Source: a virus. From it: DNA of 37,126 bases. Made by a program: the position numbers and the translations under genes. The stretch covers positions 1 to 37,126 of the IMG/VR virus record IMGVR_UViG_3300031718_000027. The stretch is one strand, 5' to 3'. Positions 1 through 37,126 of the stretch are shown one piece after another. A model generated the notes under the pieces. That model saw nothing but the letters and a program-made list of their open reading frames with translations, did not search any database and was not told where the DNA came from. How positions within the stretch are numbered: position 1 is the stretch's first letter; every line of letters begins with the position of its first letter.

Positions 1-72
1 CGGTTGACGGCGCGGTTCGCGGCGCGGTTGACGGCGCGGTTGACGGCGCGGTTGACGACGCGGTTCGCGACG
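1..72. repeat. Direct terminal repeat, left copy (72 bp)
   Basis: Bases 1-72 are identical to 37055-37126, read base by base. Such a repeat is usual when a circular or terminally redundant phage genome is assembled. However, it lies wholly within a 12-bp tandem array that also holds another internal 72-bp duplication (159-230 equals 387-458). The match could therefore come from array duplication rather than assembly overlap. Its length is a multiple of 12 and of 3, so removing one copy would keep the reading frame. Confidence 0.7.
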
Positions 73-768
73 CGGTTCGCGGCGCGGTTGACGGCGCGGT
101 TCGCGGCGCGGTTCGCGACGCGGTTGGCGGCGCGGTTGGCGGCGCGGTTGGCGACGCGGTTGACGACGCGGTTGACGACGCGGTTCGCGACGCGGTTCGC
201 GGCGCGGTTGACGGCGCGGTTCGCGACGCGGTTGACGGCGCGGTTCGCGACGCGGTTCGCGGCGCGGTTGACGGCGCGGTTGGCGACGCGGTTCGCGACG
301 CGGTTGACGGCGCGGTTCGCGGCGCGGTTGACGGCGCGGTTGACGGCGCGGTTGACGGCGCGGTTGACGGCGCGGTTGACGACGCGGTTGACGACGCGGT
401 TGACGACGCGGTTCGCGACGCGGTTCGCGGCGCGGTTGACGGCGCGGTTCGCGACGCGGTTGACGACGCGGTTCGCGGCGCGGTTGGCGGCGCGGTTGGC
501 GGCGCGGTTGGCGGCGCGGTTGACGACGCGGTTCGCGGCGCGGTTCGCGACGCGGTTGGCGGCGCGGTTGGCGGCGCGGTTGACGGCGCGGTTCGCGGCG
601 CGGTTGGCGGCGCGGTTGACGGTGCGGTTCGCGACGCGGTTGGCGGCGCGGTTGGCGGCGCGGTTCGCGACGCGGTTGGCGGCGCGGTTGGCGGCGCGGT
701 TGGCGACGCGGTTCGCGGCGCGGTTGACGACGCGGTTGGCGGCGCGGTTGGCGGCGCGGTTGACGAAA
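1..768 (+). repeat. 12-bp coding minisatellite, left part (63 full units plus one partial)
   Basis: The unit is GTT, then GAC, CGC or GGC, then GGC or GAC, then GCG. It encodes Val-(Asp/Arg/Gly)-(Gly/Asp)-Ala in the frame that starts at base 3. Of 63 full units I count 15 Asp-Gly, 9 Asp-Asp, 11 Arg-Gly, 11 Arg-Asp, 14 Gly-Gly and 3 Gly-Asp. The only synonymous difference I find is a GGT at 621-623. Longer blocks recur: bases 159-230 equal 387-458. The 12-base period keeps the frame whatever the copy number. The other open frame here, which reads Arg-Leu/Phe-Thr/Ala-Ala repeats, is a by-product of the period. Confidence 0.97.
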
Positions 769-1415
769 TAAAAAATAACTTCTGGAAAAGAATGGGCGGC
801 CAGTTCTGGCAATGGACCCAGTCATGGGCGACATTCTTTGTCGACGTATGCGGTCTTGACCTGGGAAATGAAATGGAATCACGGTTGCGCGCTTATTGTG
901 CAACCTCCGAATCTGCATGCTGGTGGTGGCCACATCGCGACTTCGTCATGGCCTGCGAACGGCCGACGCATATCGACCGCGACGAACAGGGGCGCCTCCA
1001 CTCGGTAACACGCGCCGCGATTCAGTGGCCCGATGGCTGGGGCCTGTATTCGTGGCATGGGACGACGATACCAGCGGAATGGATCACGTCTGGCGCGAAG
1101 CTGGATCCGAAAATCGCACTCACCGATCCATCGGTCGAGAGACGTCGAGCCGCCGCCGAAATCATCGGCTGGGCGCGTATCCTTGAGCAATTACCTCACC
1201 GCGTGATTGACGCGGATGTCGACCCTATGGTCGGCACTCTTCTGGAGGTGGACTTACCGGATGCGCCGAAGTCGCGGTTTATCCGCGTACTCTGCGGAAC
1301 TCAAAGGACGTTCTGCCTACCTGTGCCAAATGAGATGAAAACCGCCTTGGCGGCGAACGCCTGGACGTATGATGTTCCCGAAACCGTGATCCGAAAACTG
1401 GAGGCCCGCTCATGA
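3..1415 (+). CDS. DUF6745-type repeat protein, C-terminal part (gene continues from 36694 across the contig ends)
   Basis: The frame is open from base 3, through 63 Val-X-X-Ala units, into a non-repeat domain that ends at 1415. This is the second half of the gene that begins at 36694. The last base of the window plus bases 1-2 restore a GCG alanine codon, giving about 615 codons, or 591 if the 72-bp terminal copy is removed. The C-terminal domain carries a Trp-rich start (GGQFWQWTQSW), then CWWWPHRDFVMACERP at about 918-965 and DGWGLYSWHG near 1038-1067. I recognise these as typical of DUF6745 proteins, whose function is unknown. From memory, relatives often have short Val-containing tetrapeptide repeats between their N- and C-terminal domains. 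An ATG at 792 is in frame but has no ribosome site and lies inside the domain, so I do not take it as the start. The stop overlaps the next gene by 4 bases. Confidence 0.8.
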   Translation, partial: VDGAVRGAVDGAVDGAVDDAVRDAVRGAVDGAVRGAVRDAVGGAVGGAVGDAVDDAVDDAVRDAVRGAVDGAVRDAVDGAVRDAVRGAVDGAVGDAVRDAVDGAVRGAVDGAVDGAVDGAVDGAVDDAVDDAVDDAVRDAVRGAVDGAVRDAVDDAVRGAVGGAVGGAVGGAVDDAVRGAVRDAVGGAVGGAVDGAVRGAVGGAVDGAVRDAVGGAVGGAVRDAVGGAVGGAVGDAVRGAVDDAVGGAVGGAVDEIKNNFWKRMGGQFWQWTQSWATFFVDVCGLDLGNEMESRLRAYCATSESACWWWPHRDFVMACERPTHIDRDEQGRLHSVTRAAIQWPDGWGLYSWHGTTIPAEWITSGAKLDPKIALTDPSVERRRAAAEIIGWARILEQLPHRVIDADVDPMVGTLLEVDLPDAPKSRFIRVLCGTQRTFCLPVPNEMKTALAANAWTYDVPETVIRKLEARS

Positions 1416-1780
1416 AAATCGCTCGCAAATACATCGCCCAAGGTGACGTTCTGTTCGTCAAGATACCGCGTAAGTCTCTGCCGCCGACCGCCATTGAGGT
1501 TCCGCGCTCAGGCGCGCTCATCGTGGCCCATTCGGAGACCGGCCATCACCACGTCATCGACGAATTGACGTCGCGACATTTCGAGGTGAAGGGCTCCCAG
1601 CTCGTATGCTACCTGCAACTCGGCGACGGCACGGTCGAGCTCGGCGGCGCGGACGTCGTACATCAGCGGTCCTGGGATACGCACGAAACCGTGCGCTTGC
1701 TCGGCAAGCCGGGCGACGTATGGAAGGTCCACAGGCAACGTGAGTCACGGCCGGAGGGCTGGGCGCGTGTCCAAGACTGA
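1412..1780 (+). CDS. Small GDVL-type protein, partner of the DUF6745 gene
   Basis: A 122-residue protein of unknown function. It starts with an ATGA overlap on the stop of the DUF6745-type gene, so the two are probably co-translated. Visible motifs are AQGDVLFVKIP near residues 9-19 and a central SETGHHHVID near residues 43-52. From memory, proteins with an N-terminal GDVL and a central TGHxH segment commonly sit next to DUF6745 genes in bacterial genomes, which supports a functional pair. The fold looks like a small all-beta domain. The histidines could bind metal, but I see no complete site. Confidence is high that it is a gene and low on role. Confidence 0.85.
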   Translation: MKIARKYIAQGDVLFVKIPRKSLPPTAIEVPRSGALIVAHSETGHHHVIDELTSRHFEVKGSQLVCYLQLGDGTVELGGADVVHQRSWDTHETVRLLGKPGDVWKVHRQRESRPEGWARVQD

Positions 1781-1853
1781 GCGATACGCCGCGAATCAGG
1801 CGCTTGTCCGGGCCTGGTTTGCGCTGCTCAGGCGGGTGATGGTGGCCCGGTGA
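1767..1853 (+). CDS. 28-residue basic peptide, hypothetical
   Basis: GTG start with GGAGGG eight bases upstream. It overlaps the end of the preceding gene by 14 bases and ends in a TGA that overlaps a GTG at 1850. The product is Arg-rich with a hydrophobic middle (ALVRAWFALLRRVMVAR). The tidy start site and the stop/start overlaps suggest it is translated; no function can be given. Confidence 0.4.
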   Translation: MSKTERYAANQALVRAWFALLRRVMVAR

Positions 1854-2092
1854 GCGAGTTGTTTTTCTGCGACGACGACGTCGGGCGCACGTTCATCGTC
1901 GTTGCCGATGAGGAAGACGCTCATGAAGGCCACGGCCTCGACGTCGGCACTCGCGTTCCGCACGGGCCTTACGTTCAAGGAGGTGAAGCGCATGATGTTC
2001 GACAACCACGAAGACCGGGCGCGGTGGAAGTACAAGCGGCGTCGCACTGTGCTCGGATATTGGCACGCGCTCAAGCTCGAAATGTGGGCTGA
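1850..2092 (+). CDS. Possible small acidic protein, frame uncertain
   Basis: GTG start overlapping the TGA of the preceding 28-residue reading frame. The first 30 or so residues (SELFFCDDDVGRTFIVVADE) look like a normal protein start. After about 1925 its codon use becomes poor, while another frame (1923-2120) becomes good. Either this is a short protein with a long overlap, or a frameshift separates the two halves. I cannot decide from sequence alone. Confidence 0.25.
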   Translation: MSELFFCDDDVGRTFIVVADEEDAHEGHGLDVGTRVPHGPYVQGGEAHDVRQPRRPGAVEVQAASHCARILARAQARNVG

Positions 2093-2120
2093 GGCGTGTC
2101 GAAGGCAGGCGGCGAAGTGA
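1923..2120 (+). CDS. Small basic protein, hypothetical
   Basis: About 65 residues from an ATG at 1923, which has GAGGAA upstream. A second in-frame ATG at 1992 follows a very strong AAGGAGGTG at 1977-1985 and would give a 42-residue product. The C-terminal half is rich in Arg, Lys and Trp (DRARWKYKRRRTVLGYWHAL) and suggests a nucleic-acid-contacting or helical peptide. Codon use fits this genome. The stop overlaps the next GTG by 4 bases. Confidence 0.5.
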   Translation: MKATASTSALAFRTGLTFKEVKRMMFDNHEDRARWKYKRRRTVLGYWHALKLEMWAEACRRQAAK

Positions 2121-2278
2121 CCCGCATTCCAGTCCCGCTAATCTGCTCCGCGTCCCCTTGTGTGTGCTCGCCACAAGGCCCGTGCGGCTGCGCACCCGAC
2201 GAGGACCCGGAGCACCACGCGTCGCACCGGTGCGGGGAGTGCGGGGCGCTGCTCGCGCCGAAGGTTGAGCCACGGTGA
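2117..2278 (+). CDS. Cys-rich small protein, hypothetical
   Basis: A 53-residue protein with a GTGA overlap on the preceding stop. It has clustered cysteines: CSASPCVCSPQGPCGC, then HRCGECG near the end. The pattern suggests one or two zinc-binding knuckles. No family is recognised. Its stop overlaps a GTG at 2275 that opens a 15-codon frame (2275-2322) also holding two cysteines, too short to call as a gene. Confidence 0.5.
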   Translation: MTRIPVPLICSASPCVCSPQGPCGCAPDEDPEHHASHRCGECGALLAPKVEPR

Positions 2279-2326
2279 CGCCCTGGTGTTGGGTTTGCGC
2301 GACCGACTGCCGAAAGGGATGACACG

Positions 2327-2554
2327 GTGACGCGACAGCAGATTATCGACGACGCGCAGCAGGAACTTCCCCCGACCCGTCGCGACCAGGTGGCCGCCAC
2401 AACGCGCAACCTCGCGCGGTCCCGAGTCCCCGCGACGAGGCTCCCGACGCGTGCAGAGCTTGCGGCGCTTCGCGAGGAGGTGCGGGCCAAGAACTCCCGC
2501 GAGCGCGAACTGCCCAGCAGCGGTACGGGTGGGAGAGAGGGGGCTGCGAAGTGA
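2327..2554 (+). CDS. Small charged helical protein, hypothetical
   Basis: A 75-residue protein with a GTG start and AAAGGG upstream at about 2313-2318. It is rich in Arg, Glu, Gln and Ala and predicted helical (RAELAALREEVRAKNSRERE). No family is recognised. Its TGA overlaps the GTG of the PP-loop gene by 4 bases, so it may be translationally coupled to it. Confidence 0.5.
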   Translation: MTRQQIIDDAQQELPPTRRDQVAATTRNLARSRVPATRLPTRAELAALREEVRAKNSRERELPSSGTGGREGAAK

Positions 2555-3384
2555 GCGCCAGGGGACCGATGGGCATCGAAGTTTATAGGATGCTTCCCCG
2601 CATCTCGGTGCTGCGGTGGGGCGGCGGGGTCAACTCGACGGGATTGGCCTGTGAGATGGAGGAGCGCGGCGAGCGGCCCGACTTCATTTCGTTCTCCGAC
2701 ACGGGCGGTGAGAAGAAGGCAACGTATGCCTTCATCGCAGAGTTTCGCGCGTGGCTCAAATCGGTGAGCTGGCCCGATTTGACAATTGTCGGATACGAAA
2801 CCGAAGCCGGCGACAAGTCTTTGTATGACTATTCGATCCGCGTCTCCGAGTTGCCATCGAGGGCCTATGGGCTTGGCGGATGCGCCGACAAGTGGAAGAT
2901 CCGCCCTTTCGAGAAGTGGTCTAACCATCAGGCGCGCATCAAGGCTCTAAGGTCGGTGGGCGGCAAGCCCTGTGCCCTACTTGGCTACGACGCAGGCGAG
3001 GCGCACCGATACGCAAAGCGGGAGAATGAGCGCTGGACGTTCCGTGCTCCACTGATTGACTGGGGGATAGACCGCGACGGCTGTATCGCTGCGATCAAAC
3101 GCACGGGACTCCCCGTGCCTCCCAAGTCGGCTTGCTATTTTTGCCCGTCGAGCACGAAAGCGGAGATTCTCGCCCTATCAAAGAGGGAGATTGCCAATTC
3201 CCTGGCCATGGAAGACAAGGCGCGGGCCGCAGGCAAGCTAAAGACGGTCCAGGGTCTCGGTCGGCGCTTCTCGTGGCGCCAGTTTCTTGAGGCCGATGAA
3301 GCTGGTCGGGCACTGTTACCCGAGGCCCCGGTTGAGCCCTGTACCATGTGCGCAGACGACAGTGACGACAGGGAGGATTCATGA
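2551..3384 (+). CDS. PP-loop ATPase, PAPS-reductase-like
   Basis: A 277-residue protein of the adenine nucleotide alpha-hydrolase / PAPS reductase-like superfamily. Residues 20-31 read VLRWGGGVNSTG, a PP-loop for ATP or adenylyl binding. DTGGE at 50-54 matches the conserved Asp-Thr-Gly segment that follows the second strand. CYFCPSS at 195-201 is a CxxC that in relatives binds an iron-sulfur cluster or zinc. Such stand-alone PP-loop genes are common in phages. They are inferred to adenylate a substrate, in sulfur transfer or nucleobase modification, but the substrate here is unknown. GTG 2551 overlaps the previous stop; ATG 2569 or 2590 are alternative starts that keep the PP-loop. Confidence 0.85.
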   Translation: MSARGPMGIEVYRMLPRISVLRWGGGVNSTGLACEMEERGERPDFISFSDTGGEKKATYAFIAEFRAWLKSVSWPDLTIVGYETEAGDKSLYDYSIRVSELPSRAYGLGGCADKWKIRPFEKWSNHQARIKALRSVGGKPCALLGYDAGEAHRYAKRENERWTFRAPLIDWGIDRDGCIAAIKRTGLPVPPKSACYFCPSSTKAEILALSKREIANSLAMEDKARAAGKLKTVQGLGRRFSWRQFLEADEAGRALLPEAPVEPCTMCADDSDDREDS

Positions 3385-3428
3385 CGAGCCCCACCCCGTC
3401 AGCTACACGTAAGGAGACCCGCAAATGA
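3381..3428 (+). CDS. 15-residue coupled reading frame (possible leader)
   Basis: ATG overlaps the PP-loop stop region after GGGAGG at 3371-3376. It ends in a TGA that overlaps the ATG of the next gene. It contains the AAGGAG ribosome site of that gene. It probably acts only as a translational bridge, if it is translated at all. Confidence 0.25.
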   Translation: MTSPTPSATRKETRK

Positions 3429-4090
3429 GCGACAAAGGATTCACACCTAAACTCACGATTCGTTCTGGCTCTATACAGGGCTATGGCGGCCCCGGCTACG
3501 ACTGGACGAGGGGCGTCTATCACAGTCGCCTACTGTTCGACGTCCATGCGAGTTATGACAGCGCCACCGTTCTGTTGGAGCGTCAGAAGTGGGAGCGCGC
3601 GTGGCCATCCGAGGGCGACTTCCGCGCCGCAATTGCCAATAAGGTCCTTGCGTCTCCGGTGTGTTCTAACTGCGCGCTCCCGACGGAGGGCGAAGGAAGC
3701 ACGGGGCCGGTTTCCTGTTTGGATAGGCACTGGTGCAAGCGCCCTGCATGCGTCTCGGTCATGGAAGCGACGCGTGTGGCCTACCGTGAAGGTGCCGAAC
3801 GCCAGAGGCAGGAATGGAATGCCCGTCAGGAGAGTGATAAACAGGAGCGGATCCGACAACTAGACGAGGCGACGAAGTGCTTTCATTGGCGCGACGGCTG
3901 GTACTTTCGGCGCAACCCTGACGGCTCCGTGCGCGTGATGTTGCGCGAAGGCCCGCAGAGTGAATGGCTGCGTGTCGATGTAACGGTCCCGGCCAACGAA
4001 TGGGCCAGTATCGTGTGCAGCGTCAGCGTTGGCGGCGAGACCGGGGAGCGATGGGAACAGGCGAAACGCTTCCACGGCGAGACCCCATGA
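3425..4090 (+). CDS. Hypothetical protein with a Cys/His cluster
   Basis: A 221-residue protein with AAGGAG at 3411-3416 ahead of ATG 3425. Residues about 79-103 hold CSNCALPTEGEG followed by SCLDRHWCKRPAC, a likely zinc-binding knuckle. A helical, charged stretch follows (REGAERQRQEWNARQ), then a segment rich in Trp and Phe. No family is recognised. It lies in the early rightward operon between the PP-loop gene and a second Cys-rich gene. Confidence 0.75.
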   Translation: MSDKGFTPKLTIRSGSIQGYGGPGYDWTRGVYHSRLLFDVHASYDSATVLLERQKWERAWPSEGDFRAAIANKVLASPVCSNCALPTEGEGSTGPVSCLDRHWCKRPACVSVMEATRVAYREGAERQRQEWNARQESDKQERIRQLDEATKCFHWRDGWYFRRNPDGSVRVMLREGPQSEWLRVDVTVPANEWASIVCSVSVGGETGERWEQAKRFHGETP

Positions 4091-4938
4091 CCGACCCCGC
4101 CACCCTCGCATCCCAGCTAGCAGACGCCGAGAGACGGCTGGCGACGGCGACGGCACTCCTGAACGACACACCGCCGATGGTCGTGGCGGGCGCGAGCAGT
4201 CACTGGCGGAACTGGTGGGACCGCGTCGTGGCATTCCTGCACCCACCAGCAACCGCCGCCCCTCGGGAGCAGGGACAGGAGGGAAAGTACGCCGCCCACG
4301 ACAACGCTGGCCCTCCATATCACGTTGCCGAGTCCTGTAATCAACGGGGATGCCCATGGCATGGGGAACGAAACGCCCCCCCACCCGCCGCAGACGTACC
4401 GCGAGAGACGGGGCTCTGCCGTTGCGAGCATTCGAGTCGCGCTCATGGGACCGGGGGTTGGTGTACGGTGCCGCTGGGACGCGGTCTCGTTTGCACATGC
4501 ACCAGCTTCCAGCCGCGTGACCGCAGCGCCCCCGCCCCTAGCAGTCCACCGGAGGCGTCGGCGCTGGAGCGTGTGAGCGCGATTCACAAGGGGATTTACG
4601 GCGGCAATTCGGATCCGAATCGTTGCGTGTGCGCCGAGAAGGAGACCGGTCGATACGCCGACACGCCACACGTTCATTACCGAAAGCCGCCGTTTGCGTG
4701 CGCGCGATGCGAATGCAAAGCCTACGAACCGGCGCTGCCCAGCCCAGCGGTACAGGGAGAGGCCATGGCGCTGACCGACGAGCGACGTAAGCAGCTCGCG
4801 GAGCACGGTATGCGACTGCTCTGCCCGCAATGGGCCGACGGTGTCCATCTCTTCGACAATCGGCCAGTCGACGCGAAACGCTGCGCCTGCGGCTACACGG
4901 TCGAACGTCTCGCCGCTCTACCTGGAGAGCCCCGATGA
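4087..4938 (+). CDS. Protein with tandem small Cys/His motifs
   Basis: A 283-residue protein. ATG 4087 overlaps the preceding stop by 4 bases; the longer frame from 3964 is a shadow of the upstream gene. The middle holds two copies of a C-x-C, H, then C-x(1-2)-C-x-C pattern ending in an aromatic residue and Pro: CRCEHSSRAHGTGGWC with CTCTSFQP, then CVCAEKETGRY with CARCECKAYEP. A further CACGY lies near the C-terminus. Similar small zinc-binding-like repeats occur in other phage early proteins of unknown role. The N-terminus has a Trp-rich helix (SSHWRNWWDRVVAFLHP) that could be a short membrane or interaction segment. Confidence 0.75.
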   Translation: MTDPATLASQLADAERRLATATALLNDTPPMVVAGASSHWRNWWDRVVAFLHPPATAAPREQGQEGKYAAHDNAGPPYHVAESCNQRGCPWHGERNAPPPAADVPRETGLCRCEHSSRAHGTGGWCTVPLGRGLVCTCTSFQPRDRSAPAPSSPPEASALERVSAIHKGIYGGNSDPNRCVCAEKETGRYADTPHVHYRKPPFACARCECKAYEPALPSPAVQGEAMALTDERRKQLAEHGMRLLCPQWADGVHLFDNRPVDAKRCACGYTVERLAALPGEPR

Positions 4939-5201
4939 CTTGCGTTCATGGGCGAGCCACCGATGATTCATGCCCGCACTGCTGTGGCTTCGCCGGCTTC
5001 GCTTCCGGCCCCGCCCGCCCCACTCCCGAGGTAGCGCCCGACGTGCTGCTAGACACGGCGCTGATACTCATCCTCGAACGGCCAAACATGCCCAAGCGTC
5101 CCACGTCGCTGCGTATCCGGTGGGAGGAGCGCATCGCCGAGTTGCTGGCGCTCCCTGAATACAGAGCCTGGCGCGCACGGCGCTCTCCGGGATCGAAATA
5201 G
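4935..5201 (+). CDS. Small Cys-rich protein, hypothetical
   Basis: An 88-residue protein. ATG 4935 overlaps the previous stop by 4 bases. The N-terminus has CVHGRATDDSCPHCCGF, a plausible zinc ribbon, and the C-terminal half is basic and helical (RIRWEERIAELLALPEY). It is the last gene of the tightly coupled early block; a 129-base gap follows. Confidence 0.65.
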   Translation: MTCVHGRATDDSCPHCCGFAGFASGPARPTPEVAPDVLLDTALILILERPNMPKRPTSLRIRWEERIAELLALPEYRAWRARRSPGSK

Positions 5202-5330
5202 CACTTTGCTCGCGCCATGACGCAACTGCACAAATAGACCGTGGACTGTCGAATCCAGCTAGACTAGTAATACCGTGTGTAGTACTCTCTATCCATGGAC
5301 ACGACGACAACCCAGACCGAGGAGACGAAG
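5202..5330 (+). promoter_or_regulatory. AT-richer gap, possible promoter or transcript restart
   Basis: A 129-base gap in an otherwise coupled operon, with an AT-rich patch at 5223-5290 (TAGACTAGTAATAC at 5260-5273). No pair of -35 and -10 boxes with good spacing is evident, so a promoter is only a possibility. The next gene has its own strong ribosome site (GAGGAG at about 5319-5324). Confidence 0.25.
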
Positions 5331-5513
5331 ATGCACGACCTGATCGACTGCCGGACCGGGGAATTCATCCGCGCCGCAAACGAGGAGGATCTGCGCGACG
5401 TGAACCGCAACATGAACGTCTCCGCCATCGAGGCGAAGCTTGGTCGCAAGGTGCTAGGGACCGTGACCGAGAACTGCGACGACTACCGCGTCGCTTTCGT
5501 GGTGGTGCGCTAA
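5331..5513 (+). CDS. 60-residue hypothetical protein
   Basis: ATG 5331 follows GAGGAGACGAAG, a good ribosome site. The in-frame ATG at 5295 has none and would add 12 mostly Thr/Glu residues. The protein begins MHDLIDCRTGEFIRAANEED and looks like a small mixed alpha/beta domain. No family is recognised. It is followed directly by the next ATG, with no spacing. Confidence 0.65.
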   Translation: MHDLIDCRTGEFIRAANEEDLRDVNRNMNVSAIEAKLGRKVLGTVTENCDDYRVAFVVVR

Positions 5514-5708
5514 ATGGACTCCGAGCAGACAATCAGCTACGAGGTCGAGGCGTTCTATACCGACGGTCACTCGTCGATCGTTGACCAAGGCGACGGGGCG
5601 ATCGGCGAAGCGCGCGCTAGGGCTCGCGCCGCGTATTCGGACTCGGACGTGATGTCCGTACGTGTGCTCGTCGATGGCGGCGAGGTCTGGGGAAACACGC
5701 GATCATGA
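5514..5708 (+). CDS. 64-residue hypothetical protein
   Basis: Starts directly after the TAA of the preceding gene and ends with an ATGA overlap on the next. It is an acidic small protein with a predicted strand-helix-strand layout (SYEVEAFYTDGHSSIV, then GEARARARAAYSDSD, then VRVLVDGGEVW). No family is recognised. Confidence 0.6.
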   Translation: MDSEQTISYEVEAFYTDGHSSIVDQGDGAIGEARARARAAYSDSDVMSVRVLVDGGEVWGNTRS

Positions 5709-6004
5709 CCCGCTCCGCGCAGCGCCCGCCCGTCTCGGTCCGCTATCCCTCCGAGGATAGCGAGGCCGAGGCGCGACGCCGCGCTGCTCGCAATGGCATC
5801 ACGCTCAACGCCTACGTCGTCCACCGCACCTCGGGGCGAGGTGGACTGACGACGCGCATGATCGGACTCGGATTCATTCTCGAGCAGCTCCGCGAGCTGG
5901 ACGGCTATCTCGCGGAGGGCGAAACAAAGGCGGCGCGGGAACGGATTGCGCGACTACAGGAGTCGTTGGCAGACCCGCGGCGCTCTTCGGGAGGTGGGAG
6001 GTGA
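5705..6004 (+). CDS. Small protein with a ribbon-helix-helix-like start
   Basis: A 99-residue protein, ATGA overlap with the preceding gene. Residues 10-40 read as a strand (VSVRYP), a helix (EAEARRRAARNG), then a turn and second helix (ITLNAYVVHRT). This resembles the ribbon-helix-helix DNA-binding fold. The rest is helical and charged, suitable for oligomerisation. The assignment is a pattern match only. Confidence 0.5.
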   Translation: MTRSAQRPPVSVRYPSEDSEAEARRRAARNGITLNAYVVHRTSGRGGLTTRMIGLGFILEQLRELDGYLAEGETKAARERIARLQESLADPRRSSGGGR

Positions 6005-6186
6005 GCGTCTCTTTCAAATGGAAAGGCCCGCTCGGCGTGGCAGTCATGATGAATGGTCCCGACGCGCCCGAGGACTACCGCTGGGACTACTTCTTCACCG
6101 GATTGACCATCGGTAACGTCGGCATCGGAATCGTGTGGCGACGGCATAGGCGCGCGACGGCCACTCCAGGGAAGGAAAGGCGATGA
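6001..6186 (+). CDS. 61-residue hypothetical protein
   Basis: GTG start inside a GGGAGGTGGGAG ribosome site region, overlapping the previous stop. It is a small protein with aromatic residues and a hydrophobic stretch (YFFTGLTIGNVGIGIVW) followed by a basic tail. It is possibly membrane-associated; no family is recognised. Confidence 0.55.
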   Translation: MSVSFKWKGPLGVAVMMNGPDAPEDYRWDYFFTGLTIGNVGIGIVWRRHRRATATPGKERR

Positions 6187-6443
6187 GCTACGACGCAAGG
6201 AAAGAGGCGCACGCGCTCGCAGGTGGTGAATCCGTGAAATGGTGCGCCGCCGAGGACGGCAAAGGTATCCACGGCCGGCGGTGCGACGAAATCACCGCCT
6301 GCCTCCAGCGCGCCTACGCCGCTGGTCTTGAGAGGGCCAAAGGGATTGCGCGGGCCGGCATCTTGACCGCTGAGCATCGAGCAAGGGCCGACTACATCGC
6401 CGACGCCATCTGCGCAGAGCGAGAGAGGGCTGGGAAGCCGTGA
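6183..6443 (+). CDS. 86-residue hypothetical protein, last rightward gene
   Basis: ATG 6183 after AAGGAAAGG, overlapping the previous stop. It is mostly helical, with four cysteines spread through the protein (WCAAE, RRCDEITACL, AICAERE). No family is recognised. Its TGA at 6441-6443 is one base away from the stop of the convergent lysozyme gene, and there is no clear terminator between them. Confidence 0.6.
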   Translation: MSYDARKEAHALAGGESVKWCAAEDGKGIHGRRCDEITACLQRAYAAGLERAKGIARAGILTAEHRARADYIADAICAERERAGKP

Positions 6444-6444
6444 C

Positions 6445-7074
6445 TCAGGCCGCGAACGTGGTGAGCTCGTCCTGGGTTCCCAGGAACATGTTCTGGTCGC
6501 AGCCGCCGTTGCTACAGTCGATGCCCGGGATCTGAGCGGTCTGCGAATCTTGCCAGAACCGCTCGCCGATGCCCGTCCATGGTCCCGGTAGCGCGGCCGC
6601 GTCAGGCTCGGCGCCGTACTTCGGCGCCCAGAGCCACACGTACTTTGCGAGGTCCCAGTCGGGCGGGCCGCCGGCCGCCGCCCAGCTGCCTTTCGAGCCG
6701 TAGAGGCCGGGCACGCTTTCGATCATCGGGTCGGTCCCGTCGCCGATGAGCGCCCGATAGAAGGCGTCAATCCACGCGAAGGGCACGCCCGCGCTTCGCT
6801 CGAGGTCCAGGGCAACGCGTTCGTGAGGCCCGAGGGGGCCGACGCGCTTGCACATGAATGCGGCTTGCGCGGCGGGGTCGCCAGCGCGTGCGACATGGTA
6901 CGCAATGAACAGGTCCAGCGACGACGCGCGGAAGCCGGCGAGGTGCACGCCGAGCGTCGGGTCTACGAAGTCGCTGCCCTCGGTTGCCTTCGCCACGAGG
7001 AATCGGATGTTCTGCGAGGCTAGGCCCCAATTGGTCACCTTGTGGAAATGATTTACATCTGCGCCTTGAATCAT
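6445..7074 (-). CDS. GH25 lysozyme (endolysin)
   Basis: A 209-residue muramidase of glycoside hydrolase family 25, which cleaves the MurNAc-GlcNAc bond of peptidoglycan at lysis. Asp6 in GADVNH, the AKATEGSDFVDPT segment at 29-41, and Asp90/Glu92 in ALDLE match the family's active-site Asp and DxE. The C-terminal FWQDS and DCSNGGCDQNMF segments match its closing strands. No signal peptide is seen, so it should depend on a holin for release. ATG 7074 is chosen because it overlaps the stop of the HNH gene upstream; GTG 7089 is an alternative. It is the last gene of the leftward unit. Confidence 0.92.
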   Translation of the reverse strand: MIQGADVNHFHKVTNWGLASQNIRFLVAKATEGSDFVDPTLGVHLAGFRASSLDLFIAYHVARAGDPAAQAAFMCKRVGPLGPHERVALDLERSAGVPFAWIDAFYRALIGDGTDPMIESVPGLYGSKGSWAAAGGPPDWDLAKYVWLWAPKYGAEPDAAALPGPWTGIGERFWQDSQTAQIPGIDCSNGGCDQNMFLGTQDELTTFAA

Positions 7075-7565
7075 GGAATGTGCCCCCACGTCTTGCGCGT
7101 AATAGCGTCGCTTACTGTTCCCTGACTAACTTGGAAATGCGCGGCCAATGAACGCTGAGTTGAGCAACCGAGCGAATACAGTTTGCGCAATTCGATCACC
7201 TGCGCGGCCGTAAGCCTTGCCTGGGAAGTATCCTCGCCAACCACACTGGACGGAACGCGTCGGCCTTTGTGATCCATGTCGGCGACGTTTTCCGTTTGTG
7301 TGCCCTCAAACAGGTGCGAAGGCCGCACGCACTTCGGATTGTCGCAATGATGCAGAACGCACTTGGCGGCACGCTTACCATGGGCAAGTTTCCAGGAAAC
7401 GCGGTGCGCTCGGAATTCTCCGTCAGACCTGAATGCTCCATAGTTATGACAGGAGCCCGCAGTCCAGACCCAGCAAGGTCCGAGGTCTTCGCGGACGGTC
7501 GGGCCGTCCTTGTTCACCTTCGACCAGAATCTTTCCTCTTCCGTACTGGCTGGCCATCGTGACAT
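7071..7565 (-). CDS. HNH homing-type endonuclease
   Basis: A 164-residue protein. Residues 31-46 carry CWVWTAGSCHNYGAF, residues 53-56 AHRV, and residues 70-85 VLHHCDNPKCVRPSHL, followed by GTQTENVADM. This is the zinc-dependent HNH_3 pattern of free-standing phage endonucleases. Residues about 117-160 form a helix-turn-helix (SLAAHFQVSQGTVSDAI) likely to give site recognition. It sits inside the lysis cassette just upstream of the lysozyme, a typical spot for a mobile endonuclease gene. All HNH residues look present. Confidence 0.9.
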   Translation of the reverse strand: MSRWPASTEEERFWSKVNKDGPTVREDLGPCWVWTAGSCHNYGAFRSDGEFRAHRVSWKLAHGKRAAKCVLHHCDNPKCVRPSHLFEGTQTENVADMDHKGRRVPSSVVGEDTSQARLTAAQVIELRKLYSLGCSTQRSLAAHFQVSQGTVSDAITRKTWGHIP

Positions 7566-7602
7566 GGATACATCATATCGGATGGCCGTGTTACGTCAAT
7601 CG

Positions 7603-7686
7603 CTACTCGGTCTCCCGCCAGAACACCAGCGCGAAGTGCGCGACGACGAGCGCCGTGAGCAGGAGGGCGGCGGCCAAGAGCCTCAC
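7603..7686 (-). CDS. 27-residue single-pass membrane peptide
   Basis: GTG 7686 overlaps the TGA of the upstream gene by 4 bases. The product is almost entirely one hydrophobic segment (LLAAALLLTALVVAHFALVF) followed by a charged tail. A GTG three codons earlier (7695) is also possible. Its place in the lysis region suggests a small holin, antiholin or membrane accessory. It is separated from the HNH gene by about 37 bases. Confidence 0.45.
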   Translation of the reverse strand: MRLLAAALLLTALVVAHFALVFWRETE

Positions 7687-8420
7687 GGGGACCACCGTCC
7701 GCGTAGCCTACGCATCGTGCGCGAGTCTCCGCGTTGCAACTTCGACGCGAGCGCCGCGTGTCCATTCATGCCGACGCGACCCACGCGCGCGTACACTTGG
7801 GTCTCGTTTCCAGCTTGGTCGCGGACTATTTCATAGCCTCCGCTCGTGAGGCCGTCCCACGTCGTGAGCTTGCCCATGCGATCCCAGGGGCCGGTTGAGT
7901 TGGGAACGAATGCCGACGGTAGAAGAAAGTTCGAGAGCTTGACCGTCATCGTGTCGCCATCGATGGTCGCGACCTGATCATAAGAGTCGCCTTCGACCCT
8001 ATCGCTGGCCTCTTTCGCTTGCTCCTTCCCGTTGCCCATGGCGACATACAGATCGCAAGTCGGGTCCCCGTCCTCCTCGCACTTTTCGTGCGACATCGTG
8101 ATCGGCGTGTCGTCGCCCTGGAACATCACGCGAGCGAAGATGACGCCGGCCACATCATCGTGAAAGCCGAGGGCGTTCGGAACGTCCAGCGACGCCTGCA
8201 CGGTCATTAGGCGCGTGTCGGCGACGAAGCGCGCGAGCGCGGCATCGTCCTGGCCGAACGCGAGCAGCACGTCGGAATCGAAGAGTTGCACCGGCACGTA
8301 GGGGATGCCCCACGCGGCGGCGAACTCCTGCGACTGCGCGTCAAGCGCCGCGCACCAGAACTCGGCCGTGCGTGGGTCGACGCCGAGGCCCGGATCGAAT
8401 GTCACTGCGCAGAGGGTCAC
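7683..8420 (-). CDS. Conserved phage protein of unknown function in the lysis region
   Basis: A 245-residue protein with a GTG start coupled to the tiny gene upstream. Landmarks are AAAWGIPYVPVQLFDSD near residues 34-50, ITMSHEKCEEDGDPTC near 106-121, KLSNFLLPSAFVP near 161-173 and SGGYEIVRDQAG near 193-204. From memory, proteins with this layout occur in many phages and usually have a Ser-His-Glu followed by a second acidic residue and Asp-Pro, which recalls a metal site. Here the segment is SHEKCEE, so a zinc-enzyme role is only a guess. The C-terminal 30 residues are basic. Confidence 0.7.
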   Translation of the reverse strand: MTLCAVTFDPGLGVDPRTAEFWCAALDAQSQEFAAAWGIPYVPVQLFDSDVLLAFGQDDAALARFVADTRLMTVQASLDVPNALGFHDDVAGVIFARVMFQGDDTPITMSHEKCEEDGDPTCDLYVAMGNGKEQAKEASDRVEGDSYDQVATIDGDTMTVKLSNFLLPSAFVPNSTGPWDRMGKLTTWDGLTSGGYEIVRDQAGNETQVYARVGRVGMNGHAALASKLQRGDSRTMRRLRGRWSP

Positions 8421-8524
8421 GGGCGCACCACGACGCCAAGTGCTCCGAAGACAGAGAAGCCGACGCGCCGGGCCGCTCGATAAAGAGGCGGCCCGAAACG
8501 CAGCATTCGGTAGAGTCTCCTCAC
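8417..8524 (-). CDS. 35-residue cationic peptide
   Basis: It fills exactly the gap between two genes, with GTGA overlaps at both ends (GTG 8524 on the upstream TGA, and its own TGA under GTG 8420). The product starts RRLYRMLRFGPPLYRAARRV and ends in a short hydrophobic stretch (FSVFGALGVVV). A basic amphipathic peptide inside a lysis cassette could act on the membrane. Function is not known. Confidence 0.5.
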   Translation of the reverse strand: MRRLYRMLRFGPPLYRAARRVGFSVFGALGVVVRP

Positions 8525-8868
8525 GGATGCGCCGCCAGGAACATCCGCCCGTGCGTCGCTCCGATGGTCACCTCGACGTCATTCGAGCGTTCCGCCTTGG
8601 CGGAGAAGTCGGCGACCGCGAGTTGGACCGCGCAGCGAAGCTCGGGCGTGAGCACGCCGCCGCCCAGCGTGAGGATGAGCGCCTCGTAGTTCTCCGTGAG
8701 CAAGTCGGTCGCGACTTGGCCCACGAGCGCCTCGGCGCCCTTGAGCACGTCGGCGCTGCAGGCGTCGAAGGTCGTCCCCGGTGTCGGTGGCGTCCCCGGC
8801 GGCACGGTGGCGCACGCGAGCGCGCCGCAGAGGCCGGCGAGCGCGATGAGGGCGCGAAGGCGCTTCAC
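8521..8868 (-). CDS. Exported, possibly lipoprotein (outer-spanin candidate)
   Basis: A 115-residue protein with a clear signal peptide: basic RLR then LIALAGLCGALAC. Cys19 follows Ala-Leu-Ala, close to but not a perfect lipobox. A Pro/Thr-rich stretch follows (TVPPGTPPTPGTT), then a helical domain. A small Pro-rich lipoprotein next to a holin-like gene fits an outer-membrane spanin subunit. However, it is longer than usual and not nested in the candidate inner subunit. GTG start overlapping the upstream stop. Confidence 0.55.
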   Translation of the reverse strand: MKRLRALIALAGLCGALACATVPPGTPPTPGTTFDACSADVLKGAEALVGQVATDLLTENYEALILTLGGGVLTPELRCAVQLAVADFSAKAERSNDVEVTIGATHGRMFLAAHP

Positions 8869-9098
8869 TTGACCACCTTCGACACGGCCGCCATGGTCGC
8901 CGACGGTGCGCGCTGCTCTGCCGTCGCCGCGGCCCCGGTCGACTGCACGGGCGGCAAGCCGAACACGGTTCGCAGGTTCACGAGGAGGGCCAGTAACACC
9001 GGCGCTCCATGCCAGGCGCTTTTTTGCAGGATGCCGATCGCGATCGCGCTCCCGATCGTGATGGCGGTGAGAAGAATCTGCTTCGTGCGTGGCGTCAT
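8865..9098 (-). CDS. Holin candidate
   Basis: A 77-residue protein with two hydrophobic segments, ILLTAITIGSAIAIGIL at about 8-24 and APVLLALLVNL at about 32-42, separated by a short loop, and a hydrophilic C-terminus. Size, topology and position between spanin-like genes fit a small holin that forms the membrane lesion for endolysin release. ATGA overlap with the upstream gene and GTGA overlap with the downstream one. Confidence 0.6.
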   Translation of the reverse strand: MTPRTKQILLTAITIGSAIAIGILQKSAWHGAPVLLALLVNLRTVFGLPPVQSTGAAATAEQRAPSATMAAVSKVVK

Positions 9099-9415
9099 AG
9101 TTGCTCCTTGCTCTTGGATTCTACCGGACCTGAGGCCCGCTTGATAGCCCGCCTCACGCCCTTGATGCGGTGGGCCGCCTCGCTCAGGAAGTCGTCGATC
9201 TCGGCCGCCTCGCCGCGGCTCAAGGTGAGCGCCCCCAGCTTCGTGGCCTCATCGACCAAGTCAGCAAATTCATGCAAGCTGCGACGAAGTTCTCCGAAGG
9301 AGGTGGCGAGGATGCGGACGCCCTTGCTGACCTGCGGGCGCGTGATGCGCGGACCGAGGACAAGGGTCGGTTCGTCGTCAGGGTGGTAACCGGGGCTCGA
9401 ATCGTCATTGTCCAT
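9095..9415 (-). CDS. Small helical protein in the lysis cassette, hypothetical
   Basis: A 106-residue soluble protein, ATG 9415 after GGAG. It has an acidic start (DNDDSSPGYHPDDEP) then helices (ELRRSLHEFADLVDEATKL and AAEIDDFLSEAAHRIKGVRRAI). No signal or membrane segment is seen. Its place suggests a role near lysis or a late regulator; unknown. Confidence 0.6.
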   Translation of the reverse strand: MDNDDSSPGYHPDDEPTLVLGPRITRPQVSKGVRILATSFGELRRSLHEFADLVDEATKLGALTLSRGEAAEIDDFLSEAAHRIKGVRRAIKRASGPVESKSKEQL

Positions 9416-9449
9416 TCTCTCCAGCCTGTAGGTTCGTCACGTTTCGCCT

Positions 9450-9749
9450 CTACCTGACTCGCCCGTCATGCGCCTCGGAAAGCTCGCGCTGCTGCTCGCG
9501 ACCCTCGACGCGCGCCCTGAAGTCTTTCAGCGTGCCCACCTCATCTATGAGCTTTTCGATACGTACTCCCTGGCTCGCGGCGCTACGCATGTGCTCGGCC
9601 TTCTGCTCGTCCAGGGCAGCCTGGATGGCCTCAAGCTTAGCCGTCAACACCGCCTCGCTCACGGCCTGGCGCTTGTCGAGGGCGAAATACGCCACTGCCG
9701 CCCCCGAGACGGCTCCGAGTGCGGGGACGATGAAGTCGGCGATGGTCAC
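9450..9749 (-). CDS. Inner-spanin-like membrane-anchored coiled coil
   Basis: A 99-residue protein with an N-terminal transmembrane helix (IADFIVPALGAVSGAAVAYFA, about 3-23) and a long charged helix with coiled-coil character (VSEAVLTAKLEAIQAALDEQ then IEKLIDEVGTLKDFRARVE). This is the layout of Rz-type inner-membrane spanins, which pair with an outer lipoprotein to fuse the membranes of a Gram-negative host. The candidate partner is the lipoprotein encoded at 8521-8868. GTG start. Confidence 0.6.
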   Translation of the reverse strand: MTIADFIVPALGAVSGAAVAYFALDKRQAVSEAVLTAKLEAIQAALDEQKAEHMRSAASQGVRIEKLIDEVGTLKDFRARVEGREQQRELSEAHDGRVR

Positions 9750-9784
9750 CTGGCGATTCCTGCGGTGGGGAGGTCGAAGGTCAC
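9746..9784 (-). CDS. 12-residue bridging reading frame
   Basis: GTG 9784 overlaps the TGA of the SGNH gene, and its own TGA overlaps GTG 9749 of the spanin-like gene. It is too short for a function call. It may simply carry ribosomes across the gap. Confidence 0.2.
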   Translation of the reverse strand: MTFDLPTAGIAR

Positions 9785-10419
9785 GGCGTCATCGGCACGG
9801 CCGCGAGCACCGGCACGGCGAGTGCCTGGGCGCCCTGCAACGTCGGATGCGTACCGTCGGCGAGACTGTTCCCGCCGCCGTTCGTGACCAGACTCCACTT
9901 GATGTAGGCGCCTGGATTCGTGAGCGCGGCCATGATGGCTGGCATGACGCCGTCGATCTGACCGATTTGCGTGGCGAGATCGCCAGAGTCGTGCGCCCAT
10001 GGACCGCACCAGATTTGACTGCACCCGGGGAACGCCGTTTGCCCTGCCGTCACGAGCGCGGTGGCGTTCGTCTGAAACTGGCCCAGCGTAAGCGTCGCCG
10101 CAGCAATTGCAGCCGCATCGTTGATGCCGAACTGCCAGAAGATATGCGTGATCGTGATCCGCATCGCCGCAAGTGTCGCCGCAATCGTTCCAGTGAAGTC
10201 GCCCGCTTTCGCCCCCGCCGTTCCGGATACCGCCGCGCGCGGCCAGCGCCTCCAGCCGGCAAGAAGCAAACGTGAATCTGGGACGAACGTGCTCCGCACG
10301 GATGGCAAGTAGCCATCCGTCCAGGAAAACGAGCGCACGCCTCCGGAGTCGAAGCCACTGCTCAGCGAATCTCCGAATACGAGAATTCGCGACGACTTGG
10401 TAAGGGCTGCAATGCTCAT
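9781..10419 (-). CDS. SGNH/GDSL hydrolase (virion-associated esterase candidate)
   Basis: A 212-residue protein with the family blocks in order: VFGDSLS at 14-20 with nucleophile Ser18, QFGIND at 96-101, and DGTHP at 188-192 with the Asp/His pair. SGNH hydrolases remove acyl groups from sugars or lipids. In a phage tail region the likely substrate is O-acetylated surface polysaccharide of the host, but this is inferred. No signal peptide is seen. It follows the receptor-binding-like gene with a 4-base overlap. Confidence 0.85.
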   Translation of the reverse strand: MSIAALTKSSRILVFGDSLSSGFDSGGVRSFSWTDGYLPSVRSTFVPDSRLLLAGWRRWPRAAVSGTAGAKAGDFTGTIAATLAAMRITITHIFWQFGINDAAAIAAATLTLGQFQTNATALVTAGQTAFPGCSQIWCGPWAHDSGDLATQIGQIDGVMPAIMAALTNPGAYIKWSLVTNGGGNSLADGTHPTLQGAQALAVPVLAAVPMTP

Positions 10420-11246
10420 CGCGCACCTGCCGCGTACATGGTGTCATGAATGACCTTCGCGGCGTTGGCGCCATTACGGCCACAGAACATCGGGATTCCA
10501 GCGGTGCCGGGGCCGATGTTGCGCATGTCGCTTGACGACCACGACACAACGCCGTTGACGATGAGATACATGGTGCTCATGCCGTCGTGAACCAAAATGA
10601 CCTCCTGGTCGATGCCGACAGTGATCGGAATCAACGTATCCTGTACTCGCTGGGTAGTGCCATCCCAGATCGTAACGACGATGGTCGTCTGTGACGTTGA
10701 CCCGAGCACCCCAACGTACATGTACTGAGAAGCGCCATCGGCGCCCCCAATGAGCCAATAGTGTGGCGTGGCCTGCCACTTGACCCACCCCATCATGGCC
10801 ATCTCGAACGTGCTTGACATGGTGGTAATGCAACCCTTCCACGCCAGCATCCACGGGTCGGCCGCGACATCGCCACAGAGCGGGTAACCGTTTGCGGCGT
10901 GGTATTCCCAGCCTGTACCGGCACCGACGGTGAATTGATACTTTCCACCACCGGGGTTTGCGATCGCCAGCGACAGAGCCGTGTTGTTGGCGGTGGAATC
11001 GAAATTCCCAGCGCCGATGAAATCCTCGCGCCAGTCCCCGAAGTCGGAGCCGAGGAACGATGAGGCGATGACACGAAAACGTTCTATGGTGCTTTGATCG
11101 GCAAGGCCGATGGGTACATTCACCCATCCTCCACCATCAACACTTTGCTGAAGTACGGCGCCTTTTGAGCGAAGGCGTACCCGACCGGCGGCTGCAACGT
11201 CAGCATTGCTATCTACAAATTCCTGGAAATCTTGCGTCTGTCCCAT
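10416..11246 (-). CDS. Receptor-binding or appendage protein candidate
   Basis: A 276-residue protein, ATG 11246 with AAGGAG upstream. It has a short helical N-terminus (QDFQEFVDSNADVAAAGR) that could attach to the virion. A beta-rich domain with many Trp, Gly and aromatic residues follows, ending in YLIVNGVVSW and CGRNGANAAKVIHDTMYAAG. The pattern resembles a lectin-like jelly roll as in phage fibres. No catalytic motif is recognised. Neighbours are virion proteins and the SGNH hydrolase. Confidence 0.6.
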   Translation of the reverse strand: MGQTQDFQEFVDSNADVAAAGRVRLRSKGAVLQQSVDGGGWVNVPIGLADQSTIERFRVIASSFLGSDFGDWREDFIGAGNFDSTANNTALSLAIANPGGGKYQFTVGAGTGWEYHAANGYPLCGDVAADPWMLAWKGCITTMSSTFEMAMMGWVKWQATPHYWLIGGADGASQYMYVGVLGSTSQTTIVVTIWDGTTQRVQDTLIPITVGIDQEVILVHDGMSTMYLIVNGVVSWSSSDMRNIGPGTAGIPMFCGRNGANAAKVIHDTMYAAGAR

Positions 11247-11260
11247 GGTGCCCCGTCTCC

Positions 11261-11740
11261 TTACTGGTAGTAGCCGTCGAGGAATATGTCAGCCGTCATG
11301 GCCGTGGCCCCCGTGCCAGCGGTCTGCACGTCCACCTTGATCGCGTTCGTGCCCACGTCGACCGCCGTCAATGCGGCGACGAGCGGAACGAGTTGCACCT
11401 GATCGACGACAGTGACCGCCGTCGTAAGAAGCGGGGCGATGTTGTCAAACGTGCCATTGGCCCCGAGGCGCACGATGGGAACGATGACCTGGACACCGGT
11501 CAGGATGCGCAGTCGGAAGCGAGCGGCGCGCGGGATGAACCTGAAGCCGGCACGCGCGGGCACGATGATGGTCTGCCCCGTCGCGAGCAGGTTCACGCCC
11601 GAGGCGACGAAGGGAAATTCGTAGTCGATGCCGTCGACTCCGATCGAAGGCGCGCCGGCTGCGCTCACCTTGAGCAGACCAGGACCGCCGGCCAGCCCAG
11701 CGAGTAGGCTATCGAGGCCCGGCCACATCGCGGAGCCCAT
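11261..11740 (-). CDS. Virion-associated beta-rich protein, hypothetical
   Basis: A 159-residue protein. ATG 11740 shares one base with the stop of the upstream gene; the longer frame to 11839 is a shadow. It is Val/Ala/Gly-rich with alternating hydrophobic strands (GQTIIVPARAGFRFIPRAAR, LRILTGVQVIVPIVRLGANG), suggesting a small beta-sandwich decoration or appendage subunit. It lies between likely tail genes. Confidence 0.65.
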   Translation of the reverse strand: MGSAMWPGLDSLLAGLAGGPGLLKVSAAGAPSIGVDGIDYEFPFVASGVNLLATGQTIIVPARAGFRFIPRAARFRLRILTGVQVIVPIVRLGANGTFDNIAPLLTTAVTVVDQVQLVPLVAALTAVDVGTNAIKVDVQTAGTGATAMTADIFLDGYYQ

Positions 11741-12144
11741 CAGATGCCCCGCAGTGAAACGGCAAGCCGTTGGTTCAGCGTCGCCGACCCGCCACCAGTG
11801 CGAATGTAGCTGAAGCGCGCCCACTTCGCGCGCGGGCATGGGTCGAACTGATAGAGGAAGTTCTGCGCGACGTCTGCGCCGGCCGGGAACGCGGCAATTT
11901 GCGCCGCCGTGAAGGTGACCGCCGTGGGTGGCTGCAGGAGCTGCGCGTCGGTCTTCTTATTCGCGTCGGGATCGTCGGAGACCTCCATGGTGTAGCTCGC
12001 CGTCGGGCTTCCGCTTCCCGCTGGAATGGTCGCGATGAGGCCGATCGAGTTGGCGTCTTCGATCCAAAACCACGCCCCCACGAAGCTCGCGTTTGAGGCG
12101 ATCGCCCCCTTGCTGTAGTTCTCATTCGTCCGAAAACGACTCAT
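11740..12144 (-). CDS. Virion-associated small protein, hypothetical
   Basis: A 134-residue protein. ATG 12144 follows AAGGAACTGCG, a good ribosome site, so the longer frame to 12549 is rejected. It is beta-rich (FVGAWFWIEDANSIGLIATI, SYTMEVSDDPDANKKTD) with a C-terminal strand pair. It has about the same size and composition as its downstream neighbour, so the two may form one complex. No family is recognised. Confidence 0.65.
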   Translation of the reverse strand: MSRFRTNENYSKGAIASNASFVGAWFWIEDANSIGLIATIPAGSGSPTASYTMEVSDDPDANKKTDAQLLQPPTAVTFTAAQIAAFPAGADVAQNFLYQFDPCPRAKWARFSYIRTGGGSATLNQRLAVSLRGI

Positions 12145-12710
12145 CGCAGTTCCTTTCTCACGCCGATGTCCCTCCGGTCGGCGGCCGTCCCCGACATGTC
12201 GGGAGTGGTCTCTGGTTTCTTGGTCTTCGCTTCGTGCGCGGCCATTTGCTTTTCGGGCGACTCGGCCGACTGTAGCAGTTGCGCGGGCGGCATGCCGAAG
12301 AGCACACCGACGACGGTTTCTGCCCACTCGCGATACGGCGGCACGGAGTCCATCAGCTCGCGCAGCACTTTCTCGACGAGCACCGTGTACACCTCGGGGA
12401 ACGCCGCCTTGATGGCCTCCACCTCGTCCGGGATGAGCATGCCGGCGCGGAGCAGCGCGCGCGGCCGCTCCATCGGCGCGGAGAGCACCGCGAACAGCCT
12501 GTCGATGCGGTCCTGGTCGACGTCCGAAAGCGGAAGCGGCGCGCCCCACTTGTCATACTGCTGCTTCGGCGCCATGAGACGCAGGTAAGCGCTCGCGGGC
12601 GTGCCCTGGCCCGCGACCTCTGTCTTCGAGATGGCGCCCATGAGCGCCTCCAGGGCGACGTGCGGTGGCATCGGGGGCGCCTTGGCGGGCGGATCGTGCA
12701 TCCAGCTCAT
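12141..12710 (-). CDS. Tail/ejection-region protein, hypothetical
   Basis: A 189-residue, mainly helical protein with a Pro-rich start (HDPPAKAPPMPPHVALEAL) and a charged, Lys/Glu-rich C-terminus. ATGA overlaps link it to the genes on both sides. No family is recognised; its position suggests a virion or assembly role. Confidence 0.65.
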   Translation of the reverse strand: MSWMHDPPAKAPPMPPHVALEALMGAISKTEVAGQGTPASAYLRLMAPKQQYDKWGAPLPLSDVDQDRIDRLFAVLSAPMERPRALLRAGMLIPDEVEAIKAAFPEVYTVLVEKVLRELMDSVPPYREWAETVVGVLFGMPPAQLLQSAESPEKQMAAHEAKTKKPETTPDMSGTAADRRDIGVRKELR

Positions 12711-14128
12711 GGCGTCGTCACCGCCTGCACGAGATGCTGGATTGCGGCGTTCCGGTCGCGGCCATGCACCGCGCTCAGAACAGCGGCGGCGACTGGCGCC
12801 TCGGGGCGCGCCTCGACTGGGATCGTCTCCATGGCCCTGGCGACAGGGGTGGCCACCGCGGCGGCTCCCTTCGCGGCGCCACGAACGGCGGCGGCGCCAG
12901 CGCGCAGGGGCGCGGTCACTACCTTGGAGGCGATGTCCATGGCGGCGGCCTTCGGATCATGCAGTGCCTTCTCCCCCGTTGACTCGGCGAAGGTCTTTTT
13001 CACCGTCTCCTTCTGAGCGATGGGGGCGAGCGTCTTCAGGGTGCGATAGTCGCTGTTCAGGGAGCGCAGCCGGGAAATCGCCTCCGCGCCTCCTGGCTTC
13101 GCCGCGACCTCGTCTAGGTGCCTCTGTAGCACGCTGTCGAGTTGCTTCGCTGTCACGCGCTGGACCGTCTTCGCCGCCGTGGGATTGCTGTAGCTGCCGG
13201 CGTAGGCTCCGTTTTCGATGGCTCCGATCTCGGCGTTCAGCTCCCCAGGGGAGATGGCCCCGCGCTCGCCGTAGGTCTTCAGAAGCTTGGAGCGAAGCTC
13301 GGCGACGTCCGCCGCGAAGGGCTGCGTCCCCGTGGTCTTCCCCCACCGCGCCTGCAGCTCGTCGAGTTGCTTGATCGGCTTCGCCAGTTCAATGTCACCG
13401 CCGAGCTTGCGCACGCCGTCATAGGCCGGTCCGTCGGCCCCGAGCTCTGACCCGACCTTTTCACGGGCCGCCTTCAGCGCGGCGCGCGCGGCGCCGGGCG
13501 CTGCTGGAATGTCGTACTTCTTGAGCACGTCTCGGACCGCCATGGGTCCGATGGCCTCAAGTTTCTCCTGGCTCGCCGTGTTGCCAGCCCGCCCGAACGC
13601 CCGATAGGCTGCGTTCGCCTCGGCGGCGCCAGCGTTCTTCTCGATGTTCTCCGCTCCCTTCCTAACGAGGTTCGCGGCTCCCGGGAGCGCGGACGCTCCA
13701 CCACCGACGAGGGCGCCAACGCGCGGATCACCACCGGTCAGGGCCGCAGACTCGGCGCCTCCGGCGGATCCGGCAAGGGTACGCGCGAGCAACGCAGGGG
13801 CGCCTGCCGCCTCAAGGGCTGGGGCGGCGAGCCCCGCCGTAGCCGCAGCGGGGATGCCAGCCACGATGCCGGCCGCGAGCGGATCACCCTCCATGGGGTC
13901 GGTCGGTCGGCGCGAACGGTTTCCCGCCGCCTCCTCGGGTGTCGCGGCCATGCCGATGCGATCGCCGACCGTCGGCTTGTGCGTGATGGTGCCCGAACCG
14001 ATGCCAAGCTCTTCGTCGGACTTCGATTCCGAGGGAGCCGCGCGCGTCTTTTGCGGCGACTTCGCCTCGGGCTCGTCGGGCCCCGCCAGAAGAGCCTTGG
14101 CCTGTGCGGCCCACTCGGCGTCTGTCAC
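12707..14128 (-). CDS. Internal virion / DNA-ejection protein candidate
   Basis: A 473-residue Ala-rich protein. Its N-terminal third has a long Ala/Gly hydrophobic region (AAGIVAGIPAAATAGLAAPA, about 86-105, and more to about 135) that could insert into a membrane. The middle and C-terminal parts are helical with coiled-coil character. This resembles pilot or internal proteins that podoviruses eject with DNA. It is the third of three large genes placed after the nozzle gene, where such proteins are usual. GTG start overlapping the upstream stop. The family itself is not recognised. Confidence 0.6.
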   Translation of the reverse strand: MTDAEWAAQAKALLAGPDEPEAKSPQKTRAAPSESKSDEELGIGSGTITHKPTVGDRIGMAATPEEAAGNRSRRPTDPMEGDPLAAGIVAGIPAAATAGLAAPALEAAGAPALLARTLAGSAGGAESAALTGGDPRVGALVGGGASALPGAANLVRKGAENIEKNAGAAEANAAYRAFGRAGNTASQEKLEAIGPMAVRDVLKKYDIPAAPGAARAALKAAREKVGSELGADGPAYDGVRKLGGDIELAKPIKQLDELQARWGKTTGTQPFAADVAELRSKLLKTYGERGAISPGELNAEIGAIENGAYAGSYSNPTAAKTVQRVTAKQLDSVLQRHLDEVAAKPGGAEAISRLRSLNSDYRTLKTLAPIAQKETVKKTFAESTGEKALHDPKAAAMDIASKVVTAPLRAGAAAVRGAAKGAAAVATPVARAMETIPVEARPEAPVAAAVLSAVHGRDRNAAIQHLVQAVTTP

Positions 14129-15600
14129 TGTAGCTCCGCGTCGGTGATGTGGAACTTCGCCCTGAGCGCCTTCGCGCCGGGGAAGTTCGGTCGCGCCTTG
14201 ATGAGTTGGATAGCGGCAGACTTCGGCGTCGGCACGACGGACGTATTTTCCGCTTTCGGCGCGGGTGCGACTTCGCCGGCCGGTTTTTCCCGGTTCACCT
14301 CGCCGAGGATGTGCGCGCCGTTCACTCCGAGACCACCAAGGCGCATGTGCATCCCGCGATCGAGTTGCTTTCGCAGCTCGTCAAGGCGCGACTCGCCAGC
14401 CCCCGTCACGGTATCGAGTGAGCCGCCGATCTGCTTCTGGAGGATCTCGACCTCTTCCTTCGACGGCGCGCGCTTGTTGCCCTCGACGGCGTTCATGGAG
14501 TTGATCAGTCTATTCAGGAGGGCAGTTCGGCGCTGGTACTGATCTGTTGAGAGCGTCACACCCTCTTTGTACATGCCGTTCAACTCGTCGAGTGCGTCGC
14601 GGGCGTCCTTGTAGGCCGCTAGTTGCTTGTTCGTGTCGGCGCCCTGCTCGGGCGTGAATCCCTGTGGAAGTGTCGCCAGCGGAGCGCCCGTGGTCGGGTC
14701 GTTGAGGGCGATCGGGCCGCCACTCTTCGTCGCGGTCGGCACGCGCTCCACCGTCTCGCCGCCGCTCTTGACCGTGGGCGCCTCGATCTTCTTCGTGATC
14801 TTGTCGAGCAGGGGCGCGACGTGCGCGGCCATCTTGTCGGCAATCTTGCCCTGCACGGCCGCGACGTTCGTGTCTGCGGCGATCTGCTCGGGCGTCTTGC
14901 CCATGGCCGCGAGGCGCGCCTCCATGAGTGATTGGACCCGCTTGAGCATCGAGGCGCCGCGCAAGTCGACGTCGGCGAGCATCTGTGCCCGCGCCTCGCG
15001 CGCGTCCTGCTCTCCGGTGCGAGCCATGACGACGGAGTCTTTCAGCTTGCTGATGTGCTCGCGCTGCTGATTGAGGATGCCGTCGATGATTTCGCCCACC
15101 GTGTCGATGGTCGGGGCCGCCTTCCCAACGCGGACCATCGCGGCCTTTTGGATCGCGTCGCCGATGCCCCCCAAAGCCATGGCCACGCCGCGCACGATTT
15201 TTCCGTGGTTGTCGGTGTTGCCGTAGAGCGATGGCGACGACATGGCGTCGAGCTCGGCCTGCCTCTGCTGCGTTCGCTCGCGCGCCTTGGCGATGTCCTC
15301 CGCCGCCTGGCGCATGACGAAATCCTGGTCAGCGGCCTGATGGCTATGAATGTCGGCGGTCTCGGCGGCGGCGGCCTTCTTGAGCGGCGCGGCGGCATCG
15401 GCCTGCACCTGCGCCTCCTTCGCCGCCTCGGTTTCTGCGGCGCCAGCCTGCTCGAGCTGCGCGCCGGCGGTGGCGCGCTCAGGCGTCTGCGTGACGGTCT
15501 CAGTCGACGTCTCGTCGCCGGGCTTCGTCGTCTCGAACGTGCGCCGCTTCTCGAACTCCGGTAGTGGAGCGGCGGCGTTGATGGTCAGGCTGTCGGCCAC
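14125..15600 (-). CDS. Internal virion / coiled-coil structural protein candidate
   Basis: A 491-residue protein. GTG 15600 is chosen: it shares one base with the upstream TAG and has GGAG eight bases ahead; the longer frame to 15882 is a shadow. The protein is rich in Ala, Glu, Gln and Lys with extended helices (about 40-200) and a GVAMALGGIGDAIQKAAMVR segment that could be a membrane-active helix. It is likely an ejection or tail-internal protein by position. No family is recognised. Confidence 0.6.
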   Translation of the reverse strand: MADSLTINAAAPLPEFEKRRTFETTKPGDETSTETVTQTPERATAGAQLEQAGAAETEAAKEAQVQADAAAPLKKAAAAETADIHSHQAADQDFVMRQAAEDIAKARERTQQRQAELDAMSSPSLYGNTDNHGKIVRGVAMALGGIGDAIQKAAMVRVGKAAPTIDTVGEIIDGILNQQREHISKLKDSVVMARTGEQDAREARAQMLADVDLRGASMLKRVQSLMEARLAAMGKTPEQIAADTNVAAVQGKIADKMAAHVAPLLDKITKKIEAPTVKSGGETVERVPTATKSGGPIALNDPTTGAPLATLPQGFTPEQGADTNKQLAAYKDARDALDELNGMYKEGVTLSTDQYQRRTALLNRLINSMNAVEGNKRAPSKEEVEILQKQIGGSLDTVTGAGESRLDELRKQLDRGMHMRLGGLGVNGAHILGEVNREKPAGEVAPAPKAENTSVVPTPKSAAIQLIKARPNFPGAKALRAKFHITDAELQ

Positions 15601-16721
15601 TAGCGGCGCTCCGGCATCGTGATCGGCTTGGGCGGCGGCTCTTTCGGATAGGGCGATGGACCCCAGCGCACGCTCCCGTCGTCCTTGGTGCCCTCGACGG
15701 CCGCCACGCGCTCGTGCAGGCGCCCCATGCCGGCGAGCATTTTCGTTATCACGTCCGGGCTGATGTACCCGGTCCCGTCGGCGCCCACGGCCGTGTCCTG
15801 CGGGCGCATCTCCTGCACGACGGTGCCGAGCTTCTGGCCCGGCCCCGTCGTGCGCGGGTCGCCCGGGTCCTTCCACTCCCACGATCGCGGCGAGAGCGAG
15901 GCCAGGAACGAGTCCGCGTCCTTGGAGCCGTCGCGGATATCCGTCTTGAGGCGCTCGTCGGAGGCAATCATCTTGCCAGCGGTCCCGATGAGACCACCGA
16001 TGGCCGTCGAGTTGGCCGCCTGGTTGTTGAGCTGGTTCTGGGAATTGATGGAGGTGGGCGCGAATGCGCCGATTAGGCCGGTCTCGGCCGCCGTACGAAG
16101 ATTTTGGTCATTCGTGTTGTTCGTTTGCTGCTGCAAGATATTGGCGCTCTGGTTTCCCTGATTCGCGGACAGGGTATTCGCCGCGTTCGTCGTCGCGATG
16201 TTGGTGTCACCGGTTCGCATTGCGGTGGCAGCGTCCACGAGTTTCGCACGCGCGTCGGCCTGTTCATTGGCCTTGAGAATGGCTGCGTCACTCGCCGCTT
16301 TATTGGCCGCGTCACCGCCGGCCGCGAGTCCCATGCGCAGCGCCTCACCAGGATTAGCGGCGCTGTAGGTCGCCGCCGTGCCCATGGCCTGACGTGAGGC
16401 TGCATCGGTGCCCTTGGTCAGAAGCGCGTCGGCCGCCGTGTTCGTGCCACCGCTGGCGACGCCCTGGAGACCGCCGATCGTGTTCTGCTGGATGCCGCGC
16501 GCCTGGTCGCTCTGCGTGGTGTCGACCGTCGGGGCTGTGACAACGGGCGCCGTGCCAGCGGTGCGATTTTTGTACTCGCTCGTGAGCTGGCCTGCGAAGC
16601 GCGACAGGTCTTGCGCGGCGGGCGTCTTGGAAATGTCGGGCGCGGCCGGGTTCGTGAGACCAACGGCGTTCGTGACCTTCTTCGCGTCGGTGAGCGGATT
16701 GAGGTAGTCGTACCAGGCCAT
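15600..16721 (-). CDS. Virion protein with C-terminal S74 self-cleaving chaperone domain
   Basis: A 373-residue protein, ATG 16721 after AAGGAG. Residues 1-250 are rich in Ala, Asn, Thr and Gln with low-complexity helices. Residues 251-262 read MIASDERLKTDI, the start of the peptidase S74 intramolecular chaperone domain. Ser254 and Asp255 are at the expected cleavage point and Lys259 is the partner base. SFLASLSPRSWEWKDPG and GTVVQEMRP follow, then a terminal helix (VITKMLAGMGRLHERVAAVE). In this family the domain trimerises, assists folding and cuts itself off. It usually serves fibres; here the partner part looks like an internal or collar protein. Confidence 0.85.
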   Translation of the reverse strand: MAWYDYLNPLTDAKKVTNAVGLTNPAAPDISKTPAAQDLSRFAGQLTSEYKNRTAGTAPVVTAPTVDTTQSDQARGIQQNTIGGLQGVASGGTNTAADALLTKGTDAASRQAMGTAATYSAANPGEALRMGLAAGGDAANKAASDAAILKANEQADARAKLVDAATAMRTGDTNIATTNAANTLSANQGNQSANILQQQTNNTNDQNLRTAAETGLIGAFAPTSINSQNQLNNQAANSTAIGGLIGTAGKMIASDERLKTDIRDGSKDADSFLASLSPRSWEWKDPGDPRTTGPGQKLGTVVQEMRPQDTAVGADGTGYISPDVITKMLAGMGRLHERVAAVEGTKDDGSVRWGPSPYPKEPPPKPITMPERR

Positions 16722-16738
16722 TGGTTCTCCTTATGGTA

Positions 16739-19700
16739 TCACAGCCCCGTCCCATAGAAGGGACCCACGCTCGACGGAGAGAATCCGAGTGGCACGACGC
16801 TCGGAAGCCACGGCAAGCACATCTGGTTGAAGTAGATCACGCTCGCGGTCCCGTTGTTGAACGTTCCGCCGTCGTGGAAGCTCGCATCCTTCGTCGTCCA
16901 CCAAACGTCCGGGACGATGCCCATGCCAGCGCTTCGCGCGCCGACGGTGCGGCCGAAAAGACCCGTCTTCGTGAGCAACCATTTTCCGCTCTGCTCATCG
17001 ACGTGCGGCCAGTTCGCGAAGACCCATGCCGGATGCCCCGAGTCCGTGCCCTCGACGGTGAAATCAGCCTTGATGATTCCCGGCGCGCCTTGACCGAGGT
17101 TCATCTGGTTGGACATGACCGCGTCCATGTCGGGCACCGGCGCGCCGCTGTTCTGATTCGGGCCGCCGAAGATGATGAACGCGAACACCGGGATCGTCCA
17201 CGCGGGCGACGGATTCAGCGGCCGGTAGATCATGAGCACGACCTGCGTGTGGTTCGTGCCCTGTATGACGGTGTAGGTGCATGTCCCGTCGTCGCTGTTC
17301 CAGGTGTGCGTTGTGTAGAGCTGATCGATCGCCGGGTTGCCCTCGCGGCCAAGCCAATTCGTCCCGCCGCCATAGCTCAGATCCTGCACGAGTACCTGAT
17401 CGGTTGCCGTCGGTGGAACGGCGATGGCGCCGCCCGTGAACAAGCCCGAGGGTGACATATAAAGCGTGTACTCGACCCAGCCCGCGTCGATGGTGATTCC
17501 CATCTGGATCTGAACGCCGTCACGCCGTTGCAAGAGGATCCAGGAGTAGCCGCCGATCGAACCGCCCGGGCGCGCGATGGACCCAAGCGTGGTCCACAGA
17601 TTCGAGGCCGACATGGACACGAACGTCGAGCTTTGGACGCACGTCCACTGGCCCGTCGAAATCAGGTCAGCGACCCATCGGATCGCCCAGTCCTTCTGAT
17701 TCGAGTTGAGGTTCCCGAGGAGGGAGTTTTGAATGTTTGGGTGAATGATCCAGTTCTTCCGCGTCTGCGGCGGCAGAATGTCGGGCACCGGCACGGGCGG
17801 CGCCACGCCGCTGCCAAGCCACCGCGTCCCCGCGACCGGAGGCGGCGCGCCCATCTTCGCGCCCACGATGGTCCACCACTCCTCAAGCCGCACCGTCGCA
17901 TCTCCCGTCGGAAGCTTGAGCTGCAGCGAGAACGATTGGCATTTCTGCCGCACGGGCCGGCCTTCGGTGCGCAGGAGGCCAGGGGCCGCGGCGATATTGC
18001 CCGGCGGCGTGAACGTCTCGAAAACCGTATCGTCGTCGTCGAAGAAGATTTTCAGCTCGGCGCCGCTCACCGTGCTCGATGTCGTGACCGTGCCCTCGGC
18101 GCGCGCGCGATAGAGGCGCAGCCAACCGCCCACGCCAGTCGGCCGAATCCATGGCGAGCGAATGATTCCCTGATACGTCGTCCCTGCGTCGGCTGGCGCC
18201 GCCGAGTCCGCGCCTTCGATCCACATGTGCCCGTCGCTCGTGAGAAAGCACTGCGTGTCGCCGCCAAGCATCTTCGTCATGACGATGGTGCCCGCGGTGA
18301 ACCCTCCCGTGTCGCGCTCCCAGTTGTTGAAGACGCGGTCATGGATGAAGCGATAGTGCGTCGTCTGGATGCGCACCTCGTTCTTGGCCGGGGAGAGCAC
18401 CATGCCAGTCACCGTCTCGGGAGACGTCACGAGCGGCATCGACAGGTACTGGTCAATCGCGGCGCCCACGAAGTCGACTTCTTGCGAGCGAGAGACCCGC
18501 TTTACGCCGCCGGCAGCAGTCATGTAGACCTCGGCGCCCGTCGACATGAAGGGACCACCCGCGATACAGCCGTCTTCCTTGGAGATGCGGACGAAGACAG
18601 GATCGGAACCGTTGCCGGCGTTGTCTTTCTGCGCTCCGCTCGACACGTAAGAGGCATTTCCCTTGAAGAGCACGACCCGATCGTCCATCGCGGTCAAACC
18701 GGTGGCAGTACCTAGTCCGTCATCGGTATCCACAACGAACTCGGCGGGAAACTGCGGCGAGGCTCCGGCCTGGATCGGCTTGCTGTAGCGGACCCGCGTC
18801 GGAAAGTCGCGCTCGACACCATAGAGTCGGCCCCCGAACTCTGCGACGTGCAACATGGCCGGGACAATGGTGCTTTGCAGCTCGGCGCTGATGGCCTGCG
18901 ACAGCACGTTGTCGCCGCTCTGGTCGAGCCAGGTAATGCGCGTCGTGTTGGCGATGGTGTCCGTCACTTCGTGCGCGAGGAAGAACTGCGAGCCGTTGTC
19001 GAGCGTGCGCCAGAACTTCACCGTGCGCAGTCGCGCCGCGTTCTCGAACGGCGTGGCATCCGCGACCACCGTGATCTGATTGTTGCCGGCCATCGCGGCA
19101 GCGGAGACCACGGCCTGGATGCTCGGGTCGGAGTCCCATGAGTTGCCGTTCTCATCGTAGAGCGTCGTCGTGATGACATAGGCGTAGCGCTGGCCAGCCG
19201 TGAGTGAGCCGGCGCCGTTGCTCGGTGTTAGCGTGGGCTGAAACGGGCGCGCGCTGGCCCCGAGCGAGCATAGGAGCTGGCCCGTGGCCGTCTGCAAGAG
19301 CGAGCCGACAGGTAGGTACGCGCACTGCTGCGTTTGCACGCCCTGGCCCTGGTTCTGGCCCGTGCGCGTGATCGCGTTCATGTACTGCACGGACCACGCG
19401 TCGACGGCGTACCGGGTCGCATCCTGCCCCGGCGAAATGTCGAAGCCGATCACCCTCGGAAGGCAGGTGACGAATCGGTCCGTACCCGTGCGCTGCACCT
19501 GAGGTACGCAGGCCCGCTCGATGAACCCGGCACCCGCGTTGAGCGGCAATAGGCGCGCCTGCGGCTCGGTCCATTGGTTCGAGATGGTGGACACGCCATT
19601 CTCGAACTCCAGCGCCATCTCGAGATATGTCGGCTGCGTGTCCGTGGCCGCACTCCCAGTGACGTAAGCGATGTAGCGCATGGAGTCCGTACCCGGCTCA

Positions 19701-20890
19701 CGCCACCCGTTCGTGGCAAGCTCCACGAGTTGGCCCCATACGGCCGGCGTAAGATTGACCACGGCGCTCGTCGTCCCGTTGCGGCACTTGACCGCGCGGA
19801 GCTGCGGCGCACCGGCGGTGTGGTACACGATCATCCAGCCCGGCGTCCCCGTCGTCGACTGGTAGGCCACACCCGAGATGTTCATGGCGTCTACGGTATC
19901 CGCAAGGTGGTTCGTCTGAATGACGCCCACGGCATTGAGACGCACCACGCGTACCTCAGGCAGCGCGCTCGTCACCGCGACATAGCGCGTCCCGCTTGCG
20001 TCAGGGTCGGGGAGCAGCGATAGAGTGCCGCCAGCGTCCTGCCCCGGCGTGTACTCGGTCGGCGTGTCGGTGAGTGGGTTGTACTCGACGATGCGAAGGC
20101 CGCCCGTGGCCACGTTGTCGCGAAAGGCGATCGTGATGGTGTCGCCGCCGTAGTAAATCGCGTCGAGGAACAGATCCAACCCGACCTTCCCGTTGGTCGA
20201 GAGCGTGGTGACGCCGCCGACCTGTAGACCCGTCGTCGTGCTCCACCGCGCACACGAAACGACACCGCCCGCGCTGGCCGCCCACACGAGGATTAGCATG
20301 TTCGCGACCGACGAGTACACGCAGTGCGGGCGCATCGCCGTCGTGAAGTTCCCGAACATCGAAGACGAATAGAGGGTCATTCCCCCTGCGTCTGTGAGTG
20401 ACACCTGAAAGCCCTGGTTGCCCGCGCGCGACCACCAGGCCGTGAGTCGGTAGCCGCCACCCTCGGCCAGCGAGTACGACGAGACGAACGTGAGCGCGGG
20501 CGAGACCGCCCTGCGCGTCCAGATGCCGGGCGTCGTCTGCGCGCACTGCTGCGCGTTCCCGCTCACGTTGAACGTGACCTTGGGCGACATCCAGCGCGGG
20601 AGCGCCGTGGGCGTGTAGACGCGGCCAGCGGTGGCGTTGTCGGTCTGGCGGCAGAGGCCGACGAGGCCGCCCCATGGCGCCTCGGCCGCGATGACCGGGA
20701 CGTTTGCGCCCGGCAAGTCATCGAGGGCGTTTTGCGAGTTGCCGCCGCGCGTGCGCCACTCGTTTTTCCGTTCCTGGCGCACGTTGTCGAGCACGAGGTT
20801 CGAGCCCGGCGCGAGCATGATCGGCGCGTTCTTCGACGCGATACCGCCCGTGATTGGCCACGATACTGGAGCCTTAGGAAGGCCGCTCAC
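16739..20890 (-). CDS. Tail nozzle / tubular protein, extended
   Basis: A 1383-residue protein, the largest in the genome. The N-terminus (SNLVLDNVRQERKNEWRTRGG, about 29-49) matches the start of podovirus nozzle proteins of the T7 gp12 / P22 gp10 type. The central part has propeller-like strands with the family-style segments GGRLYGVERDFPTRVRYSKP, TGLTAMDDRVVLFKG and an aromatic/Gly repeat up to about residue 1080. The last 300 residues are rich in Trp, Pro and Gly and look like an added appendage domain, since nozzle proteins are usually shorter. GTG start; it follows a small gene and the adaptor. Confidence 0.75.
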   Translation of the reverse strand: MSGLPKAPVSWPITGGIASKNAPIMLAPGSNLVLDNVRQERKNEWRTRGGNSQNALDDLPGANVPVIAAEAPWGGLVGLCRQTDNATAGRVYTPTALPRWMSPKVTFNVSGNAQQCAQTTPGIWTRRAVSPALTFVSSYSLAEGGGYRLTAWWSRAGNQGFQVSLTDAGGMTLYSSSMFGNFTTAMRPHCVYSSVANMLILVWAASAGGVVSCARWSTTTGLQVGGVTTLSTNGKVGLDLFLDAIYYGGDTITIAFRDNVATGGLRIVEYNPLTDTPTEYTPGQDAGGTLSLLPDPDASGTRYVAVTSALPEVRVVRLNAVGVIQTNHLADTVDAMNISGVAYQSTTGTPGWMIVYHTAGAPQLRAVKCRNGTTSAVVNLTPAVWGQLVELATNGWREPGTDSMRYIAYVTGSAATDTQPTYLEMALEFENGVSTISNQWTEPQARLLPLNAGAGFIERACVPQVQRTGTDRFVTCLPRVIGFDISPGQDATRYAVDAWSVQYMNAITRTGQNQGQGVQTQQCAYLPVGSLLQTATGQLLCSLGASARPFQPTLTPSNGAGSLTAGQRYAYVITTTLYDENGNSWDSDPSIQAVVSAAAMAGNNQITVVADATPFENAARLRTVKFWRTLDNGSQFFLAHEVTDTIANTTRITWLDQSGDNVLSQAISAELQSTIVPAMLHVAEFGGRLYGVERDFPTRVRYSKPIQAGASPQFPAEFVVDTDDGLGTATGLTAMDDRVVLFKGNASYVSSGAQKDNAGNGSDPVFVRISKEDGCIAGGPFMSTGAEVYMTAAGGVKRVSRSQEVDFVGAAIDQYLSMPLVTSPETVTGMVLSPAKNEVRIQTTHYRFIHDRVFNNWERDTGGFTAGTIVMTKMLGGDTQCFLTSDGHMWIEGADSAAPADAGTTYQGIIRSPWIRPTGVGGWLRLYRARAEGTVTTSSTVSGAELKIFFDDDDTVFETFTPPGNIAAAPGLLRTEGRPVRQKCQSFSLQLKLPTGDATVRLEEWWTIVGAKMGAPPPVAGTRWLGSGVAPPVPVPDILPPQTRKNWIIHPNIQNSLLGNLNSNQKDWAIRWVADLISTGQWTCVQSSTFVSMSASNLWTTLGSIARPGGSIGGYSWILLQRRDGVQIQMGITIDAGWVEYTLYMSPSGLFTGGAIAVPPTATDQVLVQDLSYGGGTNWLGREGNPAIDQLYTTHTWNSDDGTCTYTVIQGTNHTQVVLMIYRPLNPSPAWTIPVFAFIIFGGPNQNSGAPVPDMDAVMSNQMNLGQGAPGIIKADFTVEGTDSGHPAWVFANWPHVDEQSGKWLLTKTGLFGRTVGARSAGMGIVPDVWWTTKDASFHDGGTFNNGTASVIYFNQMCLPWLPSVVPLGFSPSSVGPFYGTGL

Positions 20891-21135
20891 GTTGCGACCC
20901 CCGTCACGTAGACATCGGCCGTGAAGCTCGCCGCCGAGCCCGGGAGCGTCACGGTGGCGCCTCGTAGGACCATGATCGCCGTCGGTCCCACCGCGGCCGC
21001 CACGCTCTCCGGTGTCGGCTTCGCGATGATGCCCTGAAGCTCCACGATGGCCTCATAGAACGACTGCAACAGGACTTGCAGCGCCCGCGGGTCAGCCACC
21101 GACGAGGACGTAGGCTTCTTGACGTTCGCGCTCAT
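20887..21135 (-). CDS. Small structural protein, hypothetical
   Basis: An 82-residue protein. ATG 21135 overlaps the adaptor stop by 4 bases; the longer frame to 21156 lacks support. It has a helical N-terminal half (RALQVLLQSFYEAIVELQGI) and a beta C-terminal half (IMVLRGATVTLPGSAASF). It lies between adaptor and nozzle, so it is probably a head-tail interface component. Confidence 0.6.
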   Translation of the reverse strand: MSANVKKPTSSSVADPRALQVLLQSFYEAIVELQGIIAKPTPESVAAAVGPTAIMVLRGATVTLPGSAASFTADVYVTGVAT

Positions 21136-21779
21136 CCGGGCGGCGCCCACAGCCATCGCGAGACGCGGCGCACGTCTTCGATCGTGTCCGGGTCCGCGCT
21201 GCGCTGGTCGGACGCCCAGCCGATGAGTGCCTCCTGTGCCGTCGCGAGAATCTGCGCGCTCTGCGTGATGTCGCTCTCCTCGCGAGAGAGCGCTTGCACG
21301 ACCGCGTGATATACCACGTAGTCCTGGAACTGCTCCAGTTCCACGTCGAAGACGTCCGTGTCGTTCACGAGCACCGGCGCCGCGGGGATGTAGACGTAGT
21401 CATAGGTCCCGTTGCAGTTTTGCAAGGGCTCGATGTAGAGCTGATTTCCCTGCAAGCGGTAGCTGCGCTCGAACTGCTGCGAGCCGTTCCGCATTGACTG
21501 CTTTTGCAAGTAGACCTGGCCCTGCGTGCCCGGCTGGTAGCGCACGGCGCGCATCTCGCGGAAGTCAGCGGCCAGCGTCACGTTCGGGACCGACGTCAGC
21601 GTAAAAGGCGCGACCGTCGTCACGCGGAAGTCCTTGTTGATGCGCGTCACGTCGGCCCACATGGCGCGGATGCCGTCGTTCACCAGTGTATTCCACTGGG
21701 GATCTGACAGCACCGCGCTCCCCGAGATGTCATACAGAACCTGTACTCGGTCTCGGAACTGGGCCAACGTGATCACCAC
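21132..21779 (-). CDS. Head-tail adaptor (tail tube A-like)
   Basis: A 215-residue protein. It begins with a helix-rich segment (TLAQFRDRVQVLYD, then NDGIRAMWADVTRIN), then has a beta domain with REMRAVRYQPG and QLYIEPLQNCNGTYDYVYIP, and closes with helices (ALSREESDITQSAQIL). This layout, an N-terminal helical ring, beta insertion and C-terminal helices, is that of podovirus adaptor or gatekeeper proteins that join portal and nozzle. Position supports it. GTG start. The family call is by layout, not by a specific motif. Confidence 0.65.
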   Translation of the reverse strand: MVITLAQFRDRVQVLYDISGSAVLSDPQWNTLVNDGIRAMWADVTRINKDFRVTTVAPFTLTSVPNVTLAADFREMRAVRYQPGTQGQVYLQKQSMRNGSQQFERSYRLQGNQLYIEPLQNCNGTYDYVYIPAAPVLVNDTDVFDVELEQFQDYVVYHAVVQALSREESDITQSAQILATAQEALIGWASDQRSADPDTIEDVRRVSRWLWAPPG

Positions 21780-21788
21780 CGCCTTCTA

Positions 21789-22082
21789 TTACTCGTCGCG
21801 GTCGATGCAGGCCTTGACGAACTGCCGCAACGCCGTCTTGAACGTCTCTGGGTCCTTCGTGCTCATCAGGTCCTGCACGGCGCTCGCCTCGATGGAGTCG
21901 TAATCCCCCATCTCGTCGCCGCCTTCGGTCTCGGACGCGGGCTCACCACCCGGGTCGTCGCCCTCGGCACGCACCTCCTCTTCGGGCTCGCTCGCTTCCT
22001 CCTCGGGCGAGCCCTCCTCTTCGTCCTTCGACTTCTTCTTGGCCTTCATGCGGGCCGCGATTTCGACGGCCGAGACCGCCAT
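21789..22082 (-). CDS. Highly acidic small protein in the head module
   Basis: A 97-residue protein with a basic patch (ARMKAKKKSKD) then a long run of Glu, Asp and Pro, and a short helical end (PETFKTALRQFVKACIDRD). Such acidic disordered proteins occur in phage head modules as assembly factors. No family is recognised. Confidence 0.6.
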   Translation of the reverse strand: MAVSAVEIAARMKAKKKSKDEEEGSPEEEASEPEEEVRAEGDDPGGEPASETEGGDEMGDYDSIEASAVQDLMSTKDPETFKTALRQFVKACIDRDE

Positions 22083-22083
22083 G

Positions 22084-22515
22084 TTACGCGCCCCTTCCGA
22101 CGGCGAAGAGGCACATGATGACTAGCCCCGACGGCGGGAGTGCATCGGCGTTGTCGGTGCCCTCCGTGAACTGAAGGTCAATGGTTCCGACCTTCGTACC
22201 GGAGTCCACGTTGTTGTTGCGCCAGAAGTGATCGTACCCGGTCGTATTGGCGCCATAGATGGCGTCTGTCGGTCCGATCGTTTCGCAGGCAGGAAGAAAC
22301 AGGTGCTTGTATGCCGCCGGAAGGGTGTACGTATAGCGCCCCGTTTTTGTTGCCGTTTGTACGGCCGTCACGCCGCCCTTTGCGAGGACGGTTTGCGAGG
22401 AGATAGCGCCTGCGGCGCCGATGGTCATTTGATGCGCGAGCCACATCAGTCCCTTGAAGCCGACGAGGCCCAATGGAGGGAACGGCGCGCGCCGGTCGTA
22501 AACAGGAGTGCTCAT
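22084..22515 (-). CDS. Possible head decoration protein
   Basis: A 143-residue protein just downstream of the capsid gene. It is beta-rich with Gly, Thr and aromatic residues (ISSQTVLAKGGVTAVQTATK, RYTYTLPAAYKHLFLPACE). Size, strand-rich composition and position next to the capsid gene fit a capsid decoration protein, but no motif proves it. Confidence 0.55.
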   Translation of the reverse strand: MSTPVYDRRAPFPPLGLVGFKGLMWLAHQMTIGAAGAISSQTVLAKGGVTAVQTATKTGRYTYTLPAAYKHLFLPACETIGPTDAIYGANTTGYDHFWRNNNVDSGTKVGTIDLQFTEGTDNADALPPSGLVIMCLFAVGRGA

Positions 22516-22524
22516 TGCGACCTC

Positions 22525-23889
22525 TTAGAACTTCTGAGTGGCGGTGAACTTCCCCACGACGTTGTGGCAGGGCGCGTTCGTGCCCATGGAGTCGTAGGCG
22601 CCCACGCGGCACTCGACACCGTCATCGGCCGTCTGACGGAGGATCTTGTTCCCGTCGGCCGTGATGAAGTCGGGAAGCCGCGACGTTCCGGCGCCGTAGA
22701 CCGTCCACGAGTCCATCTCGGCCACGACCGACATGTCACGCGGGCAGTACCGATCCGAAAACACGCGGATGTCGCCGTAGTTCGTCTGCACGACCACGCC
22801 GTCGAAGCCGATGCCCATCGGTCCTTTGACCGTCGTCGGGCGGTAGCGGCCCTGACCCTGCGCCAGGAGGTTGCCGTAGCGCGTGGGGTTGAAGTACGCC
22901 ATGCGCGGCTTACCACCGAAACGGTCAGCCTCGACGGCGGCCTGGATCAAGAACTCCTCCTCGGTCATCGTGGTCGCGTCGACGACGGTCCCGAGCAGGC
23001 GGCCGTCCACGTTGCGATCGCCGAGGTTCATGAAGTTCTCACCGCCCGCGGGAGCGGCGAAGGGGCACCATGCGCCGTAGCCGGCCATCGCGAGCCGCGT
23101 GGGCGTCGCGCTGTTCTGGCGGTCGCCAGACGAGAAGATGTAGTCACCGGCGATGGTGCCCGTGACGGTGTTGATCGCCGCGTTGAACGTGAGCTGGCCG
23201 AGGTTCAGGTTGATGCCCGTGACCGTGAGCACCGCCCCCGCGTTGCGAAGCGCGGCCGCATTGAGCGACGAGGAGAACACGACGTCCTGCCCGACCTCGT
23301 AAAGGACGATGTCCTCCTTGACCTCCAAGATGCCCGTGGTCGTGGTGACGTCCGTCGTCGCGTCCAGGTTGCCGATGGCGCCCCAGCCCGAGCGGTAGAC
23401 CTTCGTCGAGATGCTGTGCATCGTGGCGTCCAAGATGCCGTCGAGCTGCGCGACGAACTTGTCGTAGACGGTGCCCATCTTGTCGGACGCCGTAGCCATG
23501 AGCAGACCATCGATGGTCGCGCGGCCGTAGTCCTTGTACCAGGCGAGCTGCGCCTGCTTGACGCGCGTGAAGCCGTAGGTGCCGTCCTCGGACTTCGCCG
23601 CAGCGACGGAATACGTCGCGCTGCGCGCCGGGGAGTTGCCCACGCGCATCATGTAGACGGGGAACTCGCCGGACCACGCTTTCTTGCGCAGCATGGCGGC
23701 GAAGGCCCCCTTGGACCACGTCACCTTGCCGAGAAAGCTATCGTCGTAACGACGCTTCAGCGCGGTCGTGAGGTTGGCGTACGTGCCGCCGGTGGAACCG
23801 AGTGCGCCTTGCGACCGGCCGAACATGCCCGAGAGGCACGCCAGCGCGGTCAGCGCCAGGAAGAGCTTGATCAGAAGAACGTTGAACAT
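22525..23889 (-). CDS. Major capsid protein
   Basis: A 454-residue protein with features of HK97-fold capsids of podoviruses: an early segment GGTYANLTTALKRRYDD, a basic loop region, an Ala-rich spine-helix zone, and a C-terminal strand pair (VVVQTNYGDIRVFSDRYCPR). Portal and scaffold lie upstream, which fits. ATG 23889 has GAGG seven bases ahead and is the best start. It gives a hydrophobic, signal-like N-terminus (NVLLIKLFLALTALACLSG, residues 3-21) that is unusual for a capsid protein. A second Met at residue 22 has no ribosome site. A leader stem may hide the GAGG (see the separate entry). Confidence 0.85.
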   Translation of the reverse strand: MFNVLLIKLFLALTALACLSGMFGRSQGALGSTGGTYANLTTALKRRYDDSFLGKVTWSKGAFAAMLRKKAWSGEFPVYMMRVGNSPARSATYSVAAAKSEDGTYGFTRVKQAQLAWYKDYGRATIDGLLMATASDKMGTVYDKFVAQLDGILDATMHSISTKVYRSGWGAIGNLDATTDVTTTTGILEVKEDIVLYEVGQDVVFSSSLNAAALRNAGAVLTVTGINLNLGQLTFNAAINTVTGTIAGDYIFSSGDRQNSATPTRLAMAGYGAWCPFAAPAGGENFMNLGDRNVDGRLLGTVVDATTMTEEEFLIQAAVEADRFGGKPRMAYFNPTRYGNLLAQGQGRYRPTTVKGPMGIGFDGVVVQTNYGDIRVFSDRYCPRDMSVVAEMDSWTVYGAGTSRLPDFITADGNKILRQTADDGVECRVGAYDSMGTNAPCHNVVGKFTATQKF

Positions 23890-23950
23890 GACGAAACCTC
23901 GTTTTGAATGGTTGGAGATCCAACCGGCTCAGCGCGTCTGAGGTTTCGCC
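23890..23950 (-). promoter_or_regulatory. Leader stem that would sequester the capsid ribosome site
   Basis: In the minus-strand transcript, CGAAACCUC (complement of 23940-23948) can pair with GAGGUUUCG (complement of 23892-23900), a perfect 9-bp stem. The GAGG that serves ATG 23889 lies in the 3' arm. An inner perfect stem GGUUGG/CCAACC with a 4-base loop lies at 23910-23925. Together they form a two-storey hairpin across the leader. This could restrain capsid synthesis until upstream translation, a protein or a processing event opens it. Confidence 0.55.
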
Positions 23951-24015
23951 CTAGGAGTCGCTGCGTTTCGCTTGTGGTCGCGCAAACCGGAACTGACAGA
24001 TTAAAGTAAGCACAA
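23951..24015 (-). promoter_or_regulatory. AT-richer gap ahead of the capsid leader, possible promoter
   Basis: A short non-coding stretch with ATTAAAGTAAGCACAAC on the plus strand near 24000-24016. On the minus strand TTGTAA near 24030 and TACTTT near 24006 have usable spacing but poor match. It could give extra capsid transcription; the case is weak. Confidence 0.2.
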
Positions 24016-24183
24016 CTACCGATGTTTTACAAGCAAGTGGCCGACGTTCTGGACGCTCGGGAGCGGTGTAGGCGCGATGCGCTGGCCGAAGTCGGTGCGC
24101 CTCGTCGCGCGCGACGCGTTGAGCCAACGAATCCGCTTGTACTTCGCCGGGCAGAGCATGCGGAGCGTTTCCGCCAAGGTCAC
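24016..24183 (-). CDS. 55-residue basic protein between scaffold and capsid genes
   Basis: GTG 24183 overlaps the scaffold TGA by 4 bases and the frame ends at a TAG at 24016-24018. The product is basic with Arg and Lys spread through it (MLCPAKYKRIRWLNASRATR). Coupling to the scaffold gene and its codon use suggest a real gene, possibly an assembly accessory. No family is recognised. Confidence 0.5.
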   Translation of the reverse strand: MTLAETLRMLCPAKYKRIRWLNASRATRRTDFGQRIAPTPLPSVQNVGHLLVKHR

Positions 24184-25211
24184 GTCCAGCCCATCTCCTT
24201 TTTGATCGCCACATCGCGGTCAAGCGGGTCGCTTGGCAACGGCGTCGGCTTGCCCTGCGGGCTCGCGCCCGCGCGCCGCGTGATGCCCGGCCGCGTGATG
24301 GCAGCCGCCGCTGCAGCCGGCGACGCCTTCCCGGCCTTCTCCGCCGCGTCCGCGAGCGCCGCTAGGCGCGGGTGCTTCGCACGCAGCGCCTTCTCCACCT
24401 TCTCGGCCGCCGTGGGCAGGTGATCCAGGGCGATGCCGTCCTTGCCACTTCTCACCCACAGGTCATACGCCTCGTTCATGACGTCGCCATAAGCGCCCAG
24501 CGACTCGATGAGCGGCACGCCCACGTCCTTGAGATGCTCGGCCACCGTGCGAATGCCCTCATCAATCTTGCGCTGCGTTTCCTGCTCGGCGCGCTCCTTG
24601 TCGCGGGCCTCCAGCGCGTCGATCTTCTTCTGCAACGCATCCAGGGCCGCCGCATCGCCTTCGAGCTTCGCCGGCAGGCCCAGGTCGTCGGCGCCCGTGA
24701 GCAGCTTCTCCAGCAAGTCGTCCTTGTTGATGCCTCGGGCCTTGAGCAACTCCCCGAGGGTCAGCTTTTCGCCCGCCTCGAGCTTGGCGCGGGTGTCCTT
24801 CAGCTCCTGTTCGAGTGTCCGGGCGCGCCGCTCGCTGGCCAGGTTGTCAAGAGCGCGCTGGCGCTTCTCAGCGGGCGTCTTCTTCGCCGGCTCGTCGGCC
24901 GCGGTCTCCGTCTCGGGCTCGTCGACCTTGCTCGTCGGCTTGGCCGCGAGCTCGTCCGGGTGGTCGGGCTCGCCCTTCTGCGGCGTCACCTTCGCGGGCG
25001 CGTCGTCGAGGATGCCGCCACGGGCCATCGCGGGCGGCGACTCGGTCGAACCGCTGGCCGGCTCGCCGTTGCCCCACTCCACGACGTCCACATCGCGAAT
25101 GTCGGCGATGCTTTGGATCGCGGCCGTCTTGCTGGCCTGCGATGGCGCGACGGGAGCGGCCGGGGCCGGTGCGGGACTCGGTGCGGGAGCGGAACCACCA
25201 CCCTTGGCCAT
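24180..25211 (-). CDS. Scaffolding protein candidate
   Basis: A 343-residue protein. ATG 25211 has GAGG eight bases upstream; the longer frame to 25739 is a shadow of the portal gene. It has a Pro/Ala-rich start (APSPAPAPAAPVAPSQ), an acidic disordered region, then long coiled-coil helices (about 130-240, such as ERRARTLEQELKDTRAKLE and ALQKKIDALEARDKERAEQE) and a basic C-terminal end. This composition and its place between portal and capsid genes match phage scaffolds, whose C-terminal basic part usually binds capsid subunits. Confidence 0.75.
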   Translation of the reverse strand: MAKGGGSAPAPSPAPAPAAPVAPSQASKTAAIQSIADIRDVDVVEWGNGEPASGSTESPPAMARGGILDDAPAKVTPQKGEPDHPDELAAKPTSKVDEPETETAADEPAKKTPAEKRQRALDNLASERRARTLEQELKDTRAKLEAGEKLTLGELLKARGINKDDLLEKLLTGADDLGLPAKLEGDAAALDALQKKIDALEARDKERAEQETQRKIDEGIRTVAEHLKDVGVPLIESLGAYGDVMNEAYDLWVRSGKDGIALDHLPTAAEKVEKALRAKHPRLAALADAAEKAGKASPAAAAAAITRPGITRRAGASPQGKPTPLPSDPLDRDVAIKKEMGWT

Positions 25212-25273
25212 CAGTAGTACCTCAGCGCCTTGATGGCGTTCGCGACGGCAGACTTCTTCTTGGATATCGACAT
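25211..25273 (-). CDS. 20-residue peptide between portal and scaffold
   Basis: ATG 25273 has GGAG upstream, and its TGA shares one base with the scaffold ATG. The product is basic (SISKKKSAVANAIKALRYY). The good start site and coupling suggest it is translated. It may mainly deliver ribosomes to the scaffold start. Confidence 0.4.
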   Translation of the reverse strand: MSISKKKSAVANAIKALRYY

Positions 25274-25303
25274 GTGCTCTCCGTTTCGCGTGTGTGTTTC
25301 GTC

Positions 25304-27259
25304 CTATTGGAGCGGCCCGGGGATGCCCCCCGGAGGTGCCTCGGGAACCGCGCCCGGCGAGATTGCGACGCCGGGAAGGGGTGCGCCGCCCGGCGCGGCG
25401 CCCACGGGCGCGGCCATCGGGACGCCTGGCGCCGGCGCGGCCGGGGCCGGCGGCGGGAGCGTCGCGGGCGGCGAAAGCGAGTCGATGAGCCGGCGCAACA
25501 TCGCGAGGTTCTCCTCGGGGTAGTTCGACTCGTCGCACTCGGCGAGCAGGTAGCGCGAGCGCGCGTAAGCCTGCATCGCCGCCGGCTCGATGTATGGCGT
25601 GGGCGGCTTGTAGAGCCCGCGCTTCAGGATGTTGTCGACGAGGTTCTGCATGTAGCGCTTGGGCGCAAGCTTCAAATCCGTGATGGGGTCCAGGTCGGGC
25701 ACGTCGATGGCTGCAAGCGCGTCGTCCTGCTCGATCCACCCGGCCTCGACGGCCTGCATCGCCTTGTTGAGTCGCCCCGAGACGGTCTGCCCGAAGAGCG
25801 ACGAAGGGAACGGCCGAATCTCATACTCGGCGTCCAGGTCCTCGAACACCAGCTCGCGCCAGGTGCCCTTCTTGATCGCGCGCCACTTCGGCTTGACGCC
25901 CTCGCGGCCGAGCTTCTTGGTGAAGCGCCACCACCACTTCGCGGCGTCCACGAAAATGCCCTCCCAAATCTGGGAGCACAGCGCCAGGCGGTCGCTCTGC
26001 ATCTCACTTGACGCGTCGATGGCGACGGCGCTCGTCGTCCCCGGCTGTTTCGTGCCGGCGGCGAGGAATTGCGAGATGCCCATCTTGTCGTACGCGCGCT
26101 TCCAGATGGTGTCGATGTACTGGTAGCGTTCCTGGCCCACGGGGTTCGGGTTCGTGTACGTCGAGGGCGTGTTCTTGTAGCGCTCCGTGCGCACGTAGTC
26201 GTTCGTGATCTTCGTCGGACCGTCTTCGGTGTCCTGCGTCTGCACCACGAGGGCAGAGGCCATCTCATGCGCGCGGCGCAAGACCTCCTGTTCCTTGATC
26301 AGCTCGAGCTGGTCGGCGCGCAGCATCCGAATCGCGCCGTTGCCCCAAACGCCCACGGCGTTTTCGTCGAAGGTCCGCACCGTGAGCGGGAAGCCGTCCC
26401 ACTCCCATTCCTCATCGGTGACGGTCTGCATGCCGACGGTGACCATGTGGCGTCCGGCTTCGTAGTCAGACTTCGTGTCCTCGGTGTCGGGCGCGTCGTC
26501 ACCCACGGGCGCGGGCTTCTGCCCATGCGCGCGCTTCCATGACTCGACGACGCGGACCATCTGCCGCGAGGTGATGTAGATGATCCCCGGCGGCGAAGAG
26601 ACCGTCTGCGTCGCGAGCAAGAACTCGTCAACGTCGTACTTCGCCGCCGCCGTCTCGAGCGGCATGTACGTGACGTGGTAGGCGCACTCGGGTTCGCCGT
26701 AGATGCTCTCCGCCTCGTCGAAGTAGAATTCCCACGCCGGAAAGCGCGACGTCTTCGCCTTGCCGTCCTCGACGTAGTGCTTGAGCACGCCGCCGTCGCC
26801 CGTCAGCATGTCGCGGAACATGAGCGACGCCTGCTGCTGGAGTTGCGTCTCCACGGCCCACGCGTCGCACATGTCCGTCATGTCGCGCGAGCCGTCTTGC
26901 GCCTTGTAGTCACCGCCGTTCGGCAGGAACTGCGCGCGGGGGCGGAACGAGCAGATGCGGTTGCGAATGGTGCAGGTGATGCTGTAGCAGATGTTGAACA
27001 TGATGGAGTCGGGCTCCCATGTTCGCGCCAGCGCCGTCGCGTTGCCGCTCGTCTCGTATAACGACTGCAACTTGGTCCCGAAGTACAACTCCAGGTCGAA
27101 GAGCAGGTTGTCGCGCCTCGTGGTTTCGAGCGGCGACATTTCGATCACGTTGACTTGCGAGACGAGGGCTTGCGCCGCTGCGCCCGCGCGGTCGTCCGGC
27201 GCGTCCTTCGGGACCTTGAACCAGGGTACGGGCGAGATGGGGGGCGCTTCGTCGCTCAC
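25304..27259 (-). CDS. Portal protein
   Basis: A 651-residue protein, the right size for a podovirus portal. It has an N-terminal helical wing (TTRRDNLLFDLELYFG), a region starting WEPDSIMFNICYSITCTIRN and a central beta region (FPAWEFYFDEAESIYGEPEC). A long stem region follows near residues 350-450 (RYQYIDTIWKRAYDKMGISQ). The C-terminus is Pro/Ala/Gly-rich and probably disordered. It lies between terminase and scaffold genes. It forms the dodecameric DNA channel at one capsid vertex. GTG start overlapping the preceding stop. Confidence 0.8.
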   Translation of the reverse strand: MSDEAPPISPVPWFKVPKDAPDDRAGAAAQALVSQVNVIEMSPLETTRRDNLLFDLELYFGTKLQSLYETSGNATALARTWEPDSIMFNICYSITCTIRNRICSFRPRAQFLPNGGDYKAQDGSRDMTDMCDAWAVETQLQQQASLMFRDMLTGDGGVLKHYVEDGKAKTSRFPAWEFYFDEAESIYGEPECAYHVTYMPLETAAAKYDVDEFLLATQTVSSPPGIIYITSRQMVRVVESWKRAHGQKPAPVGDDAPDTEDTKSDYEAGRHMVTVGMQTVTDEEWEWDGFPLTVRTFDENAVGVWGNGAIRMLRADQLELIKEQEVLRRAHEMASALVVQTQDTEDGPTKITNDYVRTERYKNTPSTYTNPNPVGQERYQYIDTIWKRAYDKMGISQFLAAGTKQPGTTSAVAIDASSEMQSDRLALCSQIWEGIFVDAAKWWWRFTKKLGREGVKPKWRAIKKGTWRELVFEDLDAEYEIRPFPSSLFGQTVSGRLNKAMQAVEAGWIEQDDALAAIDVPDLDPITDLKLAPKRYMQNLVDNILKRGLYKPPTPYIEPAAMQAYARSRYLLAECDESNYPEENLAMLRRLIDSLSPPATLPPPAPAAPAPGVPMAAPVGAAPGGAPLPGVAISPGAVPEAPPGGIPGPLQ

Positions 27260-27429
27260 AGCAGACCGCCCAATGCCGCAATGGCCTTCGAGACATCGAG
27301 AATCTTGCTGGCGACGACGAACATGATTTGCTCGTCATGCCCGACGAGCGCAGATAGTTCCTTCAGCGCGTCGGCTAGGTGCGCGCGGGCCTTGGCGATG
27401 TGCGCGTCGATTTGTTCCTCGGCATTCAC
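27256..27429 (-). CDS. 57-residue helical protein ahead of portal
   Basis: GTG 27429 overlaps the upstream TGA and the stop overlaps the portal GTG. It is a single long helix by composition (AEEQIDAHIAKARAHLADAL then DEQIMFVVASKILDVSKAI). It may be a small packaging or head accessory. No family is recognised. Confidence 0.55.
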   Translation of the reverse strand: MNAEEQIDAHIAKARAHLADALKELSALVGHDEQIMFVVASKILDVSKAIAALGGLL

Positions 27430-27770
27430 GCGCCGGCCTCGCTCGTCGGGTAGAGCTGCGAGTCCGCGCGCCGCCGCCACTCGGCCCACGGCATGCGGCC
27501 AAGCTCGACGACGGGTCCGACGTTCACACGCGGCCACGCGTTCGGATCGGGGTTGAGAGCCGACGGGTGGACCTCCATTCCCATGACGACGATGGACACC
27601 TCGAGCAAGTGCTCCGGACACTCCGTGAACTGCACGCCGGGGTTCTCCGTGAGCCACTTCGCGTGCGGCATGACCGCGATGCCGAGCGAGCACCCGAGTT
27701 TGATGTCCGCGAGCTTGCGTGCCCACTCGGGCAGGCGCCGCGCGGCAAGCTCGTCGGCGACCTCGCTCAC
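27426..27770 (-). CDS. 114-residue hypothetical protein
   Basis: GTG 27770 overlaps the upstream stop; the long frame to 28019 is a shadow. It has a helical start (ADELAARRLPEWARKLAD), a central strand region (FTECPEHLLEVSIVVMGMEV) and a Trp-rich end (RMPWAEWRRRADSQLYP). It lies between terminase and portal. No family is recognised. Confidence 0.6.
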   Translation of the reverse strand: MSEVADELAARRLPEWARKLADIKLGCSLGIAVMPHAKWLTENPGVQFTECPEHLLEVSIVVMGMEVHPSALNPDPNAWPRVNVGPVVELGRMPWAEWRRRADSQLYPTSEAGA

Positions 27771-28060
27771 GACGGCCTCACGTCGGGATGTGCAGTCACC
27801 CAACCGTCGTCCTCGGGCGCGCCGAGTGTGGCGGCCTGCACCGCGGCCTTGACGATGGCAGCACAGAGGAAGCAGTCGCACGACGGGTCTTTGATCGGAG
27901 CGGGCCTGTCGATGGTCCACTCGCAGCAGTCGCGACAGCGGCACGCCGTTGAGTGGCGATGCGGATAGATCGGGTTGTCGGCCTCCGAGGCGCGCGCGTT
28001 GAACAGGCAGATGTTGCACGGCTCGGCCGCCGAGCAGCCAAGATGACGAGCCTTAGCCAT
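27767..28060 (-). CDS. Cys-rich 97-residue protein
   Basis: ATG 28060 is chosen over the longer frame. It holds nine cysteines in pairs: CSAAEPCNIC, then CRCRDCCEW, then CDCFLC, with nearby histidines (PHRHS). This suggests one or more zinc sites. It belongs to the packaging/head operon, but its job is unknown. Confidence 0.6.
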   Translation of the reverse strand: MAKARHLGCSAAEPCNICLFNARASEADNPIYPHRHSTACRCRDCCEWTIDRPAPIKDPSCDCFLCAAIVKAAVQAATLGAPEDDGWVTAHPDVRPS

Positions 28061-28193
28061 GGGCGACCATCCACGCAAAGACGACGGTCCCCCAGTACAA
28101 CCCGGCCGCGATGGCAAGGGCATAAATGCGCAAGCGCCCGACGGCGGGACGATGATTTACCTCGTAGAAGGGCGCCACAGTCTCAGCCGCCAT
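28053..28193 (-). CDS. 46-residue single-pass membrane protein
   Basis: ATG 28193 overlaps the upstream gene by 11 bases. Residues about 21-46 are a membrane helix (IYALAIAAGLYWGTVVFAWM) after a basic, soluble N-terminus. An isolated membrane peptide between terminase and portal is unusual; its function is unknown. Confidence 0.55.
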   Translation of the reverse strand: MAAETVAPFYEVNHRPAVGRLRIYALAIAAGLYWGTVVFAWMVAHG

Positions 28194-28392
28194 GGGCCTT
28201 GATGAACCCCCAGACTTGCTGGGCCAGCATGTCGTCGTCGATGTACTTGTGCGTGCGCTTGAGCAGGTCCACGGCCGCCGCGAGTGCATCAGGCTCGACC
28301 TCAACGGGGAAGCCCTCGGACGGCGCCGCGTTGCTCTCCAGCTGCCCCGGCCCGTCGATGTTCGCCGGTTCTTTCCATGATTCGTCGCTCAT
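28183..28392 (-). CDS. 69-residue acidic helical protein
   Basis: ATG 28392 overlaps the terminase stop by 4 bases. It is acidic with a helical C-terminal half (EPDALAAAVDLLKRTHKYID then MLAQQVWGFIKAHGG). It may be a small partner of terminase or a head component. No family is recognised. Confidence 0.6.
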   Translation of the reverse strand: MSDESWKEPANIDGPGQLESNAAPSEGFPVEVEPDALAAAVDLLKRTHKYIDDDMLAQQVWGFIKAHGG

Positions 28393-29804
28393 CCAAGCCT
28401 CCGTCTGCGCGCCTCGAAATGGTTCATGCCTTCGCCCTTTGTGATCTGCGCCATGACCTCGTCAAATGGGTCCGCGTGCGGGTCGGCCTTGGGCTTTTTC
28501 ACGGGCAACGACCGTAAGCTATCACGCGCGTAGCGCCAGGCATAGAGCCAGGCGTCACCCATGTCCGTGTGGTCGGCGTCCTCGGCCACCTTCCCGGGCC
28601 GCTTCCAGCGCAGCTGCTTGGCCTCCTTGAGCATCGGCGAACCGGGCTCAACGAACGTCGCGCCGCTGCGCAAATCGTTGTTGAGCTGGTCGATGTACTC
28701 GACTTTTCGGCGCTTATCGGCCGCCACCCACATGATTTTGGGGGCATCCACGCGGAAGGTCTCGATGGTCTTGTTCGTGGTGTGGCCCGCCGGGTCGAAG
28801 ACCACAGGCGCCGGGGACGATAGGTGCGACTGGAAGTCCATGATGCGTTGGAACAGCCGGTGATTCGTCTGCTTGCCGTCCATTTCGATGACCGCCGCGA
28901 GGTGCGACCACTGCCGCAAGGGCTCCACGCTCACGAGCGACAGCGCGTCCTTGTCCTTCCACCCGAAGTCGAGGCCGAGGACGTGCGAATACCACATCTC
29001 CGTCGGTGCCGCGCGCACCGCCTCGTCGGGGATGTAGTACACGAGCGCGTCCGGGTCGACGATCCAAAGGCCGAGCCACTCACGCCGATACGTGACGCTG
29101 TCCTCGCTGAGATTGAAGCGCTCGCGCGCCTCGCGCAGTGGGTCTCGGCCGGCGAAGAAAGGGTTCTGCGCGCACGTCCAGTGGTGCCCGTTGCTCCACT
29201 CGTGCCCGTGGCAGGCGTCGAAGAAGAACCCATCGGCGACCTCGCCCGGCGTGCCCGTGGCGTAGACTTGACCCAGGAAATCGAGCGTCGTGGGCATGAT
29301 GGCCTCGCGCACGAGCTTCGCGAACCAGTCGGGGGCGAGCTGGCTTTCGTCGATCCATGCGAGGTGGAACTTGCGCCCGCGCGCGCGCTCCGCATCCTTA
29401 CGCGTGTTGAAGCCGATGACCTCGAGCTTTCGGCCGCCTCGCGTCCACCAGCGCTCACTCCAGCGCTCCTCGAGCCCGAGCTCGTACGTCCGGTTGTGCT
29501 CCCGGATGTCCTCCCACACGATGTCGACGCCCTGCTCGTCGCTGGGCGCGAAGTACGCCACGGCCGCGCGCGGAGTGCGGTCGAACACCGCCTGCGTCTT
29601 GCCGAGAAAGGCGGTGGTCTTGCCGGCGCGCCGCCCGGGGTCTGCCGCCACCAGCGGGCGCGTGTCCTCGATGAGCGCGAGCTGCTCAGCCCCAAGGATG
29701 GATCGGAAGCGCGGCCACGCGCCATTGTCGCCCTGGGCACGGCGCTGAGCCCGCACGGCGGCGCGCGCCATGTCGAGCAGGCCGGGTACATTAAGCGGGT
29801 TCAC
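28389..29804 (-). CDS. Terminase large subunit
   Basis: A 471-residue DNA-packaging motor. ATPase motifs are Walker A GRRAGKTT near residues 58-65, Walker B HLAWIDES near 147-154, and the coupling motif ATGTPG near 182-187. The nuclease domain has acidic residues in LGLDFGW (Asp279), VVFDPAG (Asp337) and DMGDAW (Asp417). It cuts and translocates genome DNA into the prohead through the portal. GTG 29804 is chosen because it overlaps the upstream TGA; a TTG at 29822 is an alternative. All key residues look intact. Confidence 0.93.
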   Translation of the reverse strand: MNPLNVPGLLDMARAAVRAQRRAQGDNGAWPRFRSILGAEQLALIEDTRPLVAADPGRRAGKTTAFLGKTQAVFDRTPRAAVAYFAPSDEQGVDIVWEDIREHNRTYELGLEERWSERWWTRGGRKLEVIGFNTRKDAERARGRKFHLAWIDESQLAPDWFAKLVREAIMPTTLDFLGQVYATGTPGEVADGFFFDACHGHEWSNGHHWTCAQNPFFAGRDPLREARERFNLSEDSVTYRREWLGLWIVDPDALVYYIPDEAVRAAPTEMWYSHVLGLDFGWKDKDALSLVSVEPLRQWSHLAAVIEMDGKQTNHRLFQRIMDFQSHLSSPAPVVFDPAGHTTNKTIETFRVDAPKIMWVAADKRRKVEYIDQLNNDLRSGATFVEPGSPMLKEAKQLRWKRPGKVAEDADHTDMGDAWLYAWRYARDSLRSLPVKKPKADPHADPFDEVMAQITKGEGMNHFEARRRRLG

Positions 29805-29953
29805 GCATCCAGCCCGCGACAACCCACGACGCGCGCTTCCCCGAACTCCTCGGCCGTAGTTATGGCCAAGCAGAGCATTTCATCGCGGGCATCTTCGCGT
29901 TGCGCGAGCATTTGCATGCAAAAGCCGCACAGCTCGACGATATCAAGCAACAC
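29801..29953 (-). CDS. 50-residue hypothetical protein
   Basis: GTG 29953 overlaps the end of the upstream gene by 11 bases and its stop overlaps the terminase GTG. It is helical with four cysteines (IVELCGFCMQ, EMLCLAI, VVGCRG). No family is recognised. Confidence 0.5.
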   Translation of the reverse strand: MLLDIVELCGFCMQMLAQREDARDEMLCLAITTAEEFGEARVVGCRGLDA

Positions 29954-30173
29954 GCACCGGCAGCATCTTCCGCTCCGCGACCGTGAGCAAGCGGCGGCGG
30001 CGCTCATCTTTGCCCCACTGGTCAGAGTGAAACCGACAGGCCGGGCGCCAAGCGAAGCCGGTCGCGAAAAAACCAGACTGCGAGAATACCGCCGGTCGGC
30101 GACACGGATCCGACCACGCCGAGGCGTAGCAGGGCAGCCGCGGAACGTCGGCGTCTCTTGTCAGGCGGATCAC
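29943..30173 (-). CDS. 76-residue basic aromatic protein
   Basis: GTG 30173 overlaps the upstream TGA; the longer frame to 30590 is a shadow. It is rich in Arg, Trp and Phe with three cysteines (LPCYASAWSDPCRRPAVF, WRPACRFHSDQWGKDERRR). No family is recognised. Confidence 0.5.
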   Translation of the reverse strand: MIRLTRDADVPRLPCYASAWSDPCRRPAVFSQSGFFATGFAWRPACRFHSDQWGKDERRRRLLTVAERKMLPVRVA

Positions 30174-30409
30174 GCGACCCTCCACCAACGCACCTTGGCC
30201 ACCAGCTTGAGCCACGCGCGGCGCCACCACGACGGCTCGGCCAGCGCTGCCGCGTGCTCCTGCCAGGCAACCTCGAGCCGGCGCATCTGCACCAGCGCGC
30301 GCCCGCGGCCCGTGGCGTCGAGCTTCAAGAACATGCGCGCGACGTCGCGGTAGGGGATGGCCATGCCTTCGGCATAGGTCCGGAGCGTCTGGCGGGCGAT
30401 GGGAGTCAT
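30170..30409 (-). CDS. 79-residue basic helical protein
   Basis: ATG 30409 overlaps the upstream stop by 4 bases. The N-terminal half (ARQTLRTYAEGMAIPYRDVA) is helical. The C-terminal half is Trp/Arg/Lys-rich (WWRRAWLKLVAKVRWWRVA), which could bind nucleic acid or a membrane. No family is recognised. Confidence 0.55.
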   Translation of the reverse strand: MTPIARQTLRTYAEGMAIPYRDVARMFLKLDATGRGRALVQMRRLEVAWQEHAAALAEPSWWRRAWLKLVAKVRWWRVA

Positions 30410-30621
30410 CGTCGCCCCCGGTAGACCGGCTGCAAGCCCTCGCGCTGCAACTCCTCGGCGAGCTCCGACTTAGGCACGAACAGGTGCCGCACGCCGCCCA
30501 TGACCATGTCCGTGCCCCCGGGAGGCGCGAAGTCGTCTCCGAACACCAGCGTTCCATCATCGCGCTCAATGGCCGCGAAGCGGATGCCATCGGGACCGGG
30601 AATGTTCACGAGCTTGCTCAT
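30406..30621 (-). CDS. 71-residue hypothetical protein
   Basis: ATG 30621 overlaps the upstream stop by 4 bases. It is a small alpha/beta protein with an early strand pair (FAAIERDDGTLVFGDDF) and a helical end (KSELAEELQREGLQ). No family is recognised. Confidence 0.6.
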   Translation of the reverse strand: MSKLVNIPGPDGIRFAAIERDDGTLVFGDDFAPPGGTDMVMGGVRHLFVPKSELAEELQREGLQPVYRGRR

Positions 30622-30785
30622 CCGCCGTACGCTCGCGCCTTCGGCTTTCGCTTGTCGCGGAACCCGGCCTTGCGCGCGGTGCTGAACGCGATGGCTGCGG
30701 CCTGCGACGGCGGCTTGCCTACGCCGACCTCGGTGGCGATGTTCTGCGAGATTGCGGCGCGCGTAGGCTTCTTGTTCAGGGGCAT
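30618..30785 (-). CDS. 55-residue conserved phage protein of unknown role
   Basis: ATG 30785 is chosen; the longer frame is a shadow. The core AAISQNIATEVGVGKPPSQA followed by AAIAFSTARKAGF matches a short helical pattern found in many phage proteins next to packaging genes, usually written I..NI....G.P..QA.AIA....R. I recall no function for it. The C-terminus is basic and Gly-terminated. Confidence 0.65.
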   Translation of the reverse strand: MPLNKKPTRAAISQNIATEVGVGKPPSQAAAIAFSTARKAGFRDKRKPKARAYGG

Positions 30786-30979
30786 GGGACCTCCCAGGCT
30801 TTCCAGTTCGGCTTCGCGCTGGCATCGGTGTACCACCTCCGCAGGTTCGGGAACGGCGTCAGCGCGTCGAGGAAGCGCACCGCGCGCGCAGCCTCGCGCG
30901 CCTGCGTGTAGCGCGCGTTCCAGTCGGGGTCGACGGGCGCGGCCTGCATGGCCGAATGGATGAATGCAGGCTCGCTCAT
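30776..30979 (-). CDS. 67-residue hypothetical protein
   Basis: ATG 30979 overlaps the upstream stop by 4 bases. It is helical with Trp and Arg (DWNARYTQAREAARAVRFLD, then LRRWYTDASAKPNWKAWE). It overlaps the next gene by 10 bases. No family is recognised. Confidence 0.55.
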   Translation of the reverse strand: MSEPAFIHSAMQAAPVDPDWNARYTQAREAARAVRFLDALTPFPNLRRWYTDASAKPNWKAWEVPCP

Positions 30980-31386
30980 ACTTCCCGCCACCGCAGGTTC
31001 TTCGCGAGGCACCATCGGCGCCAACAGGCATTCGGGCGGTGGACGTAGACCTGGACGCCGTCAGGATTCATCGCGTAGGGATCCAAGCCAAGGAGCTGCA
31101 ACCCGTACCCGAAACCGCGTAGGTCACGCTTGACGTAGAGCATGAGCAGGACCGCTCCGACGCCGTGAGCGAAACCGACGAGCACGCCATCGCTCTCCAT
31201 CACTCGGATCGAAGTGTGCGGCGCGTTCAAGTCCTTGAGCGCGCGCGGCCCCTGCTCGTCTCGCCAGGTCGTCCACGGCACGCCGTAAGGCTTGCGCACC
31301 TTCAATGAGGTTTCCCAGACAAACGCCAGGTCCCGCGATTCGATCGGGCGAATCAGCGTCGGGACGTCGACGGGTGCGGCGGTCAC
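30976..31386 (-). CDS. GNAT-like acetyltransferase-fold protein
   Basis: A 136-residue protein. The opening IRPIESRDLAFVWETSLKV resembles the first strand and helix of GNAT proteins. VLLMLYVKRDLRGFGYGLQL, at about 79-98, resembles the acetyl-CoA binding turn, where the usual pattern is R-x-x-G-x-G/A. GNAT-like proteins are seen in phage packaging regions, with unknown targets. The match is by pattern. GTG start. Confidence 0.6.
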   Translation of the reverse strand: MTAAPVDVPTLIRPIESRDLAFVWETSLKVRKPYGVPWTTWRDEQGPRALKDLNAPHTSIRVMESDGVLVGFAHGVGAVLLMLYVKRDLRGFGYGLQLLGLDPYAMNPDGVQVYVHRPNACWRRWCLAKNLRWREV

Positions 31387-31832
31387 TTGTCCTCGATGGG
31401 CGGGAGCTTCGCCTGCTGCCGTTCGGTCTCGACGGCTTCGAGCCGCTCCGCCTCCTGCATGAGCGTGTCCAGGTGCGCCTGGATCGCCTTCACGATGCGC
31501 TCGGAGTCCATGTTGGGCTCGGCGCCGTAGACACGCCCGAGGTAGAGGCGCATGAATGACGGGTCAGCTCCGCGAAGCACGGGCATCTCAACATCGCCCA
31601 CCTTCACCATCATGAGCGTCTCGCCCATTGCCAGCGCGCGCAGCCTGTCCATCAGCTCGCGCGACTTCGCGAGGTTGCGGTGCTCCTTGTTGAGCATACG
31701 CTCGAAGTTGCGCCAAGCTCGAGGACGGCCGCCGAGGGAGCGCCTGGTGTCAGGCCCGGGCCGAAATGGCCCCCCGCGCTGCAGTGACAGGTTCTCTGAC
31801 CCCGTGACCCCGTTCGTTTCGCCTTCAGTCAC
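31383..31832 (-). CDS. Terminase small subunit candidate
   Basis: About 149 residues if the GTG at 31832 is the start. The motif GGRPRAWRNFERML, then a helical region with MVKVGDVEMPVLRGADPSF and a coiled-coil end (LMQEAERLEAVETERQQAK), fits the DNA-binding plus oligomerisation layout of small terminases. It lies several genes upstream of the large subunit. The frame stays open to an ATG at 32018, but that part has non-coding-like codon use. No helix-turn-helix is obvious. Confidence 0.45.
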   Translation of the reverse strand: MTEGETNGVTGSENLSLQRGGPFRPGPDTRRSLGGRPRAWRNFERMLNKEHRNLAKSRELMDRLRALAMGETLMMVKVGDVEMPVLRGADPSFMRLYLGRVYGAEPNMDSERIVKAIQAHLDTLMQEAERLEAVETERQQAKLPPIEDK

Positions 31833-31866
31833 ACTCAAAGCGTCAGCTATCGGCCCGAACCTGTCA
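31785..31866. repeat. 10-bp perfect inverted repeat with 62-base spacer
   Basis: TGACAGGTTC at 31785-31794 and GAACCTGTCA at 31857-31866 are exact reverse complements. TTGACA on the minus strand (complement of 31862-31867) overlaps the right arm but lacks a good -10 at normal spacing. Two CGTGACCCC-like copies lie between the arms (31797-31812). It could be a two-site operator, or a recognition site for the small terminase, which lies next to it. Confidence 0.5.
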
Positions 31867-32345
31867 AGCCCTACCCCCGGTACAAAGCGCCGGGGTTCGC
31901 TCTCACTACGCGGAAGCCCGTGAGCAGGCTGATAGGAGCACTGGCCGCGCTGTGATGCCCGAAGACCGGAGCGCGGAGGCAGAATAGCAGAATTCTGGGG
32001 AGCAGCGCCGAGGCCCATCAAGTCCCGGTCCCTACCGCAGATGAGCCCGCACCGGCCCCGCGCGTCCCGGCTCTGCTCTGCCCTCCGTGATTCCCAGCCC
32101 GACAGGGCGGCTCCGGGAACTTCAGCGGAGGCGTCATCGGCCCGGGCGCCCTCCGATGGTGCCCTGCGGTGTCTTCCGCTCTGCCGGGAGAGCGAAGCGA
32201 ACCCATCCGGAATGGACCATGACGCGATGTTCAGCGTCTGTAAGATGGATCACTGAAAGTGGAACTTTCGCTACGCAAAAAGTATCGGGTTGTACGATTA
32301 TGACGCGGTTGCACAGTACCCAACGCGCGCGCGTAAGACCACAAA
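31833..32345. other. 513-base region with no confident gene
   Basis: Codon use is poor in all frames. On the minus strand three short frames are stop/start coupled: 32134-32220 (28 codons), 32018-32137 (39 codons) and the frame from ATG 32018 into the small-terminase-like gene. They may be a leader chain or chance. A perfect hairpin lies at 32255-32269 (GAAAGT, GGA loop, ACTTTC). The stretch 32240-32345 is the most AT-rich part. I see no tRNA or rho-independent terminator. Confidence 0.4.
32297..32323 (-). promoter_or_regulatory. Candidate late promoter (weak)
   Basis: On the minus strand CATAAT (complement of 32297-32302) is a good -10, and TTGGGT (complement of 32318-32323) could be a -35. 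The spacer is 15 bases, shorter than ideal. It would drive the packaging and structural genes. No other candidate in the gap looks better. Confidence 0.3.
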
Positions 32346-32630
32346 CTATGCCAACTTCGCGCGATGGAGCTTTAAATAGTCGGCGGCCTTGATGAGTAGC
32401 TCTGGATCGAGGCCTCGGTTGCACTTTGCACAAAGAAGCGCGCGCACTTTGCCAGTCTCGTGACAGTGATCCACCGAGAGACGCTCTCTCTCGTTTTCAG
32501 GAGTCCCGCAGATTGCGCAACACCCACCCTGGGCATCAACCATCCAGTCGAAATCGCCTTTGGTTACGCCATATCGTGAGTACAGATGCCGCCGATGACG
32601 GGCAGTGCTTCCTTCCCAGCGAAGAGACAT
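32346..32630 (-). CDS. Endonuclease VII-like HNH nuclease
   Basis: A 94-residue protein of the T4 gp49 / recombination endonuclease VII family. It has a zinc pair at Cys38 and Cys41 (CAIC), the catalytic segment DHCHETGKVRALLC with Asp54, His55 and His57, and a second pair CAKCN at 67-71. This family resolves branched DNA or nicks; in small phages it often clears junctions before packaging. Its place ahead of the packaging genes fits that. All zinc ligands are present. Confidence 0.88.
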   Translation of the reverse strand: MSLRWEGSTARHRRHLYSRYGVTKGDFDWMVDAQGGCCAICGTPENERERLSVDHCHETGKVRALLCAKCNRGLDPELLIKAADYLKLHRAKLA

Positions 32631-32662
32631 GAGGCGACTATATCACGACCGCGCGTAGCAGG

Positions 32663-32863
32663 TTACGTGCCGAGTATTTGACGCGCGTCGTCCGCGGTCA
32701 AGAACCCGCGCTTCTGCCAGTCGTCGACGAGCTGCCGGCGCGCCTCTTGGGACACGCCCGGGACCGTCTTGAAGTACTCGCGGATCCGCGCTGCGTTCGC
32801 GGTGGAGTGCTTCGCGCCGTAGAACAGGAGCATCGACCCGTCGAAGCCGTATGGCTCACTCAT
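32663..32863 (-). CDS. 66-residue helical protein
   Basis: ATG 32863 overlaps the stop of the 19-residue frame upstream. It is a helical protein (TANAARIREYFKTVPGVSQE then RRQLVDDWQKRGFLTADDAR). The second half resembles a small helix-loop-helix of the kind in DNA-binding or short toxin/antitoxin-like proteins, without a clear family. Confidence 0.6.
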   Translation of the reverse strand: MSEPYGFDGSMLLFYGAKHSTANAARIREYFKTVPGVSQEARRQLVDDWQKRGFLTADDARQILGT

Positions 32864-32919
32864 GGGGCAGCCCGTGCGCGCAGCGACTCAAAACCCGTGA
32901 CCAATTCCAGTTTTTCCAT
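32860..32919 (-). CDS. 19-residue coupled reading frame
   Basis: ATG 32919 to a TGA that overlaps the next ATG. The product (EKLELVTGFESLRARAAP) is short and acidic to basic. It is probably a ribosome bridge or a micropeptide. Confidence 0.3.
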   Translation of the reverse strand: MEKLELVTGFESLRARAAP

Positions 32920-32921
32920 GG

Positions 32922-33005
32922 CTATCCCGCGCTCGCAATCAACCCGATGAGCAGAATCCCCAGGAGCACGACGCAGGCGCGGTGGAGCGTCTCGCGCGGG
33001 GTCAT
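32922..33005 (-). CDS. 27-residue membrane peptide
   Basis: ATG 33005 overlaps the upstream TGA by 4 bases. After a short basic start it is a hydrophobic helix (CVVLLGILLIGLIASAG). It belongs to the first genes transcribed leftward. It could be a small inner-membrane peptide, for example one that blocks superinfection. No family is recognised. Confidence 0.5.
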   Translation of the reverse strand: MTPRETLHRACVVLLGILLIGLIASAG

Positions 33006-33109
33006 GACTCGCACACGAAGCCCAACTCGCACTCGCGCGCCGAGGCCAGGCGCACCCCGTTGACCGGGAGCTTGCTCACTACTATGCGATCGCCGACTGC
33101 CAAGGTCAT
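33002..33109 (-). CDS. 35-residue small beta-like peptide
   Basis: ATG 33109 overlaps the stop of the ribbon-helix-helix gene, and its own TGA overlaps the next ATG. It is strand-rich (TLAVGDRIVVSKLPVNGVRL). Codon use is normal for this genome. No function can be given. Confidence 0.5.
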   Translation of the reverse strand: MTLAVGDRIVVSKLPVNGVRLASARECELGFVCES

Positions 33110-33240
33110 GACGCCCCTAACTGCAAGCGCACGTAGTCGCTGAGCGTGCGCGGCGCGGCGCACTTCTTCCAGCGCTCCAACTCCTCGCGCGTGCAGCGCA
33201 CGACGACGCGGCACCCGTCTTTCGGCTTCTTTTTGGCCAT
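33106..33240 (-). CDS. Ribbon-helix-helix DNA-binding protein (candidate repressor)
   Basis: A 44-residue protein, first gene of the leftward unit. A basic start (AKKKPKDG) leads to a strand CRVVVRCT (10-17), helix REELERWKKCAAP and helix TLSDYVRLQL. This is the order of the ribbon-helix-helix fold of Arc/CopG repressors, which bind palindromic operators as dimers of dimers. The promoter directly ahead of it contains a GTGTACAC palindrome. The same palindrome recurs twice at the rightward promoter, so it may regulate both, including itself. ATG 33240 is 7 bases from the -10, so the mRNA is probably leaderless. Confidence 0.65.
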   Translation of the reverse strand: MAKKKPKDGCRVVVRCTREELERWKKCAAPRTLSDYVRLQLGAS

Positions 33241-33247
33241 TCGTGGT

Positions 33248-33275
33248 AGTGTACACGTCCAGACAAAATAGACAA
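33248..33275 (-). promoter_or_regulatory. Leftward promoter for the ribbon-helix-helix operon
   Basis: On the minus strand TTGTCT (complement of 33270-33275) and TACACT (complement of 33248-33253) are separated by 16 bases. The predicted start site falls at or beside the ATG at 33240. A direct repeat AGACAA occurs at 33261-33266 and 33270-33275. Confidence 0.5.
33249..33256. promoter_or_regulatory. Operator candidate O1 (GTGTACAC)
   Basis: A perfect 8-base palindrome overlapping the -10 of the leftward promoter. Two further copies lie at the rightward promoter 360-390 bases away. A protein bound here would block RNA polymerase. Confidence 0.5.
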
Positions 33276-33350
33276 GGAGCGCGTCAATGAGGTTGATCGC
33301 GAGAATCCAGAGGCGACTTTTGCGGAGCCCACGGATGGGGCCGCGCAGTC

Positions 33351-33596
33351 ATGGCTATCGGATACGAGCCCAGCCTTCGGCGGACAATCGTCATGGCCGC
33401 CGCGCGCATGGCCTTCTATTTTGAGACGGGGAAAATACCACGCCTCTTCGTCCTCCACCGCTGCGACAATCCCGCGTGCGTGAACCCCAGTCACCTTGAG
33501 ACCGGGACGCAGCGCAAGAACGTCCGGGACATGGTCACACGGGGACGGCACCGGGGCCCGATGTCCTGGGCCCAGGCCTGCGCCGCCCGTATTTAA
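33351..33596 (+). CDS. HNH nuclease, apparently N-terminally reduced
   Basis: An 81-residue protein with FVLHRCDNPACVNPSHLETG at 33-52 and QRKNVRDMVTRGRHRG after it, the core of the HNH_3 family. The usual N-terminal segment with the Trp-rich start and AHRV is missing or altered (AAARMAFYFETGKIP instead). The frame is closed upstream. Another ATG at 33287, with a strong AAGGAG, opens a different 45-codon frame (to 33424) that overlaps it. It may be a decayed or frame-disrupted homing nuclease. Confidence 0.6.
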   Translation: MAIGYEPSLRRTIVMAAARMAFYFETGKIPRLFVLHRCDNPACVNPSHLETGTQRKNVRDMVTRGRHRGPMSWAQACAARI

Positions 33597-33611
33597 CGCG
33601 GCGCATTTTAT

Positions 33612-33621
33612 CGTGTACACG
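33612..33621. promoter_or_regulatory. Operator candidate O2 (CGTGTACACG)
   Basis: A perfect 10-base palindrome upstream of the rightward promoter. Its centre is 32 bases from that of O3, about three helical turns, which would put two bound proteins on the same face of DNA. Confidence 0.55.
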
Positions 33622-33635
33622 CGACGTCGAAAGAC

Positions 33636-33664
33636 TTGCGCGGCGTGTACACGCGTGCGATTCT
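33636..33664 (+). promoter_or_regulatory. Rightward early promoter
   Basis: TTGCGC at 33636-33641 and GATTCT at 33659-33664 with a 17-base spacer. The spacer contains O3. The predicted start is at or next to ATG 33671, and there is no ribosome site ahead of that ATG, so the transcript may be leaderless. The -10 is a modest match. Confidence 0.45.
33643..33654. promoter_or_regulatory. Operator candidate O3 (GCGTGTACACGC)
   Basis: A perfect 12-base palindrome in the spacer of the rightward promoter. It has the same core as O1 and O2. Confidence 0.55.
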
Positions 33665-33670
33665 ACTTTC

Positions 33671-33919
33671 ATGAACAAGACGCAAAATGCTCCGACGGTT
33701 GCTCTGATGCTCTCCGATCTCCGCGACTACGAGCGCTCCATGGCGACGCTTGGCGTTGCGCTCACCGACGACGATCGCGCCGCGCGGCTCTACTATGCCG
33801 CGCTCGATCACACCGCGCCGCGCGCGGCCTGGCGCCGCGCGGACGACGTGCAGGCGTTCTACGAGACAGCGCTCGCGGCGCTCGCTTTCTGCAACCTCGT
33901 CGACTCGGTGTGCTCATGA
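33671..33919 (+). CDS. First rightward early gene, hypothetical
   Basis: An 82-residue helical, Ala/Asp-rich protein (SDLRDYERSMATLGVALTDD then ALDHTAPRAAWRRADDVQAF). No ribosome site is seen ahead of ATG 33671, which lies 7 bases past the predicted -10. The stop overlaps the next ATG by 4 bases. No family is recognised. Confidence 0.65.
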   Translation: MNKTQNAPTVALMLSDLRDYERSMATLGVALTDDDRAARLYYAALDHTAPRAAWRRADDVQAFYETALAALAFCNLVDSVCS

Positions 33920-34143
33920 CTCCCACATTCTGGACCCAGCCGAACGAGGACGAGCAGAACCCGCCCGAGGAAATGCCGCCCGTGTGTGGCGAATGCGGCG
34001 AGACGCATGAGGCTGGCGGGTGCGCCGAGTTCGAGACCACGGCGCAGGACCGCGCCGCGATTCGCGAGTACGAGAGCCGCCAAGCGCGGCGCCGTGGCGA
34101 GACCGGATTCGATACCCTCGAAGAGTACCGAGGTGAGAAGTGA
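33916..34143 (+). CDS. 75-residue acidic protein with a Cys knuckle
   Basis: ATG 33916 overlaps the preceding stop; the longer frame from 33496 is a shadow. It has an acidic start (WTQPNEDEQNPPEEMPP), then CGECGETHEAGGC, a likely small zinc knuckle, then a charged helix. No family is recognised. Confidence 0.6.
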   Translation: MTPTFWTQPNEDEQNPPEEMPPVCGECGETHEAGGCAEFETTAQDRAAIREYESRQARRRGETGFDTLEEYRGEK

Positions 34144-34466
34144 ACCCCGACCTGTTCGAGCGGATGTTCCCCGCGTCGCAGTTCCGCCCGGAACCGAAGG
34201 TGACCGCCGAGGAATCCCGCGGTATCCAGGCGCTTCTGCGCAAGGGCGAAGTGCGTGAGGAGCGGGCCGCCGCCCGCAAGGCAAAGCGAGACGCCGCGCG
34301 CCGCGCTCTCGTGGACAACCTGATCCGCGACGTGAAGGAGGGCATCCTCATGTTGCGTGACGTGTACGGGTTGCCCGTGACCGACGAGATGGCCAGCGAC
34401 AGGGCGAACAATATCGTGTGCGGCTTGATTGCGAATCACGACATCCGAGCATTGGAGACCCCATGA
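34140..34466 (+). CDS. 108-residue helical basic protein
   Basis: GTG 34140 follows GAGGTGA and overlaps the previous stop. It has strong helical, Arg/Ala/Lys-rich content in the middle (EVREERAAARKAKRDAARRA). The end (LPVTDEMASDRANNIVCGLI) looks like a second helical unit. It may bind nucleic acid. No family is recognised. Confidence 0.65.
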   Translation: MNPDLFERMFPASQFRPEPKVTAEESRGIQALLRKGEVREERAAARKAKRDAARRALVDNLIRDVKEGILMLRDVYGLPVTDEMASDRANNIVCGLIANHDIRALETP

Positions 34467-34708
34467 CCATGTTTCGTACCCTTACCGCCCACGAACTCAA
34501 GGCAATTCTCGACGCGCATCGCCTTTGGCGATCGAGTGAAGGCAAGGAAGGTTCGCGCGCGCCCAATTCGAATCGCCCGGCCGAGCGGCGGTTTCTCGGT
34601 ATCGGCAAGGGCTCGACGCCGGCCACGAACCAGGTGGCGGCGATTTCCGAGGGTTGGATTAACGAATGGCTCGCGGCGCATGTCGCCGCGGAGGAGGCTG
34701 GCAAGTGA
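34463..34708 (+). CDS. 81-residue protein resembling the leader part of pentapeptide-repeat proteins
   Basis: ATG 34463 overlaps the preceding stop. TAHELKAILDAHRLWRSSEG resembles the N-terminal segment that precedes pentapeptide repeats in many phage proteins, where it reads like L..IL..H..WL...GG. Here no repeats follow; the remainder is short and basic, then helical (SEGWINEWLAAHVAAEEAGK). It may be a shortened relic or a distinct small protein. Confidence 0.55.
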   Translation: MTMFRTLTAHELKAILDAHRLWRSSEGKEGSRAPNSNRPAERRFLGIGKGSTPATNQVAAISEGWINEWLAAHVAAEEAGK

Positions 34709-34935
34709 AAGCGCCCGCCTGTACGAAGCACGACGGCGATGCAATGGACCTCGACGAGTGCGCCGACTGCATCGCCTGGATGGAAGGCGAGGAGGCGTAC
34801 TGGTCGGCGTACTTCGGTGGCCCGTCAGTCATCAAGGCGACCGTCGCGAACGAGAAGTTCTACGCCGAGGAGTTGGGCATCGACATTGCGCACCCGACGG
34901 CGGAGACAATGGAGCAGCTCAGGAGGTTCAAGTGA
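34705..34935 (+). CDS. 76-residue protein with Cys/His start
   Basis: GTG 34705 overlaps the previous stop. It begins KAPACTKHDGDAMDLDECADC, a plausible Cys/His zinc site, then has an acidic and aromatic helix (AWMEGEEAYWSAYFGG). The longer frame from 34666 is not supported. No family is recognised. Confidence 0.6.
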   Translation: MKAPACTKHDGDAMDLDECADCIAWMEGEEAYWSAYFGGPSVIKATVANEKFYAEELGIDIAHPTAETMEQLRRFK

Positions 34936-36200
34936 GCGACGGCGAAGACACGCGGCTCGTCCCCTCGAACGGCCGCCAGCCCGCACTCCCGCCTGCCGAC
35001 GTCGCGGCCATCGCGCCGCCGCGCGACCCATACGTCGGTATCGGTCTCGCGCCGTGGACGCCCGACCAGCAGGCGATTCTCCGTCGCCCGCTCGCCGACG
35101 ACGAGATCGAAGTGCGCCCCGACGATGGCGTGCTCTACCTGCCGGGAGTGCGCTGGCGCATGCGGCTCAACGATGCGTTCGGCGTCGGCGGCTGGGGCCT
35201 CGCGCACCATGGCGATCCGAAGGTGAACGGGAACCAGGTGTTCGCGCCGATGCGGCTCTATGTGCTCGGCCGCTTCGCCGCGGAAGCCATGGGCGAGGGC
35301 AAGTGGATCGAGCGCAATCCCAAGTCCTCGTTCGGCACGGCGCTAGAGAGCGCCAAGACGGACGCGCTCGGGCGCTGCTGCAAGGACATGGGCATCGCGC
35401 TCGAACTCTGGGATCCGCGCTTCACGCGCAAGTGGCGCAGCGAGAACGTGATCCAGATTCGCAACCCGGACCCGTCGCGATTCGGGAGCGCGCCGAAGGT
35501 CTGGGTCCGCAAGGATGACCCATGCGTCGCGAAGGACTCGCCGCGCGACCCGCCAGCGCCCGAGGCAGAATCTGCGGCGCCCGTCGTCGTGACCGAGGCT
35601 GCGAAAACGGCGGCGAAGGTGCCCGCGACGGGCGGCCCCATTACACCCGAGCAAATCACGATGATTCACACGCTCAGGTCCAAGGTCGGCGGCCTCACCG
35701 ACGAGACCTATCGCAAGACGATTGCCGTCTACCGCAAGGCCGATGGCTCCCGCTGCGTCGGAGAAGACGGCAAGGGCACCAGCAAGGCCCTCAGCAAAGA
35801 CCAAGCGTCGCACTACATCGGGCGCCTGGAGGACCAGATCCACAAGCAGCACATGCGCATCGACGAGCGCGTTGACACGACGGCCGACGATCTGGAAGCC
35901 GTCACCGGGAAGCCGATCGACTTCGACGACGCGCCAATCGACGCGCCGCCTGTGAACGCAAGCGGGAAGAAGTGGGCGCCGAAGACGCCCACACTCGAGG
36001 AGCTGCTGGAGACGCATCTGTCGGACCCCGAGGACCCCGAGGCCAAGGGCGCATGGCTTGAGGCGATGTTCGGCCTGCGCCACGTCCAGGAGTTGAGCGA
36101 CGAGGAAGTCAAGACGGCATTCGCGTTGCTCTCGGTGTTCGGGACGCCAGAGTATGATGGCCGCGAGGCGGCATGCAGGGCAATAGGCAAGATTCGATGA
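34932..36200 (+). CDS. Rad52/Mgm101-type single-strand annealing protein
   Basis: A 422-residue protein; GTG 34932 overlaps the previous stop. Residues about 77-160 carry MRLNDAFGVGGWGL, VLGRFAAEAMG and ALESAKTDALGRCCKDMGIA followed by LELWDPRF. This pattern is that of Mgm101 and the Rad52 superfamily, which anneal single strands and promote recombination. The region after about 190 is a linker, then a helical domain (TPEQITMIHTLRSKVGGLTD) and an acidic end. It is the only recognisable DNA-metabolism gene in the rightward early region and is likely central to recombination-dependent replication and end repair. Confidence 0.85.
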   Translation: MSDGEDTRLVPSNGRQPALPPADVAAIAPPRDPYVGIGLAPWTPDQQAILRRPLADDEIEVRPDDGVLYLPGVRWRMRLNDAFGVGGWGLAHHGDPKVNGNQVFAPMRLYVLGRFAAEAMGEGKWIERNPKSSFGTALESAKTDALGRCCKDMGIALELWDPRFTRKWRSENVIQIRNPDPSRFGSAPKVWVRKDDPCVAKDSPRDPPAPEAESAAPVVVTEAAKTAAKVPATGGPITPEQITMIHTLRSKVGGLTDETYRKTIAVYRKADGSRCVGEDGKGTSKALSKDQASHYIGRLEDQIHKQHMRIDERVDTTADDLEAVTGKPIDFDDAPIDAPPVNASGKKWAPKTPTLEELLETHLSDPEDPEAKGAWLEAMFGLRHVQELSDEEVKTAFALLSVFGTPEYDGREAACRAIGKIR

Positions 36201-36697
36201 GTTTCCCGACCTTCTGCGACGCCTGCAAAGCGCGCGTGGAATGGCACCCGACGCACAACGGTAAGTCGATGCCCATCGACCCCGATCCGCACGCCGAGGG
36301 CCGATTCTACTTCGGCGCCGGGTTGAAGCTCCACGTCGGGCGCGCCGGCATTCGCCCGCGCATGTACCGGTGTCACTGGGATACCTGCGCGAAGGGTCAC
36401 GACGCGAGCAAGCGCGCACTTCGCGGGAACTACTCGGAGCGAGCCGACCAGTGCGATCGTTGGAACTGCGAGCGCGACCCCGACGACGGACACCGGCACT
36501 GTTTCAAGTGCGGCGACGTGGAGCGCCTCAACCCGACGCGCGTCCGCACGCTGACCCGCACGGCCGACCCGGCGGTAGCCTTTGCCGTCGCGAGAATTTG
36601 GGCGGCGATGCAACCCTCGGATAGTCGGATCGTCGTCACGAACCCAAGCGGCAAGTATGCCGTCAAGATTGAACGCCACGAACAGGAGATCATATGA
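36197..36697 (+). CDS. Cys/His-rich protein, hypothetical
   Basis: A 166-residue protein. ATG 36197 overlaps the annealing-protein stop by 4 bases; an upstream in-frame ATG at 36173 would add eight residues. It has several potential zinc sites: CDACKARVEWHPTHNGKSMP near 7-26, CHWDTCAKGH near 58-67, and CDRWNCERDPDDGHRHCFKC near 85-104. MPIDPDP in the first block recalls small phage zinc proteins that sit near replication genes. It could assist the annealing protein. No family is recognised. Confidence 0.7.
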   Translation: MSFPTFCDACKARVEWHPTHNGKSMPIDPDPHAEGRFYFGAGLKLHVGRAGIRPRMYRCHWDTCAKGHDASKRALRGNYSERADQCDRWNCERDPDDGHRHCFKCGDVERLNPTRVRTLTRTADPAVAFAVARIWAAMQPSDSRIVVTNPSGKYAVKIERHEQEII

Positions 36698-37126
36698 GAC
36701 GCGTCAAGCGAATCGACAAACTCACGCCGGCCCAGGAAGCCCGTTTCGCCGAGTGGCGCGATAAATACATCGCCATTGGATTGCGCACAGGACAGGCCGA
36801 TCGCGCTCGCTTTGAAGCGGCCATTCCTGAATGCTACCGCGGCGCTGGCCTGCCACCACCGAAACGAATCGTGTGGGTATCTTCTCCGTTGGTGCTCTCG
36901 CTTGCGGCGCCAATCGCAAATATGATTCTTCGTGATCATCGCGGCGCGGTTGGCGGCGCGGTTGACGGCGCGGTTGGCGGCGCGGTTGGCGGCGCGGTTG
37001 GCGACGCGGTTGGCGACGCGGTTCGCGGCGCGGTTGACGGCGCGGTTCGCGACGCGGTTGACGGCGCGGTTCGCGGCGCGGTTGACGGCGCGGTTGACGG
37101 CGCGGTTGACGACGCGGTTCGCGACG
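36694..37126 (+). CDS. DUF6745-type repeat protein, N-terminal part (continues at base 1 of the window)
   Basis: ATG 36694 follows AGGAG with good spacing and overlaps the previous stop by 4 bases. The N-terminal 80 residues (TPAQEARFAEWRDKYIAIGL, then RIVWVSSPLVLSLAAPIANM) match the start of DUF6745 proteins as I know them. From about residue 83 the protein is Val-X-X-Ala repeats to the contig end. The frame joins exactly with base 3 of the window, giving one gene that ends at 1415. The true copy number is uncertain because the assembly opens here. Confidence 0.8.
   Translation, partial: MRRVKRIDKLTPAQEARFAEWRDKYIAIGLRTGQADRARFEAAIPECYRGAGLPPPKRIVWVSSPLVLSLAAPIANMILRDHRGAVGGAVDGAVGGAVGGAVGDAVGDAVRGAVDGAVRDAVDGAVRGAVDGAVDGAVDDAVRD
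36943..37126 (+). repeat. 12-bp coding minisatellite, right part (14 full units plus partial)
   Basis: Same unit as at bases 1-768. The first GTT is at 36949. The order of residue pairs at the variable positions is GG, DG, GG, GG, GD, GD, RG, DG, RD, DG, RG, DG, DG, DD, RD. No synonymous change is seen here. Confidence 0.97.
37055..37126. repeat. Direct terminal repeat, right copy (72 bp)
   Basis: Identical to bases 1-72. No longer suffix of the window matches its start. See the left copy for the ambiguity caused by the tandem array. Confidence 0.7.

What the first reader, a model, noticed from the sequence alone, without database searches (positions are those of the whole stretch)
1..768. 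Coding minisatellite that varies almost only at amino-acid-changing positions
Across about 77 visible 12-bp units, codons 1 and 4 are invariant at the DNA level, codon 2 is only GAC, GGC or CGC, and codon 3 is only GGC or GAC. I find one synonymous change (GGT at 621-623). Old repeats under protein selection would show more silent changes. This pattern points to recent or continuing expansion and recombination that shuffles a few unit types, giving Asp/Arg/Gly charge patterns along the repeat. It could be a source of length and charge variation between phage individuals.
Basis: partly seen in the sequence, partly recalled or inferred. Interest (0 to 1): 0.75.

Follow-up and report, generated by a model that had tools for sequence, protein, structure and literature searches.

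The report
Shuffling four-residue repeats in phage protein
A phage protein of unknown function carries a long run of four-amino-acid repeats whose DNA is uniform at silent positions but varied at two amino-acid positions, a pattern shared by dozens of related phage genes and closely resembling a known phage counter-defence protein that is tuned by changing its number of repeats.

Summary
At the two window ends, 78 units of 12 bp read Ala-Val-x-y as GCG GTT (GAC/CGC/GGC)(GGC/GAC), with one silent change. They belong to one gene cut by the contig ends: an 84-residue N-terminal domain, the array, then a DUF6745 domain. GTT is 7.8% of valine codons in 11 ORFs outside the array but 78 of 78 here. 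The pattern is family-wide: 78 non-redundant arrays (2,349 units, roughly 37 scaffold types) hold 84 silent against 2,215 replacement variant codons, and 60 have no silent variant. Arrays turn over: two contigs identical in all aligned flanking bases differ by one unit (another such pair does not differ), and contigs often break in the array. So repeats are homogenised while selection on the protein most likely keeps diversity at x and y. Precedent: mycobacteriophage Tweety gp54 has the same 12-bp signature with unrelated end domains; reviews call it a counter-defence protein whose escape mutants change repeat number. I infer, without showing it, that DUF6745 arrays similarly tune partner recognition. 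The kind is known; I found no account of the DUF6745 branch or its family-wide rule.

The parts
36694..36945 (+). N-terminal domain of the array gene, 84 codons (ATG at 36694; motif IGLRTG.ADR..FE...CY..AGL..P..IVWVSSPLV..LAAP)
   Evidence: Translation; same domain precedes the array in complete relatives; pLDDT mostly 87-97 in the model of relative L019
36946..37126 (+). 5' part of the coding array, 15 units GCG GTT x y; runs off the contig end
1..768 (+). 3' part of the coding array (reading frame begins at base 3); the last unit grades into the next domain
768..1415 (+). DUF6745 domain (PF20530) and stop codon
   Evidence: Pfam E 2.2e-30, 105.9 bits, cut-off 27
34536..36200 (+). Neighbouring Mgm101p (PF06420) gene; a Rad52-type annealing protein by recalled family knowledge. 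Possible but unshown driver of repeat recombination
   Evidence: Pfam E 5.5e-43; found in 1 of 24 records searched, this window only

Best explanation
The array is a hypervariable spacer and recognition segment between two folded domains of a phage accessory (probably non-structural) protein of the DUF6745 family. Recombination or slippage between nearly identical 12-bp units adds, removes and duplicates units and blocks, which keeps silent positions uniform within each phage lineage. Selection on the protein keeps a mix of residues at two of every four positions, and probably changes of length. By analogy with Tweety gp54, I infer that length and residue pattern tune how the two end domains or the array itself engage a variable partner, most likely a host- or prophage-encoded defence complex, so that the phage can re-tune quickly by copy-number change. 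Shown: gene architecture (in the window the join across the contig ends is inferred), silent uniformity, replacement diversity, and array turnover in some relatives. Inferred: selection as the keeper of diversity (strongly supported), and the counter-defence role (analogy only). Rough confidences: evolutionary mechanism about 0.85; counter-defence tuning about 0.4.
For: pN exceeds pS in 85 of 86 arrays. Non-redundant: 84 silent vs 2,215 replacement variant codons in 78 arrays, 60 with no silent variant, minor bases at codon positions 1/2/3 = 1199/1340/175, about 37 scaffold types. Counting each variant codon type once per array: 25 silent vs 344 replacement, where single-base opportunity predicts 27% silent, binomial p about 5e-23 treating types as independent. 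Without loci found only by the DNA pattern: 69 arrays, 77 silent vs 1,891 replacement. Scaffold codons differ silently between lineages but are nearly uniform within each. Turnover: L086/L087 identical in all 6,090 aligned flank bases, arrays differ by one inserted unit; L054/L154 99.95% identical over 3,784 bases (downstream side and last units only, as L154 begins inside the array), 5 vs at least 12 units; 18 of 76 arrays have longer repeated blocks than shuffles at p<=0.05, window 5' piece p=0.01; 34 of 80 viral contigs end within 1.5 kb upstream of DUF6745 vs 1 of 80 downstream, about 4 expected. Precedent: Tweety gp54, same codon signature and reported counter-defence tuned by repeat number; four Tweety-group isolates with an identical 406-nt N-terminal region carry 49, 39, 31 and 17 units.
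Against: I found no function on record for DUF6745: no PADLOC match for the four proteins tested, no solved relative at E<=0.001, no paper with DUF6745 or PF20530 in the library. Tweety gp54 shares no end domain with this family, so the functional step is analogy. 18 of 78 arrays do carry silent variants and one (L125) has pS slightly above pN. Unit order mostly looks shuffled rather than block-duplicated (58 of 76 not beyond shuffles). Of the two near-identical pairs with both arrays complete, one shows no change: L138 and L146 have the same 34 units. 9 of 87 viral or phage loci scanned have DUF6745 without a detectable array, one of them cut off at the domain (L100), so the array is not indispensable. 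No general recombinase link was found (Mgm101p in 1 of 24 records). Short-read assembly of arrays can misplace or collapse units, which weakens the contig pairs.
Confidence: 0.55

Rival explanations
1. The array is a neutral or merely tolerated minisatellite in a disordered linker: recent expansion of a few founder units, with no selection for diversity.
For: Low confidence in the array in both models, pLDDT roughly 31-64 by blocks; copy number changes freely in the analogous gene; recent expansion explains missing silent variants.
Against: Neutral turnover erases replacement and silent variants alike, yet all 78 arrays keep replacement variants and 60 have no silent one. Similar restricted palettes recur on many scaffold types with different silent codons.
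Confidence: 0.15
2. DNA-level element (replication iterons, packaging or recombination site) that happens to lie in a gene; the DNA sequence is conserved for binding.
For: Invariant GCGGTT core and strict 12-bp spacing, with the same core in many phages (a search that required this core).
Against: Relatives keep Ala-Val in the protein while using GCC GTC, GCG GTG, GCG GTC or GCT GTG, and other relatives use Gln-Val, Ser-Val, Asn-Leu, Gln-Leu or Ala-Thr scaffolds at the same place. The tetrapeptide frame and the flanking domains are kept.
Confidence: 0.06
3. Targeted mutagenesis, such as a diversity-generating retroelement, writes variation into codons x and y.
For: [quoted passage not shown]
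Against: No reverse transcriptase (PF00078) in the window or in 23 other viral records of the family; the single match among 25 records is a bacterial single-cell assembly. No copy of the unit outside the array in the window. Variants are not adenine-specific (seen in the codons).
Confidence: 0.04
4. Structural or length-ruler role: the repeat forms a long helix or rod whose length matters, and x/y variety only avoids aggregation or recombination problems.
For: One model draws the array as a long helix, residues 110-186; length varies between relatives; the Tweety reviews stress repeat number.
Against: Low pLDDT there; in the window the gene lies by Mgm101p and PAPS-reductase-like genes, not beside the terminase and head-tail adaptor genes; array length differs nearly threefold behind identical N-terminal DNA in the analogous Tweety group.
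Confidence: 0.2

Closest known systems
Mycobacteriophage Tweety gp54 and relatives (PHROG 3416)
   Same: Two unique end domains around a 12-bp/tetrapeptide array; first two codons invariant (GCC GCA), third bases of the other two invariant, replacement variation G/W/Q and S/Y; copy number varies behind identical N-terminal DNA. Reported counter-defence against Phrann and MichelleMyBell prophages, escape mutants change repeat number (passages and one section read).
   Different: End domains unrelated by the tests made: no DUF6745 in gp54, no PHROG 3416 match in the DUF6745 proteins tested. Function of the DUF6745 proteins is untested.
DUF6745 (Pfam PF20530) proteins
   Same: Window C-terminal domain matches well above the curated cut-off; N-terminal domain and array shared with many viral members.
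   Different: 31 of 42 bacterial loci examined have no array by my detector; I found no function on record.
Bordetella phage BPP-1/BMP-1 Bbp36 variable region 2 (VR2)
   Same: Phage gene with a short in-frame tandem repeat, 24 bp, of variable copy number between isolates (as cited in PMC2884959).
   Different: DUF7666 domain and GTATAGYR octapeptides with little residue variation in BPP-1; no DUF6745.
Diversity-generating retroelement variable regions
   Same: Variation aimed at amino-acid-changing positions (recalled concept).
   Different: No reverse transcriptase or template copy found, and no adenine bias.

Membership tests
DUF6745 (PF20530) | HMM score over the curated cut-off | tested here: met
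   105.9 bits vs 27, E 2.2e-30
DUF6745 with repeat array (viral branch) | N-terminal domain, tetrapeptide array, DUF6745 in one ORF | tested here: met
   Both pieces are in the frame that joins across the contig ends; same order in complete relatives. In the window the join itself is inferred.
Tweety gp54 family | Homologous N- or C-terminal domain (PHROG 3416) | tested here: not met
   No PHROG 3416 match for the window pieces or five DUF6745 relatives; the family profile aligns to gp54 mainly over its repeats, at 3.5 bits
Tweety gp54-like tunable tetrapeptide array (works like) | 12-bp in-frame units with invariant scaffold codons and third bases, variable first/second bases | tested here: met
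Tweety gp54-like tunable tetrapeptide array (works like) | Copy number differs between close relatives with near-identical flanks | tested here: inconclusive
   L086/L087 differ by one unit, L054/L154 differ (one array truncated, one flank compared), L138/L146 do not differ; no near-identical record was found for the window itself
Tweety gp54-like tunable tetrapeptide array (works like) | Counter-defence activity tuned by repeat number | not testable with these tools
   Needs infection assays
Diversity-generating retroelement target | Reverse transcriptase in the same element | tested here: not met
   0 of 24 viral records incl. the window; records may be incomplete
Diversity-generating retroelement target | Template repeat copy elsewhere | tested here: not met
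   All 76 exact unit matches in the window lie in the array
Gly-zipper_OmpA (PF13436) | A domain match passing on its own | tested here: inconclusive
   46.5 bits for window 3-1412 against a cut-off of 27, but no single stretch passes; 21 bits for window 36694-37125, under the cut-off; the match lies in low-complexity repeat

The most novel reading that the evidence does not exclude
The array is not just a length spacer but an evolvable recognition surface: each tetrapeptide offers one residue from a restricted palette (mainly G, R, W, E where the third base is G; mainly G, D, R, Y, H, S, N where it is C or T). The order of units along 20-100 modules would encode partner specificity, and recombination would re-deal it faster than point mutation could.
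Probability: 0.22. Interest if true: 0.85.

Novelty: new variant of a known kind. Interest (0 to 1): 0.62.

Why it matters
It turns a single curiosity (Tweety gp54) into a recurring strategy: an unrelated and apparently widespread phage protein family carries the same signature on many scaffold types. It points to a coding sequence where recombination keeps silent sites uniform while selection keeps amino-acid diversity, and it nominates DUF6745 proteins as candidate tunable counter-defence factors. It also explains why many phage contigs break in this gene, and warns that unit counts from short-read assemblies are unreliable.

Tried and rejected
Diversity-generating retroelement: no reverse transcriptase in the viral records searched, no template in the window. 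Recombinase link: Mgm101p lies near the gene in the window but was found in none of the 23 other records searched, so it is not a family-wide driver; other annealing-protein families were not searched. Single-unit slippage as the only process: adjacent identical units are enriched in 3 and depleted in 4 of 76 arrays at p<=0.05, about what chance gives. Fold of the end domains: the PDB sequence search had nothing under E 0.09 and Foldseek nothing at E<=0.001; VIA-align best Z 4.8, rmsd 3.6, 59 residues aligned, which I do not interpret. Of the viral library's matches four had E<=0.001: two named DUF6745, two uncharacterised. The second model was not searched. Defence database: no match for four proteins. 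Phage records with DUF6745: 11, of which 8 Microcystis phages and one cyanophage; Mycobacterium prophiGD102-1 and a Manatee Spring phage carry arrays, and the one Microcystis phage opened (LMM01) has none by my detector. My first array detector demanded valine and missed Ala-Thr, Gln-Leu and other scaffolds, and a second mis-framed some; the one was used for the counts. In one search five of the 37 scaffold rows look mis-phased (y more variable than x), so 37 is approximate. Rows dropped before the non-redundant counts: L104, L146, L087, L054 as near-copies, arrays under 10 units, and the edge unit at each end; the window's two ends and four other pairs of pieces were pooled (L015/L016 on the assumption that they are one phage). 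The 86 arrays and the 76 still contain near-copies. Some small arrays are doubtful (L004, 3 units).

Full report
What was claimed and what is there. All of that is borne out, apart from the edge unit that runs into the next domain. Both pieces, 36946-37126 and 1-768, lie in one reading frame, so the window is best read as a phage contig broken inside one gene: start codon 36694, 84-residue N-terminal domain, array, DUF6745 domain, stop at 1413-1415. The contig ends share 72 identical bases, so the number of units is 73 if this overlap is redundant, or 79 or more otherwise.

Not chance and not codon bias. The strict unit pattern occurs 76 times, only in the array, against 0.27 expected. In 11 ORFs outside the array (the DUF6745 part of this gene among them; most without a family match) GTT makes up 7.8% of 346 valine codons; in the array it is 78 of 78.

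The family. Searches with the DUF6745 domain gave 12 viral loci, the best 80 of 108 viral loci by profile (overlapping), 42 bacterial loci and 11 phage records (three were opened). A DNA-pattern search gave 20 stretches; their arrays lie in ORFs that show this family's N-terminal or DUF6745 motifs, judged by eye and by expression rather than by HMM. A detector based on amino-acid period 4 was run on 129 loci with a DUF6745 match: arrays in 78 of 87 viral or phage loci and in 11 of 42 bacterial loci, some of them short. The tetrapeptide scaffold differs between lineages (Ala-Val, Gln-Val, Ser-Val, Asn-Leu, Gln-Leu, Ser-Leu, Ala-Thr, Ala-Ala and others), as do its silent codons, but within an array it is nearly uniform.

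Silent against replacement variation. In 86 arrays of at least ten units, near-copies included, pN exceeds pS in 85 and 67 have no silent variant. After removing near-copies and pooling pieces of one phage: 78 arrays, 2,349 units, 84 silent and 2,215 replacement variant codons, 60 arrays without silent variants; minor bases at codon positions 1, 2 and 3 are 1,199, 1,340 and 175. Counting each variant codon type once per array gives 25 silent and 344 replacement, where single-base opportunity predicts 27% silent. Leaving out loci found only through the DNA pattern does not change the picture: 69 arrays (61 from viral contigs with the window, 6 bacterial, 2 phage records), 77 against 1,891. Exceptions are real: L012, L103, L105, L125, L137 and L141 each hold six or more silent variants, and L125 has pS slightly above pN.

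The palette. At the most variable position of the 86 arrays the residues are R 28%, G 26%, D 16%, W 10%, Y 6%, then S, E, H, N; aliphatic residues are rare. In 73 of 86 arrays at least 95% of these codons share their third base, so the palette is mainly G/R/W/E where that base is G and mainly G/D/R/Y/H/S/N where it is C or T. Similar palettes appear on about 37 scaffold types (five rows look mis-phased, so this is approximate).

Turnover. L086 and L087, from two IMG/VR records of different samples by their numbers, are identical in all 6,090 aligned flanking bases but have 30 and 31 units, one unit being inserted. L054 and L154 are 99.95% identical over 3,784 bases but have 5 and at least 12 units; only the downstream side can be compared because L154 begins inside the array. 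Against this, L138 and L146 have the same 34 units. L104 is a truncated copy of L105. Repeated blocks beyond shuffles occur in 18 of 76 arrays at p<=0.05, with the window's 5' piece at p=0.01. Of 80 viral contigs, 34 end within 1.5 kb upstream of the DUF6745 match and 1 downstream, with about 4 expected on each side; 25 begin inside the array.

Precedent. Passages of the Tweety genome paper (PMC2884959) describe gp54: 48 units of 12 bp, the first two residues invariant alanines, third codon positions invariant, a pattern the authors call consistent with selection for variation. I re-read the gene and count 49 including the edge unit. Two reviews (PMC9262239, section 14 read; PMC8549241, passages) report that gp54 is a counter-defence protein and that escape mutants on Phrann or MichelleMyBell defences have more or fewer repeats. 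The primary paper is not held. I opened 11 Tweety-group isolates out of 148 matching records, duplicates included. Four share an identical 406-nt N-terminal region and carry 49, 39, 31 and 17 units; five others carry 14 to 19; Akhila and MilanaBonita have a degenerate array; two of the 11 show silent variants. gp54 has no DUF6745 match and the five DUF6745 proteins tested have no PHROG 3416 match. Bbp36 of Bordetella phage BPP-1 is a third, unrelated architecture.

Structure. AlphaFold models of L019 and L086, made from alignments of 32 and 25 relatives, are mostly confident in both end domains and poor in the array, with a helical tendency. For the L019 model no known fold was recognised.

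How it most likely works. Unit-to-unit recombination keeps the DNA uniform at silent sites. If that were all, one x and y type should fix as well. That every array keeps several residues from a restricted set implies selection on the protein for variety. The known analogue ties array length to recognition of a defence complex, so I take tuning of partner recognition as the most likely role. That last step is analogy: I found no functional test of any DUF6745 protein, and the library holds no paper naming DUF6745 or PF20530. Searches for 'tetrapeptide repeat' with 'phage' (15 of 16 listed), minisatellite with bacteriophage and concerted evolution, Tweety with Phrann or counter-defence, 'Tweety gp54' and tandem repeats with anti-defense showed no account of these DUF6745 arrays in their listings; only three of the papers listed were opened.

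Noticed in passing
window 34536-36200: Mgm101p-family gene (mitochondrial genome maintenance type, a Rad52-like annealing protein by recall) in a phage, 0.5 kb upstream of the array gene.
   Followed up: partly
window 2551-3384: Phosphoadenosine phosphosulfate reductase-like gene (PHROG 424) downstream of the array gene.
   Followed up: no
IMG/VR contigs: Many phage contigs start or end inside this array; some carry the array at both ends, so the gene is split and its size underestimated in databases.
   Followed up: partly
L048 (bacterial single-cell assembly), positions 2-841: 70 Ser-Val-x-y units with AGC GTG in all 70, the longest bacterial example among the loci scanned.
   Followed up: no
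L165, L166 (phages Akhila, MilanaBonita): Tweety-like gene whose array is degenerate (ATRHAAESAAES...), possibly a decayed state.
   Followed up: no

Follow-up and report, generated by a model that had tools for sequence, protein, structure and literature searches.

A predicted minimal ribbon-helix-helix repressor and shared palindromes at the head of two divergent phage operons

We analysed a virus record of IMG/VR (37,126 bases; the whole stretch, in the following called the window), which lacks end repeats. According to a codon-usage gene call, all leftward genes lie between 33240 and 6445, and all rightward genes are found right of 33671 or left of 6443; the junction 33240/33671 is the only place in the contig where the two arms diverge. 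We infer that the contig is circularly permuted, or else that it ends within the early arm. The left arm encodes a terminase (PHROG 2) and a connector-like protein (PHROG 332). It also encodes an SU10-like capsid protein, whose Pfam match (E 4.1e-05) scores 23.7 bits, below the cut-off of 24.1. Rightward genes of the left end include those of a DUF6745 protein (792-1415, +; Pfam 2e-30) and of a PAPS-reductase-like protein (2551-3384, +; PHROG 424, 7e-23). The features of the junction are as follows.

32663..33109 (-): remainder of the leftward operon, with genes of 35, 27, 19 and 66 aa, mostly joined by ATGA overlaps
33106..33240 (-): gene of a predicted ribbon-helix-helix (RHH) repressor of 44 aa, called from codon usage, ATGA coupling and a weak RHH profile score
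33246..33275 (-): putative leftward promoter TTGTCT-16-TACACT, read by eye, 7 nt to the ATG
33249-33256: O1, GTGTACAC, 8-bp perfect palindrome on the putative -10/start of the 44-aa gene
33351..33596 (+): HNH endonuclease gene between O1 and O2 (Pfam HNH_3 1e-8, PHROG 1872 6.6e-21)
33612-33621: O2, CGTGTACACG, 10-bp perfect palindrome upstream of the putative right promoter
33637..33665 (+): putative rightward promoter TTGCGC-17-GATTCT, read by eye, 6 nt to the ATG at 33671
33643-33654: O3, GCGTGTACACGC, 12-bp perfect palindrome between the putative right -35 and -10
33671..37126 (contig end) (+): rightward operon of eight genes with 4-nt overlaps
34932-36200 (+): Mgm101/Rad52-like recombinase within the rightward operon (Pfam Mgm101p 5.5e-43)

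The 44-aa gene is the first of five in the leftward operon, which shows 4-nt ATGA overlaps at three of its four joints and can be traced as a coupled unit through these five small genes only. Given this coupling and its positive codon-usage score, the gene is credible, i.e., it is real by context. The first-pass annotation had placed a 44-residue gene here, with palindromes that link it to both outward promoters; gene and sites hold, and the sites head both divergent operons. It had also proposed a switch for both arms of the genome, of which the five coupled genes would be the traceable part on the left. A further palindrome, GTCATGAC at 33001 and 33105, is accounted for by two of the ATGA gene overlaps. 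The HNH gene in the regulatory gap is probably a separate, likely mobile insertion into the switch. For the recombinase, tblastn gave no match in 50,697 phage records.

Both promoters are by-eye readings rather than results. A consensus scan of 32800-34000 reported no sigma-70-type promoter; the leftward candidate agrees with the consensus in 8/12 letters, which is under the threshold of that scan, and the hexamers of the rightward one match the consensus poorly. Since the hexamers end 7 and 6 nt before the respective starts and no Shine-Dalgarno sequence precedes the start codon of either operon, both transcripts may be leaderless.

To the three sites the first-pass annotation had assigned coordinates and lengths of 8, 10 and 12 bp, an O2-O3 centre distance of 32 bases (about three turns) and, as the only further exact copy noticed, one at 12385-12392 in a coding region, all of which we reproduce. 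In the window, GTGTACAC occurs exactly four times (12385, 33249, 33613 and 33645), compared to a mean of 0.15 in shuffled windows, none of which reached four copies. Three of the copies (33249-33256, 33613-33620 and 33645-33652) fall within 404 bp at the divergent junction, while the fourth is located inside a predicted gene (12141-12710, -), as chance predicts. Of the Markov-simulated windows, 1/300 contained an 8-bp palindrome of any sequence with four or more A/T letters three times within 450 bp. Near the junction, there are no one-mismatch GTGTACAC sites and only a single two-mismatch site. The centres of O2 and O3 are 32 bp apart, i.e., 3.05 turns at 10.5 bp per turn. DNA looping from O1 to O2/O3 is not favoured, since O1 is 364 bp (about 34.7 turns) away from O2 and 396 bp (about 37.7 turns) away from O3, measured between centres, which is out of helical phase.

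Whether the 44-aa protein is an RHH protein was assessed in several ways. It shows no match in Pfam, NCBIfam, PHROG, PDB sequences or Foldseek. The nearest curated model is NikA-like (E 0.13), which we take to be of RHH type. No curated RHH family is thus matched, a test that is insensitive for such short proteins because many true RHH genes (e.g., those of loci L027 and L365) miss Pfam as well. Against a profile of 14 RHH proteins, from which the 44-aa protein was left out, its frame ranks 1st of 660 window ORFs with a weak score of 8.3 bits. This score exceeds those of all 2000 shuffles of its own sequence, and the chance top score among the ORFs of related contigs is 7.1 bits. The sequence follows the pattern VVVRC-helix-PRTLS-helix, which may fit the RHH layout of a ribbon with a hydrophobic-Arg-hydrophobic end, a helix, a loop of G-x-S/T/N type and another helix, and VVVRC...PRTLS aligns with HVRVS...GRTLS of L365, with Pro replacing Gly (hhalign P 3e-4, probability 39.5). 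Two AlphaFold monomer models are of low confidence (pLDDT 65.8 and 60.0); both place helices at 18-27 and 33-42, i.e., at the RHH helix positions, with no strands assigned, whereas an RHH protein would form a swapped dimer in which a beta ribbon accompanies two helices. The protein terminates directly after the second predicted helix and so has no C-terminal toxin-binding tail, which is a feature of type II antitoxins (RelB, ParD, Phd/YefM). A palindrome on the own promoter, a trait of RHH genes, is present as O1 on the putative -10, where it would serve as operator. The 44-aa protein is likely, though not proven, to be RHH, an assignment that its sequence supports weakly.

Neither among phage records nor in the related contigs described below was a direct relative of the 44-aa gene found, and host genomes gave no relative. 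Single-protein searches with the terminase, the recombinase and the first right-hand gene returned no viral relatives either. Starting from remote phage homologues of the terminase, we built an alignment, and only thereby retrieved 12 viral records, most of them fragments, whose terminase is 56-63% identical to that of the window and whose structural genes follow the same order. Neither GTGTACAC nor a detectable RHH gene is present in any of the 12. One relative, G011 (35.8 kb, L219/L220), retains the recombinase together with the gene that precedes it. Just upstream of its recombinase operon, a 22-nt site (L219 13270-13291) lies on a promoter reading TTGACG-17-TAATGT-7-ATG, and an inverted copy that is alike in 18/22 positions (L219 13582-13603) is found where the preceding small unclassified gene putatively starts. 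Such an inverted likeness was reached by 1/200 simulations. Judged by this arrangement, G011 seems to use a parallel logic, i.e., a small gene and a site common to two promoters, with other parts.

A scan of viral contigs for pairs of GTGTACAC with a spacing of 9-39 nt, run without any protein as a guide, yielded 79 clusters. In five of them, no more than 28 nt separate the pair from the start of a small RHH-like gene: L068/L359 (RHH_1 E 0.004), L027/L365 (misses Pfam), L090/L349/L394 (RelB-like E 7e-4), the L019 group (HicB-type E 2e-4) and L089 (RHH_5 E 0.015). The five RHH gene clusters are mutually unrelated. A weak NCBIfam match of L068 to the archaeal regulator aCcr1 was set aside as a generic RHH match. 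In four further clusters (L032/L036/L092, L109, L388 and L390), the pair directly precedes Phd/YefM-type antitoxin-like genes, where the assignment of L109 was made by eye and lacks a Pfam match. For the control palindrome GTGATCAC, RHH or Phd genes were found in none of 73 clusters (40/52 short downstream ORFs scanned against Pfam, the remainder inspected by eye). The enrichment is borderline for RHH genes only (5/79 vs. 0/73, p = 0.059); for RHH plus Phd genes the counts are 9/79 vs. 0/73. Since the scanned loci were selected for carrying the site, its presence there is no evidence of conservation. As unrelated phages, they lend independent support to such palindromes as candidate RHH operators. 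Among open papers, we found none that links GTGTACAC to an RHH protein.

The same scan returned two other recurrent arrangements. In L031/L049/L059 and similar contigs, an integrase-like gene (MLTDTKLRKALGKK) starts immediately after a GTGTACAC pair with a spacing of 29-31 bp. In about 20 similar contigs (L009/L017/L023 and 17 more), GTTTACACT repeats flank a conserved GTGTACAC pair with a spacing of 21 bp.

We then compared operator letters with ribbon residues. Protein similarity was the sole criterion by which relatives of the L068, L019 and L365 proteins were collected from annotated phages and plasmids; their upstream DNA was then read. Each relative read from the L068 family has two similar sites, one directly after the -35 and one directly after the -10, with the following letters.

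L068 and L405 (61% identity): ribbon QLKIR, site GTGTACAC twice
L407: ribbon QLKIK, site GGTACACC
L406: ribbon EYRIR, site GTGTCACC
L408: ribbon EVKAR, site GTGGCACA
L409: ribbon DVKVR, site GGAACACA
L410: ribbon NTRIR, site GGTAACAC

For L027/L365 and L090, the relatives found in genomes, phages and plasmids amount to only two distant Streptomyces plasmid types. In the L027 group, the ribbon RHVRV occurs with GTGTACAC, and the Streptomyces plasmid relatives (KHNVRV or RNIRV) occur with CTGTACCTACAG. Within the L019 group, proteins with FHMRI have GTGTACAC, and those with FQIRI have GTGTGTACC/GGTACGCAC. This shift of site letters with the ribbon, seen by eye in few families, would be expected from a direct reading of the site by the ribbon.

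The best reading of the junction, to which we assign a probability of roughly 0.6, is an autoregulated minimal RHH repressor that would also shut the presumed early operon; fold, binding, repression and timing are predicted here. The 44-residue protein would dimerise, and at each GTGTACAC palindrome its two-stranded ribbon would enter the major groove. On O1, a dimer would cover the -10/start of its own, putatively leaderless operon and thereby cause autorepression. O2 and O3 would be on the same helix face, three turns apart, such that two dimers could cover the rightward promoter and thereby silence the early operon, including its recombinase gene. With accumulation of the protein after infection, the early operon would be closed and the protein's own level held constant. 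Against this reading stand the lack of family and structure matches, the weak profile score, the low model confidence, the poor rightward hexamers, the borderline RHH enrichment and the absence of gene and sites from the relatives. A further point against it is that the own promoter has one site here, while the own promoters of the other RHH genes have pairs.

Several known systems are close to such an arrangement. Arc of phage P22 is a small RHH repressor of 53 residues from the immI region, whose 21-bp operator of paired half-sites lies between the -35 and -10 of the controlled promoter. The window shares with it a small phage RHH repressor (predicted here) and a site between -35 and -10; it differs by its single perfect palindromes of 8-12 bp, and no sequence match was found. 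CopG of plasmid pMV158 has 45 residues, i.e., nearly the same size, and is likewise an autorepressor of its own operon, a role that the 44-aa protein would share. It differs by its operator core and its function in plasmid copy control, and sequence similarity is not detectable.

The predicted action of a viral RHH repressor on its own and a second promoter is also known from SvtR and AvtR of archaeal viruses, which repress their own gene and another viral promoter (PMC5569661); in contrast to the window, these act on archaeal promoters with longer imperfect repeats, and AvtR combines two RHH motifs in one chain. RelB of E. coli, a proven RHH repressor, binds its own promoter at an [A/T]TGT[A/C]A core (PMC2812701). 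As differences, RelB is an antitoxin with a toxin partner, and its adjacent hexads allow no spacing; no toxin gene was recognised here, i.e., none of the window genes scanned (a set without the three shortest operon neighbours) belongs to a toxin family. YefM binds palindromes with a TGTACA core on its own promoter (PMC4803016); it is an antitoxin as well and has the Phd/YefM fold, not RHH. In the L068, L027, L090 and L019 groups and L089, a small RHH gene has the identical 8-bp palindrome on its promoter, with the difference that the own promoters there carry two sites 22-45 bp apart.

The palindromes could instead be operators of another protein, i.e., a host regulator or an unrecognised phage protein of HTH or Phd/YefM type, with the small gene being a bystander or regulating something else. 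We regard this as rather unlikely. In its favour, GTGTACAC pairs also lie on the four Phd/YefM antitoxin-like gene clusters, YefM reads TGTACA (PMC4803016), and many small window genes have no family match. On the other hand, none of 48 further window genes was recognised as encoding a Phd/YefM or HTH regulator, and the position of O1 on the promoter of an RHH-looking gene is the usual pattern of autoregulation.

Sites that serve replication or recombination (as initiator or origin repeats) rather than transcription are considerably less probable still. In favour of such a role, the recombinase belongs to the operon that starts at the junction, and the two arms diverge from there; but the copies are only three, they sit on putative promoter elements, and a longer iteron array was not found. 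We give the least credence, very little, to coincidence or to an incidental feature, e.g., a hairpin at the right promoter. O3 was indeed flagged as a weak terminator-like hairpin, yet 0.8 such matches are expected by chance from the terminator scan; and with 0.15 expected copies per window and clustering in 1/300 simulations, a chance origin of the sites is rejected.

Beyond the autoregulated RHH repressor of this window, GTGTACAC might be a recurrent operator that was reached independently by unrelated phage RHH repressors and by Phd/YefM antitoxins, with letters readable from few ribbon residues and the 44-aa two-operon repressor among its smallest versions. We put this forward tentatively, as an idea that has some chance of being right but is rather doubtful as a whole.

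The proposed switch is of an ordinary phage kind; what is unusual is the small size of the predicted repressor, and the operator assignment is new. If true, a two-operon phage switch is predicted and its operator assigned for a phage group without isolates in the searched collections. The wider observation may matter more, i.e., that small RHH genes of uncultivated phages have paired palindromes in fixed slots whose letters track the ribbon. Such ribbon-tracking letters would let operators be predicted from sequence and tested cheaply.
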